A stretch of DNA of 64,000 nt from Thermosinus carboxydivorans Nor1 (lineage in GTDB: Bacteria > Bacillota > Negativicutes > Sporomusales > Thermosinaceae). Of the stretch, positions 1 through 64,000 are shown piece by piece; position 1 is the first letter of the stretch, and each line of letters begins with the position of its first letter. A model generated the notes under the pieces. The model searched no databases. It worked only from the letters and a program-made list of their open reading frames with translations, and was not told the DNA's origin. The translations under genes were made by a program, and so were the position numbers. The stretch spans positions 62,001 through 126,000 of the forward strand of contig NZ_AAWL01000004.1 in NCBI RefSeq assembly GCF_000169155.1. The letters are read 5' to 3'.

Positions 1-264
1 AATGTTACGGCCCCGCGGGTTAAGGTGGAACTGGGCATAGAAGGTGACAACGCCGTAAATTTGGCTCACAGGAATGTCGAGTTTCTCAGCGATGTATTCA
101 ATTACTTCTTTGGACAAATAACCATAGGCGTTTTGCGCTTCCTGTAAAACCGGGATAAGAGCGCCCTTGACTCCCTGGTACTTGGCCAGAATTTCGTCAA
201 GTTGGGCCAGCGCCGTAGATTGGCCGCCTGAGCAGCAGCAATTGTGTTCCTTGTTGCCAGTCAT
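1..264 (-). CDS. NuoE/HydC-like 2Fe-2S thioredoxin-fold subunit, 3' truncated
   Basis: This gene runs off the left edge; 88 N-terminal codons are visible. The translation starts MTGNKEHNCCCSGGQS and continues with the helical domain and the conserved segment IYGVVTFYAQFHL seen in the 24-kDa NADH dehydrogenase / HydC family, whose C-terminal part (outside the window) binds a 2Fe-2S cluster. The start has a good GGAGG ribosome site 7-8 bases upstream. It is the last gene visible of an operon with PHP, DRTGG and hydrogenase-like genes, so it is probably the small subunit of an electron-bifurcating [FeFe] hydrogenase rather than of respiratory complex I. The unusual CCC run at residues 9-11 is not a family hallmark. 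Confidence 0.85.
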   Translation of the reverse strand, partial: MTGNKEHNCCCSGGQSTALAQLDEILAKYQGVKGALIPVLQEAQNAYGYLSKEVIEYIAEKLDIPVSQIYGVVTFYAQFHLNPRGRNI

Positions 265-319
265 TAAGAGAGCCTCCTTTGTGAATTTATTAACATATTA
301 ACGTAAAATAGCCCCGCGG

Positions 320-1066
320 CTATACCATCACCACCTTTCGCAGGTTTTGCCCATATAAAGCCTGTCGGATTTCTGCCAGAGTAGGTTGCGCGATTAGGAA
401 AATCGTTTTGGCGCCGCAAAGGAAATCATCGATGGTATGGGCATCGGAAGCGGTGACAAAAGGCAGGTTTCCCGCCTGGGGAAACCGCGTCCGCGCCTCT
501 TGCAGGGTTACCCGGCTTGATACTTCCACGGCCGCAAGCGGTAAATCGTCCGGCACAAATCCAAGCTGGGACAAGATGCTATAAGCCGGGCGGTCAATGT
601 GCGCGGCGATGCACAGTCCACCAAGAGCGTTAGCCGCCGTTACCACTTCGGCTATCCCCATTTTCAGCGAAGTCAACAACATCCGTTGTTTTACTTCCAG
701 CAGGTTATCTTCGGCGTCAACGACAAACTGCGCGCCAAGCCGGGCTTCATCGTTGACAAGCGGCGGCAAATTGGCTTCAACCAGACGCTGCCACTGTCGA
801 AACGCCGTCAGCCGGTCGAATAGGACAACGAGATGAACTTCTTCCCGCGTTTCCACTTCCATGCCGGGCAGCACCGTCACGCCCGTGCCCACCGCCGCGG
901 CCAACGCGGCCGGCACATTGTCGCCGGCATTATGGTCGGTAACGGCCACAATATCAATGCCGGCATCAGCAGCGTGGCGGATAATGTTGCGCGGCGTCAT
1001 TTCCACGGCGGCACAAGGTGATAACACGGTATGAACATGAAGGTCAGCAACATACCGGCGCATCAC
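320..1066 (-). CDS. PHP-domain phosphoesterase-like protein
   Basis: This 248-residue protein has the polymerase-and-histidinol-phosphatase (PHP) fold. The metal-binding motifs are visible in order: DLHVHTVLSPC near residue 8, TDHNAGDN near 43, AHIDRPAY near 155 and ASDAHTIDD near 207. PHP proteins are usually metal-dependent phosphoesterases; the substrate here is unknown. The start overlaps the end of the preceding DRTGG gene by four bases, so the two are translationally coupled. In hydrogenase operons of anaerobic Firmicutes a PHP gene of this kind accompanies HydS-like sensor proteins, which suggests a signalling role, for example as a phosphatase. That role is inference; the family call is firm. 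Confidence 0.85.
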   Translation of the reverse strand: MMRRYVADLHVHTVLSPCAAVEMTPRNIIRHAADAGIDIVAVTDHNAGDNVPAALAAAVGTGVTVLPGMEVETREEVHLVVLFDRLTAFRQWQRLVEANLPPLVNDEARLGAQFVVDAEDNLLEVKQRMLLTSLKMGIAEVVTAANALGGLCIAAHIDRPAYSILSQLGFVPDDLPLAAVEVSSRVTLQEARTRFPQAGNLPFVTASDAHTIDDFLCGAKTIFLIAQPTLAEIRQALYGQNLRKVVMV

Positions 1067-1419
1067 AAGCCCCGCACACCCTGAGTATACAGCCGGCCTA
1101 CCGCTTCAAATGCCGGAAGGGCAGTGGCAAGAAGGACAACTCTCTCGGCCGCGGCTCTTTTTATCGTCGCGGCATCAGGCCGGACGCCGCCGGCAATGAC
1201 CACGGCCGCCAGGCCGGTCAGGGAGGCGACGGCCACGACATTATGATGGGCCTGCATCGTAACCCACACCGCGCCGGCCGGCGCCTGGGCCATGACATTG
1301 CTTAGCAAGTCGGACACATAACCACCGGTAACGGCGCCGGTCAGGCAATCTGCCCCGGCTAATACCTCCGCTTCCAAAATGCTTACCAATTCCTTAACGG
1401 TCATACTTCTACTCCTCAT
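1063..1419 (-). CDS. DRTGG-domain protein (second copy in operon)
   Basis: A 118-residue soluble protein of the DRTGG family, the ligand-binding-like domain also found next to CBS domains and in phosphotransacetylase N-termini. The sequence starts MTVKELVSILEAEVLAG from the internal methionine (residue 6), which may be the true start. A glycine-rich turn (TGAVTGGYVSDLLSNVMA) follows, then the family pattern of alternating strands and helices ending in ALPAFEAVGRLYTQG. It resembles the gene at 3198-3548 (shared endings PAFEAVGRLY and PMYEACGLLY), so the two are paralogues flanking the ATPase and HydS-like genes. It overlaps the PHP gene by four bases and the HydS-like gene by eleven. Its ligand is unknown. 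Confidence 0.8.
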   Translation of the reverse strand: MRSRSMTVKELVSILEAEVLAGADCLTGAVTGGYVSDLLSNVMAQAPAGAVWVTMQAHHNVVAVASLTGLAAVVIAGGVRPDAATIKRAAAERVVLLATALPAFEAVGRLYTQGVRGL

Positions 1420-2743
1420 TTTCTTTATCCAGTGATGGCGGCAGCTTTTCCGCCAGGTCTACCATTTCCCGCGCCAAATCGCGCACCCGTTCCCGCAGTT
1501 TAAATACGCAATCCGTTTCACTGGCCGTGCCCTGGGCGATGTCTTCGGCCAAAGCCTTGCAGTTTGGCGAACCGCAGGAACCGCAGTCAAGGCCGGGCAG
1601 CTTTTTCAGCATGGTTTCCATGACTTCCACTTTGTACATAGCCTTAAAAATGTCCTCATCAAGCCGCAGAATGGGCCGGGGTTCAATCGCCCGCCGTTCG
1701 GCGCCGCCCAGCTCAGCTTCATCAAAAGACTGGCGAGGCTGCTTGCCGTTTTTACCATCCTCTTGCCGCATAATTTTGAGCCGCTGTTTCATGCGGTGTT
1801 CAGCCACAAAGCGGTTTTCCACGGTGAGCGGCCCGCCAATGCAGCCGCCGGCGCAAGCCAGCCCTTCGATATAGTCCACCCCCGCAAGTTTGCCAAGAGC
1901 TACCTGATCCAGGACGTCGCTGACATTGTGAATTTCATGGACAACAAGCGCATTGTCCACTCTGGCCGCCACCGTTTCGCCGCCAGCTACGGCCCAGCCA
2001 ATGCCAAGCCAGGATGCGCGGCGACCGCACTTATCCGCGGCAGGATTGGTCGGCAGCGTTTTAAGGAGAAAGCTGTAAACCTGCGCAATGGCCAGTGCGC
2101 CACTAATATTCGATTTTTCCGTCCCCAGCGGCTGCCGGACGGCTGTCATCTTGGCCGGGCAAGGCGTAATAAACCAGGTGCCGATTTCTTCCGGCGCCAG
2201 CCCTAATTCGGGGCCGCGCTGCGTCCGCACCACCCGGGCGGCTACTTCTACCGGCGCGTCGATAGGGACGAGGTGATCAATGAGTTCGGGATATTTCACC
2301 TGAATGAGCCGCACGACCGCCGGGCAAGCGGAAGAAATGGCCGGCCGCTTAATGTCGCGACGCTGCAGATAGCGCCGGACAGCCAAGGAAACTATTTCCG
2401 CACCCTGCGCCACCTCAAAGACCTCGTCAAAACCCATATTTATTAGCCCGCATAAAATGGCCTCGATAGGGACCTCCAGCCCGAACTGGGCGTAAAGCGA
2501 CGGCGCCGGCAGGGCAACATTGTATTTGTATTTTTTCAAATCAGCGAGGCAATCAGTCACGGCCGTTTTGGCATGGTTGGGGCAGCGCCGGATGCATTCG
2601 CCGCAGTCGATGCAGCGCGCCTCGGTAATCTGCGCCTTGCCGCCCCGGATGCGAATAGCTTCCGTGGGACAACGCTTGATGCAGTTGACACAGCCCTGGC
2701 AGCGATTGGCAATAAGCCGTACCGAGTGAAAATACTCTGCCAT
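1409..2743 (-). CDS. HydS-like [FeFe]-hydrogenase homologue with Fe-S domains (putative sensor)
   Basis: About 444 residues. The N-terminus has two 4Fe-4S motifs (Cys15/18/21/25 and Cys44/47/50/54). The middle is the H-cluster domain: motif 1 reads SSACPAVV, motif 2 TPCPAKMTA and motif 3 EGLACAGGCIGG. The C-terminus has a further Fe-S motif, LDCGSCGSPNC. In catalytic HydA, motif 1 has two adjacent cysteines; here the first, which serves proton transfer, is alanine while the cluster-ligating cysteine is kept. That substitution is typical of putative sensory (group C/D) enzymes. Neighbouring ATPase, DRTGG and PHP genes support signalling. The ATG at 2743 was chosen; an in-frame GTG at 2755 is possible. 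Catalytic activity is probably low, by analogy. Confidence 0.8.
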   Translation of the reverse strand: MAEYFHSVRLIANRCQGCVNCIKRCPTEAIRIRGGKAQITEARCIDCGECIRRCPNHAKTAVTDCLADLKKYKYNVALPAPSLYAQFGLEVPIEAILCGLINMGFDEVFEVAQGAEIVSLAVRRYLQRRDIKRPAISSACPAVVRLIQVKYPELIDHLVPIDAPVEVAARVVRTQRGPELGLAPEEIGTWFITPCPAKMTAVRQPLGTEKSNISGALAIAQVYSFLLKTLPTNPAADKCGRRASWLGIGWAVAGGETVAARVDNALVVHEIHNVSDVLDQVALGKLAGVDYIEGLACAGGCIGGPLTVENRFVAEHRMKQRLKIMRQEDGKNGKQPRQSFDEAELGGAERRAIEPRPILRLDEDIFKAMYKVEVMETMLKKLPGLDCGSCGSPNCKALAEDIAQGTASETDCVFKLRERVRDLAREMVDLAEKLPPSLDKENEE

Positions 2744-2759
2744 TTTCCCCACCACACAG

Positions 2760-3191
2760 TCATGAATGGCGGATTACCATTCGGATTTTCGTTCCTACAT
2801 TAACTTCCGACTGGATCGTAAATTCATCGGAGCATTTATACATATTTGGCAGTCCCATGCCCGCACCAAACCCTAGTTCACGGATGTGATCCGGCGCGGT
2901 CGAAAACCCCTCCTGCATGGCCTGCTCGATATCAGCAATCCCCGGTCCTTCGTCTTCGATAGTCAGTTCAGTACGACCTGCGTAAATACAAGCGCGCAGC
3001 ACGCCACGCCACGCATGAATAATAACATTCATTTCCGCTTCATAGGCACCGATAGCGATCCGGCGCACGATATCAGGCCGGATGCCCAACTGCTGGAGTA
3101 CGCGTTTGACTTTGCTGGAAGCTTCCCCGGCGCCTTCAAAATTCCCCCCGGTCAGCGGAAACTCCAAAACAATGGCCCCATCGGCATTCAC
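2760..3191 (-). CDS. HATPase-fold anti-sigma-factor-type kinase (RsbW/SpoIIAB-like)
   Basis: A 143-residue single-domain protein of the GHKL ATPase superfamily. Visible motifs are the N-box (AYEAEMNVIIHA, residues near 50), the G1 box (IEDEGPGI near 78) and the G2 region GFGAGMGLPNM near 107. There is no sensor or dimerisation domain, so it resembles serine kinases such as RsbW and SpoIIAB rather than a full histidine kinase. It lies between a DRTGG gene and the HydS-like gene and probably relays a redox or hydrogen signal. Its phosphorylation target is not evident in the window. Confidence 0.82.
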   Translation of the reverse strand: MNADGAIVLEFPLTGGNFEGAGEASSKVKRVLQQLGIRPDIVRRIAIGAYEAEMNVIIHAWRGVLRACIYAGRTELTIEDEGPGIADIEQAMQEGFSTAPDHIRELGFGAGMGLPNMYKCSDEFTIQSEVNVGTKIRMVIRHS

Positions 3192-3197
3192 GGCCCA

Positions 3198-3548
3198 TCA
3201 CCGCTGGGAGCAGCCAGCCAGGCCGCTAATGTATAATAGCCCGCAAGCCTCATACATGGGAAGGCTGCAGACAAGGAGCGGAATCCCTTTCGCTTGGGCT
3301 AGCCGGACCACGTCATCGCCCGGCCGCTTGCCGCGGACAAACACGATGCCAACCAAATCGCTCACCTCAGCCGTCCGGATAACCTGAATATTGGTCAAAC
3401 CGGTTAACAGCAGCGTTTTTTCTTTGGTAAAGGCCAATACGTCGCTCATCAGGTCAGCGCCGCAAGCGCAGATCGCTTCCGTTTCCAGCGAGTTTTCGCC
3501 ACAAATCACCTCGGCCTGCAGTATTTCCCGGACTTGGGCCAATTTCAT
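3198..3548 (-). CDS. DRTGG-domain protein (first copy, start of hydrogenase-associated operon)
   Basis: A 116-residue protein with the DRTGG fold: helix MKLAQVREILQAEVICG, a turn CGADLMSDVLAF, then strands and helices ending PMYEACGLLYISGL. It is paralogous to the product of 1063-1419. The ATG has an AGGAGG-type ribosome site (GTAGGAGGCTGTAAAG). It is the first gene of the module DRTGG-ATPase-HydS-DRTGG-PHP-NuoE, and a terminator-like hairpin and a palindrome lie just upstream. The domain probably binds a small ligand or nucleotide, but no ligand can be read from sequence. Confidence 0.8.
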   Translation of the reverse strand: MKLAQVREILQAEVICGENSLETEAICACGADLMSDVLAFTKEKTLLLTGLTNIQVIRTAEVSDLVGIVFVRGKRPGDDVVRLAQAKGIPLLVCSLPMYEACGLLYISGLAGCSQR

Positions 3549-3593
3549 CTTTACAGCCTCCTACCGCCGTTTCAAACTATGTTCGAAATTTCA

Positions 3594-3603
3594 CACAATT
3601 GTG
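3594..3603. promoter_or_regulatory. 10-bp palindrome upstream of the HydS module
   Basis: CACAATTGTG is a perfect palindrome 46 bases before the first DRTGG start. It sits between a terminator-like hairpin and the ribosome site, where a repressor could act. The redox regulator Rex binds related TTGTG...CACAA sites, but the half-site spacing here does not match that consensus, so no regulator is assigned. Confidence 0.35.
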
Positions 3604-3604
3604 C

Positions 3605-3630
3605 AGAAAAAATTAAGGGCGCTAGGCCCT
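3605..3630 (-). terminator. Rho-independent terminator or attenuator
   Basis: On the minus strand AGGGC and GCCCT form a 5-bp stem around a 5-base loop, followed by TTAATTTTTT. It ends transcription from the O-antigen ligase-like gene or attenuates read-through into the hydrogenase module. Confidence 0.5.
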
Positions 3631-3748
3631 GTGGTGTCCTCGATATTAATATTCGATATAATAATATTCGCAGCCAACATGAAAAATCCCTGCTGGGCTT
3701 GAGACAAATCTGCAGGAAATTGCACACAAAATGTGAACGAAATTGCAC

Positions 3749-4987
3749 TTAAGCCCGCATATAAGCGTTGTGCCACACCACTACCACCATGGCGTTAAGC
3801 AGCCAAAACAGCATTGACAGCTGGATGTTAAACAAAATGTGGTCGGTCAAGCCGTTGACAGCCAGTCCTACTAACGCGGCCACTACTCCCAGCATGAGGG
3901 CGGAGGCCCATTGGTCGCCGGCATTGCCGATCAAGCGGACCGCCAGCCGCGCGTGCCCGGCCATTACAGTAAGAAAGGCTACAAAACCGGGAATGCCGAT
4001 TTCCGCGGCTATCTGCAGATAAAGATTATGGGCATGAAAAATTTTCGTTCCCGCATCCTGGACAAAAAAGTCATATTCCGGATATACCAGCCAATATGCC
4101 CCCCAGCCGATTCCTAACAGCGGCCGGTCCATAATCATAGCCACGGTGCTTTCCCAGAGGGCGATACGCAGGGTGGATGACGTATCGGTCGGATTAATAA
4201 TCGAAAGCAGCCGTTCCAGGACCGCGTCGTGCGCCGGCAGCACGGCAGCCGGAATTAAGAGCAATAGCCAGAAAATACGCCGGTTATGCAGCATGCCGTA
4301 GACGCCAATCACCGCCAACACGCTAAGCCATGCGCCGCGGGAATAAGTAAGCACCAGGCAAACGCCCAAAAGGCCAATGAAAATAGCAAATGCCAGCCGC
4401 CGCGGAACGGAATGAGCGCCGCGCAGCGCCAGACCCGCCGCCAGCGCCATGATCATGACCAAAAAGCCGGCCAGGAGATTAGGATTTTGCAGCGTGGAAA
4501 AGACGCGCACTTTTAAGTCGGGAAACTGCTCGCCATCCACCCATTCAAAGGCGGAAATATCTATCCCGTATATGTATTGATAAAAGCCATAGGCCGTAAC
4601 AACGGCGGCCGAGACCAGCACCGCCCATACAATGCGTTTCAACTGCTCCAGGGAGTGGACATTGTTGACGACCAGATAATAGATGATGATATACCGCCCC
4701 ATCAAGTGATAATAATTATAAAAACTAAACGAGCGGTCCGGCGAGACGAGGACGGACGCGGCCGACAGCGCCACCAAGAGGGCAATTGGTCCGTCCAGTG
4801 GAGTGGGCCTGAGCGCCAGACGCCGCGCCAGCGCCATTTTGCCAGCCCATAACAGCGCTCCGCCGCCGAGAAATACCGACGAAGCCGTCAGGGACAACGG
4901 CAAAAAAAAGGCCACCGCAATAATGCAGTGTTCGATGAGGTAGTCCAATATATACTGAGTCTGAGTTGTCCGGTAGGATATATGCAC
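3749..4987 (-). CDS. O-antigen ligase/polymerase family membrane protein (Wzy_C type)
   Basis: A 412-residue integral membrane protein with about ten to twelve hydrophobic segments and a long loop near residues 130-160. The family signature around TYSRGAWLSVLAV (residue ~213) and the segment WGAYWLVYPEYDFF followed by HAHNLYLQIAAEIG (residues ~290-330) is typical of the O-antigen ligase/polymerase family, which transfers or polymerises lipid-linked polysaccharide at the outer face of the cytoplasmic membrane. Lipopolysaccharide-bearing Negativicutes could use it as a ligase, but teichuronic-type or pilin glycosylation roles are also possible. It is not next to other polysaccharide genes. Confidence 0.75.
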   Translation of the reverse strand: MHISYRTTQTQYILDYLIEHCIIAVAFFLPLSLTASSVFLGGGALLWAGKMALARRLALRPTPLDGPIALLVALSAASVLVSPDRSFSFYNYYHLMGRYIIIYYLVVNNVHSLEQLKRIVWAVLVSAAVVTAYGFYQYIYGIDISAFEWVDGEQFPDLKVRVFSTLQNPNLLAGFLVMIMALAAGLALRGAHSVPRRLAFAIFIGLLGVCLVLTYSRGAWLSVLAVIGVYGMLHNRRIFWLLLLIPAAVLPAHDAVLERLLSIINPTDTSSTLRIALWESTVAMIMDRPLLGIGWGAYWLVYPEYDFFVQDAGTKIFHAHNLYLQIAAEIGIPGFVAFLTVMAGHARLAVRLIGNAGDQWASALMLGVVAALVGLAVNGLTDHILFNIQLSMLFWLLNAMVVVVWHNAYMRA

Positions 4988-5022
4988 AATTTTTCACCAG
5001 CTTTATTATATCCAAAGGCGCT

Positions 5023-6312
5023 TTATTTGTCTATGGTCAGAAGTATCTGCCGCACCGCGCCGATGAGATAAAGCGAGCCGGCCGCACAAACCACGCCATC
5101 GGCACCGGCCAACCGGCGGGCCTGCGCCAGCCCTGCCGCAATACTTGGCGCTTCTTCCACGGAGCCGCCTATTTCCCGGGCAATCTCGCCCGGGGCCGCG
5201 GCCCGTTCGGACAACGGCGCCGCGGCCACTACCATGTCTTGTGGCCGTACCAGGGCGCGCACTATACCGGTAATGTCTTTATCACGCAGTATCCCTAGCA
5301 GAAAAGTGATGGGCCGTCCGCCAAAAACCTCGTCAAGCGCAACCCTTAGCGCCCGGGCGCCGTGAGGATTATGGGCGCCGTCCACCACAATGACAGGCTC
5401 CCCGGGAAAAACTTCAAACCGCCCTGGCCAGCGCGCCGCGGCCAATCCGGCGGCAAGCGCGTCCGGCGTAATGGGCGCACCCCGTTCTGCAAGAACCAGG
5501 GCCGTCATGACGGCGATAGCACAATTTTCCACCTGGTGCCGTCCCAGCAAGGTAAGGGAAAAAGGCCCAAGTCTGCCAGTTTGCGCGGTATGCACGGCAA
5601 CCCTTTGGCCATAGTCGTACCGTCCCAGATACTCGCCGACAAAGTCCCGTCCCCGCACATACAGCATACTGCCACAGGCCGCAGCCGCCTCGCGGATTAC
5701 GGCCAGGGCCTCGCCTTCGGCGGCAGTGATCACCGGCACACCCGCCTTGATAATGCCGGCCTTGTGCCGGGCAATTTCCCTGACCGTGGCGCCGCAGCGG
5801 TCGGTATGTTCTAAGGCGACATTAGTAATAACCGCTGCTTCGGGGCTAATGACATTGGTCGAGTCCAAGAGTCCGCCAAGACCGACCTCAATGACCGCGT
5901 ACTCCACTTTCGCCTCGGCAAAATAATGAAAGGCCGCCGCCGTCAGGACTTCAAACTCGGTAGGATGCTCCCACCCCTCTGCCGTCATCTGTTCAATAAA
6001 CCGGCGGGTATAATCAATCGCGGCTGCGAAGGCGGCAGGAGCGGCCGGGCGGCCGTCCACCACCATCCGCTCCGTATAGTCGACCAGATGGGGAGAGGTA
6101 TACATCCCGGTTTTTATCCCGCTCGCCTGCAAGATTGCGGCCAGCATCGCCGTAGTCGAGCCTTTGCCGTTGGTGCCGGTAACATGCACCGTACGGTAGC
6201 GGCGCTCAGGATGGCCCATCAGGTCAAGCAGCCGCTTTATCCGGGCCAGCCCGAGATTAATACCGAATTTATTCAGCGTTGCCAAATATTCCAGAGCTTG
6301 TTGGTAGGTCAT
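5023..6312 (-). CDS. folC: Bifunctional folylpolyglutamate synthase/dihydrofolate synthase
   Basis: 429 residues, normal for FolC. The enzyme adds glutamate to dihydropteroate and folates with ATP in the cytoplasm. The P-loop-like motif HVTGTNGKGSTTAM (residues ~42-55) and the motif SPHLVDYTERM (~74) are clear. The Mur-ligase-type centre EVGLGGLLDSTNVI (~140) and the C-terminal ligand-binding domain with VVDGAHNPHGA (~300) follow. It lies 12 bases downstream of valS, a common Firmicute arrangement, so it is probably cotranscribed under the valS T-box. Confidence 0.95.
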   Translation of the reverse strand: MTYQQALEYLATLNKFGINLGLARIKRLLDLMGHPERRYRTVHVTGTNGKGSTTAMLAAILQASGIKTGMYTSPHLVDYTERMVVDGRPAAPAAFAAAIDYTRRFIEQMTAEGWEHPTEFEVLTAAAFHYFAEAKVEYAVIEVGLGGLLDSTNVISPEAAVITNVALEHTDRCGATVREIARHKAGIIKAGVPVITAAEGEALAVIREAAAACGSMLYVRGRDFVGEYLGRYDYGQRVAVHTAQTGRLGPFSLTLLGRHQVENCAIAVMTALVLAERGAPITPDALAAGLAAARWPGRFEVFPGEPVIVVDGAHNPHGARALRVALDEVFGGRPITFLLGILRDKDITGIVRALVRPQDMVVAAAPLSERAAAPGEIAREIGGSVEEAPSIAAGLAQARRLAGADGVVCAAGSLYLIGAVRQILLTIDK

Positions 6313-6324
6313 AGGCTGTCTTCC

Positions 6325-8979
6325 TTAGGCCAGTTTAGCCAGATAGGCGAGCCGTTCAAGAATGGCCGCCCGTTTTTCCTGGTACTCCCGTTCCCGGGCC
6401 CGCTCTTTCTCCACCACATCGGCAGGAGCTTTGGCCAGAAAGCCGGGGTTGGCCAGTTTACCGGCGATGCGGGCAATTTCTTTTTCTATCCCCGCCAGTT
6501 CTTTGCTTAGGCGGGCTGTTTCTTTTTCCACATCAATCAGTCCCTTGAGGGGAAGATATACTTCCACCCCGCTAACCACAGCCGCCATGGCGTTTTCGGG
6601 TTTGGCAGCGTCGGTGCCGCAAATGGCAACAGGCTCGGCGGCAGCCAGCGCCTGCAAATAGGCGATGTTTTTCCGGAACACTTCCGCCAGCTCATCTGCG
6701 CCAACATGGAGAATGACCTCGCTCTTTTTGCCCGGCGGCACGTTGACTTCGGCCCGCATATTGCGCACGGCTTTAATGGTGTCCATGATGGCCGTCATGT
6801 GCCGCTCTGCCTCAACATCGATTAGCTCAGGCTGCTCCTTCGGCCAAGGAGCGACGACAATGCTTTTGCCGTCATGGGGCAGCGCCTGCCAGATAGCTTC
6901 GGTGATGAAGGGCATGAATGGATGCAGCAGCTCCAGGGTACCGCGCAGGACATACCACAGGACATACTGCGCCGTCTCCCGATCTTGGGCATTTTCTTTG
7001 CGGTACAGCCGCCCCTTGGTTAGTTCGATGTACCAGTCACAGTATTCGTTCCAAATGAATTCATACAGCAGCCGGGCCGCCTCGCCCAGTTCAAACTTCT
7101 CCAGGTTGGCCGTCACATCGGCAACGGTTTGCGCGTAGCGGCTTAAGATCCAGCGGTCGGCCAGGGCAAACCGGGCAGGATCGGGCTGGGCGGCGGCATC
7201 AAAGCCGTCGAGGTTCATGAGCACAAACCGCGAAGCGTTCCAAATTTTATTGGCAAAGTTGCGGCTTGATTCGACGCGTTCCCAATAAAACCGCATATCA
7301 TTGCCCGGTGTGTTGCCGGTCACCAGGGTAAAGCGAAGCGTGTCGGCGCCGTACTTTTCGATTACTTCCAGCGGATCAATGCCATTACCCAAAGACTTGC
7401 TCATTTTCCGACCCTGAGCGTCGCGCACCAAGCCGTGAATAAAGACATACCGGAAAGGAATTTCCCGTTGAAATTCCATGGCCATGAAAACCATACGCGC
7501 GACCCAGAAAAAGATAATATCATAACCGGTTACCAGCACGCTTGTCGGATAGAAATGAGCAAGTTCGGCCGTCTTTTCCGGCCAGCCCATGGTCGAAAAG
7601 GGCCAGAGGGCCGAACTGAACCAGGTATCCAGCACGTCCGGGTCCTGCTCGACCTTACCGCCGCATTTCGGGCAGCAGCTGACATCCTCACGAGATACAA
7701 TGGTCTCGCCACATTCACAGTACCAGGCGGGAATGCGATGGCCCCACCAGATTTGGCGGGAAATGCACCAGTCGCGGATATTCTCCAGCCAATTAATATA
7801 AATCTTGGTAAACCGCTCGGGAACAAACTTGATTTTACCGGAGGCAACCGCTTCAATCGCCGGTTCAGCCAGCGGCTTCATCCGGACAAACCACTGTTTG
7901 GATATCAGGGGCTCGACGACGGTGCTGCAGCGCTGGCAGTGGCCGACGGAATGAACATGTTCGTCAATACGGACAAGATAGCCCTGCTCTTTTAAATCCC
8001 GGACAAGAACCTGCCGGCATTCGTAGCGATCCATCCCGGCGTATTTACCGGTATTTTCCGCCATGGTACCATCCGGATTGATGACAATAATTTCCGGCAG
8101 CTGATGCCTTAGACCTATTTCAAAGTCGTTCGGGTCGTGAGCCGGCGTCACTTTCACCGCACCGGTGCCAAACGATGGGTCGACATACTCGTCGGCCACG
8201 ATTGGCAGCCGCCGCCCTACCAGCGGCAAAATCAGCTGTTTGCCGACCAAATGGCGGTACCGGGCATCGTCGGGATGTACGGCTACCGCAGTATCGCCCA
8301 GGATGGTCTCCGGCCGAGTGGTGGCAACAGTAACATATTCGCCGTCCATTCCCTCCACCGGATACCGTACATGGTAGAGGTGACCGCTCTTTTCTTCATG
8401 TTCCACCTCGATGTCGCTAAGCGCCGTTTTACACCGGGGGCACCAGTTGGTAATGCGGTTACCCTGGTAGATAAGACCTTTTTCATAAAGGGAAACAAAA
8501 ACTTCCCGCACTGCCCGCGAACAACCTTCATCCATGGTAAACCGCTCACGCACCCAGTCGCAAGATGCGCCAAGGCTCTTGAGCTGCTTGATGATGCGGC
8601 TGCCATACTGCCGTTTCCATTCCCAGACGCGGTCAATAAACTTTTCCCGGCCAAGGTCGTAGCGGGTTAGCCCTTCCTTGGCCAACATCTCTTCGACCTT
8701 GATCTGGGTAGCGATGCCGGCATGGTCGGTACCGGGCATCCATAGCGTGTTGTAACCCTGCATGCGCTTAAAGCGAATAAGGATATCCTGGAGCGTATTG
8801 TCAAGGGCGTGGCCCATGTGAAGCTGCCCGGTAACGTTGGGCGGCGGAATAACGATACTAAACGGCTCTTTGTCCGGTTCCACTTCGACGTGGAACAGAC
8901 CCTCGTCTTCCCAATATTTGTACCATTTGCTTTCCACCGTCGCCGGATCATAGACGGTCGGGATGGTTTTTTCCTCCAT
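6325..8979 (-). CDS. valS: Valyl-tRNA synthetase
   Basis: 884 residues, the usual size of bacterial ValRS. It charges tRNA-Val. The class I signatures are plain: [15 protein letters not shown] (HIGH motif, ~45-60) and KMSKSLGN (KMSKS motif, ~520). The editing domain lies between them. A zinc-binding cysteine set (CPRCKTAL and CECGETIV...CCPKCGG) and the C-terminal coiled-coil arm ([20 protein letters not shown]) are present. The ATG follows GGAGGTTTACGC at a good distance. A T-box leader and a promoter lie upstream, so expression responds to uncharged tRNA-Val. Confidence 0.98.
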
Positions 8980-8989
8980 GCGTAAACCT

Positions 8990-9262
8990 CCTGTCTTTTT
9001 TCGCCCAAAAATAAAAAGCCTTCATCCTCCTAAAGGACGAAAGGCCTACTTCCGCGGTACCACCTTTATTCCCGCTTACTTGAGCGGACACTCTTGCCGG
9101 AATAACGCCCCGGCCGTGCGGGCAGACCTACTCACCCTTCAGCCTGCCGGCTCGGGGACGACTTGGCCACATGCTAATCCGAAGCGCCCTTGCAGCCCAG
9201 GGAGCGCTCTCTCTGGCGGGGCATGGGGCTACTCCTTCCCGTCATCGCCGCTTGCCAATGTT
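8990..9262 (-). promoter_or_regulatory. T-box riboswitch leader of valS
   Basis: On the minus strand the leader carries the conserved T-box sequence AGGTGGTACCGCGG (9052-9065), which pairs with the acceptor end of uncharged tRNA. Upstream are stem I elements, including GATGACGGGAAGGAGTAG and AGAGAGCG. Downstream a terminator hairpin (9018-9045) ends in TTTTTATTTTT. Valine specificity is assumed from the gene it controls; a GUC triplet is present in the stem I region but I did not fold the RNA to prove it is the specifier. Confidence 0.93.
9008..9045 (-). terminator. T-box terminator hairpin upstream of valS
   Basis: Minus-strand GCCTTTCGTCC pairs with the following GGATGAAGGC across a short loop, and the stem ends in TTTTTATTTTT. 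It is mutually exclusive with the antiterminator containing the T-box sequence. Confidence 0.85.
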
Positions 9263-9268
9263 AGCATT

Positions 9269-9298
9269 ATCATAGCAATAAATGGCCAAACCTGTCAA
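9269..9298 (-). promoter_or_regulatory. Sigma-A-type promoter of valS-folC
   Basis: Minus-strand TTGACA (9293-9298) and TATGAT (9269-9274) are separated by 18 bases. The predicted start near 9262 gives a leader of about 280 bases, the right size for the T-box. Confidence 0.8.
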
Positions 9299-9306
9299 GT
9301 TTCGCC

Positions 9307-10767
9307 CTAATCCAGCCCAAGTTCGGCCCATCTGGCGTCTACCTGGCGGCGAATGTCGTCAGACATGGCAATCTCATCAGGCCACTCGCGCGGGTGACCT
9401 TCCTCCGGCCAGGTTTTGGTAGCGTCGATGCCCACCTTGGTTCCCCAGTGCGGCATCGGCGAAGCGTGGTCAAGGGCGTCAAGCGGACCGTCAACCATGA
9501 CGATGTCGCGGCGGGCGTCAATGTTGTTAAAAACACGCCACCACACTTCGTTCATGTCCTGGACATTGACATGGGCATCGACCACGATGATCATTTTGGT
9601 AAACATCATCTGCCCCATGCCCCACAGGGCATGCATTACTTTTTTGGCATGTTGGGGGTAGCTTTTGCGGATCGATACGACGGCACAGTTGTGAAATACC
9701 CCTTCCAGCGGCAGGTTGATGTCCACGATTTCCGGCAGCTGCAGCTGCAAGAGCGGCAGGAAAATCCGTTCTGTCGTCTTGGCCAGGTAGCAATCCTCCA
9801 TCGGCGGCTTGCCAACGATGGTCGCCGGATAGATGGGATCACGGCGGTGGGTAATACAGGTGATATGAAAGACGGGATAAAGGTCGGCCAGTGAATAATA
9901 ACCGGTATGGTCGCCAAAAGGACCTTCCCGGCGCAATTCGTTCAGATCGACATAGCCTTCCAGGACAATTTCACTCGTTGCCGGCACTTCCAGGTCAACG
10001 GTCTCGCATTTCACCATTTCGACCGGCTTTTTGCGCAGGAAGCCGGCGAACACCATTTCATCCATGCCGGGCGGCAGCGGCGCCGTTGCTGCATAGGTTA
10101 CCACCGGATCACCGCCGATTGCCACTGCCACCTCAACCCGGTTTTTGCCCGCTTCCTTATGAGCCCGGTAGTTTTCCGCCCCACCTTTGTGGATATGCCA
10201 GTGCATCCCAGTCGTTTGCCCGTCATAGACCTGCATGCGGTACATCCCGACATTGCGCTTGCCGGTCGTGGGGTTCTTGGTGAATACGAGCGGCAGGGTG
10301 ATAAACCGGCCAGCGTCTCCGGGCCAACACTTAAGGATGGGAAACTTGTCCAAGGAAGGATTATCCCGGATAATGACCTCTTTGCACGGGCCGGTTTTTA
10401 CGATTTTTGGAAAATTAAACGCCGGTTTCAGGGCTGGCAGCAGTTTAAGCACATCGAAAGCGCCCTGCAGTGACGCTTGCGGCAATTTAATCAGCCGGCG
10501 GATTTCGTCGGCGATGTCGTCGACCTTGTCAACCCCCAGAGCCAAAGCCATGCGCTCCATACTGCCGAAAGCATTCATCAGCACCGGAATATCATAACCC
10601 TTAACATTTTCAAACAGCAGGGCCACGTTCTTGTCGCCCTGACGTTTGCACACCCGGTCGGTAATTTCCGTAATTTCCAGCTCACAGTCTACCGGCGCCG
10701 TTATGCGCTTCAGCCAGCCGCGCCGCTCCAGCGCCGCGATAAATTCCCGTAAGTCGTTAAAGGCCAA
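9307..10767 (-). CDS. UbiD-family decarboxylase (menaquinone-type)
   Basis: 486 residues, full length for UbiD/MenB-type prenylated-FMN decarboxylases. The N-terminus MAFNDLREFIAALERRG and the segment GMYRMQVYDGQTTGMHWHIHKGG (residues ~170-195) are characteristic. So are EGPFGDHTGYYS (~280) and the C-terminal KVGIDATKTWPEEGH. These enzymes remove a carboxyl group from an aromatic precursor with prenylated FMN made by a UbiX partner, which is not in the window. In an anaerobic respirer a role in menaquinone synthesis (futalosine route) is likely but not proved. It sits 40 bases downstream of tatC. Confidence 0.88.
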   Translation of the reverse strand: MAFNDLREFIAALERRGWLKRITAPVDCELEITEITDRVCKRQGDKNVALLFENVKGYDIPVLMNAFGSMERMALALGVDKVDDIADEIRRLIKLPQASLQGAFDVLKLLPALKPAFNFPKIVKTGPCKEVIIRDNPSLDKFPILKCWPGDAGRFITLPLVFTKNPTTGKRNVGMYRMQVYDGQTTGMHWHIHKGGAENYRAHKEAGKNRVEVAVAIGGDPVVTYAATAPLPPGMDEMVFAGFLRKKPVEMVKCETVDLEVPATSEIVLEGYVDLNELRREGPFGDHTGYYSLADLYPVFHITCITHRRDPIYPATIVGKPPMEDCYLAKTTERIFLPLLQLQLPEIVDINLPLEGVFHNCAVVSIRKSYPQHAKKVMHALWGMGQMMFTKMIIVVDAHVNVQDMNEVWWRVFNNIDARRDIVMVDGPLDALDHASPMPHWGTKVGIDATKTWPEEGHPREWPDEIAMSDDIRRQVDARWAELGLD

Positions 10768-10806
10768 AACTATGCTCCTTTCGGAAACTTCTATCCATAG
10801 TTTATC

Positions 10807-11583
10807 TTACTTGCGCAGAATATACTTCACAACCAAAATACTGATTTCATACAGAAGGAGTAAGGGAATGGCCACCATGGTCTGCGAAAAAACGTCGGGC
10901 GTCGGCGAAATTACAGCGCCCACGACAAAAGCCATAACCAGCATAATTTTCCGCTTGGCCACCAGATAGGCCGAACTGATAAGCCCAAATTTCGCCATGA
11001 TAAATATGAGCAAAGGCAGTTCAAAAATCACGCCAAAAGGCAGCAAAAACGAAATGACAAACGAAAGGTATTGGCCGATCGAGAACATCGGCTGCAAGTC
11101 TTCGGTAGCAAAACCGATGAAAAACTTAACGCCGGCCGGCAGCACGAGAAAATACGAAAAGGCCAGCCCCAGAAAGAACAGCGCCAGCGACGCTGGCACC
11201 AAAATCAGCGATGCTTGCCGCTCCCGTTTGGTCAGAGCCGGCACGACAAAAGCCCACATCTGATATAAAACGACTGGCAGGGCCAGCAAAAATCCGGCAA
11301 AAAAGGACACCTTAAGATAGGTGAAAAACGCTTCAGCCGGATTCATATAGTATAGTTTGCCGGCGGGAGCGGTTATGTAATGCACAAGCTCCTGAGCATA
11401 AAAATAACAAACAATACTGCCCGCAGCCACGGCCGCCAGCGATATAATCAACCGGCGGCGCAGTTCCTCCAGATGATCAATAAGCGACATTTCCGCGCCA
11501 CCGTCAGTATCGGCAGCCTGGGCTTCGGTTTGCGGCAGAGCGCCCGCTTGCTCGTCCTGAAGCCCCGGTTTGGTCTCCGCCAT
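10807..11583 (-). CDS. tatC: Twin-arginine translocase subunit TatC
   Basis: 258 residues with six hydrophobic segments. After a polar N-terminal tail of about 30 residues comes the hallmark MSLIDHLEELRRRLI. A cytoplasmic loop EAFFTYLKVSFFAGF and the FELP motif (FGVIFELPLLIF) follow. TatC recognises twin-arginine signals and exports folded, cofactor-loaded proteins. A probable substrate is encoded here: the formate dehydrogenase alpha subunit at 33403-36393 has a twin-arginine signal. The gene is 11 bases after tatA and forms a minimal TatAC system. Confidence 0.97.
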   Translation of the reverse strand: MAETKPGLQDEQAGALPQTEAQAADTDGGAEMSLIDHLEELRRRLIISLAAVAAGSIVCYFYAQELVHYITAPAGKLYYMNPAEAFFTYLKVSFFAGFLLALPVVLYQMWAFVVPALTKRERQASLILVPASLALFFLGLAFSYFLVLPAGVKFFIGFATEDLQPMFSIGQYLSFVISFLLPFGVIFELPLLIFIMAKFGLISSAYLVAKRKIMLVMAFVVGAVISPTPDVFSQTMVAIPLLLLYEISILVVKYILRK

Positions 11584-11594
11584 TTCGCCACTCC

Positions 11595-11783
11595 TTACTT
11601 CTTCTCTTCTGCTTTAGCTTCGGCCTTTAGTTCTTCCTTAGTCGGCTCACCTGCCGTCGCCCGCCGGAATTCCTGAATGCCCTTGCCCAAAGCCCGGCCG
11701 ACTTCCGGCAGCTTGCCCGGACCAAAGACCACCAAGGCGATAACTAAAATTAGAATAAGTTCCGGAATGCCAAGATTAAACAT
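11595..11783 (-). CDS. tatA: Twin-arginine translocase subunit TatA/E
   Basis: 62 residues. It has one N-terminal membrane segment ([21 protein letters not shown]), the [16 protein letters not shown] hinge and amphipathic helix, and a charged tail rich in Lys, Glu and Ala. This is the usual TatA plan; TatA oligomers form the export pore or membrane-thinning patch. The ribosome site is AGGAAG. It is the first gene of the tatA-tatC-ubiD group. Confidence 0.95.
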
Positions 11784-11912
11784 GGTGTCACTTCCTGTTC
11801 TTTAAATTTTGTTTACGAGTTTTTGCCCACTACTATTATACCGCCCGCCCTGGAAAAATACAACGACCTCCACCCCCCTACCAGGAGGGATGCCAACATT
11901 GACAAGAAACTG

Positions 11913-11936
11913 GAGTGGCGGCCGCAGCCACCACTC
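11913..11936 (-). terminator. Terminator-like hairpin after the FAD oxidase gene
   Basis: GAGTGG and CCACTC form the outer stem, with an inner GGC/GCC stem. The U-tract after it on the minus strand is weak (CAGTTTCTTG); on the plus strand it is followed by TTTTC. Confidence 0.45.
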
Positions 11937-11944
11937 TTTTCACA

Positions 11945-13324
11945 CTACTGCAGTTGACCAACCAGTTTGCCGGGATTAAGGATACCATTGGGGTCCAAGG
12001 CCTTTTTAATGACTCGCATAACATCCATACCTACCTCGCCAAATTGGTCGGGCATATATTTCAGTTTGCCCAGGCCAATGCCGTGCTCGCCGGATAACGT
12101 ACCACCCAGCTCGAGTGCGGTCAGGAAAATCTCGTCCATAGCCTTGTAGACCCGTTCCATTTCGCTATTGTTGCGTAGGTCGGATACAAGCGTCGGATGA
12201 AGATTGCCGTCACCGGCATGGCCGAAAGTACCGATTTGCACGTCGTATTTTTGGGCGATTTCCGTTATGCGGCGCACCATGTCAGGCACCTTGCTGCGCG
12301 GCACGGTGGCATCTTCGCAGAAGGTGGACGGTCGCAGCTTGGCCAGCGACGGCAATGCCGCCCGGCGGGCCGCCCAGATCTGGTCCCGTTCCTGAGCGCT
12401 AGTAGCCACTCGTACCTGACCGCCATTTTCGCGCAGAATTTTCTCCATCTTGACGGCGTCCTGTTCGACGGTGGCCTCGTCACCGTCAACCTCAGCCAAA
12501 ATAATCGCCTCGGCTTCGACCGGCAGTCCCAGTTTGACAAAACTTTCCACCGTGCGAATGGTATAGTTGTCCATAATTTCCAGGGTTGCCGGGATAATTT
12601 TGTTGCCAATAATATCGGCGATTGATTTACCAGCGCCGTTAAGGTCGTGAAATACGGCAATCATGCTCTTGCGATGGGTTGGTGCCGGCACCAGCCGGAC
12701 AATAATCTTGGTGATGACGCCGAGGGTGCCTTCTGAACCGGTAAACAGCATAGCCATATCGTAGCCGGGCGCCCGCGGCGTGCGCCCGCCAAACTCAACA
12801 ATTTGGCCATCGGCCAGTACAACTTCCAAGCCCAGTACGTAATGCTTGGTCACGCCGTATTTAAGGCCGCGCAGGCCGCCCGAGTTTTCCGCAACCGTGC
12901 CGCCCATCGAAGCAGTGGTGACTGTGCCGGGATCGGGCGGATAAATAAGACCATACTTTTCCACCGCCGCATTGAGCTCGGCCACAATGACTCCCGGCTC
13001 AACAACGGCGATGAAATTTTCCGGATCAATCTCCAGGATGGAATTCATCCGCACGGTGGATAAGACAATTCCTCCATCCATCGGGACAACGCCGGCGCTG
13101 AGGTTGGTTCCCGAACCGCGCGTATAGACAGGAATTTTTTCGCGATTGGCCAGGGTTAGGATGCGGGACACTTCATTTTTGTCTGCCGGCCGGACGATAA
13201 CCTCCGGCACACGGGCAAAGCCGGGCGTGGCATCATAGCCGTAGCAAATTAATTCCTCCGGCGAGGTCAGCACATTTTCCCAGCCAACAATTTCGGCCAA
13301 AGCTTTAATAACCCATTGTTCCAT
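11945..13324 (-). CDS. glcD: FAD-linked 2-hydroxyacid oxidase (GlcD/D-lactate dehydrogenase family)
   Basis: About 459 residues from the ATG at 13324, chosen because GGAAGGAAGG lies just before it; a longer reading frame to 13381 has no such site and would overlap a terminator. The PCMH-type FAD-binding signature is clear: PVYTRGSGTNLSAGVVP (~residues 55-70) and PPDPGTVTTASMGGTVAENSGG. The C-terminal domain carries FGHAGDGNLHPT and SGEHGIG, which line the active site in this family. It follows the lactate permease gene, so D-lactate or glycolate is the probable substrate. Electrons would go to quinone or an electron-transfer flavoprotein. The exact substrate cannot be read from sequence. Confidence 0.9.
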   Translation of the reverse strand: MEQWVIKALAEIVGWENVLTSPEELICYGYDATPGFARVPEVIVRPADKNEVSRILTLANREKIPVYTRGSGTNLSAGVVPMDGGIVLSTVRMNSILEIDPENFIAVVEPGVIVAELNAAVEKYGLIYPPDPGTVTTASMGGTVAENSGGLRGLKYGVTKHYVLGLEVVLADGQIVEFGGRTPRAPGYDMAMLFTGSEGTLGVITKIIVRLVPAPTHRKSMIAVFHDLNGAGKSIADIIGNKIIPATLEIMDNYTIRTVESFVKLGLPVEAEAIILAEVDGDEATVEQDAVKMEKILRENGGQVRVATSAQERDQIWAARRAALPSLAKLRPSTFCEDATVPRSKVPDMVRRITEIAQKYDVQIGTFGHAGDGNLHPTLVSDLRNNSEMERVYKAMDEIFLTALELGGTLSGEHGIGLGKLKYMPDQFGEVGMDVMRVIKKALDPNGILNPGKLVGQLQ

Positions 13325-13345
13325 TGCCTTCCTTCCCCCTCTGAG

Positions 13346-13371
13346 AAAAACGGGCGGGCATAAAACCCGCC
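13346..13371 (-). terminator. Terminator of the lactate permease gene
   Basis: Minus-strand GGCGGG...CCCGCC stem (13353-13358 with 13366-13371) with loop TTTTATG, followed by CGTTTTTC. It would reduce read-through from the permease into glcD. Confidence 0.7.
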
Positions 13372-13388
13372 GCGATAACACTATTCTA

Positions 13389-15053
13389 CTAAGGCAACAT
13401 CCAGCGCAAAGCGTATGCCTGCAGGTAAGTCAACACGGCCATGAAGAGAATCATCGCAATACTGTGCCACAGCGTGAAGCGGAAGATGGTGCCTTCTTCG
13501 CCTACCAGGCCGGTTGCCGCCGTCGCGACCGAGATGCTTTGCGGTGAAATCATCTTGCCGCAAACGCCCCCCGACGAGTTGGCCGCTACCGTCAGATTGG
13601 GATCGACGCCAATCTGCTGGGCCGCCGTCTTCTGCATCGAGCCAAAGAGCGCGTTGGACGAGGTGTCCGAACCGGTCAGGAACACGCCGAGCCAGCCCAA
13701 AATCGGTGAAAAGAAGGGGAACAGGGCGCCGGTGGCGGTGAAAGCCAAGCCTAGCGTCGAGCTCATGCCGGAGTAGTTCATGATATATGCCAGGCCAAGG
13801 ATCATGGCAATAGTAAAGATAGGATAGATGAGCTGCTTAATCGTCCGGCCGAAGCAAGCCATCGCCCGACCAAAACCGTAGTTGGGAATGATGAATAACG
13901 ACAGCAGGCCGGAGAGGAAAATGGCCGTACCGGCGGCAGAGAAAATATTGACAACATATTTAGCCGGGTAGGGAGACGGTTTGGCGACAACCGGCGCCGC
14001 TTTCATAACCAGGCCGTCAAGACCCGGCCAGCTAATCGTAAACCAGGGCATCGCTTTGTCGATGTTCAGCAGACTCAGCTTGAGTTTCAGATATTTGTCG
14101 TCAGCCCACAGGAAGACCAGCACCGCCAGGATGATGTATGGCGCCCAGGCGCGGAGCACTTCACCGGTCGTGTACTGGAGCTTCACCCCACCCGTCGCGG
14201 CAGGTTTTTCGTTGGGGAAATGCCAGACGTTCGCCGGCTTCCATACTTTCAGGAAAACGAGCAGACCGACAATGGTGACAACGGCCGAGGTAATATCCGG
14301 CAGATAGGGATTAACATAGTTGGAAGTAATGAACTGCGTGCCGGCGAAGCAGATGCCGGCGACCAGCACAGCCGGCAGCACTTCCATAGCCCGCTTCCAC
14401 CCGCACATGGTCACGACCAGCCATAGCGGCACAATGATAGACAGGAACGGCAACTGGCGGCCAACGATCTGGCTGATATGCATCATATCAAGCTGGGTAA
14501 CGTTGGCGGCGACGACAATTGGTATACCGATAGCGCCGAAGGCTACCGGTGCGGTGTTAGCAATGAGACAGATACCGGCAGCATAGATGGGGTTGAAGCC
14601 CAGACCCACCAGCATGGCGGCCGTAATCGCCACCGGCGTGCCGAAACCGGCCGTACCTTCAATGAAGGAACCGAAGGCGAAGGCGATGAACAGCGCTTGG
14701 AGGCGGCGGTCATCGGTAATAGAGGCTAATGAATTTTTAATAATTTCAAACTCACCGGATTCAACCGTCATATTATAAACCCAGATGGCAGTAACAACAA
14801 TCCACACAATAGGGAAAATACCGAACATGGCGCCGTTTAAGGTAGCGCTGATGGCGAGCCCGGCAGGCATGCCCCAGACCAAAATGGCCAGCAGCACCGC
14901 CGAAGTCACGCCAACAATCGCGGCATGATGACCTTTTGACCGTCTGACGCCGAGCATATATAAAAGAATGAAGAGCGGAATAGCGGCAACCAATGCCGAA
15001 AGTCCAATGTTGCCAAGGGGATTATACACTTGCGTCCACGTCATTAAATACAC
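13389..15053 (-). CDS. lctP: L-lactate permease
   Basis: 554 residues with about twelve to fourteen membrane segments, the size of LctP/LldP transporters. The signatures EGTAGFGTPVAI (~residue 135), NTAPVAFGAIGIPI (~165) and the C-terminal FLTGSDTSSNALFGSMQ (~450) are diagnostic. It imports lactate or glycolate with protons. Gene order permease then FAD oxidase points to a lactate-use operon. A FadR-type regulator gene is encoded just upstream on the same strand and is its likely controller. Confidence 0.96.
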   Translation of the reverse strand: MYLMTWTQVYNPLGNIGLSALVAAIPLFILLYMLGVRRSKGHHAAIVGVTSAVLLAILVWGMPAGLAISATLNGAMFGIFPIVWIVVTAIWVYNMTVESGEFEIIKNSLASITDDRRLQALFIAFAFGSFIEGTAGFGTPVAITAAMLVGLGFNPIYAAGICLIANTAPVAFGAIGIPIVVAANVTQLDMMHISQIVGRQLPFLSIIVPLWLVVTMCGWKRAMEVLPAVLVAGICFAGTQFITSNYVNPYLPDITSAVVTIVGLLVFLKVWKPANVWHFPNEKPAATGGVKLQYTTGEVLRAWAPYIILAVLVFLWADDKYLKLKLSLLNIDKAMPWFTISWPGLDGLVMKAAPVVAKPSPYPAKYVVNIFSAAGTAIFLSGLLSLFIIPNYGFGRAMACFGRTIKQLIYPIFTIAMILGLAYIMNYSGMSSTLGLAFTATGALFPFFSPILGWLGVFLTGSDTSSNALFGSMQKTAAQQIGVDPNLTVAANSSGGVCGKMISPQSISVATAATGLVGEEGTIFRFTLWHSIAMILFMAVLTYLQAYALRWMLP

Positions 15054-15302
15054 TCCCTTGCTTTTTAATTTCTATTATTGGGGAAATTTTTTGTGCTCTT
15101 GTCACCTCCTTGCGCCCCATGGTTTTCTTAACTACCTCAGCATTACGCCAACACTATTGTACCAATTTTAAGAATACTGAGATAGTCATCGGCTAACACT
15201 TAACGCCATATAAAATACTTATATGCCTGCTCTTTGCAGTTATAACACGTGAAAAACCTAACTTTTAGGAATATTCGTGAAATTGTTTTGCAAAAAAAAG
15301 AA

Positions 15303-15348
15303 GTCGCCGTTAAAGTTCATTTAGTTCATAAACGTTATGAACTTAATT
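15303..15348 (-). terminator. Long hairpin / operator-like palindrome after the FadR-type regulator gene
   Basis: GTTCATAA and TTATGAAC (15324-15331 and 15335-15342) form a perfect 8-bp inverted repeat with a 3-base spacer. Outer arms AGTCG-CG/CGACGACT enclose it, and on the minus strand the structure ends in TTCTTTTTTTTG. It therefore looks like the terminator of the regulator gene. The inner palindrome could also be the regulator's own operator in front of the permease. Confidence 0.55.
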
Positions 15349-16143
15349 CTACGACGACTGCTTAAAATCCTTTTTGTTCTTGCTATCCGCCGCAATTTTA
15401 TCATTATGTTCAAAGTTTTTAATAACAATATTAACCTTGCCGTTTTTCAATTTGAGCATAGCCTGTTCCACCATCGCCAAATGGTCGCGCATTCGCGCCC
15501 GCGCCAGTTGCGCATCCTTCGCGGCGACAGCTTCATAAATGGCGCAGTGCGACCGATGAAGGGCCTCCGGCATATGTTCCACCAAAAAAAGCCGCTGGCG
15601 GGAAGAGCGAAACGTATTGTTCATCAAGTCAGTAATGGTATTCATGACTTTGATCAGTACCATGTTGTTCGTCGCCCGCGCCAGGCTGCAATGAAAAGCA
15701 GCGTCGCCCAAGTCGCCAATATCGCCGGCGTTTACCTGCTCAACCATGCTGTTCATCGCCCGGTAAATGTCCTCCAGGTCCTGCGGCGTGGCCCGCAAGG
15801 CAGCGAGCGCCGCCGTTTCCACCTCCAGGATTTTGCGTACTTCCAACAGTTGCAGAACGTCAGCCGCATCGACCTGCAAAAGAAAGGATAGCGGCTCCAG
15901 CATCCCCTCGTAGGAAACCTGCCGAACAAAACTGCCCTCGCCTGGGCGGATGGTGATAATCCCCATCATTTCCAGGGCGCTAAAGGCTTCACGCACCGAC
16001 GCCCGGCTGACATTCAGCCGCTCGCTGAGTTCGCGCTCAGAAAGCAGCTTATCGCCTGGCTGCAGTTTGCCCTCGACAATTAACTGCTTGATCTGCTCGA
16101 CAATTTCTTCATACACTTTCCGCGTCTTAACCGGCTTAAACAT
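15349..16143 (-). CDS. FadR-subfamily GntR transcriptional regulator (LldR-like)
   Basis: About 264 residues. The start at 16143 (MFKPVKTRKVYEE) has a GGAGG ribosome site; the frame extends further upstream, but into the hepT gene. The winged helix-turn-helix is at residues ~15-75, with LLSERELSERLNVSRASVREA as the GntR hallmark. An all-helical FCD effector domain follows (AFHCSLARATNN, histidine metal ligands). FadR-type regulators next to lctP usually sense lactate; that is inferred from context. The C-terminus is Lys/Asn-rich (KNKKDFKQSS). Confidence 0.9.
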   Translation of the reverse strand: MFKPVKTRKVYEEIVEQIKQLIVEGKLQPGDKLLSERELSERLNVSRASVREAFSALEMMGIITIRPGEGSFVRQVSYEGMLEPLSFLLQVDAADVLQLLEVRKILEVETAALAALRATPQDLEDIYRAMNSMVEQVNAGDIGDLGDAAFHCSLARATNNMVLIKVMNTITDLMNNTFRSSRQRLFLVEHMPEALHRSHCAIYEAVAAKDAQLARARMRDHLAMVEQAMLKLKNGKVNIVIKNFEHNDKIAADSKNKKDFKQSS

Positions 16144-16159
16144 ATCGCCCTGCCTCCTA

Positions 16160-17128
16160 TCAATACTTACGCAATCCGACAAAATCGGCGATAGCGATAA
16201 GCGTTTGGCGAATGGCGCCATCGAGACCGGCCGGTAAGGCTAAACGAGCTTCTTGCAGATAACGGCTGACATACTCGTAAGCATACTCGATGCCGCCACT
16301 GTCCTGCACAATCGCCAGTCCTTGCTTAAGACCAGGTTCATCCATGTCGCGGCTGATAACCAGTCGGCGCAATTCTTCCCGGCGGGGGCTGTGCTGCAAA
16401 GCGTATAACACCGGCAGGGTGATAATGCCCTGCCGCAGGTCATTGCCCGCCGGCTTGCCTAGTTGGGCTGAAGAAGCAGTGATATCCAGAATATCGTCGG
16501 TAATCTGAAAGGCCATACCCACCGCATGCCCGTACCGGCGCAGAGCCGCCACCTCGTCCGGCGCAAGGCCTGCCGACAGGCCGCCCAATTCGCAACTAGC
16601 CGCGATAAAATCGGCGGTTTTCTTGGCTATCCGCACCAAGTAATCCTCTTCCGACTGCTCGGCGCTAAACGTATCCCGAATTTGCAAAATTTCCCCCTCG
16701 CACATGGAACATACTACATCGGTGAGGATGCGCAGCATGGCGGGAGTGGCATGTTTGGCCACCGTCGAAAAAGCCTTGGCAAATAAAAAGTCGCCCGACA
16801 GGACGGATACATGGTTGCCCCAGCGGGAGTTGGCCGTAGGCAATCCCCGGCGGGTCGCGGCATTGTCGATAACGTCATCGTGAACCAAAGTAGCCATATG
16901 GATCATTTCGATAGCCACCGCAATTGGCAGCAGTGATGCTGTCTCGACCTGACGGCTTTTGGCGCACAAAAGATACAAGGCGGGCCGCAACCGTTTGCCG
17001 CCCGCCTGCAATAAGTGCCTTCCCACCTGAGTAAGTTGGTCAACGGGCGAGTGTATTATTTCTGACAGCGCCTGCTCAACAGCCAATAAATCAGCCTCGA
17101 CTAAGGCAAACATGGTAGTTTTGGTCAT
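16160..17128 (-). CDS. hepT: Polyprenyl (heptaprenyl-type) diphosphate synthase
   Basis: 322 residues. It elongates allylic diphosphates with isopentenyl diphosphate to make the quinone side chain. Motifs visible are GGKRLRP (43-49), the first aspartate-rich motif DDVID (84-88) and the second in FQITDDILD (~215). No partner HepS gene is visible, so it may act as a homodimer, or the partner lies elsewhere. It follows the ferredoxin gene of the kor operon by 57 bases without a clear terminator and precedes the FadR-type gene by 16 bases, so all may be cotranscribed. Confidence 0.9.
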   Translation of the reverse strand: MTKTTMFALVEADLLAVEQALSEIIHSPVDQLTQVGRHLLQAGGKRLRPALYLLCAKSRQVETASLLPIAVAIEMIHMATLVHDDVIDNAATRRGLPTANSRWGNHVSVLSGDFLFAKAFSTVAKHATPAMLRILTDVVCSMCEGEILQIRDTFSAEQSEEDYLVRIAKKTADFIAASCELGGLSAGLAPDEVAALRRYGHAVGMAFQITDDILDITASSAQLGKPAGNDLRQGIITLPVLYALQHSPRREELRRLVISRDMDEPGLKQGLAIVQDSGGIEYAYEYVSRYLQEARLALPAGLDGAIRQTLIAIADFVGLRKY

Positions 17129-17185
17129 GTGATCACCTGCGTAAGAGTCTTTTTTTATAATACACTATCGCCCTGTTACCGTCTA

Positions 17186-17434
17186 CTATTTCTTTTTCTC
17201 AACCCGAATGGCGCAATCGGGGCAAATCATTTGGCAGATACCGCAGACAATGCATTTTTCCATATTGGCTTCGACGCGCGGCGTACCATAAACGCCCAGC
17301 CCTTCGGACCAGCCGATGCATTTAACCGGACATTTTTCCATGCACAGCCCGCAGCCCTTGCACAGTCCCGGGAATATACTCCACTGGCCTTTGCTGCTTT
17401 CGTATTTTACCGATTCCCAGTTAACTTTGGCCAT
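17186..17434 (-). CDS. korD: 2-oxoacid:ferredoxin oxidoreductase ferredoxin-like subunit
   Basis: 82 residues with two 4Fe-4S motifs, CKGCGLCMEKCPVKCI and CIVCGICQMICPDCAI. It is the delta/ferredoxin subunit that takes electrons from the TPP site of the KorAB core and hands them to soluble ferredoxin. It lies 12 bases after korC and is the last gene of korABCD. Confidence 0.92.
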   Translation of the reverse strand: MAKVNWESVKYESSKGQWSIFPGLCKGCGLCMEKCPVKCIGWSEGLGVYGTPRVEANMEKCIVCGICQMICPDCAIRVEKKK

Positions 17435-17446
17435 TGTTTCCCCTCC

Positions 17447-18199
17447 TTACATCGAACCCTTAATAATTTCGTAGCCGCGCTCAAGGGCTTTAAAGTTCAT
17501 ATCGCGAAGCTCCGGATTGGCTTTAAATTTATCGCCCAGTTTGGTTTCCAGGGCTCGCTTGATTGTCTCAAGCGGCAGCACTTCCGTCGCAGCGATAACT
17601 GCCCCGAGAATAATCATATTGAAAACGCGGGGGTGTAGTTCGTTTTTCGCGATGTCGTTGGCCGGAATCGGAATGACGCGCTTAACTTGCGCGGGAATAT
17701 CCGCCGGATCAACGCCGGGGCCGGGTACGGTGAACGAAGCGGTCTTAGGTTCACCGGCAATCATGTCTTGCGGCAAATCCTGATTAGGTTGGCCTGCTGC
17801 CGGCGCCTCGGCGGAATTCGGCATGCCGGCGGCTGGGTTCGGCGGCGTCACGTCCATATATTGCAAACCAACGATATTATCGTTGACTTCGCCTTCCTGG
17901 ATGAGAGAGTTGTCATAGATATAAACGGTGTTGCGGCCGGCATGCAGTTTGGTGCGGCGGACGGCGCGAGGGCTAAGGGGAATAAGAATGTCGGCCTTCT
18001 GGAACTTGGGAGCGCCAATAGGGCCGTCACTGATTTGCACATAGGCAATGGACACGCCGCCACGCTGCTCAACGCCGAAGTTAGGAATATACAGCGCGTT
18101 CTTGCCCTCTTCGTTAGCGGCTTCCGCCAGAATTTCCGCAATGGACTGAACGCCTTGGCCACCTTCGCCGGCCAGAGCGATCTTGGTAACTTTCGCCAT
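17447..18199 (-). CDS. korC: 2-oxoacid:ferredoxin oxidoreductase gamma subunit with a Pro/Ala-rich insert
   Basis: 250 residues, longer than the usual 180-190. The N-terminal half has the family motif GEGGQGVQSIAEILAEA (11-27), and NFGVEQRGGVS (40-50) follows. Residues ~118-170 form an insert rich in Pro, Ala, Gly and Asn. After it the domain resumes with the helix-forming end typical of the family (FNMIILGAVIAATEVLP). The subunit completes the KorABC core that oxidises a 2-oxoacid, probably 2-oxoglutarate, with CoA and ferredoxin. Three bases separate it from korB. Confidence 0.9.
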   Translation of the reverse strand: MAKVTKIALAGEGGQGVQSIAEILAEAANEEGKNALYIPNFGVEQRGGVSIAYVQISDGPIGAPKFQKADILIPLSPRAVRRTKLHAGRNTVYIYDNSLIQEGEVNDNIVGLQYMDVTPPNPAAGMPNSAEAPAAGQPNQDLPQDMIAGEPKTASFTVPGPGVDPADIPAQVKRVIPIPANDIAKNELHPRVFNMIILGAVIAATEVLPLETIKRALETKLGDKFKANPELRDMNFKALERGYEIIKGSM

Positions 18200-18202
18200 G
18201 TG

Positions 18203-18973
18203 TTAGCCCTCCTTTACTTGCGGCACGCGCAGTTCGCCGACTTTAAAGTATTGCGTCATTTCTTTCTCGATGAATTCCCACGTTTGTTTGGCGTTGGTCC
18301 GCCAGTTGGTCGGGCAACCAGACAGCGCCTCGACAAAAGATATCCCGTTGCCGGCCATTTGGTTTTCCAGCGCCTTTTTAATGAAGCCTTTCAGCTGGCG
18401 GGGGTTGGCAATGGTACCCCGGGCCACATAGGCGCCTTCGGGGGCTACGGCGGCGACCATTTCCGGACCCTTGGTCGGCAGGCCGGTCTGTTCGACGTCA
18501 CGACCGTACGGCGAGGTCTCGGTTTTCATCCCCGGCAGCGTAGTCGGCGCCATTTGACCGCCGGTCATGCCGTAGTTACAGTTATTGCAAAGAATAATCG
18601 TAATTTTTTCATTGCGCACCGCGGCGTTGAAGAGGTGCTGCGATCCGATAGCGTAACCGCCGCCGTCGCCCATATAGGCAACGCCAATCAATTCCGGATT
18701 GGCCCGTTTCATGCCGACAATAACCGGCGTCGTCCGGCCATGGTGGGTTTGAACCGAGTCAACGGCAAAGAAGTCCCAGGCCAAGAGTGAACAGCCGATG
18801 TCACACCCAAAGACCATTTTGTCCTTGATCCCCAGCTCGTCAATGGCCTCGCCCAGACACTTGAGAATAATGCCATGACCGCAGCCCGGACAGAATTTAT
18901 GCGGTTTTGATTCTTCGTTCCAGCTTGACGGCATCGCCGGCTGAAGAATACCTTGCTCTTTCAGTTCTTGCAT
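18203..18973 (-). CDS. korB: 2-oxoacid:ferredoxin oxidoreductase beta (TPP-binding) subunit
   Basis: 256 residues. The thiamine diphosphate site is seen in FCPGCGHGIILKCLGEA (27-43), GCDIGCSLLAWDFF and YMGDGGGYAIG followed by NNCNYGMTGGQ. These place it in the Kor/For/Por beta family. The cysteine motif CPGC may bind the 4Fe-4S cluster. It works with korA, which supplies the second half of the active site. In anaerobes this enzyme makes succinyl-CoA from 2-oxoglutarate or runs in reverse; the substrate is not fixed by sequence. Confidence 0.93.
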   Translation of the reverse strand: MQELKEQGILQPAMPSSWNEESKPHKFCPGCGHGIILKCLGEAIDELGIKDKMVFGCDIGCSLLAWDFFAVDSVQTHHGRTTPVIVGMKRANPELIGVAYMGDGGGYAIGSQHLFNAAVRNEKITIILCNNCNYGMTGGQMAPTTLPGMKTETSPYGRDVEQTGLPTKGPEMVAAVAPEGAYVARGTIANPRQLKGFIKKALENQMAGNGISFVEALSGCPTNWRTNAKQTWEFIEKEMTQYFKVGELRVPQVKEG

Positions 18974-18985
18974 AATCTTCCCCTC

Positions 18986-20065
18986 CTACCCTAACAGTTT
19001 GGATACTTCTTCGTAGATTTCCTCGGTGGTGATGCCGACGCCCGGCCGCAACATAGGAACAAGTTCCACATTCATGCCGTACAGCGCCTGTTGGACAAGT
19101 TTCATAAGCTGTCCGTACGAAGACTCGGCAATGAAAATTTTCTTGGCTGTTTTTGCGGCCTCACGGAGCTGCTCGACAGGGAACGGACGGAGCGTAATGG
19201 GGCGGAAGTAGCCGACCTTCTTGCCTTCATTGCGGAATTGGCTATGCGCTCCCTGAGCGGCACGGAATACCACGCCATGGGTAAGAATAATCACATCGGC
19301 GTCGGCACAGTCTTTCGCATCCCATTCGACAACTTTCGGCGCCATGGCTTCCCAATCGCGCTGATTGGCCATGACCACTTCATATAACTCGTCTTCGGTG
19401 TTATATGTATTGCGGATGTGCTTAAACTGTTTGCCAGGCGTAGTATCGCCAAGAATGGGCTCCGGTTTGACGAGCTTGATGCCGCGCGCTTCGGGATCAT
19501 AAATGGTCAGCGGCTCGCGCATTTTGGCCTGGTAGCCGTCGCCAAGCACAAAGGTGGGGAACCGGTAAGTCCAGGCGGAATTGAAGGCCTTGATGGTATA
19601 GTCAAACAATTCCTGGTGAGTGGCGGTAGAATACACAATGCGGTGTCCTTCGCCATTGCCGCCGAAAGTGGTCAGCGTTACCTCCTGCTGCGAGTAAATA
19701 ACGGTAGCGGTAGAGGGGCCGCCGCGCTGTTGAATGATATAGACAATCGGCAAGCGCATCATCTCGGCCATGGTTGCCGACTCCTGCATCAGTACGTTGC
19801 CCGGGCCGGCGGTGGCGGTGAAGGCTTTTCTGCCGGAAATTACACCGCCCAGCGTGGTAAAGCCGGCGGAAATTTCGTCCTCAACCTGGAGAAACTTCTT
19901 GCCGTACTTGGGCGCAAGCCGCGTCCAGTAATGCATGATCTCGTTTTGCGGCGTGATGGGATAGCCGTACATAATGTCGACTTTGGCTGCAACGGCAGCC
20001 CAGGCAACGACTTCATTGCCTGTCATGAATACTCTTTGTTCACCTTGCAGTGAAACTTCGGCCAT
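18986..20065 (-). CDS. korA: 2-oxoacid:ferredoxin oxidoreductase alpha subunit
   Basis: 359 residues from the ATG at 20065, chosen for its CAGGAGGTG ribosome site; upstream in-frame codons to 20131 lack one. The pyrimidine-binding domain shows MTGNEVVAWAAVAAKVD, YPITPQNEIM and FTATAGPGNVLMQES. Domain II follows with a Rossmann-like segment (DVIILTHGVVFRAAQ). It forms the core with KorB. It is the first gene of korABCD, which appears to be a single transcript continuing into hepT. Confidence 0.94.
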   Translation of the reverse strand: MAEVSLQGEQRVFMTGNEVVAWAAVAAKVDIMYGYPITPQNEIMHYWTRLAPKYGKKFLQVEDEISAGFTTLGGVISGRKAFTATAGPGNVLMQESATMAEMMRLPIVYIIQQRGGPSTATVIYSQQEVTLTTFGGNGEGHRIVYSTATHQELFDYTIKAFNSAWTYRFPTFVLGDGYQAKMREPLTIYDPEARGIKLVKPEPILGDTTPGKQFKHIRNTYNTEDELYEVVMANQRDWEAMAPKVVEWDAKDCADADVIILTHGVVFRAAQGAHSQFRNEGKKVGYFRPITLRPFPVEQLREAAKTAKKIFIAESSYGQLMKLVQQALYGMNVELVPMLRPGVGITTEEIYEEVSKLLG

Positions 20066-20216
20066 AAGAGCACCTCCTGAAAAATTATACACCGGTTTAT
20101 ATACAAAGGCCGGTATGTACCGTACCTTCATATACCCTGGCTAAGCGGCCCAGAGTCCCGCCTTGAAAAAGCAGGCATTCCTACCCATGTAGTTTTCCCA
20201 TGTCCCATAATATTAT

Positions 20217-21206
20217 TTATAGTCTAATGGACAGGTGGTCAGGCCAACACTTTTTACAATTCGCTTTTCCCGGACAAGTTCCTTTTTTTATTTTAAATAA
20301 TTTTCTTTTTGGTCCGAGCAAAGCCCCTAAGGCAATGGACATGATTTTCCCTTCGTGCGTATCGGCCCGGGAAGTCACGATAACCGGTTTGGCCGCGCCG
20401 AGAATAAGACCGGCCATGCGACCGCGGGCAAAGTAAATAAGCGATTTGCCCAAGGCGTTACCCACTTCAATATTAGGAACCAACAAAATATCAGCCAGAC
20501 CGGCTACTGGACTCGCTATGCCTTTATGTCTGGCCGCTTCAAGATTAATCGCATTGTCGAGGGCGAGCGGACCATCAACGACCGCGCCTTTAATCTGGCC
20601 CCGGTCGGCCATCTTGGCCAGCGCGGCGGCATCCAGCGTCGCCGGCATATCAGGATTAACCACTTCCACGGCGGCAAGCGCCGCGACCTTGGCAGGGCTA
20701 ATGCCCAATACCTTGGCCAAACCGACGCTATTTTGGATGATATCGGCCTTTTGCGCGAGAGTTGGCGCGATGTTCATGCCGCCGTCAGTAACAATGAGCA
20801 AGCGGTCAAAGCCAGGCACTTCAAAGACGGCGGCATGGCTAAGCACCCTGCCGGTACGCAGCCCAACCTCTTTATCCAGGACGGCCCGTAGTAAATCGGC
20901 GGTGTTGATAAGGCCTTTCATCAGCACATCCGCTTCCCCGCCTGAGACCATGGCCACGGCACGATAGGCGGCCTGGCGGTCGTCGGCCTCATGGACGATT
21001 GTTAGCCCATCCAGACTGACGCCGATTTTCGCCGCGGTACGTTCAATCTTGTCCTGGTCGCCTATCAGGATAAAATCGGCGATGCCCTGTTCTTTCGCCC
21101 CTCTGACGGCCTCAAGGACGGCGTCATCCTGCGCGGCAGCCACCGCCACCCGCCGGGGCGGTAATCCTTTAACCGCCGCGAGTACATCAGCAAAACTTTT
21201 TAACAT
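20217..21206 (-). CDS. Phosphate acyl (acetyl/butyryl) transferase family protein
   Basis: 329 residues of the Pta/Ptb family. Signatures include GEADVLMKGLINTADLLRAV (~85-105) and LLIVTDGGMNIAPTLAQK (~145), then NPDMPATLDA and KGIASPVAGLADILLVPNIEVGNAL. Ptb exchanges CoA for phosphate on butyryl-CoA; no kinase partner (buk/ack) is adjacent, so the acyl group is open. The C-terminus has an odd basic, Cys-containing tail (CPGKANCKKCW) beyond the usual family end. Its start overlaps the end of the ahbB-like gene by seven bases, which implies coupling. Confidence 0.82.
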   Translation of the reverse strand: MLKSFADVLAAVKGLPPRRVAVAAAQDDAVLEAVRGAKEQGIADFILIGDQDKIERTAAKIGVSLDGLTIVHEADDRQAAYRAVAMVSGGEADVLMKGLINTADLLRAVLDKEVGLRTGRVLSHAAVFEVPGFDRLLIVTDGGMNIAPTLAQKADIIQNSVGLAKVLGISPAKVAALAAVEVVNPDMPATLDAAALAKMADRGQIKGAVVDGPLALDNAINLEAARHKGIASPVAGLADILLVPNIEVGNALGKSLIYFARGRMAGLILGAAKPVIVTSRADTHEGKIMSIALGALLGPKRKLFKIKKGTCPGKANCKKCWPDHLSIRL

Positions 21207-21685
21207 TGTTCTTCGTCCTCTCGAAAATAGTGCATACTCGTTTTTTTCCATTCCCGGGTGCTGAACAGCATAACATATTGGTCCAACCCGGCGGCCCGGG
21301 CCAACGCTTCGACCACTTCCCGGCATTCATCGCGGGTGTGGGCATGAACCATGGTGTAGAAGTTGTACGGCCAGCCTTCGGCCGGCAACCGGCTGTAGCA
21401 ATGGGTAACAGCAGGATGGGCAGCCATCAACCTCCCTACCTCTTCTTCGCGCTCCGGCGTTACCACCCAGGCGCAGAGAGCATTGGCCGCATAGCCCACC
21501 TCGCGATGACGAAGAACGGCACCCATTTTCCGGAGTTGCCCTGTTTGCCGGTACCGCTCCAGCCGCTGCAAGAGTTCGTCTTCACTGATGCCCAGCCGCT
21601 CGGCAACGACGCGGTAGGGATCGCTCACCAGCGGAAATTCGTCTTGCATAGCGGCAATAATCTTTTTATCTAAGGCGTCCAACAT
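21200..21685 (-). CDS. ahbB: Siroheme decarboxylase subunit AhbB (AsnC/Lrp fold)
   Basis: 161 residues with an Lrp/AsnC winged helix-turn-helix (DKKIIAAMQDEFPLVSDPYRVVAERLG) and a ligand-binding domain. Two features point to siroheme decarboxylase rather than a transcription regulator: the segment LRKMGAVLRHREVGY, and WPYNFYTMVHAHT in the second domain, both typical of AhbB/NirDLGH. The neighbour is the AhbA-like partner. AhbAB converts siroheme to 12,18-didecarboxysiroheme in the alternative heme pathway. The later enzymes AhbC and AhbD are not in the window. Annotators often call these Lrp regulators; the paired, divergent copies make decarboxylase much more likely. Confidence 0.83.
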   Translation of the reverse strand: MLDALDKKIIAAMQDEFPLVSDPYRVVAERLGISEDELLQRLERYRQTGQLRKMGAVLRHREVGYAANALCAWVVTPEREEEVGRLMAAHPAVTHCYSRLPAEGWPYNFYTMVHAHTRDECREVVEALARAAGLDQYVMLFSTREWKKTSMHYFREDEEQC

Positions 21686-21697
21686 ACTCCCACCTGC

Positions 21698-22150
21698 CTA
21701 CCCAAGCGTGAACTTAACGCTTACTTTGTATTTCCTGGTTGCCGGCAGGCTAATCAGCTTGTCCACTCCGTCGAGGCTGCCAATGTGCCGGAGGACGCGG
21801 CACTGGGCCTCCTTGCTTGGCGAGAGGAGCGCAAACCATAAGTTGTAGTCCCCTTCCCGCTCGTAATTATGGGTAACACCCGGGAAGGCATTAATCGCTT
21901 CCGCTACTTCCCTTATTTTGTCCGGCCTGACGCGCACGGCCGCCAGCGTGCCCACATACCCCAGCCGGGCGGAATCAAAGAACGGCCCGATCCGCCGGAT
22001 GTAGCCAAGGGCCTTGAGCGCGCGCAGCCGGTCAATGACCGTGGCCTCGTCGACGCCCAGCCGCTTAGCCAGCTCGGCAAAAGGCCGCTTAGCGAGCGGC
22101 AAATCGGTTTGGATAATATTTAGCAAAGCTTTATCGAACTGAGTAAGCAT
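21698..22150 (-). CDS. ahbA: Siroheme decarboxylase subunit AhbA (AsnC/Lrp fold)
   Basis: 150 residues, same fold as its neighbour. It starts MLTQFDKALLNIIQTDLPL, has the helix-turn-helix LAKRLGVDEATVIDRLRAL, then IRRIGPFFDSARLGYVGTL, which is the AhbA variant of the core motif. The C-terminal domain has VTHNYEREGDYNLWFALLS. It forms a heterodimer with AhbB. The pair precedes the phosphate acyltransferase gene; no functional link to it is evident. The ATG lacks a strong ribosome site (AGGAAAGGCGATTCC). Confidence 0.83.
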   Translation of the reverse strand: MLTQFDKALLNIIQTDLPLAKRPFAELAKRLGVDEATVIDRLRALKALGYIRRIGPFFDSARLGYVGTLAAVRVRPDKIREVAEAINAFPGVTHNYEREGDYNLWFALLSPSKEAQCRVLRHIGSLDGVDKLISLPATRKYKVSVKFTLG

Positions 22151-22239
22151 GGAATCGCCTTTCCTCTTAAATATCGAGACAATCTCGCATTTAGATAATT
22201 AGCAGGGACGCCGCATCGCATCCCCGCTTACCGATGAGC

Positions 22240-22863
22240 TTATTTTAGCAAAATTTGGCCAATTACGTCAAGAAGGTCGTCCCGCCCCTGCCCATTAAGG
22301 GCTGAATAGGCGATAATCCCGCCCGTTTCCAGCTTTAACCCGTTTTTAATCGCCGCCAAATGCCGCGCTACGTGGGTACGGCCGATTTTATCCGTTTTGG
22401 TGGCCACCACCTGCACCGGCAGGTTATGCGTTTTCAACCAACCGTACATAGCCACATCGCTGGCCTGCGGCGGATGGCGGAGGTCAACCAACTGGCACAC
22501 CAGTTTCAGGCGCGGCGAACGGAGAAAGTACTCTTCGACAAACCTGGTCCACTGCCGACGTTGGGTTTGGCCCGCCCGTGCGTAGCCGTAACCGGGAAGG
22601 TCGACCAAATACCATTCCAGCCGCCGTTCGTTGGGCAGTTTGGCGGTCACAACATAATAATTAATGGTTTGGGTCTTGCCAGGGCTGGCACTGACCCGCG
22701 CCAGCCCATGATGACGGCACAATGAATTAATTAATGACGATTTACCCACATTGGAGCGGCCAATGAACGCGATTTCGGGCAATTCTTCCGGCGGATACTG
22801 GTCGGGCCGCACGGCTGACGCAACATATTGGGCTTTGATGACATTAAGTTGCATATCAGCCAT
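22240..22863 (-). CDS. engB: Ribosome biogenesis GTPase EngB/YsxC
   Basis: 207 residues, standard length. The GTPase motifs are [14 protein letters not shown] (G1), [10 protein letters not shown] (G2 region), VDLPGYGYA (G3) and VATKTDKIG (G4). EngB helps assemble the 50S subunit. Its start overlaps the end of lon by eight bases, the common lon-ysxC arrangement of Firmicutes. Confidence 0.97.
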
Positions 22864-25177
22864 TATCCGTCACCAGGGCGGCCCGAAGCACTTCGTCCAT
22901 ATGTTCTACAAAGATAAACTCAAGACTGCGCTTGACGTTGGCCGGAATTTCTTCTAAATCCCGCCGATTTTCCTGAGGAAGGATGACTTTCTTAATCCCG
23001 GCCCGGTGAGCGGCCAATACTTTTTCTTTAATGCCCCCTACCGGCAGGACGCGCCCGCGCAGCGTAATTTCCCCGGTCATGGCGAGATCTGAACGTACCG
23101 GCTGGCCGGTCAAAGCAGACGCTACCGCTGTGGCCATGGTGATGCCGGCCGATGGACCGTCCTTCGGGATGGCACCTTCCGGCAGATGAATATGAATATC
23201 GGTTTTTTCATGAAACTCTTCATCAATGCCAAGCTCCTTGGCCCGGGTGCGAATATAGGTAAAGCCGGCCTGCGCCGATTCCCGCATCACTTCGCCCAAC
23301 TGACCCGTAAGCGTTAGCTTGCCTTTGCCTTTCATAATCGAGACTTCGGCAGCCAGCACATCGCCGCCCACTTCGGTCCAGGCCAAGCCGGTAGCGACAC
23401 CTACCTGCGGGCTTTTTTCCGCTTGGGCGTGACGATACTTGGGGGCGCCTAAAAAAGTGTGGAGGTTTTGGGCCGTGATTTTGACCGCTGTGCGCTGCTC
23501 CTGGACAATTTGCCGCGCCGCCTTGCGGCACAACCCGGCGATATTGCGTTCCAGGTTGCGCACACCCGCTTCGCGGGTATAATCACGAATTACTTTCTGA
23601 ATGGTGCCTTCCGAAAAGATGATCTGCCCTTCGCTGAGACCATGATCGCGGGTCTGCTTGGGAATGAGATAGCGTTTGGCGATTTGCACCTTTTCCTCTT
23701 CCGTATAACCAGGAATGGAGATAACCTCCATCCGGTCGAGCAGGGGCCGCGGGATGTTGTGCATAACGTTGGCCGTCACCACCCACAGCACGCGCGACAA
23801 GTCAAACGGCACCTCAATATAGTGGTCGCTGAAGGTGTTATTTTGCTCAGGATCAAGCACTTCCAGCAGCGCCGCCGAGGGGTCGCCACGAAAATCGGCA
23901 CTCATTTTGTCGATTTCGTCCAGCAGGAAAACCGGATTTTTCGAGCCGACGGTGCGCATGCCCTGAATTATCCGCCCCGGCAGGGCGCCCACATAGGTCC
24001 GGCGGTGACCGCGGATCTCAGCCTCATCACGCACGCCGCCGAGCGACACCCGGACGAACTTGCGCTCCATCGCCCGGGCAATGGAACGAGCCAGCGAAGT
24101 CTTACCGACACCGGGCGGCCCGACCAGGCAGAGAATGGGGCCTTTCATGGTTTCAGTCAATTTGCGAACCGACAAATACTCGAGGATGCGTTCCTTGACT
24201 TTCTGCAGGCCATAATGATCTTCGTCAAGGATTTTTTCGGCAACAGCAATATCCAGGCGGTCGGTCGTTTCTTTCGTCCACGGCAGGGCGAGCAGCCAGT
24301 CGAGGTATGTACGGATAACAGCGCTCTCCGCCGCCATGGGCGGCATCTTCTCCAAGCGCTCGATTTCCTTATTTATCTTTTCCGCTACTTCTTTTGGAAT
24401 ATCAAGTTCCTTAAGGCGCTGCCGATACTCGTCCGCTTCCGCCAGCCGGTCGTCCTTTTCGCCGAGCTCTTTTTGAATGGCCTTGAGCTGCTCGCGCAGA
24501 TAATATTCTTTTTGCGTTTTCTCCATCTGCTTGCGGACTCGAACGTTAATTTTCTTTTCCAGTTCCAGGATTTCCATTTCCCGCCCGAGAATTTCGCACA
24601 GTTTTTCCAAACGTTCCTTGTAGCCTACGGCTTCGAGCAGCGCCTGCTTATCTTCAATTTTCAAGGCTAAATGGCTGGCAATCAGATCTGACAGCCGGCC
24701 AGGCTCTTCCACTGTCACCACGGATATGAGCGTTTCCGGCGGGATTTTTTTGCTCAACTTTACCCATTGCTCAAATTGGCTGATGGCGGTGCGGGTAAGC
24801 GCCTCAATTTCCGGCGTCTTGGTTTGAATTTCATCGAATTCCTCGATTTCCACCTGAAAAAAGGGGTCAAGTTCAGTGTAACGCAGAATTTGGGCGCGGT
24901 GCAGTCCTTCAACCAAAACGCGGATGGTTCCACCCGGCAGCTTGAGGAGCTGCTTAATTTCAGCTATGGTACCAATGCGGAAAATATCGTCAGGCTCGGG
25001 CCGGTCATTTTGCGCGTCCTTCTGTGACGCCAGCATAATCAGCCGGTCGTGCACCATTGCCTCTTCCAAGGCGCTGATGGACTTCTCCCGCCCTACGTCC
25101 AGATGAATGATCATGTACGGAAAGACAAGAATGCCCCGCAGCGGCAAAAGCGGGATAAAACGCCTTTTTTTAGACAT
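22856..25177 (-). CDS. lon: ATP-dependent protease Lon (LonA)
   Basis: About 773 residues from the ATG at 25177, which has AAAGGAGG just upstream. The LON substrate-binding domain is at the N-terminus ([16 protein letters not shown]). A coiled-coil linker follows, then the AAA module with Walker [14 protein letters not shown] and Walker [14 protein letters not shown]. The protease domain has the catalytic serine in [10 protein letters not shown] and the lysine in [14 protein letters not shown]. It degrades misfolded and regulatory proteins in the cytoplasm. A second Lon-type protease, LonB, is encoded next to it. Confidence 0.98.
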
Positions 25178-25283
25178 AAAAAGGGCCTCCTTTGCGCACG
25201 CACGAAACGTCAGTGTTAGTTTCAACGCATGTATTTATAAATATTCTTAGCCAAGCGGAAAATCCCTTTTATCCATACTTTGA

Positions 25284-25318
25284 GGAAAGAAAAAGTGAGC
25301 CTGGGAAGGCCCACTTTT
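25284..25318 (-). terminator. Terminator of lonB
   Basis: Minus-strand AAAAGTGGGCC pairs with GGCTCACTTTT around a 6-base loop, followed by TCTTTCC. The hairpin begins right at the lonB stop. Confidence 0.8.
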
Positions 25319-27007
25319 CTACCTTTGAACCCCTGCCGCCGTTAGTAGTTCCGGTTTTGGCGCCACAACTTCAAGGCGGGGCGCCTGGTCGGCAGTCTGC
25401 ACGAGGGCATGACGCAGCACATCCTCAACCGTATCGACAGGAATCACTTCAATATCCATGTTTTTAAACAGCTCTTGCCAATTTTCCCGCGGAATGAGAA
25501 CTTTTCGCGCCCCGGCCTGCTTGGCTGCCATTACTTTGGCGCTGACGCCTCCTACCGGCTTGACCAGACCGCGGATGGAGATTTCTCCCGTCATGGCAAC
25601 CGTGTTATCAATCGGTATTTTGTGCAGCGCCGAATAAATCGCCGTTAACACCGTAACGCCCGCTGACGGGCCATCAATGGGCACACCGCCGGGAAAGTTG
25701 ACATGGATGTCGTACTTGTGGCAGTCTATGCCAAAATGATTAGCTAATACCGTAAGTACATTATCGAGCGAGCCCTTGGCCATGCTCTTACGCCGCATCG
25801 TCCGGCCCGAGCCGCCGATTTCCTCTTCATCCACTACGCCTGTCACCGTTAGTTTCCCCGTGCCGTAAGTGTTAGGAACAGCCGATACCTCTACCTCCAT
25901 CACTGTGCCGATATTCGGCCCGAAAACGGCTAAGCCATTGACCAAACCGACCATGGGCTGCGCAGGAATTTTTTTGTCCGGCCGGGGATTGTACTGGCCA
26001 AAGTTTATTACCCATTCGGCGTGGGCGCGGGTAATGGTCTTATTGCCCTCATTCTGGGCAATACCGGCTGCAATCTGGATAATATTCACCGCCTCACGCC
26101 CGCTGGTAGCATAGCGTTTGACAATATCGAGCACGCCGTCCTCGAGGCCAAAACCGATTTTTTTGGCGGCATTGCCGGCGATAAGGGAAATTTCGTCAGG
26201 CAGGAGCGGTCGGAAAAAAATTTCAACGCACCGGGACCTGATGGCCGGCGGGATTTCGTGGGCCATACGCGTCGTGGCACCTACCAACCGGAAATCGGCC
26301 GGCAGTCCGTTTTGGAATATGTCATGAATATGGGAAGGAATGTTGGTATCCTCGCTGTTATAATAGGAGCTTTCCAGAAATACCTTGCGGTCTTCCAACA
26401 CTTTAAGCAGTTTGTTCATCTGGATGTGGTGAAGTTCACCGATTTCGTCGATAAACAGAATGCCGCCATGGGCTTTGGTAACAGCTCCCGGTTTGGGCTG
26501 GGGAATACCGGCCATGCCAAGAGCTCCTGCTCCCTGGTAAATTGGGTCATGTACCGTACCGATAAGCGGATCGGCGATACCGCGTTCGTCAAATCGGGCG
26601 GTAGTGGCATCCATCTCCACAAATTTGGCATTGGGCCCAAAGGGCGACAGCGGGTTGCGTTTGGCTTCTTCCAGTACCAGGCGGGCGGCAGCAGTCTTGC
26701 CAACGCCTGGCGGCCCGTAGATAAGCACATGCTGTGGGTTTGGCCCGCAAAGTGCGGCTCTCAGTGCCTTGAGTCCTTCTTCCTGGCCGACGATTTCGGC
26801 GAAAGTCGACGGCCGCGTCTTTTCCGCCAGCGGTTCGGTCAAAGAAATCTCCCGAAGCCGCTGCAGTTTGTCCATTTCCTTTTTGGATTCCCGTTCGACC
26901 GCAACCCTGTTCCCCTGTTGCGACCTGAGAAGATTCAGGAAATACAAGCCGATGACAACGGCAAAAAAGAACTGGATCAAACTGATAATGTTGACGGCGT
27001 AATCCAC
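25319..27007 (-). CDS. lonB: Membrane-anchored ATP-dependent protease LonB
   Basis: About 562 residues from a GTG at 27007 (VDYAVNIISLIQFFFAVV), preceded by AAAGGAGG; this matches the start of Bacillus LonB, whereas the open frame extends about 78 codons further through non-conserved sequence. Residues ~1-25 are a membrane anchor. The AAA module has [19 protein letters not shown] and ILFIDEIGELH. The protease domain has the catalytic serine in PIDGPSAGVTV and the lysine in GGVSAKVMAAKQAG. In Bacillus LonB acts in the forespore, so it is consistent with a spore-forming ancestry. Confidence 0.93.
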   Translation of the reverse strand: MDYAVNIISLIQFFFAVVIGLYFLNLLRSQQGNRVAVERESKKEMDKLQRLREISLTEPLAEKTRPSTFAEIVGQEEGLKALRAALCGPNPQHVLIYGPPGVGKTAAARLVLEEAKRNPLSPFGPNAKFVEMDATTARFDERGIADPLIGTVHDPIYQGAGALGMAGIPQPKPGAVTKAHGGILFIDEIGELHHIQMNKLLKVLEDRKVFLESSYYNSEDTNIPSHIHDIFQNGLPADFRLVGATTRMAHEIPPAIRSRCVEIFFRPLLPDEISLIAGNAAKKIGFGLEDGVLDIVKRYATSGREAVNIIQIAAGIAQNEGNKTITRAHAEWVINFGQYNPRPDKKIPAQPMVGLVNGLAVFGPNIGTVMEVEVSAVPNTYGTGKLTVTGVVDEEEIGGSGRTMRRKSMAKGSLDNVLTVLANHFGIDCHKYDIHVNFPGGVPIDGPSAGVTVLTAIYSALHKIPIDNTVAMTGEISIRGLVKPVGGVSAKVMAAKQAGARKVLIPRENWQELFKNMDIEVIPVDTVEDVLRHALVQTADQAPRLEVVAPKPELLTAAGVQR

Positions 27008-27115
27008 TTTGCCCAAAAACCTCCTTTCCACAGCAATCTTTGAATGTGTGGTTTTAGTATGGGCAAAGCAGACCTTTTTATCCTGGCAAAAACCGGCAAA
27101 ATCAGGCTGTTTTTG

Positions 27116-27149
27116 GCAAAAAGAAAGAAGGAGATTGCTCTCCTTCTTT
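27116..27149 (-). terminator. Terminator of clpX
   Basis: Perfect 11-bp stem AAAGAAGGAGA/TCTCCTTCTTT (27124-27134 and 27139-27149) with a 4-base loop, followed on the minus strand by CTTTTTGCC. The stem overlaps the clpX stop codon. Confidence 0.88.
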
Positions 27150-28410
27150 ACGCTGTTTCTTCCTTCTTCTTGCTCTTGCGGTCGGCCGTAACCAATATAG
27201 GTTCTTCTTTGTTTAAGACCACTTCTTTGGTGACGATGCACTTGGTTACGTCGGTGCGAGACGGAACCTCGTACATGACGTTGCGCATCAAGTTTTCGAT
27301 GATGGCCCTAAGACCCCGTGCCCCAGTATTGCGCTTGAGCGCTTCCTGGGCGATGGCCCGTAGCGCGTCTTCCTTAAATTCCAGTTGCACGTTGTCAAGT
27401 TCGAGAAACTTCTGATACTGCTTCACCAAAGCATTTTTGGGCTCGACCAGGATCCGCACCAACGCATCCTCATCAAGCGCGTCAAGGGTGACGATAACCG
27501 GCAACCGACCGACAAATTCGGGAATAAGCCCGAATTTGAGGAGATCTTCCGGCAGGATTTGCCGGAGGATTTCGCCTACCTGCTTCTTTTCCCGGCTCTT
27601 GATGTCAGCCCCGAAACCAAGCGTCTTTTTACCGGTACGGGCGCTGATAATCTTGTCAATACCATCAAAAGCGCCGCCGCAGATGAACAGAATATTGGTT
27701 GTGTCAATCTGAATAAATTCCTGGTGCGGGTGCTTACGGCCGCCCTGCGGCGGTACGCTGGCGATAGTACCCTCCAAAATTTTGAGCAGAGCCTGCTGTA
27801 CGCCCTCACCGGAAACATCGCGCGTTATGGACGGATTTTCCGATTTGCGGGCAATCTTGTCAATTTCATCGATGTAGACAATACCTTTTTCAGCCTTTTC
27901 TACATCGTAATCAGCAGCCTGGATGAGTTTCAGCAGAATGTTTTCAACGTCCTCGCCGACATAACCGGCCTCAGTCAGGGAAGTGGCGTCGGCGATGGCA
28001 AAGGGAACGTTGAGAATTTTGGCCAGCGTTTGCGCCAAAAGCGTTTTGCCGCTACCGGTAGGACCGAGCATGACGATGTTAGACTTTTGCAGTTCCACAT
28101 CTTCCATCTTGCTGCCGAGATTAATCCGCTTGTAATGATTGTAAACGGCAACGGCAAGCGTCTTCTTCGCTTCTTCCTGGCCAATGACATATTGGTCGAG
28201 AATTTCTTTGATTTCTTTCGGTTTAGGTATGTCTCTCAGCTCAAGCTCCATGTCTTCGCTGAGTTCTTCTTCGATGATCTCATTGCATAACTCGATACAC
28301 TCATCGCAGATGTACACACCGGGGCCGGCAACCAGTTTCTTGACTTGTTCCTGTAATTTACCGCAAAAGGAACACTTGAGTTGTCCCCTGTCATCCCCAA
28401 ACTTCAACAT
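27148..28410 (-). CDS. clpX: ClpXP protease ATPase subunit ClpX
   Basis: 420 residues. The N-terminal zinc domain has [19 protein letters not shown] and CDECIELC. The AAA module has Walker [14 protein letters not shown], Walker [11 protein letters not shown] and the pore region following [14 protein letters not shown]. The GYVGEDVE pore loop is present. It unfolds substrates for ClpP. It lies 12 bases after clpP in the classical tig-clpP-clpX order. Confidence 0.98.
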
Positions 28411-28422
28411 CTAACCACCTCT

Positions 28423-29034
28423 CTATCTGGCAGTCCGGCCGTCTTTGCGCTGCTCACCCCGGACCACGACAGCATCAATTATGCCATATTCCTTTGCTTC
28501 TTCACTGGACATAAAATAGTCGCGCTCCGTGTCGTGCTGGATCCGTTCTAAAGGTTTTCCGGTATGGCGAGCGAGAATATCATTAAGGATTTCCCGCAAA
28601 CGCAGGATTTCCCGGGCCTGGATCTGAATGTCAGTGGCTTGGCCCTGCGCACCGCCCAGCGGTTGATGAATCATGACGCGCGCGTAAGGTAAGGCATAAC
28701 GCTTGCCGGGAGCGCCGGCCGCAAGCAATACCGCCGCCATGCTGGCCGCCGAGCCTAGGCAAATGGTGGACACGTCGGGTTTGATATACTGCATTGTGTC
28801 ATAGATGGCCAAACCGGCGGTAACCACTCCGCCCGGGCTATTAATATAGAGATGAATGTCTTTATCCGGATCTTCGGACTCTAAAAACAAAAGTTGGGCA
28901 ATAACCAGATTAGCCACATGGTCGTCAATAGGCCCGCCAATGAAGACAATGCGGTCTTTTAACAGGCGGGAATAGATGTCGTAAGCCCGTTCCCCACGGT
29001 TAGACTGCTCAACAACGATCGGCACAAATGTCAT
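28423..29034 (-). CDS. clpP: ClpP serine protease subunit
   Basis: About 203 residues from [17 protein letters not shown]; the ATG at 29034 has GAGGTGG at the right distance and is preferred to one three codons upstream. The catalytic serine lies in [16 protein letters not shown] and the histidine in [11 protein letters not shown]; the catalytic aspartate follows near residue 170. It forms the tetradecameric chamber of ClpXP. Confidence 0.97.
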
Positions 29035-29062
29035 AAAAACCACCTCGAAATCAAATTGGGTC

Positions 29063-30352
29063 TTATTCGGCTACGGCGCTGTCGATGATCAACTTGGCCG
29101 CTTTCTTGCGTTTCACCGTTTCATAAAGTGCACCTACGCGTCCCTGTTCACGGATGATTTTCGCCACCTCTTCGACCGACGCGCCATAGCTTCGCGCCAT
29201 CGCAACAACTTCGGCCTGCACATCTTCGTCACTGACTTCGATCCCTTCGGCTTTGGCAATTGCCTCCAACACCAGGTCGGTTTTAACGCTATATGCAGCC
29301 GCTTCGCGATAATTCTGCCGCAGGCCGGCCAGATCCATCTTGGTGGCCTTGAGGTAATCGTCAAGTTTCATGCCGCGGTTCTGGAGATTAATATCCAAAT
29401 CGCTGACCATATCGTCAATGCGCTGCTCGATCATAACTTCCGGAATATCTACTGTAGCATTGTCCACGGCCAGTTTGATGGCTTGGTTGCGGAATTCCCG
29501 CTCAGCCCGCTCGGCTGCGGCCTCTTTTAGTTTATTCTCGATGTCGGCCTTTAATTCCTCCAACGTGTCAAACTCGCTGACATCCTTGGCAAAGTCGTCA
29601 TCCAACTCAGGTAGTTCCTTACGCTTGATATCGTGGATTTTAACCTTGAAGGTAGACGCTTTGCCGGCTAATTCGGGCACGAAATAATTTTCGGGGAAAA
29701 CAACGTTGACCTCGCGCTCTTCGCCGGCTTTAGCGCCGAGCAGTTGCTCTTCGAAGCCGGGAATAAAGCTGCCGGAGCCAACCTCCAGCGGATAACCCTT
29801 GGCATCGCCGCCTTTAAACGGTTTGCCGTCAATAAAGCCTTCAAAATCAATAATCGCGAAATCGCCTTTTTGCAAAGCGGCGTCCTCTACCACCACCATC
29901 TTGGCATGACGGTTGCGCAGATTTTCCAATTGTTTATGCACGTCTTCGACCGTCACTTCCGCCGCCGGTTTCGCAACCTTTAACCCCTTGTATTCGCCAA
30001 GCGTTACCTCTGGTTTCGTAACTACCGTCGCCTTGAACCGGAGGGGTTTACCTTCTTCAAAAGTAAGGATTTCAATCTCCGGCCGGGTTACAGGCTCGGC
30101 CTTTTGTTCGTCCAGGGCTTGCCAGTAGGCCTTGTTAGCTAGCAGGTCAAAAGCCTCGTCTTTCAATACTTCTTTGCCCACGTGCAATTCCAAAATCTTA
30201 CGCGGCGCCTTGCCTTTGCGGAAACCAGGGATGTTCACCCGGGCAGCCAGTTTTTGATAAGCTTTTTGGAAGGCTTTGGCAACCTCTTCCTGGGGTACTT
30301 CCATTTCCAAAACTAATTTATGATTGTCTATTCTCTCCGCTGTTACCTTCAT
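29063..30352 (-). CDS. tig: Trigger factor (ribosome-associated chaperone and prolyl isomerase)
   Basis: 429 residues. The N-terminal ribosome-binding domain contains the signature [14 protein letters not shown] (~40-53). The FKBP-type isomerase domain spans about 160-245 ([18 protein letters not shown]). The C-terminal helical arms contain long Glu/Lys-rich helices. It binds nascent chains at the exit tunnel. The ATG follows a GGAGGATT site. It heads the tig-clpP-clpX cluster. Confidence 0.97.
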
Positions 30353-30496
30353 TTATGTAATCCTCCTCATTTTTAAAAATGCGGCATTTGCTGGTTTTTC
30401 ATTGTTAGTATTGCCGAATTTGGCATAATAGAGTCAATTCAGCTATGCCATGCATAATATGATACCATAATTGCCAAACAAACACAAGCAACACGG

Positions 30497-30529
30497 AAAA
30501 ATCCCGGCATTTTTATTGCCGGGATTTTT
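30497..30529 (-). terminator. Terminator of the tRNA-Gly gene
   Basis: ATCCCGGCA and TGCCGGGAT (30501-30509, 30517-30525) form a 9-bp stem flanked by A and T runs, so it works in both directions. It begins right after the tRNA CCA end. Confidence 0.85.
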
Positions 30530-30530
30530 G

Positions 30531-30605
30531 TGGAGCGGAAAACGAGATTCGAACTCGCGACCCTCGCCTTGGCAAGGCGATGCTCTACCACTGAGCTACT
30601 TCCGC
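30531..30605 (-). tRNA. tRNA-Gly (GCC)
   Basis: 75 bases with encoded CCA. The acceptor stem GCGGAAG pairs with the 3' side ending TTCCGC. The D arm has GCTCAGTGGTAGAGC, the anticodon loop TTGCCAA gives GCC, and the T loop is GTTCGAATC. Confidence 0.96.
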
Positions 30606-30633
30606 ATGGGTGATTATCCAGATGACATAATTA

Positions 30634-30662
30634 AGTATAGTATTGATTATGCTATTTGTCAA
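30634..30662 (-). promoter_or_regulatory. Sigma-A-type promoter of tRNA-Gly
   Basis: Minus-strand TTGACA (30657-30662), 17-base spacer, TATACT (30634-30639). Start of transcription would lie some 20 bases before the tRNA. Confidence 0.85.
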
Positions 30663-30677
30663 CAAAAAAATATATTT

Positions 30678-31090
30678 TTGTGATCGTTCTATGATATTGT
30701 CACCTTAAAAGTGATCTGAGAAAATGTCACGCCTCTTAAAAATAATGAGAATACACATGCCGCCAAACCAAAAGAAAAGACGGGGGCTACGACTCCGCGC
30801 AAACCTGCGCCCAATCACCCTGGCGTAAACAACTAATCAAGCCTAAAACCAATTGTTCCACCGAAAATATACAATTAAACACCGGATCGAATTCCTTGGC
30901 ATCCGGCCCCTGACCAACCCGTATCTGCAAATGAGTCCCCACCTGTCAAGGCGGGCAAAGCCCATGTCCTTGACAGGCGGGGCGCTGCAGATATAATTCC
31001 AAACTCTGACCGGAGCCAATTGCTTAGATAACCACCACAGTGACATAATCATAGACCGTTTTTAGGTGACAAAATCATTGACGCTTGACA
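30678..31090. mobile_element. IS21-like element relic (ends without transposase)
   Basis: Both ends carry tandem copies of a repeat in inverted orientation. On the right, GTGACATAATCATAGACC and then GTGACAAAATCATTGACG occur about 27 bases apart (31040-31083). On the left, minus strand, GTGACATTTTCTCAGATC and GTGACAATATCATAGAAC occur at the same spacing (30682-30729). Multiple terminal repeats of this kind are typical of IS21-family elements. The ~310 bases inside hold no transposase; a 69-codon frame at 30843-31052 has no recognisable domain. It is probably a decayed or MITE-like derivative. No target duplication was identified. Confidence 0.6.
30937..30982. repeat. Long hairpin inside the IS relic
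   Basis: CCTGTCAAGG (30942-30951) and CCTTGACAGG (30968-30977) are perfect inverted arms, extended outwards by CCCC/GGGG (30937-30940, 30979-30982) after one mismatch. Inside is a second small stem, GGGC AAA GCCC (30953-30963). Confidence 0.75.
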
Positions 31091-31107
31091 CGACTTTTTT
31101 CGGAAAA

Positions 31108-31905
31108 TTAATGCCGGGTACGGGGCAGCAGCCACCCGGCCCGCCCGAATATTGCAAACAGGGCCGGCTGATGCCCTTCGCTTCGGGCTGCCAGGTCAAG
31201 CTCCCAGGTAGTCAGGTAAAATAGCGGGTAGCTGATGATGTCCGGCAGTCCTTCCCGCATATCAAACACTTTAAGATAGTGCGAACAGGACTCGCAAAGC
31301 TCCAGCCGCCAACCGGGCAGCTCGTCAGCGCTCAGAAACACGGCGCCGCGCTCCTGGCTGTGCCCGCACAGGCCACAGGCCGTCCGCAGGTACTGCCAGA
31401 CAGCGTGGCAGTGCGAGCAGACCAGCGTCTTTTTACCCGACTGGTCGATAAACCCCAGGGCGGCGCCGGCGCCGCACACCGGGCAGTATGGCTCCAGCCA
31501 GCCGGCGGTGTCCTCGTCCGGTAATACAACGCTTTCAAGAAACGACGCCACCGCCGCGTGGACTTCGGCCTGGACAAAGCCCTGCGCGTCCGGGGTGACG
31601 GTAAGGTCGGCCCAAGCCGGAACCCGTTCCCCCCAGTAGTCAGGACTGTATTCTATGGCCATTGCCCGGGCAAAGGCGCCGGTAAGGGCGGCGTAGTCCG
31701 CCGGTGCAATACCGACCGGCACGTCCGCCAGAAACGGTACGCCCCGGGCAAGCCGCCCCTTAAAGCCGGCCGCCTCAAGTGCAGACACGTCCAGCACGGC
31801 CGGCAGCATATCCAGTACTTTGTCGCGAGCCGCAAGGTATCTTTCCCAAAAAGGGATATTCTCTTTTAAGAACGGGTATTTCCCGGCAAGCTCACTAAGT
31901 CCCAT
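31108..31905 (-). CDS. fdhE: FdhE-like formate dehydrogenase accessory protein
   Basis: 265 residues. The C-terminal half carries zinc/iron-binding CxxC motifs: YCPVCGAGAALGF (~138), VCSHCHAVW (~158), CGLCGHS (~172) and LCESCSHYLKVFDMRE (~203). This is the FdhE pattern; FdhE is needed for activity of exported formate dehydrogenases. It is the last gene of the formate dehydrogenase operon, 16 bases after the cytochrome b gene, as expected. Confidence 0.88.
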   Translation of the reverse strand: MGLSELAGKYPFLKENIPFWERYLAARDKVLDMLPAVLDVSALEAAGFKGRLARGVPFLADVPVGIAPADYAALTGAFARAMAIEYSPDYWGERVPAWADLTVTPDAQGFVQAEVHAAVASFLESVVLPDEDTAGWLEPYCPVCGAGAALGFIDQSGKKTLVCSHCHAVWQYLRTACGLCGHSQERGAVFLSADELPGWRLELCESCSHYLKVFDMREGLPDIISYPLFYLTTWELDLAARSEGHQPALFAIFGRAGWLLPRTRH

Positions 31906-31921
31906 ACCGACCTCCGCCAGT

Positions 31922-32578
31922 TTAATTGCCTTTATTGGCAGTCATTTCTTTGTACCATTTCAAGTTGTGGCTCCGGGCGAATTCTTCTTCGATATAGCCA
32001 TCGCCCAGCATGGTCTTAAGCTCCCGGCGCGAAGACGGGTTGACTGCCGCCAAGTAAAAGTGGACAATAACCGCGCATCCCAGGAATACGCCGGAAAAGG
32101 CATGCGCTAGATAAGCCAGCCGCACCACAAGCGGCGGAAAGGCGGTATAAAAGACCATAACCAGCCCGGTCGCCGCCAGGACGCAGGAGAAGGCGATTAC
32201 CAGCCAGCCTAGAAGCTTTTGCCCGGCGTTGTATTTGCCCTGGGGCGGAACCTGGCCCTTGATAAGCGGCGCAAGATAACCGCCTGCCACTTTCAGCCAT
32301 TTTTTGTCATCGTCGTCAAATGTGCTGATGGTTCTGATGAACTTTTTAAACAGGTCCCAGTACAGCACTATATAGATAAGCGGTACGGTAAAGTAGGCAA
32401 ACCCCAGGTACTTGTGCACCACTGCGGCGTTTTTCAGCCCACCGAACAGCCCGGCCAAAAACTGTAAATTCTTGTTAAAGACGGCCAGACCGCTAAACAG
32501 GAGGGCCAGGAACATGACCAAGTGCACCCAGTGAAAAATACGGGTCGGGCGCTGGTGTTTCAAGAGATAGCCTTGCAT
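31922..32578 (-). CDS. fdnI: Formate dehydrogenase gamma subunit (cytochrome b556)
   Basis: About 218 residues from the ATG at 32578, which has AAAGGAGG upstream within the preceding stop region; the frame extends 20 codons further without a site. Four membrane segments are visible. Histidines in TRIFHWVHLVMF (first segment), AAVVHKYLGFAYF, LAHAFSGVFLGCAVIVHFYL are placed to bind two b-type hemes. It anchors the complex and passes electrons to menaquinone. The upstream stop and its start are separated by only four bases. Confidence 0.92.
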   Translation of the reverse strand: MQGYLLKHQRPTRIFHWVHLVMFLALLFSGLAVFNKNLQFLAGLFGGLKNAAVVHKYLGFAYFTVPLIYIVLYWDLFKKFIRTISTFDDDDKKWLKVAGGYLAPLIKGQVPPQGKYNAGQKLLGWLVIAFSCVLAATGLVMVFYTAFPPLVVRLAYLAHAFSGVFLGCAVIVHFYLAAVNPSSRRELKTMLGDGYIEEEFARSHNLKWYKEMTANKGN

Positions 32579-32582
32579 CCCT

Positions 32583-33401
32583 CTAAGCCTCCTTTCCTTT
32601 GCTGCCGGCGTCAGTGTGCTGCTTGTCTTCCTGGCCACTGCCCTGCAACAAGCGGTGGACGGCGGTCATACCCACCGCGCCGCCGAGCATCAGGAGACCG
32701 AGCGGACCGAATATGTCCTTCCACACCGTGACCTCCACCGGCACCGTCGGGCTGGGCGGCAACCCATAGTTGGCCGGCGGGTATTTAAGGACAGCAATAA
32801 TGCCCAGGCCGCCCAGGAAGCCCTCGCCGTACAGGTTGGCGTCCTTGTAGCCGCGCGCCTTTAGCCATTGCACCCTTCTTTGCGCTTTGGCCACCAACTG
32901 GTCACGGTCGCCAAACTCCAGCGCCCCGGCCGGACAAGTCTTGACGCAGGCCGGAACGTTGGTTTTATCGCCATCCTGGCCGTTCTCGGTGCGGCTGCGG
33001 CACATGTCGCACTTGTTGACATGTTTGCCGACAGCCGGAATGTTGAACGGACAGGCGTTATGACAGTAACCGCAGGCGATGCATTTTTCCCGGTCAACGG
33101 CCACTATGCCGGTTTTGGTCTTAAACAGCGCGCCGCTCGGGCAGACCTTGACGCAGGCCGCCTCACCGCAGTGAAAACACTGGTATTTCAGGAAGTTGAG
33201 GCTGGGGATGGTGTCTTGTTCAAAATGCTCATAGTAGCGCATGACCATCCGGGTATCTTTATCCAGGTCCGGCGGATTCTGGTAGGAACCGGCAAACCGA
33301 GTGGCGAGAGTCTTTTCCTCATTCCATTGCTTGCAGGCCACCTGACAGCCGTGGCAGCCGACGCATTTGGAGCTGTCGTAGCAATAGGCCAGTCTTGCCA
33401 T
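32583..33401 (-). CDS. fdnH: Formate dehydrogenase beta subunit (four 4Fe-4S)
   Basis: 272 residues with four cysteine clusters: CVGCHGCQVACKQW (~14), CFHCGEAACVKVCPSGAL (~78), CIACGYCHNACPFNIP (~111) and the split CDMCRS...ACVKTCPAGAL (~140). A C-terminal membrane helix (IFGPLGLLMLGGAVGM) anchors the subunit. It wires electrons from the alpha subunit to the cytochrome. One base separates it from the alpha subunit stop. Confidence 0.95.
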   Translation of the reverse strand: MARLAYCYDSSKCVGCHGCQVACKQWNEEKTLATRFAGSYQNPPDLDKDTRMVMRYYEHFEQDTIPSLNFLKYQCFHCGEAACVKVCPSGALFKTKTGIVAVDREKCIACGYCHNACPFNIPAVGKHVNKCDMCRSRTENGQDGDKTNVPACVKTCPAGALEFGDRDQLVAKAQRRVQWLKARGYKDANLYGEGFLGGLGIIAVLKYPPANYGLPPSPTVPVEVTVWKDIFGPLGLLMLGGAVGMTAVHRLLQGSGQEDKQHTDAGSKGKEA

Positions 33402-33402
33402 C

Positions 33403-36393
33403 CTACACCCTCCTTATGTTGACCATGAAGGCCTTATATTCAGGTATCCGGGTGTTGGGGTCGCCGGCCTGGGGAGTGATGATGTTGGCGACAAATGCTT
33501 CCTTAGTTTCGCTCATCGGGTCGGCCCCGGTAAATCCCCAGTGCCAAGGCAGGCCGACAACATGCACTTTTTTGCCGTCGACCACAAAAGGCTGAATACG
33601 CGGCGTGACAAAGGCCTTGGCCCGGACTTTGCCACGGATGGAGGCGACTTCGACCCAGTCGCCGCTGGTGATACCTTTGGCTTTGGCCAGTTCCGGGTCA
33701 ATCTCGACAAACATCTCCGGCACGGCTTCCACGGTAGTCGGTATCTTACGGGTAATATTGCCGGTCTGGTAGTGCTCGGCCACGCGGTAAGTGGTGCAGA
33801 TGTACGGGAAATCAGAATTACCGAGCGCAGCATATTTATCCAGGTCGGTCTTGTAGGTAACGGCCAGCGGGTTGCACTGCACCGGGCCCATTATGTTTTT
33901 GACCGGCGACTCCAGTGGTTCGTAGTGTTCCGGGAAGGGACCGTCCCTGACTATACCGCCGGGTACGAATAGACGGCCGAGCCCGCCGGCAATCATGATA
34001 AACGGCTGAGTGCCACCGGGCGCATCTGGCGCAGTGGTGGCGATAAAGTCGGGTACATCGAGCCCGGTCCATTTCTTGGCGGCAGCGTCCCACCTGATAA
34101 TATATTTTTTATCGCTCCAGGGGTTGCCGGCATAGTCACAGGAGGCCCGGTTGTAAAGGATGCGCCGGTTGAGCGGCCAGGCCCAGCCCCATTCAGAGTT
34201 GAGGCCGATGCCCTCTTTTTCCCGCTTGCGGCGTTTGGCAAGATTGCCGGCCGGCGGGAACATGCCGGAGTAGATCCAGCAGCCGCTGGTGGTAGAACCG
34301 TCATCCTTGAGGGCGCCGAAACCGGCAAGCTGCACTCTGGTAGCCACTTCATAGCCGTTGATCTCTTTGAATACTTCGTCGGCGCTGTGGTGCTCGCCGC
34401 CATAGTTCCAGGTCAGGTTGACAATCGGGTCAGGGAATACCGCCTTGGGGTCGGCAGCATAAAGTTTTTTGAGCTCCTGAACCAGAAGGTGCAAAATAAC
34501 CGAGTCTTCCTTGCAATCGCCGATCGGCTCGACCGCCTTGTAACGCATCTGCAGCCAGCGGCTGGTATTGGTCGCCGAGCCGTCTTTTTCCACCATGGAT
34601 GCCGCCGGTAGGAGGAATACTTCGGTCTTGACCGTCTTGGGGTCAACGCCGGGACGTTTCCAGAACCGGGCGGTCTCAGACTCAAACAGGTCGACAACCA
34701 GCAGCCATTCCAGCTTTTCCAGGCCACGCGCCGTCTTTTCGTAAGCCGGGCCGGAGACCAGCGGGTTCATTCCCCAGATCATGAGGCCCTTCAGCCGGCC
34801 TTCGTACATGTCAGTGACCATGTCCATGAACGAGTGCGGCCGCGACCACTTGGGCAACCAGTCATAGCAGAAATCGTTGTCTTTTTGAGCTTTATCACCC
34901 CACCAGGCCTTGAGCAGGCTGACAATGAACTTGGGAGTGTTGGCCCAGTAGCTGTCCTTTATGGTGGTTTTTTCCAGGTAAGTCTTCAGGTCGGGGTGCA
35001 GGCCGGCGTTGGGCGCAGCCAGGTACCCCGGCAGAGAGTGGTACAACAGGCCCATGTCGGTCGACCCCTGGACGTTTGCCTCGCCGCGCATGGCATTGAT
35101 GCCGCCGCCCGGCAGGCCCATGTTGCCCAGAAGGAGCTGCAGTACGGCGAAGGCCCGGATGTTCTGCACACCGACAGTGTGCTGGGTCAGGCCCATGGCG
35201 TAAAGGAGACAACCGGACTTGTCCGGCGCACCGGTGGCGGCATAAGTCTCGGCAATCTTAAGGAACAGCTCTTTTTTCATCCCGGTGACTTTTTCCACCA
35301 TTTCCGGCGTGTAGCGGGCATAAAACCGGCGCATGTGCTGGAAAACAGAGTCCGGGTGCTCAAGCGTCGGATCGGTGAGGGGCTTGCCGTCCGGGCCGGT
35401 CTGGTATTGCCAGGTATCGTAGTTGTACATTTTTTTGACCGGGTCCCAGCCGGTAAAATACCCGTCCTTAAAGCCAAATTCCGGCTTCAGGAGGTAACTG
35501 GCGTTGGTGTAGCCTTTGACATAAGGCTCAAAGTATTTTTTGTTTACAAGGACATAGTTTACCAGGCCGTTGAAAAAGACGATGTCCGTCCCCGGCCGGA
35601 TGGGGGCATAGATATCAGACAATACCGATGTCCGAGTGTAGCGCGGGTCAACCGAGATGACCTTGGCGCCCCGTTCGCGCGCCCGGTTGATGAAACGGGC
35701 CACACCGGGGTGGTTCTCCGCCGGGTTGCCGCCGCAGATCATTATAACGTCCGAATTGGCAACATCGACCAATGAATTGGTCATGGCGCCACGTCCGAAA
35801 GATGGGGCCAGACTGGCCACCGTTGAGGAGTGTCAGATACGCGCCTGGTGTTCCAGGCTGACAATCCCGAGCGCACGGGCAAATTTAGACAAAAGATAGC
35901 ATTCATCAGTGTCGTGGGATGCACCGCCCAGCTGGCCGAGAGCCTCGGCCCGGTTGACAGTGACGCTGCCTTCTCTGGTCTTAAAGCTCTCGTCCCGGGT
36001 CTTTTTGATGCGCCGGGCGATTTCGGGGATAGCCCAGCTCCATTCTTTTTCCTCCCACTTGTCGGAGCCAGGAGCCCGGTAGAGGACTTTTTTGAGGCGG
36101 CGCGGGCTTATGTACACTTCATAGGCCGACGCCCCCTTGGCGCACAGCCCGCCTTCGTTGTTGGGGTTGTCCGGGTCGCCCTCCACGTTGACGACTTTGC
36201 CGTCCCTGGCATATACCAGAAGGCCGCAGCCCACCCCACAGAAAATACAGACCGAGGGGCTGACTTTGGTGTCCTTAAGGCGGTACGGCGCCGGCGCAGC
36301 TATCGCCGGCACGGCCGGGTTGCCCTGCCAGACAGTCGCCGCCGCCCCTGCCGCCAGCAGTTTAAGGAATGTCCTCCTGCCAATTGTTGCCAT
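33403..36393 (-). CDS. fdnG: Formate dehydrogenase alpha subunit, selenoprotein, Tat-exported
   Basis: 996 residues when the in-frame TGA at 35833-35835 is read as selenocysteine (residue 187). The flanking sequence EHQARI-U-HSSTVASLAPSFGRGAMTN is that of FdnG-type enzymes, in which Sec binds Mo or W. Just 3' of the TGA, CGGTGGCCAGTCTGGCC can form a hairpin with a GU-containing loop, as in the E. coli fdhF SECIS. The N-terminus has a twin-arginine signal (GRRTFLKLLAAGAAATVW). The 4Fe-4S ligands are Cys49, Cys52, Cys56 and Cys84. Two bis-MGD domains follow. The enzyme oxidises formate on the outer face of the membrane. Read without recoding, the gene would look split in two. Confidence 0.95.
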
Positions 36394-36413
36394 CTTTTTC
36401 CTCCTCTCTGTCT

Positions 36414-38276
36414 TTACAGGAATTTATCTATACCAAGCCTGGCCAGTGTTTCCGGCCGGGGCCGGCCTACCTCGTCCCAGCCGCGAACCCGGTAGTATTC
36501 CCTGAGCATAGCGTCAAGCGGCGGCAGGGCACCGGCCGCTCCACCGTCCGGGCGCGGCTGCCGGAGGATGCGCTCTGGCAGGACGTCATCACGGCGGGAT
36601 ACGCCGCATTTGACGTTGTACAACCGTTTCAGGTTGAAAATACGCTCCCCGGTGGTCAACAGCTCAGCCACTGTACAGTCCCAGCCGGTAAGGTGGTTAA
36701 GCCAGCCGGTAACAGTGGTCAGGTCAATGCCGCCATAGAACAGGAATTTGCAGAGTTTCAGCGAGTCCATCAGGCACATGGTGTCCTGCAGACGCGCCTG
36801 GATGAGGCCCTGGTCGTCAGTGCGGAAGCGGTCCAGCACTTCATTGATGCCGGCTTCCGGCAGTACAGCCGCCTTTTCGAAAAAGTAGCTGGCGCCCTGC
36901 AGGTGGCAGGCACCCCGGTTCGATGTGGCATATCCCAGGGCCAGGCTGTAAAAAGCGCGGGGATCATGGGCCGGCAGCTCCAGGCCCTTGACGTGCATGG
37001 CAAACTCCCCGGCCCGGCCGCCGATTAGTTCTGCGGCCCGCCGCACGCCACTGCCGAGCAGGCGCCCGATGCCTTCCTGGCTGGCAATAGCCTGGATAAG
37101 CCCGACCACCGCCCGGCCGTCCCCCCATACCGGCGCCGGACAGCCGCCCAGATCCCGGTCGGTCAGAATGCCGTGCTCATACAGTTCCATGGCAAAGGCG
37201 ATAACCGCCCCGGTGGAAATAGTGTCCAGGCCGTAGCGGTTGCACAGCTCGTTGGCCATGGCAATGGCCGCCAGATCGCTGACCAGGCAGGCGCCGCCAA
37301 ACATGCCCACCGTCTCATACTCCGGCCCGGCGCCTTCCACCCGGCCGTAGGGGCTGCGCTCCACCCGCACCTGGCGGCCACAGCCAATGGGACAGGAAGC
37401 GCAGTGGTAGCGTCCGGTGACAATAGTCTCGGCCATAGCCTGTCCGGATATCTTTTCCACGCCGTCCCAGGTACCCTGCGTCCAGTTTTTAAGGGGCAGG
37501 TCACCGATGCGCTCGGCGCCGATGATGCCGCCGGCCGTGCCGTACTCCTGCATGAGGCGCGTCCTCTCCCGGACACGGGGGACAGCGGCATCAATAGCCG
37601 CTGCCAAAGCAGCCGGGTCTGCCACTGGGACTTGGCGGCTGCCGCCGGCTACTACGGCCTTAAGGCGCTTGGCGCCCATGACCGCTCCCAGGCCACCCCG
37701 GCCGGACGAGCGCCCGTTTTTACCTTCATGGATGATCGTCGCCAGCGGCACCAGCCGTTCGCCGGCCGGTCCGATACAGGCCGCGGCCACGTCCGGTCCC
37801 CAGCGCTTCTTCAGCTGCCGGTCAGTCGCATAGGTATCAAGACCCCACAGACTGTCCGCCGGCAGCAGCCTGACCTCCCCGTCCTGTACGACCAGGTATA
37901 CCGGCTGCGACGCTATACCGCGGACGACGATACCGTCAAATCCGGCCGCTTTCAGACAAGCACCCCACCTGCCGCCGGCGTCGGCTTCGCCATAGATGCC
38001 AGTGAGCGGCGACTTGGCCACCACCTGATGACGTCCGGAGGCTGGGATGGCCGTCCCGGTCATGGGGCCGGTCATAAATATCAGCAAGTTGTCCGGCCCA
38101 AGCGGGTCAGCCGCCGGCGGCGTATTTTCCGCCAGCAGTCTGGCCCCCAGCCCGCTGCCGCCCAGCCACTGCCGGCGTTCGGCCGGGCTTATCGCAATAA
38201 AATCAATCCTGGCTGACGTCAGGTCGACGACAGCGATTTTTCCCATATATCCGCCCAAAAAGGTTGCTCCTCTCAT
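36414..38276 (-). CDS. aor: Tungsten-type aldehyde:ferredoxin oxidoreductase
   Basis: 620 residues. The AOR N-terminal domain begins MGKIAVVDLTSARI after a ten-residue lead; GPMTGTAIPASGRHQVVAKSPLTG and GRSSGRGGLGAVMGAKRLKAV bind the bis-pterin cofactor. The 4Fe-4S site is CASCPIGC (~residue 293) with the distal cysteine in LKLCKFLFYGG (~500). It oxidises aldehydes to acids or runs in reverse with ferredoxin. The ATG at 38276 immediately follows the MoaD-like stop; a TTG at 38258 behind AGAGGAG is another possible start. It heads straight into the formate dehydrogenase genes. Confidence 0.92.
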   Translation of the reverse strand: MRGATFLGGYMGKIAVVDLTSARIDFIAISPAERRQWLGGSGLGARLLAENTPPAADPLGPDNLLIFMTGPMTGTAIPASGRHQVVAKSPLTGIYGEADAGGRWGACLKAAGFDGIVVRGIASQPVYLVVQDGEVRLLPADSLWGLDTYATDRQLKKRWGPDVAAACIGPAGERLVPLATIIHEGKNGRSSGRGGLGAVMGAKRLKAVVAGGSRQVPVADPAALAAAIDAAVPRVRERTRLMQEYGTAGGIIGAERIGDLPLKNWTQGTWDGVEKISGQAMAETIVTGRYHCASCPIGCGRQVRVERSPYGRVEGAGPEYETVGMFGGACLVSDLAAIAMANELCNRYGLDTISTGAVIAFAMELYEHGILTDRDLGGCPAPVWGDGRAVVGLIQAIASQEGIGRLLGSGVRRAAELIGGRAGEFAMHVKGLELPAHDPRAFYSLALGYATSNRGACHLQGASYFFEKAAVLPEAGINEVLDRFRTDDQGLIQARLQDTMCLMDSLKLCKFLFYGGIDLTTVTGWLNHLTGWDCTVAELLTTGERIFNLKRLYNVKCGVSRRDDVLPERILRQPRPDGGAAGALPPLDAMLREYYRVRGWDEVGRPRPETLARLGIDKFL

Positions 38277-38549
38277 TTACCCGCCCATAATCGGTGGAAT
38301 AATCTCCAGTTCATCCTGGTCGTCCAGCCGGTCGTGGGGCCTGAGCAGGGACTTGCCGTTTTTTATCACCATAAACATATACGGTATGGGCGGCTTACCA
38401 CGCCGGACTTCCCGGAAGACCTCCGCTTGCGGGAAATCATGGGCCAGCCGCACGATGACCTCCTCGGCCGTCAACTGGCCGCCGGACCGGATGACCCACC
38501 TTTTGTGGCCAAGCACTTTGGCTAACGGGCCGGCAAACTGGATGTTCAT
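38277..38549 (-). CDS. MoaD/ThiS-like sulfur-carrier protein
   Basis: About 90 residues from the ATG at 38549 (MNIQFAGPLAKVLG). It has the ubiquitin-like fold and ends in the diagnostic Gly-Gly (IIPPIMGG). In MoaD this C-terminus is thiocarboxylated to supply sulfur to molybdopterin. Its place directly upstream of the tungsten-type oxidoreductase suggests a dedicated pterin-cofactor function. The frame extends 17 codons upstream without conservation. Confidence 0.85.
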   Translation of the reverse strand: MNIQFAGPLAKVLGHKRWVIRSGGQLTAEEVIVRLAHDFPQAEVFREVRRGKPPIPYMFMVIKNGKSLLRPHDRLDDQDELEIIPPIMGG

Positions 38550-38600
38550 ATCCGACTTTCTCCACCTCCTCGGCCCGGTAGATACACACAGGCCCAGCAC

Positions 38601-38940
38601 ATTGACTATTCAGCTAGTTCGCCATATTGTGTTATTTCCCTGTCGAAAATGCTATCACAAAAAGTTAGTAGTCTAACAATAAAATTTATATCTGGATAAC
38701 TAATCTTATATAAAACCGGTGTTCTTAAAAAATTCAAGCCCCGGCAGCCCGGGGCTTTGCTTTTACAGTAAGTCTTCCAGTATTGTGATGAGTTTGACCG
38801 TTCTTATGAAAATGGCTTTAGAAGAAATGGACCAGCAGATCAAACAAGATAAACGCTTCGTTCCGGGTGGGTAGTTTGTCGAAACGGCGACATTATTAAA
38901 AAGAGATAGCGACTTTGCTAACGGGTTACAATGCCAAAAA
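38601..38940. other. Intergenic region between the AOR operon and the two-component genes
   Basis: No gene is supported here. The left part is AT-rich and should hold the moaD-aor-fdn promoter; a short palindrome GTTAG-tagt-CTAAC lies at 38664-38677. A GC-rich bidirectional hairpin follows at 38737-38756. The rest has short frames on both strands with no recognisable domain. Confidence 0.6.
38735..38765 (-). terminator. Terminator of the two-component operon
   Basis: AAGCCCCGG...CCGGGGCTT stem; on the minus strand it is followed by GAATTTTTTAAG, on the plus strand by TGCTTTT, so it can act both ways. Confidence 0.75.
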
Positions 38941-40251
38941 CTAATCCTCATTAATAATCAATCTACTGCGCGGTACCGTTACGACAAAGACAGCACCGGC
39001 GCCAGGTTGCGAACTAACACTGATCGAACCGCCCAATGCCTCCGTCAAATTTTTCACATGAGCAAGCCCCAACCCGGTAGACATCTTACCGGTATGGGGC
39101 GAAAATTTGGTCGAAAAGCCGGGGTTGAAAATGAGCGCAAAGTTCTGGGGATGAATACCGCAACCCGTATCTTCGACCCGAAACACGATATGGCCGTCTG
39201 CACTGGTTTGCGCTACCCTGATAGCGCCAGTCTGGCCGCAGGCCTCGATGGCATTTATAATCAAATTGTCCAGCACCGAAACAATTGTGTAGTGCTTATC
39301 GGTCAAAAAATCCTCACCATAGGCAAAGGTAATAGAGATGGAGCTTCCCATTTCCGCCAAATAGCGTTGCGTATTCTGCTGAATGATGAATAAAATTTCC
39401 GACAACTTCATGGCATTGTCCGTAGTCGAAGACTTAAGAATCTTCTCTATTCCCGCAATAACCCTGACATACACCTTTTTAATCTCGTGGATATCTCTGG
39501 CGATCGCCAGCGCCTTGGCGGCGCTTGAGGCGTGATCCGCAGGAGCGGCGCCGCTATTTTGTAGGTGGTCATACAACCAATAACTTTGCTCCATTACCTG
39601 CTCGATGTCCTGCGACGATTTTCTCAGATAAAAAACTTCCGCCCGCAATTTGGCGATCATCATCGTAAGTTCGGCATAACGGGCGCGCTGTTCTTCTTCC
39701 AACACGAAAGCATGATACCGGCATAAAAGCGCATACCAATAAACGGCAACAATGGCGCGCAACACGGCCACGGCAATAATACTGCCAAGAATGGCTTCAC
39801 TATCAGCCACGTTCAAGGGGCGTAAATAAATCTCCACCAAATTACTAGTTATATCCGCCAAGCTGATAAGCAAAATTGCGACCGGCAAATTATCAATACA
39901 TTTTCGAACCCGAAAAACATGAAAACAGATGCCAAAAGACAGGTAATAAGCCAGCGAAGGTAGATTTTTAAAGACCACCTCCTCAAAGCTGTCATCACCT
40001 AAAGCAAAGTTGGCTGCCGTCCGTAAAATGACAATGGCAATGCCGCTCAATATCGCCGTCGTAAGCACCGACAGCCGAGCAAAGTAAAGCAGCAGGGTGG
40101 AAAGCACCGCTACTCCCAAGGTAAACCGAAACTGATTGTCAAAAGGATAAATAAATATCATGCTGGTAAGTGTTACCAGCATGATAGCGTTAACCAACAG
40201 TTTGTTGCGCTCTTGATTGCGAGCTAGTACTAGGTGCATGCTATTCACCAT
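38941..40251 (-). CDS. Sensor histidine kinase, membrane-bound (GlnK/YcbA-like)
   Basis: 436 residues. The first ~190 form five or six membrane segments. A linker helix follows, then a phosphoacceptor region with the histidine likely in ARDIHEIKKVYVRV (~275). The HATPase domain has the N-box SVLDNLIINAIEACG (~345), G1 VEDTGCGI (~372) and G2 STGLGLAHVKNL (~402). It resembles the kinase of Bacillus GlnK-GlnL, which controls glutamine use. The stop is followed by a terminator. It is 23 bases after its response regulator gene; the signal is unknown. Confidence 0.85.
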   Translation of the reverse strand: MVNSMHLVLARNQERNKLLVNAIMLVTLTSMIFIYPFDNQFRFTLGVAVLSTLLLYFARLSVLTTAILSGIAIVILRTAANFALGDDSFEEVVFKNLPSLAYYLSFGICFHVFRVRKCIDNLPVAILLISLADITSNLVEIYLRPLNVADSEAILGSIIAVAVLRAIVAVYWYALLCRYHAFVLEEEQRARYAELTMMIAKLRAEVFYLRKSSQDIEQVMEQSYWLYDHLQNSGAAPADHASSAAKALAIARDIHEIKKVYVRVIAGIEKILKSSTTDNAMKLSEILFIIQQNTQRYLAEMGSSISITFAYGEDFLTDKHYTIVSVLDNLIINAIEACGQTGAIRVAQTSADGHIVFRVEDTGCGIHPQNFALIFNPGFSTKFSPHTGKMSTGLGLAHVKNLTEALGGSISVSSQPGAGAVFVVTVPRSRLIINED

Positions 40252-40274
40252 CTTTCGGAGTTGTCAAAAACCAA

Positions 40275-41141
40275 TCAGTTCAGCTTAGCGGCAAAAATCA
40301 AGCCTTCGATAAACTTTTTAACGTTAATTTTTCCCCGGTAAGTGCTTTTACCGTTAATAAAGTTAATCTCCTGCCGCACTTCTTTAAAGTCAAATAACAC
40401 CGTACTGTAATTTTGGAATTTCTCATTATAGTAATCTTCAATACCGAGATTGGCCAAATTTTGTAGCGCCTTGGCAATCGTCCGCCGCACCCGCTGCTCG
40501 ATCGTTTTGGCATCTTGCTGTGTTTTGGCCGACAACTTGCTATAGACATCGCTCAACTGGTAACAGTAATTCGCCGTTCCTTCCGACCAAGCGTCTACCA
40601 ACTCGACAATCTGGTAAATATCTTTCGCGCCGGCTTCGCCAATAATCCCGATATCGGAAAATATCCGGTACACATTGGTCTTTAAATTATTTTTCGGCTG
40701 CTCCGCCGACTTTAAAGCTACGGAATATTGCGAAGCCGTCTGCTGAATGATGGAAACGAACTGCCTTAGCCGGCGACTTTCTTTTACCCGGTTAATGACC
40801 GATACAACTTCAAGAACGTTAATGGGCTTGTGAATAAAAAATTCAATGCCGCATTCATACGCCCTGGTAATCATGGGTTCACTATTAACCTGAGAGATCA
40901 TAATAAATGATGTATCCAGCCGGTCGGCCGCTAACTTTCTTATCAGCTCAATACCGTCCTGCTTAGGCAACAGCAAATCCACCAGGGCGATATGTGGCCG
41001 CACATCGCGGATAATTTTTTCTGCGGCAATTCCGTCGCCGCATTCCGCTACTACTTTGCCAAGCTCATATTCGTTAATTATGTGCTGAATAATTTTGCGG
41101 ACACTAACATCGTCATCGACCACAACAAAAGACACGTTCAT
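40275..41141 (-). CDS. Response regulator with YcbB/GlnL-type output domain
   Basis: 288 residues. The receiver domain has the acidic pair VVDDDVSVRK (~8-10), the phosphoacceptor Asp in ALVDLLLPKQDG (~55) and the lysine in FIHKPI (~103). The C-terminal half is not a common OmpR or LuxR domain; the pattern YRIFSDIGIIGEAGAKDIYQ (~155) matches the YcbB family. It is cotranscribed with the kinase. Its targets are not in view; the divergent small peptide gene at 41390 is a candidate because they share an upstream region. Confidence 0.85.
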   Translation of the reverse strand: MNVSFVVVDDDVSVRKIIQHIINEYELGKVVAECGDGIAAEKIIRDVRPHIALVDLLLPKQDGIELIRKLAADRLDTSFIMISQVNSEPMITRAYECGIEFFIHKPINVLEVVSVINRVKESRRLRQFVSIIQQTASQYSVALKSAEQPKNNLKTNVYRIFSDIGIIGEAGAKDIYQIVELVDAWSEGTANYCYQLSDVYSKLSAKTQQDAKTIEQRVRRTIAKALQNLANLGIEDYYNEKFQNYSTVLFDFKEVRQEINFINGKSTYRGKINVKKFIEGLIFAAKLN

Positions 41142-41309
41142 AAGTCACGTCTCCCTCGGACCACTTCCCTTAGTTATTCAATAAAATTCGACAAACCCCT
41201 TCAGTTTTCGTCCAAGTAAAATAAAATTCCATCAGGGCATCGCCGCGTCATTGCCAGGATGTTTTTTTTTTGCGCGAAAATGGCGTTTTGCCTGCGCTGT
41301 GTTAAAATC

Positions 41310-41339
41310 TTCACCCTATTTTACCCTTGTGCATATTAT
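41310..41339 (+). promoter_or_regulatory. Candidate promoter of the repeat-peptide gene
   Basis: TTCACC (41310-41315), 18-base spacer, TATTAT (41334-41339), about 50 bases before the GTG start. The -35 is a weak match. Confidence 0.5.
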
Positions 41340-41389
41340 GTAACTAGAACGGGTAACCACCCGCAAAATCGGGGAGGTGAAATTAGGCA

Positions 41390-41653
41390 GTGGCTGATAA
41401 AAGAAAGCGCCCTCCTTGGGATGTCCCTGAAATTGATGACTGGAATTGGGACGAAGAGGAGGCAATGCGCGCCGGTGAGCGCCAATGCGTTCCTTTCTTC
41501 GGGTTGGGAATTGGTCTAGGCTTTATACTAGGCAATTGCCGCCCTCGTTTTGCCTGCCGTCCCCGCTACTGGTGGTATGGCTGTCGTCCTTACTTCTGGG
41601 GAGGTTACAGCTGCCGTCCCTATTACTGGGGCTATGGCTGCCTTCCTTTTTAA
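41390..41653 (+). CDS. Cys/Tyr/Trp-rich repeat peptide, candidate radical-SAM substrate
   Basis: 87 residues from a GTG with GGGGAGGTG 11 bases upstream. Residues 1-32 are charged and leader-like, rich in Asp, Glu, Trp and Arg. Residues 34-48 are a Gly-zipper-like hydrophobic stretch (GLGIGLGFILG). The C-terminal 38 residues hold five of the six cysteines (50, 56, 65, 75, 84), each but the last followed by Arg-Pro. The repeats read CRPRYWWYG, CRPYFWGGYS and CRPYYWGYG, ending CLPF. No family is recognised. A terminator-like hairpin and then a radical SAM/SPASM gene follow, so it looks like a precursor peptide. A small surface or spore-coat-like protein is the alternative. Confidence 0.72.
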   Translation: MADKRKRPPWDVPEIDDWNWDEEEAMRAGERQCVPFFGLGIGLGFILGNCRPRFACRPRYWWYGCRPYFWGGYSCRPYYWGYGCLPF

Positions 41654-41676
41654 AACTTCATATTCCCCTTTCTCCC

Positions 41677-41700
41677 TGCGCCGCAAGCGGCGCCTTTTTT
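41677..41700 (+). terminator. Terminator/attenuator between peptide and radical SAM genes
   Basis: GCGCCGC and GCGGCGC (41678-41684, 41687-41693) form a compact stem followed by CTTTTTT. Partial termination here would give more peptide than enzyme, as is common in peptide-natural-product operons. Confidence 0.8.
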
Positions 41701-41766
41701 CTCTCCGCACCCCTACTGGCGCCGCCGCATATGATGTAGAAAAATGCGCTAAAGGAGGACAGTTCT

Positions 41767-43008
41767 TTGTATTATCGCCTTCACCCCTACTGCTACCTTG
41801 TCCGCGGGGCCAAGCGCGGCGCCATCTACAACCTGCAGACCGGCAAGGTGCATTCTATCAATAAAGGTGCCGTTGATTTTCTCTTTGCCTGCGAAAATAG
41901 TGCCCTGGAAGATCTGCTCGACCTCGCTTTGCCGGAAAACAAGCCGCAGCTGGCTTTTCTCGACAAGCTAACGGCCATGGGTCTGGGCTCGTTTTACCTG
42001 AGCCAACCGGCCGAGCGTCCGGCGCCGCCTCAAGTCGCGCCGCCCAAGCTGGAATTTGTCTGGCTGGAACTTACCGCGAGCTGCAATAACCGTTGCCTGC
42101 ACTGCTACGCTACCAGCGGCCCCTGTGCCGGCTACGACGCCGTGCCCCACGACCGCTGGCTGTCCCTTATCACCGAAGCCCGGCAGGCCGGCGCCACGGC
42201 CATTCAGTTTATCGGCGGCGAGCCGCTGCTCTACCCCCGATGGCAAGAGTTAGCCCAGCGCGCCCGCCAGGACGGCTATGAATTCATTGAAATTTTTACG
42301 AACGCCACCCTCATTGACGACGACTGTATAAAGTTTGTTAAAGACAACCAAATCAATATTGCCACGACCATTTACGCCGCCAATGCTGCCGTCCATGACC
42401 GCGTCACCTTAAACCCCGGCAGCTTCAATCAGACGATGGCCGCCGTCCGTAAACTGTTGGCCGCCGGTGTACCTTTGCGCATCGCTTCCATTATCATGAA
42501 GGCCAATGAGGAAGAAGCTGAAAACATTATGAAACTATGCGAAGAATTAGGCGTGGAAGTGACGCCGCCTGACGTCGTTCGCCCCACCGGCCGCGGTGAC
42601 AATAGCAAGCTGCTACCGGACAAATACCAAAAGCCTCCCATCAGACCGCCCTTTTTCACCGATGAGGAAAGCTTTTTCCGGGCCCAGTGCTATCACTCTT
42701 GTTTAGCCGGCAAAATTGCCATTACCGCCGCCGGTGACGTCATTCCCTGCATTTTCGCACGCGACCAGCTATGCGGCAATATTCTCCGCCAATCACTGGC
42801 TACCATCCTGGCAGGTCAAAAACTTGAGCAATGCTGGCGCACCACTAAGGACCAAGTGGAAAAGTGCCAGGACTGCGAATATCGCTACGCCTGCACCGAT
42901 TGCCGTCCGCTGGCCCAGGGAAGCGATACCGCCAAACGTTGGCTCGCCTGCTCAAATGATTGCGACTATAATCCTTATACCGGAAACTGGAAAACGATTA
43001 AAGAGTGA
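41767..43008 (+). CDS. Radical SAM/SPASM peptide-maturase-like protein
   Basis: 413 residues from a TTG, chosen because AAAGGAGG lies eight bases before it. Residues ~1-85 form a small domain (YLVRGAKRGAIYNLQTGKVH and following helices) compatible with a PqqD-like peptide-recognition element. The radical SAM motif CNNRCLHC is at Cys106/110/113, with GGEPLL near residue 157. The C-terminal SPASM region is cysteine-rich: CYHSCLAG, CIFARDQLCGN, CQDCEYRYACTDC and CSNDC, enough for two auxiliary Fe-S clusters. Such enzymes form thioether or carbon-carbon bonds in ribosomal peptides. The neighbouring Cys-rich peptide is the obvious substrate. Its product is unknown. Confidence 0.87.
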   Translation: MYYRLHPYCYLVRGAKRGAIYNLQTGKVHSINKGAVDFLFACENSALEDLLDLALPENKPQLAFLDKLTAMGLGSFYLSQPAERPAPPQVAPPKLEFVWLELTASCNNRCLHCYATSGPCAGYDAVPHDRWLSLITEARQAGATAIQFIGGEPLLYPRWQELAQRARQDGYEFIEIFTNATLIDDDCIKFVKDNQINIATTIYAANAAVHDRVTLNPGSFNQTMAAVRKLLAAGVPLRIASIIMKANEEEAENIMKLCEELGVEVTPPDVVRPTGRGDNSKLLPDKYQKPPIRPPFFTDEESFFRAQCYHSCLAGKIAITAAGDVIPCIFARDQLCGNILRQSLATILAGQKLEQCWRTTKDQVEKCQDCEYRYACTDCRPLAQGSDTAKRWLACSNDCDYNPYTGNWKTIKE

Positions 43009-43026
43009 GGAATTGCGTCAAAAGGA

Positions 43027-43064
43027 GCGACGGGCCTGCTTTTTTTTTATTTTCCGCCCGTCGC
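43027..43064. repeat. Hairpin downstream of the radical SAM gene
   Basis: GCGACGGGC and GCCCGTCGC are perfect 9-bp inverted arms with a 20-base T-rich loop. There is no U-tract after it on either strand, so it is not a standard terminator. Confidence 0.6.
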
Positions 43065-43122
43065 TACCTAAAACAGTGTCTTTGCCCTTTAAAACAGAAC
43101 TTTCTTTCTGCCATCGTTGCGC

Positions 43123-43410
43123 TATAATCTATTTAGACTGCACGAGACTACAAGACCAAATTAGCTACGGCAATATAACCGCTGCGGTCTTTCTTTTTGC
43201 TTGCATTATAGTCTCTGCCCGATTGGCCTTAGGCCGCTCGACAGGGCATATCGTGGATATTGTGGTATTAACTAAAGAACCGTCAAGACTATAGTCGCAG
43301 CATGTCTGGCGACAAGCTACGGGGATTTGGTCCCGCGAGTTTGCAAGCCGGTGCGTGGGGCGCTAGGCCAGAGGGTTAGCACTTCGTTCGCGCCGGCTTT
43401 TTATATTTCA
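43123..43410 (+). ncRNA. Structured leader RNA upstream of the potassium transporter
   Basis: A -10-like TATAAT lies at 43123-43128. Downstream are stems GTCGC/GCGAC (43294-43298, 43309-43313) and GGGGA/TCCC (43321-43334), then a long terminator stem GCCGGTGCG/CGCGCCGGC (43347-43355, 43389-43397) with TTTTT. The layout aptamer-then-terminator resembles a riboswitch. Bacillus ktrAB is under a cyclic-di-AMP (ydaO) riboswitch, but I could not match the conserved ydaO core here. The class is therefore unassigned. Confidence 0.55.
43347..43402 (+). terminator. Terminator in the ktrB leader
   Basis: Nine-base stem with one G-U pair, 33-base loop that can form its own GCTA/TAGC stem, then TTTTTATATT. 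It lies about 100 bases before the ktrB start. Confidence 0.75.
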
Positions 43411-43504
43411 CAAAGTACGGAGGAATATTAAAATGAGCGGATAGGCCCCGATTATGACGAGTTATTTTTCCATTCACCAATCCATGTTTGATGGGGGAAT
43501 AATT

Positions 43505-44866
43505 TTGAGTATTGACCCAAGAACCGACGACCTGCTAGACATAGCGAAATGGCGGCTGACCCCATACCAGGTGCTGGTACTGGGGTTTGCCGGCTTAATC
43601 TTCGTCGGCGCCCTGCTGCTGACCTCCCCCCTGGCGTCGACCAGCGGTAAACCCACTCCGTTCGTTGACGCTCTCTTTACCGCCACTTCCGCCGTATGTG
43701 TTACCGGTCTGGTGGTGGTAGACACCGGTAGCCACTGGTCATTATTCGGGCAACTGGTCATTATCACTTTAATTCAGATAGGTGGCTTGGGCATCATGTC
43801 TATGGCCACCTTGATAGCGCTGCTGATCGGCAAAAAAATTCAGCTCCGCGAGCGGCTCATCATGCAGGAAGCGCTCAATCAGCTCACAATGGCCGGCGTG
43901 GTGCGCCTGATGATCTATGTCATGAAGACCACGTTCATCATTGAACTGATCGGCGGGACCATTCTCGCCATCCGCTGGTTTGCCGATTACGGTCCGCGAG
44001 GTATCTACTACGGGTACTGGCACGCCGTTTCCGCCTTTTGTAACGCCGGCTTTGACTTGTTTGGCGACTTTCGCAGTCTGACCGGTTATGTGGACGACTT
44101 AACCGTCAATATCGTCATTACCCTGCTCATCATTCTTGGCGGCATCGGCTTCACTGTCATTGCCGACGTGTGGGACAACCGCCGTTTCAGCAAGTTTTCG
44201 CTCCACACCAAACTTGTACTAACCGTATCCGCTTTTCTTATCATCTTCGGGGCGGCGGTAATTTCCCTGCTGGAATGGAATAACCCCGACACCCTCGGCG
44301 GCCTAAGCTGGCAAGGCAAACTCCTCGCCAGCTACTTTCAGTCCGTGACCCCCCGCACCGCCGGCTACAACACTCTCGATATTGGTAAGCTGGAAAGCGG
44401 CACCCTGTTTTTTCTAATCATATTAATGTTTATCGGCGCTTCACCGGCCTCAACCGGCGGCGGGGTTAAAACGTCAACATTCGGCGTATTGGTTCTCGCC
44501 ATCGCCGCCCAAATCAGCGGCAAAAATGACGTTGAAATTTTTCAACGCCGCATTCCAGTAGCTACCGTTTACAAAGCCTTTACGGTTGTCTTTCTGTCAG
44601 CGCTGCTTGTCATATTGGTCACCCTGGCGCTAACCGTGACTGAGCAGGCGCCCTTTTTGAACATTTTATTCGAGGTTGTTTCCGCTTTCGGTACGGTTGG
44701 TTTATCAACAGGCATCACGCCGACACTGACAGTTGCCGGCAAACTTTGGCTTATACTCACCATGTTCGCCGGTCGCGTGGGACCGGTGACGCTGGCCCTG
44801 GCCATCGCTCTGCGGGCGCGCAAAGGCGCTTTACAGCTGCCAGAGGGCCGGGTTATTATCGGGTAA
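43505..44866 (+). CDS. ktrB: Potassium uptake protein KtrB/TrkH family
   Basis: About 453 residues from a TTG at 43505, preferred because GGGGGA lies seven bases upstream; an ATG in frame at 43454 has no clear site. The protein has the four pore-repeat plan: selectivity-filter-like segments TATSAVCVTGLVVVD, WHAVSAFCNAGFD, SVTPRTAGYNTLD and EVVSAFGTVGLSTG. The gate helix region GASPASTGGGVKTSTF is present. It imports potassium, driven by sodium or protons, with KtrA as the regulatory subunit encoded next. Between the leader and this start is a three-codon frame (ATG AGC GGA TAG) behind a good GGAGG site at 43434-43445. Confidence 0.93.
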   Translation: MSIDPRTDDLLDIAKWRLTPYQVLVLGFAGLIFVGALLLTSPLASTSGKPTPFVDALFTATSAVCVTGLVVVDTGSHWSLFGQLVIITLIQIGGLGIMSMATLIALLIGKKIQLRERLIMQEALNQLTMAGVVRLMIYVMKTTFIIELIGGTILAIRWFADYGPRGIYYGYWHAVSAFCNAGFDLFGDFRSLTGYVDDLTVNIVITLLIILGGIGFTVIADVWDNRRFSKFSLHTKLVLTVSAFLIIFGAAVISLLEWNNPDTLGGLSWQGKLLASYFQSVTPRTAGYNTLDIGKLESGTLFFLIILMFIGASPASTGGGVKTSTFGVLVLAIAAQISGKNDVEIFQRRIPVATVYKAFTVVFLSALLVILVTLALTVTEQAPFLNILFEVVSAFGTVGLSTGITPTLTVAGKLWLILTMFAGRVGPVTLALAIALRARKGALQLPEGRVIIG

Positions 44867-44897
44867 TATCGTTACATAAGAGAGGTATTATATATTT

Positions 44898-45556
44898 ATG
44901 AAAAGGAATAAAAGTTTCGCCGTTATTGGTCTTGGCCGCTTCGGCACCAGTGTTGCCCGAACGCTTTCCCGGCTGGGTTATGAAGTGCTGGCAATCGATA
45001 CCGAGGAGGAACGGGTACAGCAGGTGGCCGACGAGGTTACTCATACCTACATCGCCGATACAACCGACGAGAATTCGCTTAAGGCGCTGGGCATCCGCAA
45101 CTTTGATGTTGTCGTCGTAGCCATTGGCGAAGACATCCAGGCGAATGTCTTGACCACGCTGCTATTAAAAGACCTGGGAGTTAAATATATTGTCGCCAAG
45201 GCGCGCAATGAACTGCACGGCAAAATGCTGGCGAAAATTGGCGCCGACCGGGTAGTATATCCCGAACGGGATATGGGACAGCGAGTAGCGCACAATCTTG
45301 TCTCGACCAACGTCCTTGATTATATCGAACTGTCGCCCGACCTCAGCCTCATCGAACCAGCGCTCCCCGCTGCCTGGTGGGCAAAACACTAGCCGAATCG
45401 CGGCTGCGGGAAAAATATGATGCCAACGTCGTAGCCATTAAACGTGGTGAGCAAATTATTGTCCCGCCTAATCCCGGTGAAAAAATCCAAGCCGGCGACG
45501 TACTGATTGTCGTAGGCCGCAACGGTGGTCTGCAAAAATTGGAAGAGCTGGAATAA
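44898..45556 (+). pseudogene. ktrA: Potassium uptake regulator KtrA, frame-broken
   Basis: The RCK N-domain reads well from 44898: FAVIGLGRFGTSVARTLSRLG (dinucleotide-binding GxGxxG) and IADTTDENSLKALG follow, to about residue 155. Then the frame meets a stop at 45390. The RCK C-domain continues in another frame as CLVGKTLAESRLREKYDA and ends at 45556. The span is 659 bases (remainder 2 after division by 3), so one base is missing or two are extra; adding a C to CCCC at 45364-45367 gives a smooth join. It may be a sequencing error rather than a dead gene. Intact KtrA gates KtrB by nucleotide and cyclic-di-AMP binding. Confidence 0.85.
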
Positions 45557-45660
45557 TAATTTATGTCTTTATGCTAAAACTTCCAGGTATTTGTCCGTCA
45601 TTGCAAGCGAAAATAAATAATGGACCCCAAACAAATCCACAAAGGAGGTCTTTCTAACAC

Positions 45661-45849
45661 ATGGCGGACAAACAAAAACTTGAGACCAGCAAATCCAAGT
45701 ACGGCACCCTGACGGCGACGCAAGACGTTAATGGCGAATATACGTCGTCGGACACTTCCAAAACCAATACTGCCAGCAAGCAAAAAGCCAGTAAATCCGA
45801 ATATGGCACCCTGACCGCCAAAGCTGACGCCAACAACGATTACGAATAA
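45661..45849 (+). CDS. Small hydrophilic repeat protein, unknown
   Basis: 62 residues with a strong ribosome site (AAAGGAGG) and its own terminator, so it is likely real. There is no signal peptide, membrane segment or cysteine. Two imperfect copies of one motif are present: KSKYGTLTA followed by QDVNGEY, and KSEYGTLTA followed by ADANNDYE, about 31 residues apart. The linker is Ser/Thr/Lys-rich. It is probably disordered or a small multi-copy surface or spore-type protein. No family is recognised. Confidence 0.65.
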   Translation: MADKQKLETSKSKYGTLTATQDVNGEYTSSDTSKTNTASKQKASKSEYGTLTAKADANNDYE

Positions 45850-45856
45850 TCACACC

Positions 45857-45888
45857 AAAAAGCTGCCCTCCCATGGGCAGCTTTTTTG
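45857..45888 (+). terminator. Terminator of the small repeat-protein gene
   Basis: AAGCTGCCC and GGGCAGCTT form a 9-bp stem with a 6-base loop, followed by TTTTTT. Confidence 0.9.
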
Positions 45889-45959
45889 GCAGCGTCCAGT
45901 AAAACACTGCCACTGGCTAGCCAAACGCCGCCGCTATCGTTATTTGCTGTACAAATTGA

Positions 45960-45993
45960 AAAAAGGCTTCACGACTAAAATACCGTGAAGCCT
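45960..45993 (-). terminator. Terminator of the tRNA cluster
   Basis: AAGGCTTCACG and CGTGAAGCCTT are 11-bp inverted arms with a 10-base loop; on the minus strand TTTTTTC follows. It ends the transcript His-Gln-Lys-Leu. Confidence 0.85.
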
Positions 45994-46006
45994 TATCTCT
46001 TTATAT

Positions 46007-46089
46007 TGGTGCGGGCGAAGGGACTTGAACCCCCACGGTTGCCCAACGGATCCTAAGTCCGTCGCGTCTGCCAATTCCGCCACGCCCGC
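46007..46089 (-). tRNA. tRNA-Leu (TAG)
   Basis: 83 bases with encoded CCA. The acceptor GCGGGCG pairs with CGCCCGC. The loop ACTTAGGAT gives anticodon TAG. A class II variable arm (CGTTGGGCAACCG) confirms leucine. Confidence 0.95.
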
Positions 46090-46160
46090 ATACTAACTTA
46101 GATATGCCAATATCATATCACAGACGGCCAATATCTGTCAATTTTCCTCACACAAAGAAA

Positions 46161-46236
46161 TGGTGACCCACGATGGACTCGAACCATCGACACCCTGATT
46201 AAAAGTCAGGTGCTCTACCAACTGAGCTAGTGGGTC
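46161..46236 (-). tRNA. tRNA-Lys (TTT)
   Basis: 76 bases with encoded CCA. Acceptor GACCCAC with GTGGGTC, D arm GCTCAGTTGGTAGAGC, anticodon loop CTTTTAA giving TTT, T loop GTTCGAGTC. Confidence 0.96.
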
Positions 46237-46240
46237 ACAC

Positions 46241-46316
46241 TGGCAGGGGCGGCTGGACTCGAACCAACGCATGCGGGAGTCAAAGTCCCGTGCCTTACCA
46301 ACTTGGCTACGCCCCT
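46241..46316 (-). tRNA. tRNA-Gln (TTG)
   Basis: 76 bases with encoded CCA. Acceptor AGGGGCG with CGCCCCT, anticodon loop CTTTGAC giving TTG, T loop GTTCGAGTC. It lies five bases from tRNA-Lys. Confidence 0.95.
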
Positions 46317-46328
46317 ATATAAAACTTG

Positions 46329-46406
46329 TGGGGTGACTGGAGGGATTCGAACCCTCGAATAACGGAGCCACAATCCGCCGTGTTTGGCCTCTTCACCACA
46401 GCCACC
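46329..46406 (-). tRNA. tRNA-His (GTG)
   Basis: 78 bases with encoded CCA. The extra 5' G pairing with C73, the histidine hallmark, is encoded. Anticodon loop ATTGTGG gives GTG; T loop GTTCGAATC. Confidence 0.95.
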
Positions 46407-46431
46407 ATGATCATTTCTCGCGACGAAGTAT

Positions 46432-46460
46432 ATTCTATCAGACTTACCCAATTATGTCAA
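46432..46460 (-). promoter_or_regulatory. Promoter of the His-Gln-Lys-Leu tRNA cluster
   Basis: Minus-strand TTGACA (46455-46460), 17-base spacer, TAGAAT (46432-46437), placing the start about 20 bases before tRNA-His. Confidence 0.88.
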
Positions 46461-46775
46461 GCATAATTTTAATTATTTTCGTCGCGCCGCTACGAGTAGC
46501 AGCAACGGTAAGTATAGCAGACTTGCCCATTTGTCGCAAGACCTTTTTTCGACAAAATTGTTCGTTTAACCTATCTTTTTAGCGCCTTCTTTGCTATATC
46601 GGCCTTATGCAAAGCCGGGCACCATTTTATAAACAGCATTATCCGCCGACTTGCTTACACTTCGGAAACTTATAACATCGCCTGACCAGTTGTCTGCCAA
46701 ACATAATTTCAAAACACTCCTGAATAGTAGGCGCTCCAGTCAAGCAAATCAAGAAAATAGTTACCTACGGCAAAA
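46461..46775. other. Gene-free spacer between tRNA clusters
   Basis: I see no coding region, RNA gene or repeat here. It is AT-rich with stops in all frames. Confidence 0.6.
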
Positions 46776-46776
46776 A

Positions 46777-46802
46777 TAAAAAACCGCCGATCTTGGCGGT
46801 TA
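46777..46802 (-). terminator. Terminator of tRNA-Arg
   Basis: AACCGCC and GGCGGTT stem with GATCTT loop; TTTTTTATTTT follows on the minus strand. Confidence 0.85.
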
Positions 46803-46811
46803 TACTTGAAG

Positions 46812-46888
46812 TGGCGACCCCGGCAGGATTCGAACCTGCGACCTTTTGATTCGTAGTCAAACGCTCTATCCAACTGAGCTACGGAGTC
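46812..46888 (-). tRNA. tRNA-Arg (ACG)
   Basis: 77 bases with encoded CCA. Acceptor GACTCCG with the 3' strand CGGGGTC (one G-U pair), D arm GCTCAGTTGGATAGAGC, anticodon loop CTACGAA giving ACG, which is edited to ICG in bacteria. T loop GTTCGAATC. Confidence 0.95.
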
Positions 46889-46914
46889 ACAGCAGATGTT
46901 GTTGACAGTTATTT

Positions 46915-46943
46915 ATTATAGCCGTTCTACCCTATCTTGTCAA
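46915..46943 (-). promoter_or_regulatory. Consensus promoter of tRNA-Arg
   Basis: Minus-strand TTGACA (46938-46943), 17-base spacer, TATAAT (46915-46920): a perfect sigma-A match. Confidence 0.92.
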
Positions 46944-47122
46944 CTTATTATTAATTGGAATTTCTGTTTCTGTCACTAACCAGCGAGCCGTTCCGACACA
47001 ATTACAGGATTACAGCTGCCAGCGCGCAGTTCCTTTTCAACAGGCGCCATCTCCTATTCTGGGAAAAATCCACAGAAACAGTCTATGGCGCCGAGTTTCC
47101 AATAAGTACAACTCGCATCTAA

Positions 47123-47153
47123 AATAAACAGCCCTGCATAGCGCAGGGCCTTA
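47123..47153 (-). terminator. Terminator of cysK
   Basis: GGCCCTGCG and the following GCAGGGCT form a stem with an ATAG-containing loop; GTTTATTTTAG follows on the minus strand. Confidence 0.75.
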
Positions 47154-47158
47154 AATAA

Positions 47159-48097
47159 TCAATCTTCGAACTGAAACAGCGGCGTAGACAAATATCGCTC
47201 ACCCGTATCAGGCAAGAGAACAACAATCGTTTTGCCCGCATTCTCGGACTGCTTCGCTAGTTCGGTAGCGGCAAAGAGAGCGGCGCCGCTGGAGATACCA
47301 ACCAGCAGCCCTTCAGCCTTGGCTAACTTACGGGCCGTAGCGAAAGCTTCTTCCGTTTTTACTTTAACAATGCCGTCAATAATGCCGGTATTGAGTATAG
47401 GAGGGACAAAACCGGCGCCGATTCCCTGAAGCTTGTGGGGACCGGCCTGCCCCCCTGATAAGACCGGCGAATCGTAGGGCTCTACGGCGACAACCCGCAC
47501 GTCTTTTTTGCGCTCCTTAAGCACTTCTCCTACGCCAGTAATCGTACCGCCAGTACCAACACCGGCGACAAATATGTCAACTTGTCCGTCTGTGTCACGC
47601 CAAATCTCCTCAGCTGTCGTCCGGCGGTGCATAGCGGGGTTAGCGGGGTTTTGAAACTGCTGAGGGATAAATGCGTTCGGCAATTCGGCCGCCAGTTCTT
47701 CCGCCTTACGGATGGCCCCCTTCATCCCCTCCGCGCCCGGCGTCAACACAAGCTCGGCGCCAAGGGCTTTCAGCAGACTGCGGCGTTCGACGCTCATAGT
47801 ATCAGGCATGGTGAGAATGAGCCGGTAGCCTTTGGCCGCGGCGACAAAGGCCAGGCCGATGCCGGTATTGCCGCTAGTGGGCTCGATAATGACCGAGTCT
47901 TTATGGAGCAGCCCCCGCTCTTCGGCATCCTGGATCATGGCGTAGCCTACCCTGTCTTTAACACTGCCCAACGGGTTAAAATATTCCAACTTGGCGACAA
48001 CGCGGGCCTTAAGCCCCTGGCGCTCGTTATAGTTCGCCAGCTCCAGCAGGGGTGTATTGCCAATTAGTTCGGTTAGATTTTTCGCAATTTTTGCCAT
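47159..48097 (-). CDS. cysK: Cysteine synthase A (O-acetylserine sulfhydrylase)
   Basis: 312 residues. The PLP lysine is in [14 protein letters not shown] (~45), the phosphate-binding loop is [10 protein letters not shown] (~72-81) and the second glycine-rich loop is [15 protein letters not shown] (~178). It makes cysteine from O-acetylserine and sulfide in the cytoplasm. It stands alone between a strong promoter with an overlapping palindrome and a terminator, which suggests regulation by a sulfur-responsive repressor. Confidence 0.96.
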
Positions 48098-48126
48098 AAT
48101 GCACCTCTAATTCCTAGTATTCCAAT

Positions 48127-48149
48127 CGGTTTATTAAAATTATAAACCG
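48127..48149. promoter_or_regulatory. Operator-like palindrome in the cysK promoter
   Basis: CGGTTTAT and ATAAACCG are perfect 8-bp arms with a 7-base spacer. The right arm overlaps the -10 box, so a bound protein would block transcription. Confidence 0.6.
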
Positions 48150-48168
48150 CCGAAAGTTTACCAGTCAA
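48139..48168 (-). promoter_or_regulatory. Promoter of cysK
   Basis: Minus-strand TTGACT (48163-48168), 18-base spacer, TATAAT (48139-48144). Confidence 0.85.
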
Positions 48169-48194
48169 GTCTTGGCATAACTTTTCGCTTACCT

Positions 48195-48914
48195 CTAGTC
48201 CCACTCGGCAACGGGACAGTCACAGTCGACGAAAAACACGGTTGCCCGTCCGCCCAGCCTGGTGACGAGCTCGGCCAGCTCATCGCGAGCGGCTAAGACA
48301 TCGGCTTTGTTAACATCGGCGAAACCGTCAATCGGGAAAAAGATATGCCGCGACTCAACAACGATCTTCGCTTTTTCGCCCTGTCGCCACACCCAGCGGC
48401 GCGTGCGCACCTCAACATCGTCGGCGTAAACAATCTCGCCGGGCGGCACAACTTCCGCCTGTTGTTCGCCGAACGGCGTGAACACGTCGCCTGCACGGCT
48501 TAGCCGCAGCCGCATATCCCCTGTCATGCGCTCCAGGTCATGCGCCCCCATGGGCAGCACATATTTAAGCGAAAGGGCATTAACCAGATCGACAATAGGA
48601 TTAATTTGCGGCAAATGCCCGGATTTATAAACCCGGGTATGCAGCGCCTCCACCGAGCTTAAGAATTTGTTCGGGTTTAACTGCATTTTGGTAAACGCCT
48701 CGCGCCATACCCGGATTGACGGGTGGCTACGTACCCCGTCGGGAAATTTGGCCGGCGCCGCCGCCACCGCCGCCGTCAAGAGCCGGGCAACCATCTCTTG
48801 GTCCCGGGGCTGGAAATCCGCGGCCACGACGACGCCGAAACATGCCGTAGGAAAGAGCCGAAAAATATCCTCACTTACTTCAAAACGCACACTAATCCTC
48901 TCCTCTTGATACAA
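48195..48914 (-). CDS. B3/B4-domain protein (PheRS beta-like)
   Basis: 239 residues forming a stand-alone B3/B4 domain, the fold found in the editing region of phenylalanyl-tRNA synthetase beta. The core SHPSIRVWREAFTKMQLNPNKF and the region INPIVDLVNALSLKYVLPMGAHDLERM are typical. Free-standing B3/B4 proteins are thought to edit mischarged tRNA or bind amino acids, but function is not established. It has a ribosome-site-like AGAGGAG near the ATG. The C-terminus has a CDCP motif (FFVDCDCPVAEWD). Confidence 0.82.
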   Translation of the reverse strand: MYQEERISVRFEVSEDIFRLFPTACFGVVVAADFQPRDQEMVARLLTAAVAAAPAKFPDGVRSHPSIRVWREAFTKMQLNPNKFLSSVEALHTRVYKSGHLPQINPIVDLVNALSLKYVLPMGAHDLERMTGDMRLRLSRAGDVFTPFGEQQAEVVPPGEIVYADDVEVRTRRWVWRQGEKAKIVVESRHIFFPIDGFADVNKADVLAARDELAELVTRLGGRATVFFVDCDCPVAEWD

Positions 48915-49031
48915 TCGTTAGTATGCCCGGCTGGCCAGGCAATATCCCGTAATTTTCCAAATGTTCTGGCTGACGCCGCCGCTTTCCTGCCGCCAGGCAG
49001 CAAGAACCCCCGCAGTGCTCACGGTGGGACT

Positions 49032-51446
49032 CTAGGAAAGCTGCGGCCGGAACCGCCGCAGCCGCAGCGCGTTGGTTACCACGGAAACCGAACTGAAGGC
49101 CATGGCCGCGCCGGCAAGAACGGGCGACAGAAATCCGGCCGCGGCGATTGGAATCCCCAACAAATTATAGATAAGCGCCCAAAAGAGGTTTTGCTTAATA
49201 TTGCGCATGGTAGCCTTGCTGAGCTGAATGGCAGCCACAATGCCGCGCAAATCGCCGCGTATGAGAGTAATATCGGCCGCCTCCATGGCCACATCCGTAC
49301 CGGTGCCAATGGCAAAACCAACATCAGCGATAGCCAGCGCCGGCGCATCATTAATACCGTCGCCGACCATGCCCACCACTTTGCCCTGCTGTTTAAGTTC
49401 CTGCACTTTTTCCGCCTTATGCTCAGGCAGTACCTCGGCCAGGATATTGTCAACGCCCACCTCGCGCGCAATTGCCCGGGCCGTGCGTTCGTTATCCCCG
49501 GTAATCATCCAGACTTCCAGCCCCATTTTTTTTAGCTGCGCCACCGCTGCGGCCGAGTGTTCCTTGACGGTGTCGGCGACGGCAATCAAGGCGGCGGGTT
49601 TACCATCTACCGCCATAAGCATAACGGTTTTCCCTTGTTGTTCCAGAGCTTCCACCCGGCTGAGACTGACAGCGAAATCAACGCCGTTTTCCCGCATCAG
49701 TTTCCGCGTTCCTACCAGGACGGTTTTTCCGTCCACCTGTGCCCGCACGCCATGGCCGGGAATGGCGGCAAACTCCGCGGCATCACCGCTCGCCACCCCT
49801 TGGGCTTGCCCATGGCGAACAATGGCCTGGGCCAAGGGATGTTCCGAATTTTTCTCGGCTACCGCGGCCAAATGGAGCAGCTGGGTCTCAGTTTGGCCGT
49901 TTAGAGATACAATGTCCGTCACTGCCGGCTCACCTTTAGTTATCGTCCCCGTTTTGTCCAGAACAATCGCCGTTAGCCGGTGCGCGTTTTCCAGGTGCTC
50001 CGCTCCTTTTATCAGAATACCGTTCTCCGCCCCTTTACCGGTACCCACCATGATAGATGTAGGCGTGGCTAAACCAAGCGCACAGGGGCAGGCAATGACC
50101 AACACGGCCGTAAAGTTGACGAGGGCGCGAGAAAAGTTGCCGGGATCCAGGACAAAATACCAAACCAGAAAAGTAAGAACGGCCAAGGTTATTACCGCCG
50201 GCACAAAATAACCGGAAACGACGTCCGCAAACCGCTGGATGGGAGCTTTCGACCCCTGCGCCTCTTCCACGATGCGAATAATCTGGGCTAGGGCCGTATC
50301 CCTTGCCCCACCTTTGGGTTGCCCTTGAACTTAAAGGCGCCAAACTTGTTGATCGTGGCGCCGACCACCTCGTCGCCCACCTTTTTGTCGACGGGAATAC
50401 TTTCCCCGGTCAACATTGACTCATCTACCGGTCGAAGTGCCTTCGACAATCACACCATCAACGGGAATTTTTTCGCCAGGACGGACGACAACGATATCCC
50501 CTGGCACGACCCCTTCCACTGGTACGTCCACTTCCTGCCCGTTCCGCACGACCCGCGCCGTTTTCGCCTGCAGGCCCATCAGCGCTTTGATCGCTTCTGA
50601 CGTGCGGCCTTTGGCCCGTGCTTCCAGCAGTTTGCCCAGGATGATCAAGGTAATAAGAATGGCCGAAGTCTCAAAGTACAAGTCAGGCAAGCCACGCAGC
50701 ACATTGGCAATGCTGTAAAAGTAAGCCGCTGAAGTCCCAAGTGCAACCAACACGTCCATATTGGCCCCGCCACCGCGCAGCGCTAAATAAGCGCCACGGT
50801 AAAACTGCCAGCCGGCGATAAACTGAACCGGCGTAGCCAACGCCCACTGCAGGTAAGGATTCATTAGCAGCTGGGCGGTAGCGCCGCCCACTCCGAGCAT
50901 ATGCAGCACCATCGCCCAGAGGAGCGGGAAAGAAAAAACAGCCGAAATAAGGAGGCGCAGCCGCTGGCTGCGGATTTCACTGTCTCGCGCCGCCTGTTCG
51001 CGGTCAATTTCCCGCGTGTCCGCCAGGCTATGGGCGCCAAAGCCCAGTCGCTCCACCAGCGCCTTAACTTCAGTTTCGGAGAGTTCGCCTGGGTTAAACT
51101 CCACGGTCGCCTTTTCCATGGCCAGGTTGACGACGGCCGAGTAGACGCCAGGCATGGCCGCCAACCCCTTCTCAATGCGCCGGGCACAGGCCGCGCAGCT
51201 CATACCGGTAATTTTAAATTCGGCTTTATCCTTAACGACCTGATAGCCCAGTTCTTCGACCTTAGCTGCCATATCGCGGAGGCTGATTTGGTCCTTGTCA
51301 TAAGACACCGTCGCTTTTTCGGCAGCGAAGTTAACAACCGCTTTGGCCACGCCAGGCAGCGCTGCCAACCCCTTCTCCACGCGGCTAGCGCAGGCCGCAC
51401 ACGACATGCCGCTGATTTTTAAAGTTGCCGATTGCAAGTTTGCCAT
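49032..51446 (-). pseudogene. copA: Copper-transporting P-type ATPase CopA, frame-broken
   Basis: Two heavy-metal domains, each with GMSCAAC, occupy the N-terminus. Membrane segments and the actuator domain follow. The frame breaks near 50430, where GGTA follows ACC: without one G it continues [13 protein letters not shown]. It breaks again at 50298-50327, where five homopolymers each appear one base too long compared with the expected KATKVGKDT. Then the copper site [13 protein letters not shown], the phosphorylation site VLDKTGTIT and the hinge [12 protein letters not shown] are intact to the stop. The total length is a multiple of three, consistent with six inserted bases. It exports Cu(I); csoR is just upstream. 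Sequencing error is a live explanation. Confidence 0.88.
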
Positions 51447-51464
51447 AATGCATACCTTCTTTCA

Positions 51465-51734
51465 TCATCGCGTAAATTTATCGAGAAAATCCATCAGCTC
51501 ATCAATGGCTTCGTTGGCCCGGTCCTGCTGAACAGCTGCCACTAGGCAGCTTTTGGCATGGCTCTCCAGGATGAGGAGCGCCACTTTATTAAGGGCGGCC
51601 CGGGCCGCTGTCACCTGTTGCAGAATATCCACGCAGTAGCGCCCTTCATCAAGCATTTTTTCAATACCGTTAATCTGCCCCCCAATCCGGCGCAACCGGA
51701 CGCGGAGGACTTCTTTTTCCGCTTCTGTCAGCAT
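51465..51734 (-). CDS. csoR: Copper-sensing repressor CsoR
   Basis: 89 residues, all-helical DUF156 fold. The copper ligands Cys-His-Cys are at YCVDIL (Cys33) and SHAKSC (His58, Cys62), the CsoR pattern. The leading helix LRVRLRRIGGQINGIEKM is conserved. Cu(I) releases it from DNA. It lies 18 bases before copA and has a palindromic operator over its own promoter, so autoregulation is likely. Confidence 0.94.
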   Translation of the reverse strand: MLTEAEKEVLRVRLRRIGGQINGIEKMLDEGRYCVDILQQVTAARAALNKVALLILESHAKSCLVAAVQQDRANEAIDELMDFLDKFTR

Positions 51735-51745
51735 TAAGTCACCCC

Positions 51746-51775
51746 CTATATACTATACCCCCGTATAGTATATAG
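51746..51775. promoter_or_regulatory. CsoR operator-like palindrome
   Basis: Perfect 13-bp arms (left CTATATACTATAC, right GTATAGTATATAG) flank CCCC. It overlaps the end of the -10 box of csoR and lies 12 bases before its start. The central TATACCCC core resembles known CsoR sites. Confidence 0.85.
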
Positions 51776-51802
51776 TATAAACTTGCGGCGTTTTCCTGTC
51801 AA
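51774..51802 (-). promoter_or_regulatory. Promoter of csoR-copA
   Basis: Minus-strand TTGACA (51797-51802), 17-base spacer, TATACT (51774-51779). The start of transcription falls within the operator. Confidence 0.88.
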
Positions 51803-51835
51803 TGTTTTTAGTGTGCCCGAAGGGCGGACAAACAA

Positions 51836-51863
51836 TAAAACGCCCCCAGACAATTCCGGGGGC
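51836..51863 (-). terminator. Terminator of larA
   Basis: GCCCCC and GGGGGC (51842-51847, 51858-51863) stem with a 10-base loop; GTTTTATT follows on the minus strand. Confidence 0.8.
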
Positions 51864-51882
51864 TGATAATAAGGCAGCGTCC

Positions 51883-53178
51883 TTATTCTTGCACCAGCGG
51901 CACCGTATTGGCGGCGTGGGGCATGACCGTAATGGTATAGTCTTTACGGCCCAGTTTTTGTTCGGCCAGGGCCATGGCCTCCTCAATGGTGGTTACGGCA
52001 ATCATGCCGGCTTTTTCAACAAAGGCCTTGTTTTCCGGCAAAGTAACAACGATGTGCGGCACTTTTGCCGCCATGAGACCGCACTTGAGCGCGATGAAGC
52101 CTGGCACGGTGAAACCTTTGCGCAGCGCTACTTCTCGGTCGTACAGCGACTCGTAGTTAAACCAGCCGCTAAAATCAGGCGGCTCCATTATGTCACGGCA
52201 TTCCAAGAGCAGGATGATAACACCGTCTTCTTTTACGGCCATGAAAGCGTTATCAATCGTTTTGGATCCCTGATAGAGGTTAATGTCTTTGGGGAAACCG
52301 CCGGCCGATGCAATAACCAAGTCGGCTTTGCCTCTGACCGGCACGCCGAAGATCTCCTCGACAGTCCGACAGCCTTCCCGCCAAGCATCATACCAGTGAC
52401 CGGCCACAAACCGGGCGAACTGACCCTCGGGCGTAAACACGGCGTTGAGCAAGAAGGCAGGATTAAGCATGGCCGCCATTTCGGTCATATCTTCGTGCAT
52501 ATTGTTGCCTTCCAATTTACCGGAAACGCAGTGAGGGCTAATGCCCTTGCCCACTTCGTCATGGAGACAATAGCTATGATTGCCCTGAATGGTGGCATAA
52601 CCTGACACACCGGGCATGATCGCCTTACGACCGCCGCCGAAACCAGCCATCAGATGGTAAACAATGCCGCCGGTAAGGATGACTTTGTCGGCATTGACAA
52701 CATGTTTGTTGAGATAGGTCTCAACGCCGCGCGACGTTTTGCCGACATAAACAAAGTCCTCCTCATTTTGCGCATGGCTCTGGACAATCTCGACGCGGTC
52801 TACGACCTGCTGACCATAAACCATGACATTTTCCTTATCGGTGTGGTAACGGTGGGCGCCGAGACCAACAACCAGTTTGATGTCCTTGTCAGGCACACCA
52901 GCAGCATTGAGTTCATCAAGCAGCACCGGCAAAAACTGGTCATGTTTGACCCACAGGCGGGTAATGTCGCTGGCAATGATCGCGACTTTATCGCCCGCCT
53001 TCACCACTTCCTTCAGCGGCGGCGAACCGATAGGATTATTTAGCGCTTCCCGCACTGCCGCCGGCACATCGGTAATCGGGGCGACCTGCTTCCCCTCTAC
53101 AACGTTGATAATTTTTTCCTCCGGCAGGGCGACTTTAATCTGGTTGTCGCCAAACCCCAGCGAAAACTCTTTTAACAC
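51883..53178 (-). CDS. larA: Nickel-dependent lactate racemase-family protein
   Basis: 431 residues of the LarA family. Visible signatures are the N-terminal VALPEEKIINVVEG, KVAIIASDITRL, VVGLGAHRYHT and the glycine-rich MAGFGGGRKAIMPGVSG (~190-206). Histidines in GLGAHR and NHSYCLHDEV are suited to the nickel-pincer site. LarA interconverts L- and D-lactate or other 2-hydroxyacids using a nickel-pincer NAD-derived cofactor made by LarBCE, none of which is in the window. It follows a frame-broken MFS gene and may share its leader. Substrate is not fixed. Confidence 0.88.
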   Translation of the reverse strand: MLKEFSLGFGDNQIKVALPEEKIINVVEGKQVAPITDVPAAVREALNNPIGSPPLKEVVKAGDKVAIIASDITRLWVKHDQFLPVLLDELNAAGVPDKDIKLVVGLGAHRYHTDKENVMVYGQQVVDRVEIVQSHAQNEEDFVYVGKTSRGVETYLNKHVVNADKVILTGGIVYHLMAGFGGGRKAIMPGVSGYATIQGNHSYCLHDEVGKGISPHCVSGKLEGNNMHEDMTEMAAMLNPAFLLNAVFTPEGQFARFVAGHWYDAWREGCRTVEEIFGVPVRGKADLVIASAGGFPKDINLYQGSKTIDNAFMAVKEDGVIILLLECRDIMEPPDFSGWFNYESLYDREVALRKGFTVPGFIALKCGLMAAKVPHIVVTLPENKAFVEKAGMIAVTTIEEAMALAEQKLGRKDYTITVMPHAANTVPLVQE

Positions 53179-53303
53179 GCAAACTCCCCCTTGTGTGGCA
53201 TAATGGCATTAAGCCGCAGTGTCAAATACCATTAAATTCCTTTTTCGGCAGTGTCCTGCCTCATTCCTGCTTACCGGACTAAAAATACAATTGGCAGCCG
53301 CGA

Positions 53304-54606
53304 CTAATATTTCTGCAGCGTCAGTACCGTCATACACAAGCACCCGACGACGGCTAGGCCCACCAAAAACATCAAACCGCCCACATAGCTGCCCGTCCAG
53401 GCGATAAAGAAGCCAATCAGCACTGGCGAAAAAGCCGATCCGCCGTTGGCCACGCCGTTCATCATGCCAGCGCCTGCGCCGACCGCCTTGCCAGGGACAA
53501 TACGCTGCAAGATCGCCCAAGACGATGGCAAGCCGATAGCAATGGACGCGATGCCGGCCGAAATCATCAAGGCCGCCGTCATATTATCCGGCGCCATGGC
53601 GCCGAAATAAATCCCCAGGGCGGAACCGAGGTGCGCAACAGCCACGAAAGGCGCCCGCCGGCCCAGTTTATCAGCCAGATGGCCGAAGAAGAGGATACTG
53701 ACAGCGCCTAAAATATAAGGTAGCGAAGAAAAGGCGCCCATTTGCGCCCAGGAAAAGCCGCGCGCCGCTTTCAAATAAGACGGCAGCCACGCCATCATGC
53801 CCCACCATACCGACGCAATACAGAAATAGTTGATGGTCAAGAGCCAGAAACGGTAGTTTAAAGCAAACGACTTAAGCCGCTCCGCAAGAGTCTCGGTCTT
53901 CAGGCATGCTTCTTCCTCAGCCTCGGCTTTCAGAGCCCTTTCGATGTATTCCAGTTCGGCTTGATTAACCCGCTTATGCTGGCGCGGATGGTCGGTAACA
54001 TAAAACCACAAAAGGAATAGTGGTACCAGCCCCATGGCGGCGAGAACGAAAAAGCTCGGTCGCCAGCCCCAGGTGGACACGATCCAAGTAAAGAAAGGCA
54101 TAGCGATGGCCGGCCCAACCATCAGCCCAATGAGCCACACGGCATTGGCTTTGCCGCGCTCATGCGGTGGGAACCAGTTCTTGACAAAGGTGCTCTGCAT
54201 CGGCCAATGCATACCCTCGCCGATGCCCAAAATAACGCGGGCTACTAGCATGGGGTCCGTAAAAAGTGGTGGCAAAACCACCGATAAGGACCGATATCGT
54301 CCAAAGAAAGATGGATATGGACATAGCCTTGCGTGGGCCAATGTAATCGCCAAGAGGGCTTAAGACGACATTGGCTACGCCGTAAGCAATCAAAAATAAA
54401 GTCATAAGTAGTCCCATTTGCACTGGTTGCCCTTTGATGCCCATATCGGTTAAAAACGCGTTATCAGCCAATAACACGGAAACATTCACCCTATCCAGAT
54501 AGGCAACCAATAAAGTGAACAGGAGAATCGCCACTAGCACCAGCCGTTGCCGGGTAGGTTTCACTGCTTCAAGACTCGCACCTGACACAGAATGGACCGT
54601 TTCCAT
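53304..54606 (-). pseudogene. MFS transporter (anion:cation symporter type), frame-broken
   Basis: The reading begins METVHSVSGASLEAVKPTR with a good GGAGG site, and gives the first membrane segments and DRVNVSVLLA. After GGFATT the frame shifts; the rest continues as FTDPMLVARVILGIGEGMHWP to the stop at 53304, with the remaining membrane segments. The span is 1303 bases, one over a multiple of three. Removing one T from the run of five at 54261-54265 joins the halves exactly. The family imports organic acids or sugar acids. It is preceded by a ykkC-like riboswitch and precedes larA by 125 bases. Confidence 0.88.
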
Positions 54607-54736
54607 TTTCTTATTCCTCCTTTTCGCTTGTTTTCGTCTAGCTTTTTGTTATTTTTGCCATCCTACCATCCTACTTACAATCCCTCTCTTCCCCCTTCCT
54701 TCGCTTTTGTTCAAGCCCCTTGACCATTTTAATTTG

Positions 54737-54893
54737 TAAAAAATAGAAAAACCCAGCAGAAAGTCGGCTGTAAACGACCTTCCGCTGGGGCTTTTACTCC
54801 CACGGTGTAACGCACTCCCTTGTGCGCCTGTACCGCTTGGTTCAGACCGGCTCTGAAGCCGCGGATCCCTAGGTACACTCGTTACTTTATGTA
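54737..54893 (-). promoter_or_regulatory. ykkC-superfamily riboswitch with terminator
   Basis: Minus-strand sequence contains the ykkC core in order: CTAGGGATCCGCGG, then CCGGTCTGAACC, then ACACCGTGGGAGTAAAAGCCC. A terminator hairpin (54752-54789; CCCAGCGGAAGGTCG with the facing CGACTTTCTGCTGGG) overlaps the 3' core and ends in TTTTTCTATTTTTT. Guanidine-I riboswitches have GGTCCGAGAG where this has GGTCTGAACC, so a subtype-2 aptamer (ppGpp, PRPP or nucleotide diphosphate) is possible. I did not fold it or search a covariance model. Confidence 0.68.
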
Positions 54894-54923
54894 CTCTGTA
54901 TACAAACATTAATTTTATTTAAA

Positions 54924-54952
54924 ATTATAAAGATCGTATCTACCTACGTCAA
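54924..54952 (-). promoter_or_regulatory. Promoter of the MFS/riboswitch transcript
   Basis: Minus-strand TTGACG (54947-54952), 17-base spacer, TATAAT (54924-54929), just upstream of the riboswitch. Confidence 0.85.
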
Positions 54953-55240
54953 TATCTTCTTAGCAAAATCTGTTTTGTAAAAATTAGCGTCTTTGTCTTT
55001 GTGATGATGATTTTTGTTTTACTTTGGCTTTGCTAAACATGTAAAAAAGGACAGGGCCCGATGCTTATAGCCGCAGCAACTTTCCTGAACGGCGTTCGTC
55101 TTTTTGGGCATCACGCAACACTTGCCTGATAGCGTCATCGCTTCAGCTTGACCATATACGGCCGTGCCACCTGCTTAAGTTCAAAACCCTGCTCCATCCG
55201 CGGGCTGATCATTAATTGATATTTTCTTCAACTGTCAAGT
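54953..55240. other. Degraded intergenic region
   Basis: No intact gene. On the minus strand a short frame near 55140-55215 reads MEQGFELKQVARPYMVKLKR before a stop, which looks like the remnant of a larger protein; I cannot name it with confidence. Confidence 0.4.
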
Positions 55241-55417
55241 CTAAATACAAGCCAGACCGTTGGGGCATGTAGCTAATATAAAGGTAGATCCCTTTAGGTA
55301 GTCCCTTTTCTGAATTAAACGATTAACTTTCTCTAATTCATCATCATTCAGAGTTGCAAAAATAGGTACCAAACTGGCACAAATATGTTCTGCTTCTTTA
55401 GTATCCTTAACAGACAT
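55241..55417 (-). pseudogene. Crp/Fnr-type regulator N-terminal fragment
   Basis: 58 residues from the ATG at 55417 (GAGGTG six bases upstream). The segment CASLVPIFATLNDDELEKVNRLIQKRDYLKG is split here as it would be at the start of the cyclic-nucleotide-like domain of Crp/Fnr proteins: a Cys-containing opening, PIFATL, and the YxKG turn. The expected beta-roll and DNA-binding domain are missing, and the frame ends at LATCPNGLACI. It is therefore probably a truncated regulator. CooA, the CO sensor, belongs to this superfamily, but this fragment is not recognisably CooA. Confidence 0.55.
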
Positions 55418-55591
55418 CGGTTGCACCTCAAATTAATCTTGCTAATTAATATAACTTAATGACGTTTGTCCGACAGTACCCAAATTTTCGCCCTGAAACC
55501 AAGTTACGGTCTCAGGGCAATAAGTATTTGAGCCAACCCGCACTTTAATGACGTCAATTACCCGCTTAACAGCCACCATTTTAGGCCTGAA

Positions 55592-56131
55592 TTAATTGGT
55601 AGCGTCACTCTTATTTTTAAACATGCTTTCCAGATAAGCCCGTCCCGTTGCCGTTTTAAAATATTTTTCTTTTATTTTTTCAATTGCACTACTGTCGATA
55701 CCATCCTCAAAAATATTTACCAAAAAGTCGGCTTCGACCAGAATTTGAAAATCAACTCCGTCAATTTGGGAATAGGTATGGTGATGGCCAATTAGATAAC
55801 AAATTCGGTCTATCTGCTGCACAGAAAAAGCAAATTCTTGCAACAATTTGCGGGCTATCGGGGGGCCTTCGATTTCTTGATACGTTCCGGCGGAGGAATT
55901 GTACTTCCGTTCGCTTTCTTTTATGCCGATGTCATGTAAGATAGCTGCTATCTCTAAAACATCCTGTTCTTCCTTTGACAAGCCTTCCGCTTCTCCAATA
56001 CTTTTGGCCAGTCCGTAAACCTTTAATGCGTGATTAATTCTTTTCACATCACCGTCAAAATACAGGACCATCTTGGCGATTACGGCGCCAGCAAAACTTG
56101 CCACAACTTTAACCTCTCTTCCGGTTGACAT
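55592..56131 (-). CDS. HD-domain phosphohydrolase
   Basis: 179 residues. The HD motif is in IAAILHDIGIKESERKYN (~65-80), with further metal-binding histidines in NHALKVYG and LIGHHHTYSQ. The family hydrolyses nucleotides or phosphoesters; small single-domain members often act on (p)ppGpp or cyclic nucleotides, and the substrate is unknown here. A shorter start at MVLYFDGDVKRIN (residue 21) is possible. It is AT-richer than genes to its left. Confidence 0.75.
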   Translation of the reverse strand: MSTGREVKVVASFAGAVIAKMVLYFDGDVKRINHALKVYGLAKSIGEAEGLSKEEQDVLEIAAILHDIGIKESERKYNSSAGTYQEIEGPPIARKLLQEFAFSVQQIDRICYLIGHHHTYSQIDGVDFQILVEADFLVNIFEDGIDSSAIEKIKEKYFKTATGRAYLESMFKNKSDATN

Positions 56132-56561
56132 TATTTCATCTTTCCAAACGGTAATGGGACCAAATACAGTGTAGTCCTCTGATGGTACTGCCGCACCGGC
56201 AGCCGGGATAGCCGCATAAACGCGTACAAACGCTTGTCACTCCTGTCTTATCATCAGGCGAACCAGCGCGGTAACCAGTTTGCCTGGCTTCAAAAGGTAA
56301 CCAGCCGTTATTGAAGTTATGCGTTCCAAGTTGGCAAAACCATTGCCAGATATTCATACCCATCAGCCCCTGGCCTTTACTGTTTCTTTGAAGCAATCTT
56401 GCCGCCTGATCTTTATTCGATTTACAATTTAATTACAATTTAATGGTAGCAAATTACCATGTTGTTTCATGTGATCTAAGTCACAAAACCGATTAAAAAC
56501 CAGCCTCCACTAAACAACCTAAACACCTGAAGGCTTAATTCTCTTTCGTCCGACTTCCTGC
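56132..56561. other. Region without a confident gene
   Basis: An 86-codon minus-strand frame (56136-56396) has no recognisable domain, a Cys-rich end and no ribosome site. A direct repeat of GGTAACCAG lies at 56267-56303. The right part (56400-56520) is AT-rich and noncoding. Confidence 0.45.
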
Positions 56562-57329
56562 CTATTCAGCATAAATCATTTTCACGGTCATGCCACCATC
56601 CACTACCAGGTTGGCGCCGGTAATAAACCCGGCTTCGGGCGAAGCCAGAAACAGACAGGCGGCGGCGATATCTTCCGGCCGGCCGACCCGTCCGGCCGGG
56701 TGTTGGGCATGATCGATGTCCCGTAGCTGGGCCGGCTGGCGGTTAGTCCGCTTTTGCCAAGGCGATACATCAATCCAGCCCGGGCTGATAGCGTTAACCC
56801 GTATCCCCTGCGGGCCCAGCGTGACGGCGAGAGAATGCGTAAGGGCCAGCAGCCCGCCCTTGGCGGCGGCGTAGGCATGCCAATCAGGTTCGGACATTAG
56901 GGCTCGCGTGGAAGCAATGTTGATGATCGCCGCGCCGCTGCTCATCAGCGGCGCGGCATATTTTACCACCAGATATTGGCCGCGCAGGTTGGTATTAACC
57001 ACCGCGTCCCAGTCGCTCATTGGCGCAGCCAGCGGCGTTGGGCGGGAAACGCCCGCATTGTTGACAATAACCTGAATAGTTATCCCTTGCTCAATCAGAC
57101 GCTGAACGCCAACCTTAACCTCGTCTTCCCGGGATATGTCCACCACCATAACCTGACATTCTCCACCCCGGTTGCGAATTAACTCAACCCGTTCGGCAGC
57201 AGCCTCCCCGTCTTTCTCCCAGATTATGACCCGGTCGCCCTTGGCGGCAAAGGCCTCGGCCACGGCGGCGCCAATCCCTTGGCCGCCCCCGGTGACCAGT
57301 ACGGTGCGGGTTTGTCCTGTTTGTGGCAT
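56562..57329 (-). CDS. Short-chain dehydrogenase/reductase (SDR)
   Basis: About 255 residues from the ATG at 57329 (GGAGAGGG upstream); a longer frame starts at 57398. The classical SDR motifs are present: VTGGGQGIGAAVAEAF (cofactor binding, ~10-25), VNNAGVSRP (~85), the catalytic serine in IINIASTRA (~137) and Tyr-x3-Lys in HAYAAAKGG (~152). The C-terminus has GRPEDIAAACLFLAS and GANLVVDGGMTV, as in the FabG/glucose-dehydrogenase type. Substrate unknown; no pathway neighbours. Confidence 0.88.
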   Translation of the reverse strand: MPQTGQTRTVLVTGGGQGIGAAVAEAFAAKGDRVIIWEKDGEAAAERVELIRNRGGECQVMVVDISREDEVKVGVQRLIEQGITIQVIVNNAGVSRPTPLAAPMSDWDAVVNTNLRGQYLVVKYAAPLMSSGAAIINIASTRALMSEPDWHAYAAAKGGLLALTHSLAVTLGPQGIRVNAISPGWIDVSPWQKRTNRQPAQLRDIDHAQHPAGRVGRPEDIAAACLFLASPEAGFITGANLVVDGGMTVKMIYAE

Positions 57330-57426
57330 AAATACCCTCTCCTTCTTATACGCTACGCGAAATATTCTTTTCGCTTCCTTTCTCTTTCCTATTAACAAAG
57401 ACCTGCTACACTCGCTTAATCAAAGA

Positions 57427-57454
57427 TAAAAAAGGCGAGGCACATAAGCCTCGC
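57427..57454 (-). terminator. Terminator of the small Met/Asp-rich gene
   Basis: GCGAGGC and GCCTCGC (57435-57441, 57448-57454) with a 6-base loop; CTTTTTTATC follows on the minus strand. Confidence 0.82.
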
Positions 57455-57483
57455 GGGTGGCTGTTCCCAGCCAGGAGGGGCAG

Positions 57484-57636
57484 CTAATCCATTAATTCAT
57501 TCCACATATACTTTGCAGTACCGTAGAGCAATGCGCCGGCCGCCATTATTTTTACCACTGACATGACGTCCACATCCATATCCATGTCCATCATTTTTTG
57601 CATCATGGACTTGCGGCGCTTCAATTTGCGAAACAT
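57484..57636 (-). CDS. Small Met/Asp-rich membrane protein
   Basis: 50 residues from the ATG at 57636, preceded by GGAGGTGG. The N-terminus is basic (MFRKLKRRKSMMQK), followed by an alternating Met/Asp stretch DMDMDVDVM and one membrane segment (VVKIMAAGALLYGTAKYMW). Its own terminator supports a real gene. The alternating pattern could bind metal or form a strand; no family is recognised. The nearest downstream neighbour on the left is the SDR gene. Confidence 0.6.
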   Translation of the reverse strand: MFRKLKRRKSMMQKMMDMDMDVDVMSVVKIMAAGALLYGTAKYMWNELMD

Positions 57637-57883
57637 GTGACCACCTCCATTAATATTGTTGCCCGGTGGTTTCGGTATCACTCCGCTAAGTTAGTGTAAA
57701 ATTACTGTAAGATTTTGGGTAAACAAAAAAAGAAAACATCACCATTGTGACCGGGACGAGTAACTGACATTTTCTCTTTTCTCACAGGGAAGTTTATTCG
57801 GCACGATTACAGTAATTAATTATCAAATATCCCAGCAAGTTTCGACATAATGGATATTCTTTTACCTGGCACTACGGCCGACT

Positions 57884-58660
57884 TCAACTGTTCAATCTTA
57901 CCAGCAACTGGTCCTTGATTGATCTAATTTCCTCGACTATCGTGCCGCCGATATCATAAGGAGAAACCCCTTCCAAATCAGCCTGTTTGACATCTTCACT
58001 TAAAGAAACAAAACCCAGCAGCTCAAAATCAGTCAAACTGTCCCTAATAAATCGAATATCCGCCTCATCAGATATTTTACTACCTATAGCAAAGACCCTT
58101 TTGATTCCAAGATCTTCAACCAATTTCCTGATCTGCTTAGCGGTTTGAATACTTCTTTGACCTGGTTCTACTACGACTAACAAAGCATCGACCGACTCAG
58201 CAGTACCTCGACCAAGATGCTCAATTCCGGCTTCCATATCCATAATTACCACATCGTCTCTTTCGAGCAAGAGATGCTTCATTAATCTCTTAATTAACGC
58301 ATGCTCCGGACAAACACAGCCGCTGCCACCCTGTTCAACAGTGCCCATAACCAGTAATTTAACCCCCTGGTGTTCCACACAATATTTCTCAGGCAAGTCA
58401 TCTACTTTGGGGTTTAAAATGAAAAAGGAACCATAGTCCCCATTTGCTCCGGTACGTTCTTCCGCTAACTTTTTCATTTTAGAAAAGGGGGTTATTGTTT
58501 TGTATAGCGACTCAGGTATGCCCAGAGCTGAAGCAAGGTTTGCGTCCGGGTCAGCATCTACAGCTAAAACCCGATAGCCTTCAGCGGCAAAAAGCCTGGC
58601 TAAAACCCCGGAAATTGTAGTTTTTCCCACTCCGCCTTTACCCGTAACAGCTATTTTCAT
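57884..58660 (-). CDS. cooC: CO dehydrogenase nickel-insertion ATPase CooC
   Basis: 258 residues of the MinD/ParA-type ATPase fold. The P-loop is TGKGGVGKTTISGVL (6-20), with DADPDANLASALG (~37) and the metal-binding Cys-x-Cys in GGSGCVCPEHALIK (~112). MDMEAGIEHLGRGT (~142) is Walker B. CooC loads nickel into the C-cluster of CooS using ATP. It is the last gene of the coo operon, 208 bases after cooS; three hairpins fill the gap. Confidence 0.95.
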   Translation of the reverse strand: MKIAVTGKGGVGKTTISGVLARLFAAEGYRVLAVDADPDANLASALGIPESLYKTITPFSKMKKLAEERTGANGDYGSFFILNPKVDDLPEKYCVEHQGVKLLVMGTVEQGGSGCVCPEHALIKRLMKHLLLERDDVVIMDMEAGIEHLGRGTAESVDALLVVVEPGQRSIQTAKQIRKLVEDLGIKRVFAIGSKISDEADIRFIRDSLTDFELLGFVSLSEDVKQADLEGVSPYDIGGTIVEEIRSIKDQLLVRLNS

Positions 58661-58689
58661 AATTGATCTTCCTCTCTATATTCAGAAGT

Positions 58690-58713
58690 ACACTCTCGGG
58701 AACCCGAGAGTGT
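58690..58713. repeat. Hairpin in the cooS-cooC gap (near cooC)
   Basis: ACACTCTCGGG and CCCGAGAGTGT are perfect 11-bp arms with a 2-base AA loop. A second small hairpin, CAAGGC-attc-GCCTTG, lies at 58721-58736. No U-tract follows on the minus strand, so it is not a typical terminator. Confidence 0.8.
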
Positions 58714-58821
58714 TTATTGTTCAAGGCATTCGCCTTGGACTTTTTTATTTTTCCTCCAATTTCTCTTTTAATTTCTCTTTGTTGAAAATTAGAACTCATA
58801 CTCTTTTGACTTTTTCAGAAC

Positions 58822-58851
58822 AGGATTAGAGCTCCACAGAGCTCTAATCCT
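58822..58851. repeat. Hairpin just after cooS
   Basis: AGGATTAGAGCTC and GAGCTCTAATCCT are perfect 13-bp arms with a CACA loop, 17 bases after the cooS stop. It could stabilise the cooS message or slow read-through to cooC. Confidence 0.85.
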
Positions 58852-58868
58852 GCCCCATCAGCCAAAAT

Positions 58869-60779
58869 TTAAATCCCCAAACCCTTACGTCTTTCCTTAA
58901 TAACTGCAACCAGTTTAGCAGCAGCCTGTTCCGGATTGGTTTCTACGATAAAGTAACCGCCCAGCAAATCTTTTGCTTTTTCAGTTAAAAATTCAGCCAC
59001 TACAGAGGAACCCATAATTTGCGGTACAATTCCAATATGGGTTGGTATTCCTAAAGTTACTGCCCAAGTCCCTATGGCCACTGCCTTCTCCGACATTAAC
59101 TCAGGAGCAGAAGCGACAAGAGGTAGTTTATCTAAATCTACCCCCAGCTTGTTAGCAATGGCTACGGCTACATTAACTGCCCTGGAATTATCAACACAAG
59201 ATCCCATATGCAATACTAAAGGCAAAGGTCCATTTAATCCGGCTGCCTTGCCAATGGCAGTGAGTACGGCTTTCAAGGATTCACCGGCATAAGCCTCGGT
59301 TGCCTCCTGAGTCATTAGACCGGTTTTAGCAAAGGTACCGGCTCCACAACCAGTAGCTAGCATCAGGACGTTATTTTTAGCCAGCTCTTTCGCAATGGTT
59401 ATAAAGTTATCGTCCTGGGTTGCCTTAGTATTGTTACATCCTGCAAACAAAGCAATACCCTGAATGTTACCGTTAACGATATTATCTATCAATGGCTTTA
59501 ACGGGTCTTTAGCATCTAGCTTGCTTAAGGCCGCCACGATTGCCTCAGCACTGAAACCTGCAATGGCTGTTTGCTTGTAGTCAGGAATGTTGACTTTTCG
59601 CTTATCCCGTTTTTTAAAGGCCTCTATTGCCACTTCAACAATTTTCTTAGCACTGTCTACGGCCGAATCTTCACGAAACTCTACGTGAGTGGCGCCAGTG
59701 ATTTTATTTTCAGGCATTGTGGTAATTATTTCAGTATGGAAGCATTCAGCTACGCTGGTAAGAGCAGGCATAATGCACTGCACATCTACGACCATAGCAT
59801 CTACAGCGCCTGTTATTATGGCCATTTCCTGGGATAGATAGTTAGTAGCCAGCGGAATTCCCCGTCGCATCATCACCTCATTACCCGTACAACAAATACC
59901 CACTATGTTAATACCTTCTTTGGCCCCGGCTTTCTTAGCTTCTTCATTCATCTTCAAAGCGACATCACAAATAATTTCACTAAGTAACGGGTTATGACCG
60001 TGAATCGCAATGTTAACAGCATCTTCCTTCAGCACGCCAAGGTTGGCTTTTGTAACTACCGGTTCAGGGGTACCAAATAGGACATCAGACAGCTCAGTTG
60101 ACAAACACATACCGGTATAATCAGCCAGTGCTCCCTTTAATCCGCCGAGCAAAACGTTGACTGCATCAGCATCACAACCCACATGAGTTCGGGCCATAAT
60201 CTCGGCGATAACAGCATCAATATTATGGGGCATAACCCCCAGATCTACCAATTTATCGACCCGTTCAGCAGTCAGGGTCACTTTGGCCCAGTTACAGGGT
60301 ATGCTGCGCTTTTGCCGCGAGTAATCATCCAGAGAAGCCAGAGCCACTTCTTTTGCTACTTGTCTTATATCTTTGCCTGCCGGTGCCAGGTTTAATTTTT
60401 CCGCTATATTTCTTAACTTTTGCTCGTCTTTAATCCGGTACGCAGGTGCATGTCCTTCGCCAACTTCTAATAAGGTTAAAGCAATGTGGCGACCGTGATC
60501 GGAATGGGCAGCAGCACCTGCAGCCATCATTCTGACCAAGTTACGCGCCACTATGGTGTTGGCATCAGCTCCACAAATACCTCTCTGTGGACCATTGCCA
60601 AAAGGATCAATACGACAAGGTCCCTTCCAGCAAATGCGGCAGCAGACGCCCAACTCTCCGAAACCACATTGGGGCTTCATAGCTGCAAAACGATCCCAAA
60701 CAGTTTCAATTCCCGCCTTTTTTGCTAAAGGTAGCAAATAATTGACAGCAGGATCTATGGTGTTTTTCATCTTACTCAT
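58869..60779 (-). CDS. cooS: Anaerobic carbon monoxide dehydrogenase catalytic subunit CooS
   Basis: 636 residues. The D- and B-cluster cysteines lie in CGFGELGVCCRICWKGPCRI (~38-57) and RGICGAD. C-cluster ligands are seen in IHGHNPLL (His), GICCTGNEV, DVQCIMPALTS, FAGCNN, ATGCGAGTFAK and HMGSCVDNSRA. It oxidises CO with water to CO2, protons and two electrons at a Ni-Fe-S centre. It lies 15 bases after cooF in the order cooH-hypA-cooF-cooS, so it serves energy conservation with the hydrogenase rather than acetyl-CoA synthesis. Confidence 0.98.
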   Translation of the reverse strand: MSKMKNTIDPAVNYLLPLAKKAGIETVWDRFAAMKPQCGFGELGVCCRICWKGPCRIDPFGNGPQRGICGADANTIVARNLVRMMAAGAAAHSDHGRHIALTLLEVGEGHAPAYRIKDEQKLRNIAEKLNLAPAGKDIRQVAKEVALASLDDYSRQKRSIPCNWAKVTLTAERVDKLVDLGVMPHNIDAVIAEIMARTHVGCDADAVNVLLGGLKGALADYTGMCLSTELSDVLFGTPEPVVTKANLGVLKEDAVNIAIHGHNPLLSEIICDVALKMNEEAKKAGAKEGINIVGICCTGNEVMMRRGIPLATNYLSQEMAIITGAVDAMVVDVQCIMPALTSVAECFHTEIITTMPENKITGATHVEFREDSAVDSAKKIVEVAIEAFKKRDKRKVNIPDYKQTAIAGFSAEAIVAALSKLDAKDPLKPLIDNIVNGNIQGIALFAGCNNTKATQDDNFITIAKELAKNNVLMLATGCGAGTFAKTGLMTQEATEAYAGESLKAVLTAIGKAAGLNGPLPLVLHMGSCVDNSRAVNVAVAIANKLGVDLDKLPLVASAPELMSEKAVAIGTWAVTLGIPTHIGIVPQIMGSSVVAEFLTEKAKDLLGGYFIVETNPEQAAAKLVAVIKERRKGLGI

Positions 60780-60794
60780 AATCTCCCCCCCTGC

Positions 60795-61376
60795 TTATTT
60801 CCGCATCAGGCCGTGGTTCTTTGAATGAGCATGAGCCCTTACCAGTTCCTTCCCTCTATCTTCAATAAGTTTCTTACGATAACTCTCGTAATCTACCAGC
60901 ATTATTGCTTTGGTAGGACAGGCCTCTACACAGGCACAGGCAAATTCATGGCTGTCCTGCGTCCTGCTAAAACAAAGATCACATTTTCTGGCTTTACCTT
61001 TTTGGGTTCTGTGAGTGCCTTCATCTGTTATGTCTTTAGCTACAATAATAGCTCCAAAGGGGCAAACCATAGTGCACACTTTACAGCCAATACAATTACT
61101 TTCATTAATTTTAACAAACCTATCCTCTTCGTAGATTGCTCCTGTAGGACAGGCGTGGGCACAAGGCGCATCTTCGCATTGTCTGCATTGAATCGGCATA
61201 ACCATGTCATCAACTTGAACCACCGAGTTTCTTGGCTGTAATTGCAAGCCCTGGGTTACGGCAGTTTGCAAATCACAATCTGCATGAGCCACGGCACAGG
61301 CTATCTCACAATTTTTGCATCCCAGACACTTTTGGGGATCGGCGTAAATAAAGAAATTCTCTTTAGCTCTCGCCAT
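60795..61376 (-). CDS. cooF: Fe-S electron-transfer protein CooF
   Basis: 193 residues with four 4Fe-4S motifs: CLGCKNCEIACAVAH (~18), CRQCEDAPCAHACPTGAI (~62), CIGCKVCTMVCPFGAI (~93) and the split CDLCFS...CACVEACPTKAI (~128). CooF passes electrons from CooS to the membrane hydrogenase. It precedes cooS by 15 bases. The ATG has an AGGAGGTGAAC ribosome site. Confidence 0.96.
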   Translation of the reverse strand: MARAKENFFIYADPQKCLGCKNCEIACAVAHADCDLQTAVTQGLQLQPRNSVVQVDDMVMPIQCRQCEDAPCAHACPTGAIYEEDRFVKINESNCIGCKVCTMVCPFGAIIVAKDITDEGTHRTQKGKARKCDLCFSRTQDSHEFACACVEACPTKAIMLVDYESYRKKLIEDRGKELVRAHAHSKNHGLMRK

Positions 61377-61402
61377 TGATGTTCACCTCCTTTCGGTTAG
61401 TG

Positions 61403-61747
61403 TTATTTTTCTACTTCCAGGTTCTCAATGTACAACTCCCTACCGGCAACGATCTCTACAGATCTGCTCTCACATTGCGGGCATTGAAAATTGTAATTAT
61501 GAACCTGGAACACTTTGGTACACTGCCGACATTTTCCCTGCAAGGGTACCCGCTCAATAACCAGCTCTGCGCCCTCGACAACAGTATTTTGGGCATAAAC
61601 CTCAAAACAGGCAGTTAAAGTCATATCTTCCACCGCTGTCATCTCGCCCACCTTAAGTTTCACTTTTAAGACTTTTCTAATTTGATGCTCTTTCACTTTG
61701 ACATTGATAATCTGAAAAAGACTATCCACTATCGCCATTTCATGCAT
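61403..61747 (-). CDS. hypA: Hydrogenase nickel-incorporation protein HypA
   Basis: About 114 residues from MHEMAIVDSLFQI (ATG at 61747); the invariant Met-His start binds nickel, so the six-codon longer frame is unlikely to be used. The zinc motif is CRQC...CPQC (~75-92). HypA delivers nickel to the large subunit CooH, encoded directly upstream. A HypA inside the coo operon suggests a dedicated maturation factor. Confidence 0.94.
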   Translation of the reverse strand: MHEMAIVDSLFQIINVKVKEHQIRKVLKVKLKVGEMTAVEDMTLTACFEVYAQNTVVEGAELVIERVPLQGKCRQCTKVFQVHNYNFQCPQCESRSVEIVAGRELYIENLEVEK

Positions 61748-61764
61748 GGCGCCGCATCCTTTCA

Positions 61765-62847
61765 TTATCTTTCGGTACAGGAGATACAGGGATCAATACT
61801 GCAAATAATAAGCGAAATATCAGAGACCTTATTCCCCGGCATCATAACATTGAGCGCTTCCCAGTTCATATACGTAGGCACTCGCCACTTGATTCGTTCC
61901 GGTTTGTCAGAACCGTTTGTGCGTAGATAATAAATCAATTCACCCCGCGGCGCTTCTGACTTGGCTATAGCCTCCCCGGCAGGTATTTCCGGCAAATAAT
62001 CTATACAAGTTGGACCGTCAGGCAAATCTTTTAGACATTGTTGAATGATATTGATAGCTTCCTGAATTTCCCTCAACCTGACCATGGCTCTTGCTCTAAC
62101 ATCACAACCATTCTCTACAGCAACATTAAATTTAATCTTGTCATAAGCAGCATAAGGACTCTTGACCCGCACATCATAATCTATACCGGACCCTCTAGCT
62201 ACAGGACCAACCACTCCATACCTGATAGCTTCCTCTTTAGGTAAAATCCCTGCTCCTTCAGTCCGAGCGCGAACAAATTTATTGTTCATATAAATATCAA
62301 CAATTTCTTCCAATGGCTTCTTCAACATGTCCATCTGTTTCATCATATATTTAATTTTTTCATCAGAAAGGTCATATTTTACCCCGCCAATACAATTGGC
62401 GGCCAAGTCCATCCGATTCCCATATACAGTCTCTTTAGTATCCTGGACTATCTCCCGTAACTCCATGACATGCATAAATAACGAATCAAAGCCAATGATA
62501 TGCGCCAACATAGCGGCATTAAACAAGTTGGAGGCTATTCGTTTTATTTCATCAGCGATAACCCTTAAATATTCAGCTCTTTCCGGGATTTTAATGCCGG
62601 CAATCTTCTCAAGGGCCATACAGTAGGTAAATGGGTGGTTGTTTGAACACAGAGAACAAACACGTTCAATTAAAGTTAAATTTTGGTATATATTGCGCTT
62701 CATTACCAAATACTCCATGCCGCGATGCACATGACCTGCCGTTACATCCAGGCCCACGATAGTCTCTCCTTCAACCTGTACCCGGAAATACATCGGTTCT
62801 TCCAGTGCCACATGCAGTGGGCCTACGGGGATTGTGTATGTGCTCAT
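61765..62847 (-). CDS. cooH: Energy-converting [NiFe]-hydrogenase large subunit CooH
   Basis: 360 residues. The NiFe ligands are the N-terminal pair in RVCSLCSNNHPFTYC (~62-76) and the C-terminal CSIDPCISCTER (end). The family is the Ech/CooH/NuoD type. It reduces protons to H2 with electrons from CooF and couples this to ion pumping. The C-terminus ends only three residues after the last ligand, so no long cleavable tail is present. Its start overlaps cooU by four bases. Confidence 0.97.
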   Translation of the reverse strand: MSTYTIPVGPLHVALEEPMYFRVQVEGETIVGLDVTAGHVHRGMEYLVMKRNIYQNLTLIERVCSLCSNNHPFTYCMALEKIAGIKIPERAEYLRVIADEIKRIASNLFNAAMLAHIIGFDSLFMHVMELREIVQDTKETVYGNRMDLAANCIGGVKYDLSDEKIKYMMKQMDMLKKPLEEIVDIYMNNKFVRARTEGAGILPKEEAIRYGVVGPVARGSGIDYDVRVKSPYAAYDKIKFNVAVENGCDVRARAMVRLREIQEAINIIQQCLKDLPDGPTCIDYLPEIPAGEAIAKSEAPRGELIYYLRTNGSDKPERIKWRVPTYMNWEALNVMMPGNKVSDISLIICSIDPCISCTER

Positions 62848-63386
62848 TTAACATCCCCCTCCTGGGAAATAGCTGCAAGGACCTTTTCCCACAAAGTTTT
62901 AGTGGTTGCTCCGTTCATAGCAACTGATAAAGGAATCAATTTATCCATTATTCCTTCATCAATAGTTTCATCGAGGAACAATCTCTTGGGATTGGGATGG
63001 CCGACCACTTTAATACCATATAATTCTTGCAATTCGCGTTCCGTCCAATCAGCACTCTTTAAAATCGGAGTAATGGAATTAACTTTGCCACTATCACGGG
63101 GAATTTCAATAGTAACTGTACAAGTACAACCATCCAGATCAAAATGGTATGCTATTTCATGTACTTCTCTCTGTTGAACATCTTTAGTTTTATAAGCCGT
63201 AATAGTGATTACCCGGCCGCCCAAGCTTGCCACTATCCAAGCCACATTTGTAATATGGTGGTGGTCACGGAGCCTGCACCAACCAGTAATAACTCCTTTA
63301 GAATCTGTCTCCCACCGCAAGGAGAATCCATCACCCATTGCCTCGGTTAATTTTTCCGTAAATTCCTCCTGAATGTTCCGCTTCAT
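62844..63386 (-). CDS. cooU: Hydrogenase subunit CooU (NuoC-like 30-kDa)
   Basis: 180 residues. The C-terminal half carries the NuoC/30-kDa signature: DWTERELQELYGIKVVGHPNPKR (split over residues ~132-155), followed by LFLDE. The subunit connects the Fe-S arm and CooH. It overlaps cooH by four bases. Confidence 0.93.
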   Translation of the reverse strand: MKRNIQEEFTEKLTEAMGDGFSLRWETDSKGVITGWCRLRDHHHITNVAWIVASLGGRVITITAYKTKDVQQREVHEIAYHFDLDGCTCTVTIEIPRDSGKVNSITPILKSADWTERELQELYGIKVVGHPNPKRLFLDETIDEGIMDKLIPLSVAMNGATTKTLWEKVLAAISQEGDVK

Positions 63387-63402
63387 CCTGTTTCCTCCTC
63401 TT

Positions 63403-63900
63403 TTATTGAAGGGCCCGTTCCTGGCGGCATTTGGGGCATAAATGCCTTAATTTTTCAATCTCCGTGTTAACTTGTTCAAAAGCTACGTTAAATAGTTCAG
63501 GAGCTATCGGCACCATAGGTGTATTACACCGGGCACAATTTACGTATTTAATGAAACCTTTTTCCACATATCGGTATTTGTCCTCTTGCCTGTGCGTTGT
63601 GTGATAATCCTCAGTCAAGCGAATTGCTTTAGTAGGGCAGTAATGTTCGCATAGACCGCAAAAAGTACATGTATTATGCCAAAGTATGAACTCCAGGCCG
63701 CTTTTGTCGGCGACTTCCCTGATTTGAATTGCTCCCCCTGCACAAACGTACTCACACATTCTACAGGCCACACAGGCCTTGGGATTATATTGGGCTTTCC
63801 CTCTCAGTCCCTTGGGAACAAAAGTTTCACCGAAGGGATAAGGGTCAGTAGACGGTCTCTTAAACAAATTGCGAATAGCTATTTTTAAAAAAGAAGCCAT
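63403..63900 (-). CDS. cooX: Hydrogenase polyferredoxin subunit CooX (NuoI-like)
   Basis: About 165 residues from the ATG at 63900, chosen for AAAGGAGAG upstream; the frame continues 16 codons into the preceding gene. Two 4Fe-4S motifs are seen: CVACRMCEYVCAGGAI (~41) and CTFCGLCEHYCPTKAI (~75). The C-terminus has a zinc-ribbon-like CARC...CPKC pair, an addition seen in Ech-type relatives. It relays electrons from CooF towards CooL/CooH. Confidence 0.93.
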   Translation of the reverse strand: MASFLKIAIRNLFKRPSTDPYPFGETFVPKGLRGKAQYNPKACVACRMCEYVCAGGAIQIREVADKSGLEFILWHNTCTFCGLCEHYCPTKAIRLTEDYHTTHRQEDKYRYVEKGFIKYVNCARCNTPMVPIAPELFNVAFEQVNTEIEKLRHLCPKCRQERALQ

Positions 63901-63913
63901 GGGTAACTCTCCT

Positions 63914-64000
63914 TTACAGCCTGGTTTCCCAAATTTTGATGGCTTCAATTATCCCATCAATAATCGCCTGTGGTCTGGGCGGACAGCCAGGCACATTTAC
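63914..64000 (-). CDS. cooL: Hydrogenase small subunit CooL (NuoB-like), 5' part outside window
   Basis: Only the last 28 codons and the stop are visible. VNVPGCPPRPQAIIDGI is the C-terminal signature of NuoB/Ech-type small subunits, with the last cluster cysteine in PGCPPRP. It precedes cooX by 13 bases, as in other coo operons. The rest, including cooM and cooK if present, is beyond the right edge. Confidence 0.93.
   Translation of the reverse strand, partial: VNVPGCPPRPQAIIDGIIEAIKIWETRL

Follow-up and report, generated by a model that had tools for sequence, protein, structure and literature searches.

How does a spore-forming bacterium employ a small protein made of repeated Cys-X-Pro (CxP) units that is encoded next to a radical enzyme? 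This question is raised by a locus of Thermosinus carboxydivorans Nor1, which we analysed within a stretch of 64,000 nucleotides (contig NZ_AAWL01000004.1, positions 62,001 to 126,000), hereafter the window, to which all coordinates refer unless stated otherwise. The initial annotation, made from the sequence alone, had described an 87-residue peptide with three aromatic Cys-Arg-Pro repeats, a terminator-like hairpin and a radical SAM/SPASM gene with a PqqD-like N-terminal domain. It had proposed a ribosomally synthesized and modified (RiPP-like) system with an attenuator between the two genes, in which cysteines or aromatic residues would be crosslinked.

The peptide and the enzyme are probably encoded in two transcription units

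To answer this question, we first sought to establish whether both genes are real, and the observation of the initial annotation was borne out. The peptide gene is an open reading frame on the + strand with a GTG start (41390-41653, 87 aa), preceded by a ribosome binding site at 41371-41379 (GGGGAGGTG). The peptide has a charged leader, a glycine-rich hydrophobic stretch (41495-41536; FFGLGIGLGFILGN) and the C-terminal end CLPF as described. However, the repeat is better written as C-x-P, as the "CRP-aromatic" form is a local version. All six cysteines (C33, C50, C56, C65, C75 and C84; core at 41486-41650) lie in CxP motifs, i.e., one CVP, four CRP and one CLP. Shuffling the same residues 200,000 times never gave six such motifs and gave five in 1 of 100,000. 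Relatives of the peptide were found in 31 of 100 related genomes at E<=0.01.

The enzyme gene lies on the same strand with a TTG start (41767-43008, 413 aa) and a ribosome binding site at 41751-41759 (AAAGGAGGA). The protein matches the Pfam families Radical_SAM (4.6e-20) and SPASM (9e-9). The radical SAM cluster motif CNNRCLHC (42082-42105; C106, C110 and C113) and the seven cysteines of the SPASM domain (42700-42963; C312, C328, C367, C370, C376, C379 and C399) are invariant in 17 orthologues. Judging from the family, the SPASM domain is expected to hold two auxiliary Fe-S clusters.

Between the two genes, we found a GC stem of six pairs (GCGCCG-CAAG-CGGCGC) followed by a T-run (41678-41700; -11.2 kcal/mol, z -3.5). 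Just downstream of it lies a promoter-like element of the enzyme gene (41709-41736), and a further one precedes the peptide gene (41313-41340; both described below). The hairpin looks like an intrinsic terminator between two separately promoted units and not like an attenuator. The two promoters, a WxxP motif in the leader and the operon partner that usually follows the enzyme in relatives had not been noticed in the initial annotation.

The enzyme carries a predicted RiPP recognition element

Orthologues of the enzyme (51-97% identical and nearly all of full length) occur in 50 of 100 genomes searched, including the window's own, and the named ones include species of Sporomusa, Pelosinus, Lucifera and Anaerospora. 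A scan of genome contigs with the single protein returned nothing, whereas the profile scan worked. One strong copy lies outside Negativicutes, in Ruminiclostridium sufflavum; this enzyme is 61% identical, has an upstream CxP ORF and was possibly acquired by horizontal transfer. Distant relatives (34-46% identity) are present in Clostridia, Latescibacterota, Woesebacteria and a Deltaproteobacterium. In a phylum sample of 398 genomes, only one other, weak match was found.

Next, we modelled the N-terminal 89 residues with AlphaFold2 employing 31 relatives, which yielded a confident fold (pLDDT 91.6, pTM 0.78). A Foldseek search of the PDB returned RiPP proteins for all of its first 17 hits, the best being the lasso-peptide protein TbiB1 bound to its leader (TM 0.71, E 3.4e-3). 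Residues 1-78 (41767-42000) are therefore predicted to form a PqqD-like RiPP recognition element (RRE). The full-length model aligns best to SkfB and SuiB with CteB close behind, although it is weak outside the N-terminus (pLDDT 64.8), with a C-terminal half of low confidence. The enzyme falls far below the cut-off of every NCBIfam maturase model listed.

Two classes of precursors share a leader and CxP cores

To identify the partners of the enzyme, we inspected 30 related enzyme loci. In 25 of these, a CxP ORF lies within about 150 nt of the enzyme. In 23 loci it follows the enzyme on the same strand, usually after 3-45 nt, with one of them (locus L026) having only three motifs, while in two, including the window, it precedes the enzyme. 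The downstream partners carry up to 26 CxP units and a leader of the form KRPKWExPEMxDWDDD. A second class is mostly unlinked to the enzyme and shows a Gly-rich hydrophobic stretch and mostly C-[YRWF]-P-R repeats; the window peptide belongs to this class. Both classes share the leader, in which W10 and P13 are invariant in 23 aligned precursors. In the window peptide, this motif reads W10-D-V-P13 (41417-41428). WxxP followed by x-hydrophobic is the leader motif bound by RREs of Bacillota lasso peptides (PMC13381572), and we propose it as the RRE-binding site.

The window peptide is not the standard partner, as most relatives use another CxP precursor just downstream plus unlinked paralogues. 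The genome studied here encodes a second precursor elsewhere (contig 2, loci L119/L133). In the sister species (genome G001), the window peptide gene is largely deleted, while the enzyme is 97% identical and intact, so that the enzyme must serve other substrates there. Most precursors would act in trans.

We then analysed 53 non-redundant precursors. In this set, which was chosen for CxP content, 603 of 616 cysteines lie in the motif, the Cys spacing is mostly 4 to 7, and 24 precursors have an odd number of cysteines. Position +1 and all flanks from -5 to +7 carry only 0.4-1.4 bits, apart from C and P. This speaks for a cysteine-centred modification recognised through Pro at +2 and against obligatory pairing with a fixed partner. 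As X and the flanks are free, the Tyr/Trp crosslinking considered in the initial annotation has no special support.

The window peptide matches nothing in Pfam or NCBIfam, no curated family covers the precursors, and no known precursor or maturase family reached its cut-off in NCBIfam. Likewise, literature searches on Cys-X-Pro repeats with radical SAM enzymes and on radical SAM enzymes in spore coats found no precedent in the open-access literature, most subscription journals being outside their reach. While the system is RiPP-like in its general kind, the precursor class, the repeat, the deployment in sporulation and the probable structural role are new to our knowledge.

Enzyme and precursors occur together

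To test the specificity of the pairing, we searched for ORFs with six or more CxP motifs. Such an ORF lies in 24/30 near and 7/9 distant enzyme loci, but in 0/11 loci of unrelated radical SAM genes and in 1/60 yabG or sigK/sigE loci. Even enzymes of 34-42% identity in other phyla have a CxP ORF beside them. The two distant loci without one (L087 and L093) have the enzyme at a contig end. Across 250 sampled genomes of the class, enzyme and precursor family are both present in 48, the enzyme alone in 2, the precursor alone in 2 and neither in 198 (Fisher p 2e-46). The two genomes with a precursor but no close enzyme (G020 and G089) are drafts of 85-87% completeness. Distant branches use other leaders, including double-glycine-like ones (EKLTDEQLDKVSGG), with the same CxP cores. 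Two outcomes had been named beforehand as speaking against the RiPP-like reading, namely a peptide that occurs widely without the enzyme, or an enzyme N-terminus lacking an RRE fold with homologues that pair with unrelated peptides; neither was observed.

The system follows endospore formation

The initial annotation had not noticed the sporulation context. Using SpoIVA as a marker of endospore formation, we found that 47 of the 250 genomes have both SpoIVA and the enzyme, 3 the enzyme alone (65%, 93% and 83% complete), 5 SpoIVA alone and 195 neither (p 2e-41). Large genomes without SpoIVA (G033, G036, G042 and G048) also lack the enzyme, so genome size is not the reason. On an rpoB tree of 60 genomes, 9 of 11 inferred SpoIVA losses fall on branches that also lose the enzyme. 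However, this single-gene tree is poorly supported and rooted at its midpoint, and only two independent pairs remain on well-supported branches, where the sign test cannot be significant. The SpoIVA-positive lineages G002 and G032/G050 (94-99% complete) lack both enzyme and precursors, so the system is not essential for sporulation. Moreover, distant relatives live in phyla not known for endospores (Latescibacterota, Woesebacteria, Deltaproteobacteria), so sporulation is a use in one lineage and not a property of the family.

Independently, both window genes are preceded by a sigma-K-type promoter, with AC at -35, a spacer of 17 nt and CATATTATG before the peptide gene (41313-41340) or CATATGATG before the enzyme gene (41709-41736). 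In C. difficile and B. subtilis, sigma-K promoters have AC at -35 and a CATA-type -10 box (consensus AC / CATATAAT), and the sigK gene itself has one in C. difficile (PMC3789822). The motif before the window genes matches this consensus in form, spacing and position. The motif AC-N16-18-CATAnnnT, mostly ending in ATG and mostly located 55-85 nt before the start codon, precedes 35/40 enzyme orthologues and 22/31 unlinked precursor genes, against 11/263 other genes in the same loci. As a positive control, 18/21 sigK genes of these relatives carry it in the same place (p <=4e-18 for each of the three groups, although upstream regions of orthologues are not independent samples). In contrast, sigE lacks it (0/9), and yabG, meant as a further sigma-K control, mostly does so (4/30). 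Only one other match exists in the window on both strands (2432-2459), which lies inside an opposite-strand ORF and was taken as chance. The exact 9-mer CATATTATG is not clearly enriched over the whole genome (26 sites against 19 of the reversed pattern), so it alone does not define the regulon, and it is the full motif with the -35 AC and its position that does the work. A sigma-A-type promoter was weak and not enriched before the enzyme.

In inspecting sigK, we observed that it is matched only up to about residue 142-157 in many relatives (G006, G007, G008, G009, G011, G013, G017, G019, G023, G025, G028, G031, G038, G049 and G055). This suggests a skin-like insertion that splits sigK at a constant place in Negativicutes, while the window's own genome has an intact sigK (G000, contig 6, 89483-90148).

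A proposed model for precursor modification in the mother cell

We consider it likely, though not certain, that this is a RiPP-like protein-modification system used late in sporulation by spore-forming Negativicutes. In this view, a sigma-K-type RNA polymerase would transcribe both genes from separate promoters in the mother cell. The RRE would bind the precursor leader through WxxP, and the radical SAM/SPASM core would then modify the cysteines of the CxP repeats one after another. The modified proteins would be laid down as part of the spore coat or exosporium. One enzyme would serve several precursors, in this genome the window peptide and the second one encoded elsewhere. The sequences themselves show the pairing and co-occurrence of enzyme and precursors, the RRE fold (as a prediction), the WxxP leader, CxP as the only constant core feature, the promoter motif and the co-occurrence with sporulation. 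In contrast, leader binding, the modification, expression under sigK and the location on the spore are inferred. The interpretation of the initial annotation is thus partly supported: a RiPP-like precursor/maturase pair outside the known precursor classes holds, and its suggestion that the product stays on or in the cell is strengthened by the sporulation link, whereas attenuation and a special role of aromatic residues are not supported.

A hint for a surface role comes from the Deltaproteobacterial precursor (locus L094, 5277-5846), which has a Tat-like N-terminus and a C-terminal PG_binding_1 domain (2e-14) after its CxP array, as expected for a wall-bound structural protein. No leader protease or exporter gene, which are usual but not universal in RRE-dependent RiPP systems, is adjacent to the pair in the window or in typical relatives; this covers neighbouring genes only, so that unlinked ones cannot be excluded, and a mother-cell product may not need them.

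RiPP enzymes are mostly studied as makers of secreted small molecules. Here, one appears to be a conserved, usually single-copy and developmentally timed gene with many structural repeat proteins as substrates, suggesting RiPP chemistry as a building method for spores. This gives a testable link between radical SAM chemistry and endospore architecture in spore-forming Negativicutes, and the regular CxP array makes the chemistry easy to read by mass spectrometry. A more far-reaching version, which is possible but tentative, is that the enzyme modifies every CxP cysteine along long repeat proteins by a reaction not yet described for such arrays, building a covalently altered layer of the endospore surface in Negativicutes, with the same enzyme-substrate logic serving other purposes in unrelated phyla.

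Alternative readings

Within this model, thioether formation as put forward in the initial annotation survives best, although it remains tentative. Here, each CxP cysteine would be linked, perhaps with free acceptor choice, to a backbone or side-chain position (sactionine or ranthionine), giving a stapled coat peptide. The closest solved structures are the thioether synthases SkfB and CteB and the cyclase SuiB, and Cys-rich cores with RRE-SPASM enzymes are the usual setting for thioethers. However, no acceptor residue is conserved at any fixed distance, and all sactipeptide maturase models are far below cut-off (AlbA 62 of 850 bits, SkfB 60 of 300, StsB 99 of 625).

A formylglycine-like version of the model, in which each CxP cysteine is oxidised to an aldehyde that could then cross-link the coat, is unlikely. 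The anaerobic sulfatase-maturating enzyme (anSME) targets the Cys beta-H (PMC8326336). Its site in sulfatases is C-x-P/A-x-R, and no other Cys-x-Pro motif is known to be read by a SPASM enzyme. The conservation of only C and P and the common odd Cys numbers fit a modification that needs no partner. However, Arg at +4 is found in only 9% of Negativicutes repeats, and the enzyme scores 51.6 bits against a cut-off of 349 for anSME (TIGR03942) and does not resemble it more than other SPASM enzymes.

Similarly unlikely is a sporulation-timed antimicrobial or killing factor like SkfA. The closest structure is SkfB, and a distant paralogue of the enzyme in G003, G010 and G020 (loci L278, L279 and L280) lies behind several tandem small ORFs with double-glycine-like leaders and CxP cores, although no ABC transporter was recognised there within the 16 kb read. 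Against this reading stand the lack of a transporter, protease or immunity gene beside the pair, precursors scattered over the chromosome with many paralogues, repeat arrays of up to 26 CxP and a late mother-cell promoter type. Finally, that CxP proteins are merely disulfide- or metal-bound coat proteins, akin to Cys-rich coat proteins of other spore formers, with the enzyme acting on something else, is the least likely reading given the operon-like adjacency, the precise co-occurrence including in distant phyla and the RRE domain with a matching leader motif, even though the modification is so far inferred only.

Comparison with related systems

The sactipeptide and ranthipeptide maturases SkfB, AlbA and CteB share the layout of RRE, radical SAM and SPASM, a Cys-rich substrate and a small precursor beside one enzyme. 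The present enzyme differs by its low identity of about 17%, a substrate with a long CxP array and a WxxP leader, the lack of an adjacent transporter or protease and a sporulation-type promoter. The His-Xaa-Ser system also pairs a tripeptide-repeat protein (HxsA) with radical SAM maturation, and the C-terminal domain of the L094 precursor even matches the HxsA model (E 2e-7). However, the repeat here is C-x-P and not H-x-S, there is one enzyme and not two, and the HxsB and HxsC models were not reached. In the TvgA/TvgB system, a radical SAM enzyme likewise acts on a tandem-repeat precursor (PMC9062424), but it forms cyclopropylglycine from Val in an unrelated TVGG repeat and is accompanied by oxygenase, peptidase and transporter genes. 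anSME is also a SPASM enzyme, which reads a Cys-x-Pro(/Ala) motif and attacks the Cys beta-carbon, but it acts on a single site in a sulfatase and needs Arg at +4. The grasp-with-spasm maturase (TIGR04193) has a similar SPASM domain (93.4 bits over residues 299-409), yet this is below the cut-off of 175, no ATP-grasp partner was seen in the neighbourhood and the precursors differ.

In Latescibacterota, an HprK-related kinase (TIGR04352-like, below cut-off) follows the CxP-type radical SAM enzyme (locus L087, 1601-2437, with similar ORFs in L089 and L093), hinting at a phosphorylated product. In the genome studied here, the trigger factor gene (locus L139; contig 4, 92453-92461, corresponding to about 30453-30461 of the window, - strand) lies about 11 kb from the enzyme, whereas in most relatives it is the divergent neighbour of the enzyme, so the locus was rearranged here.
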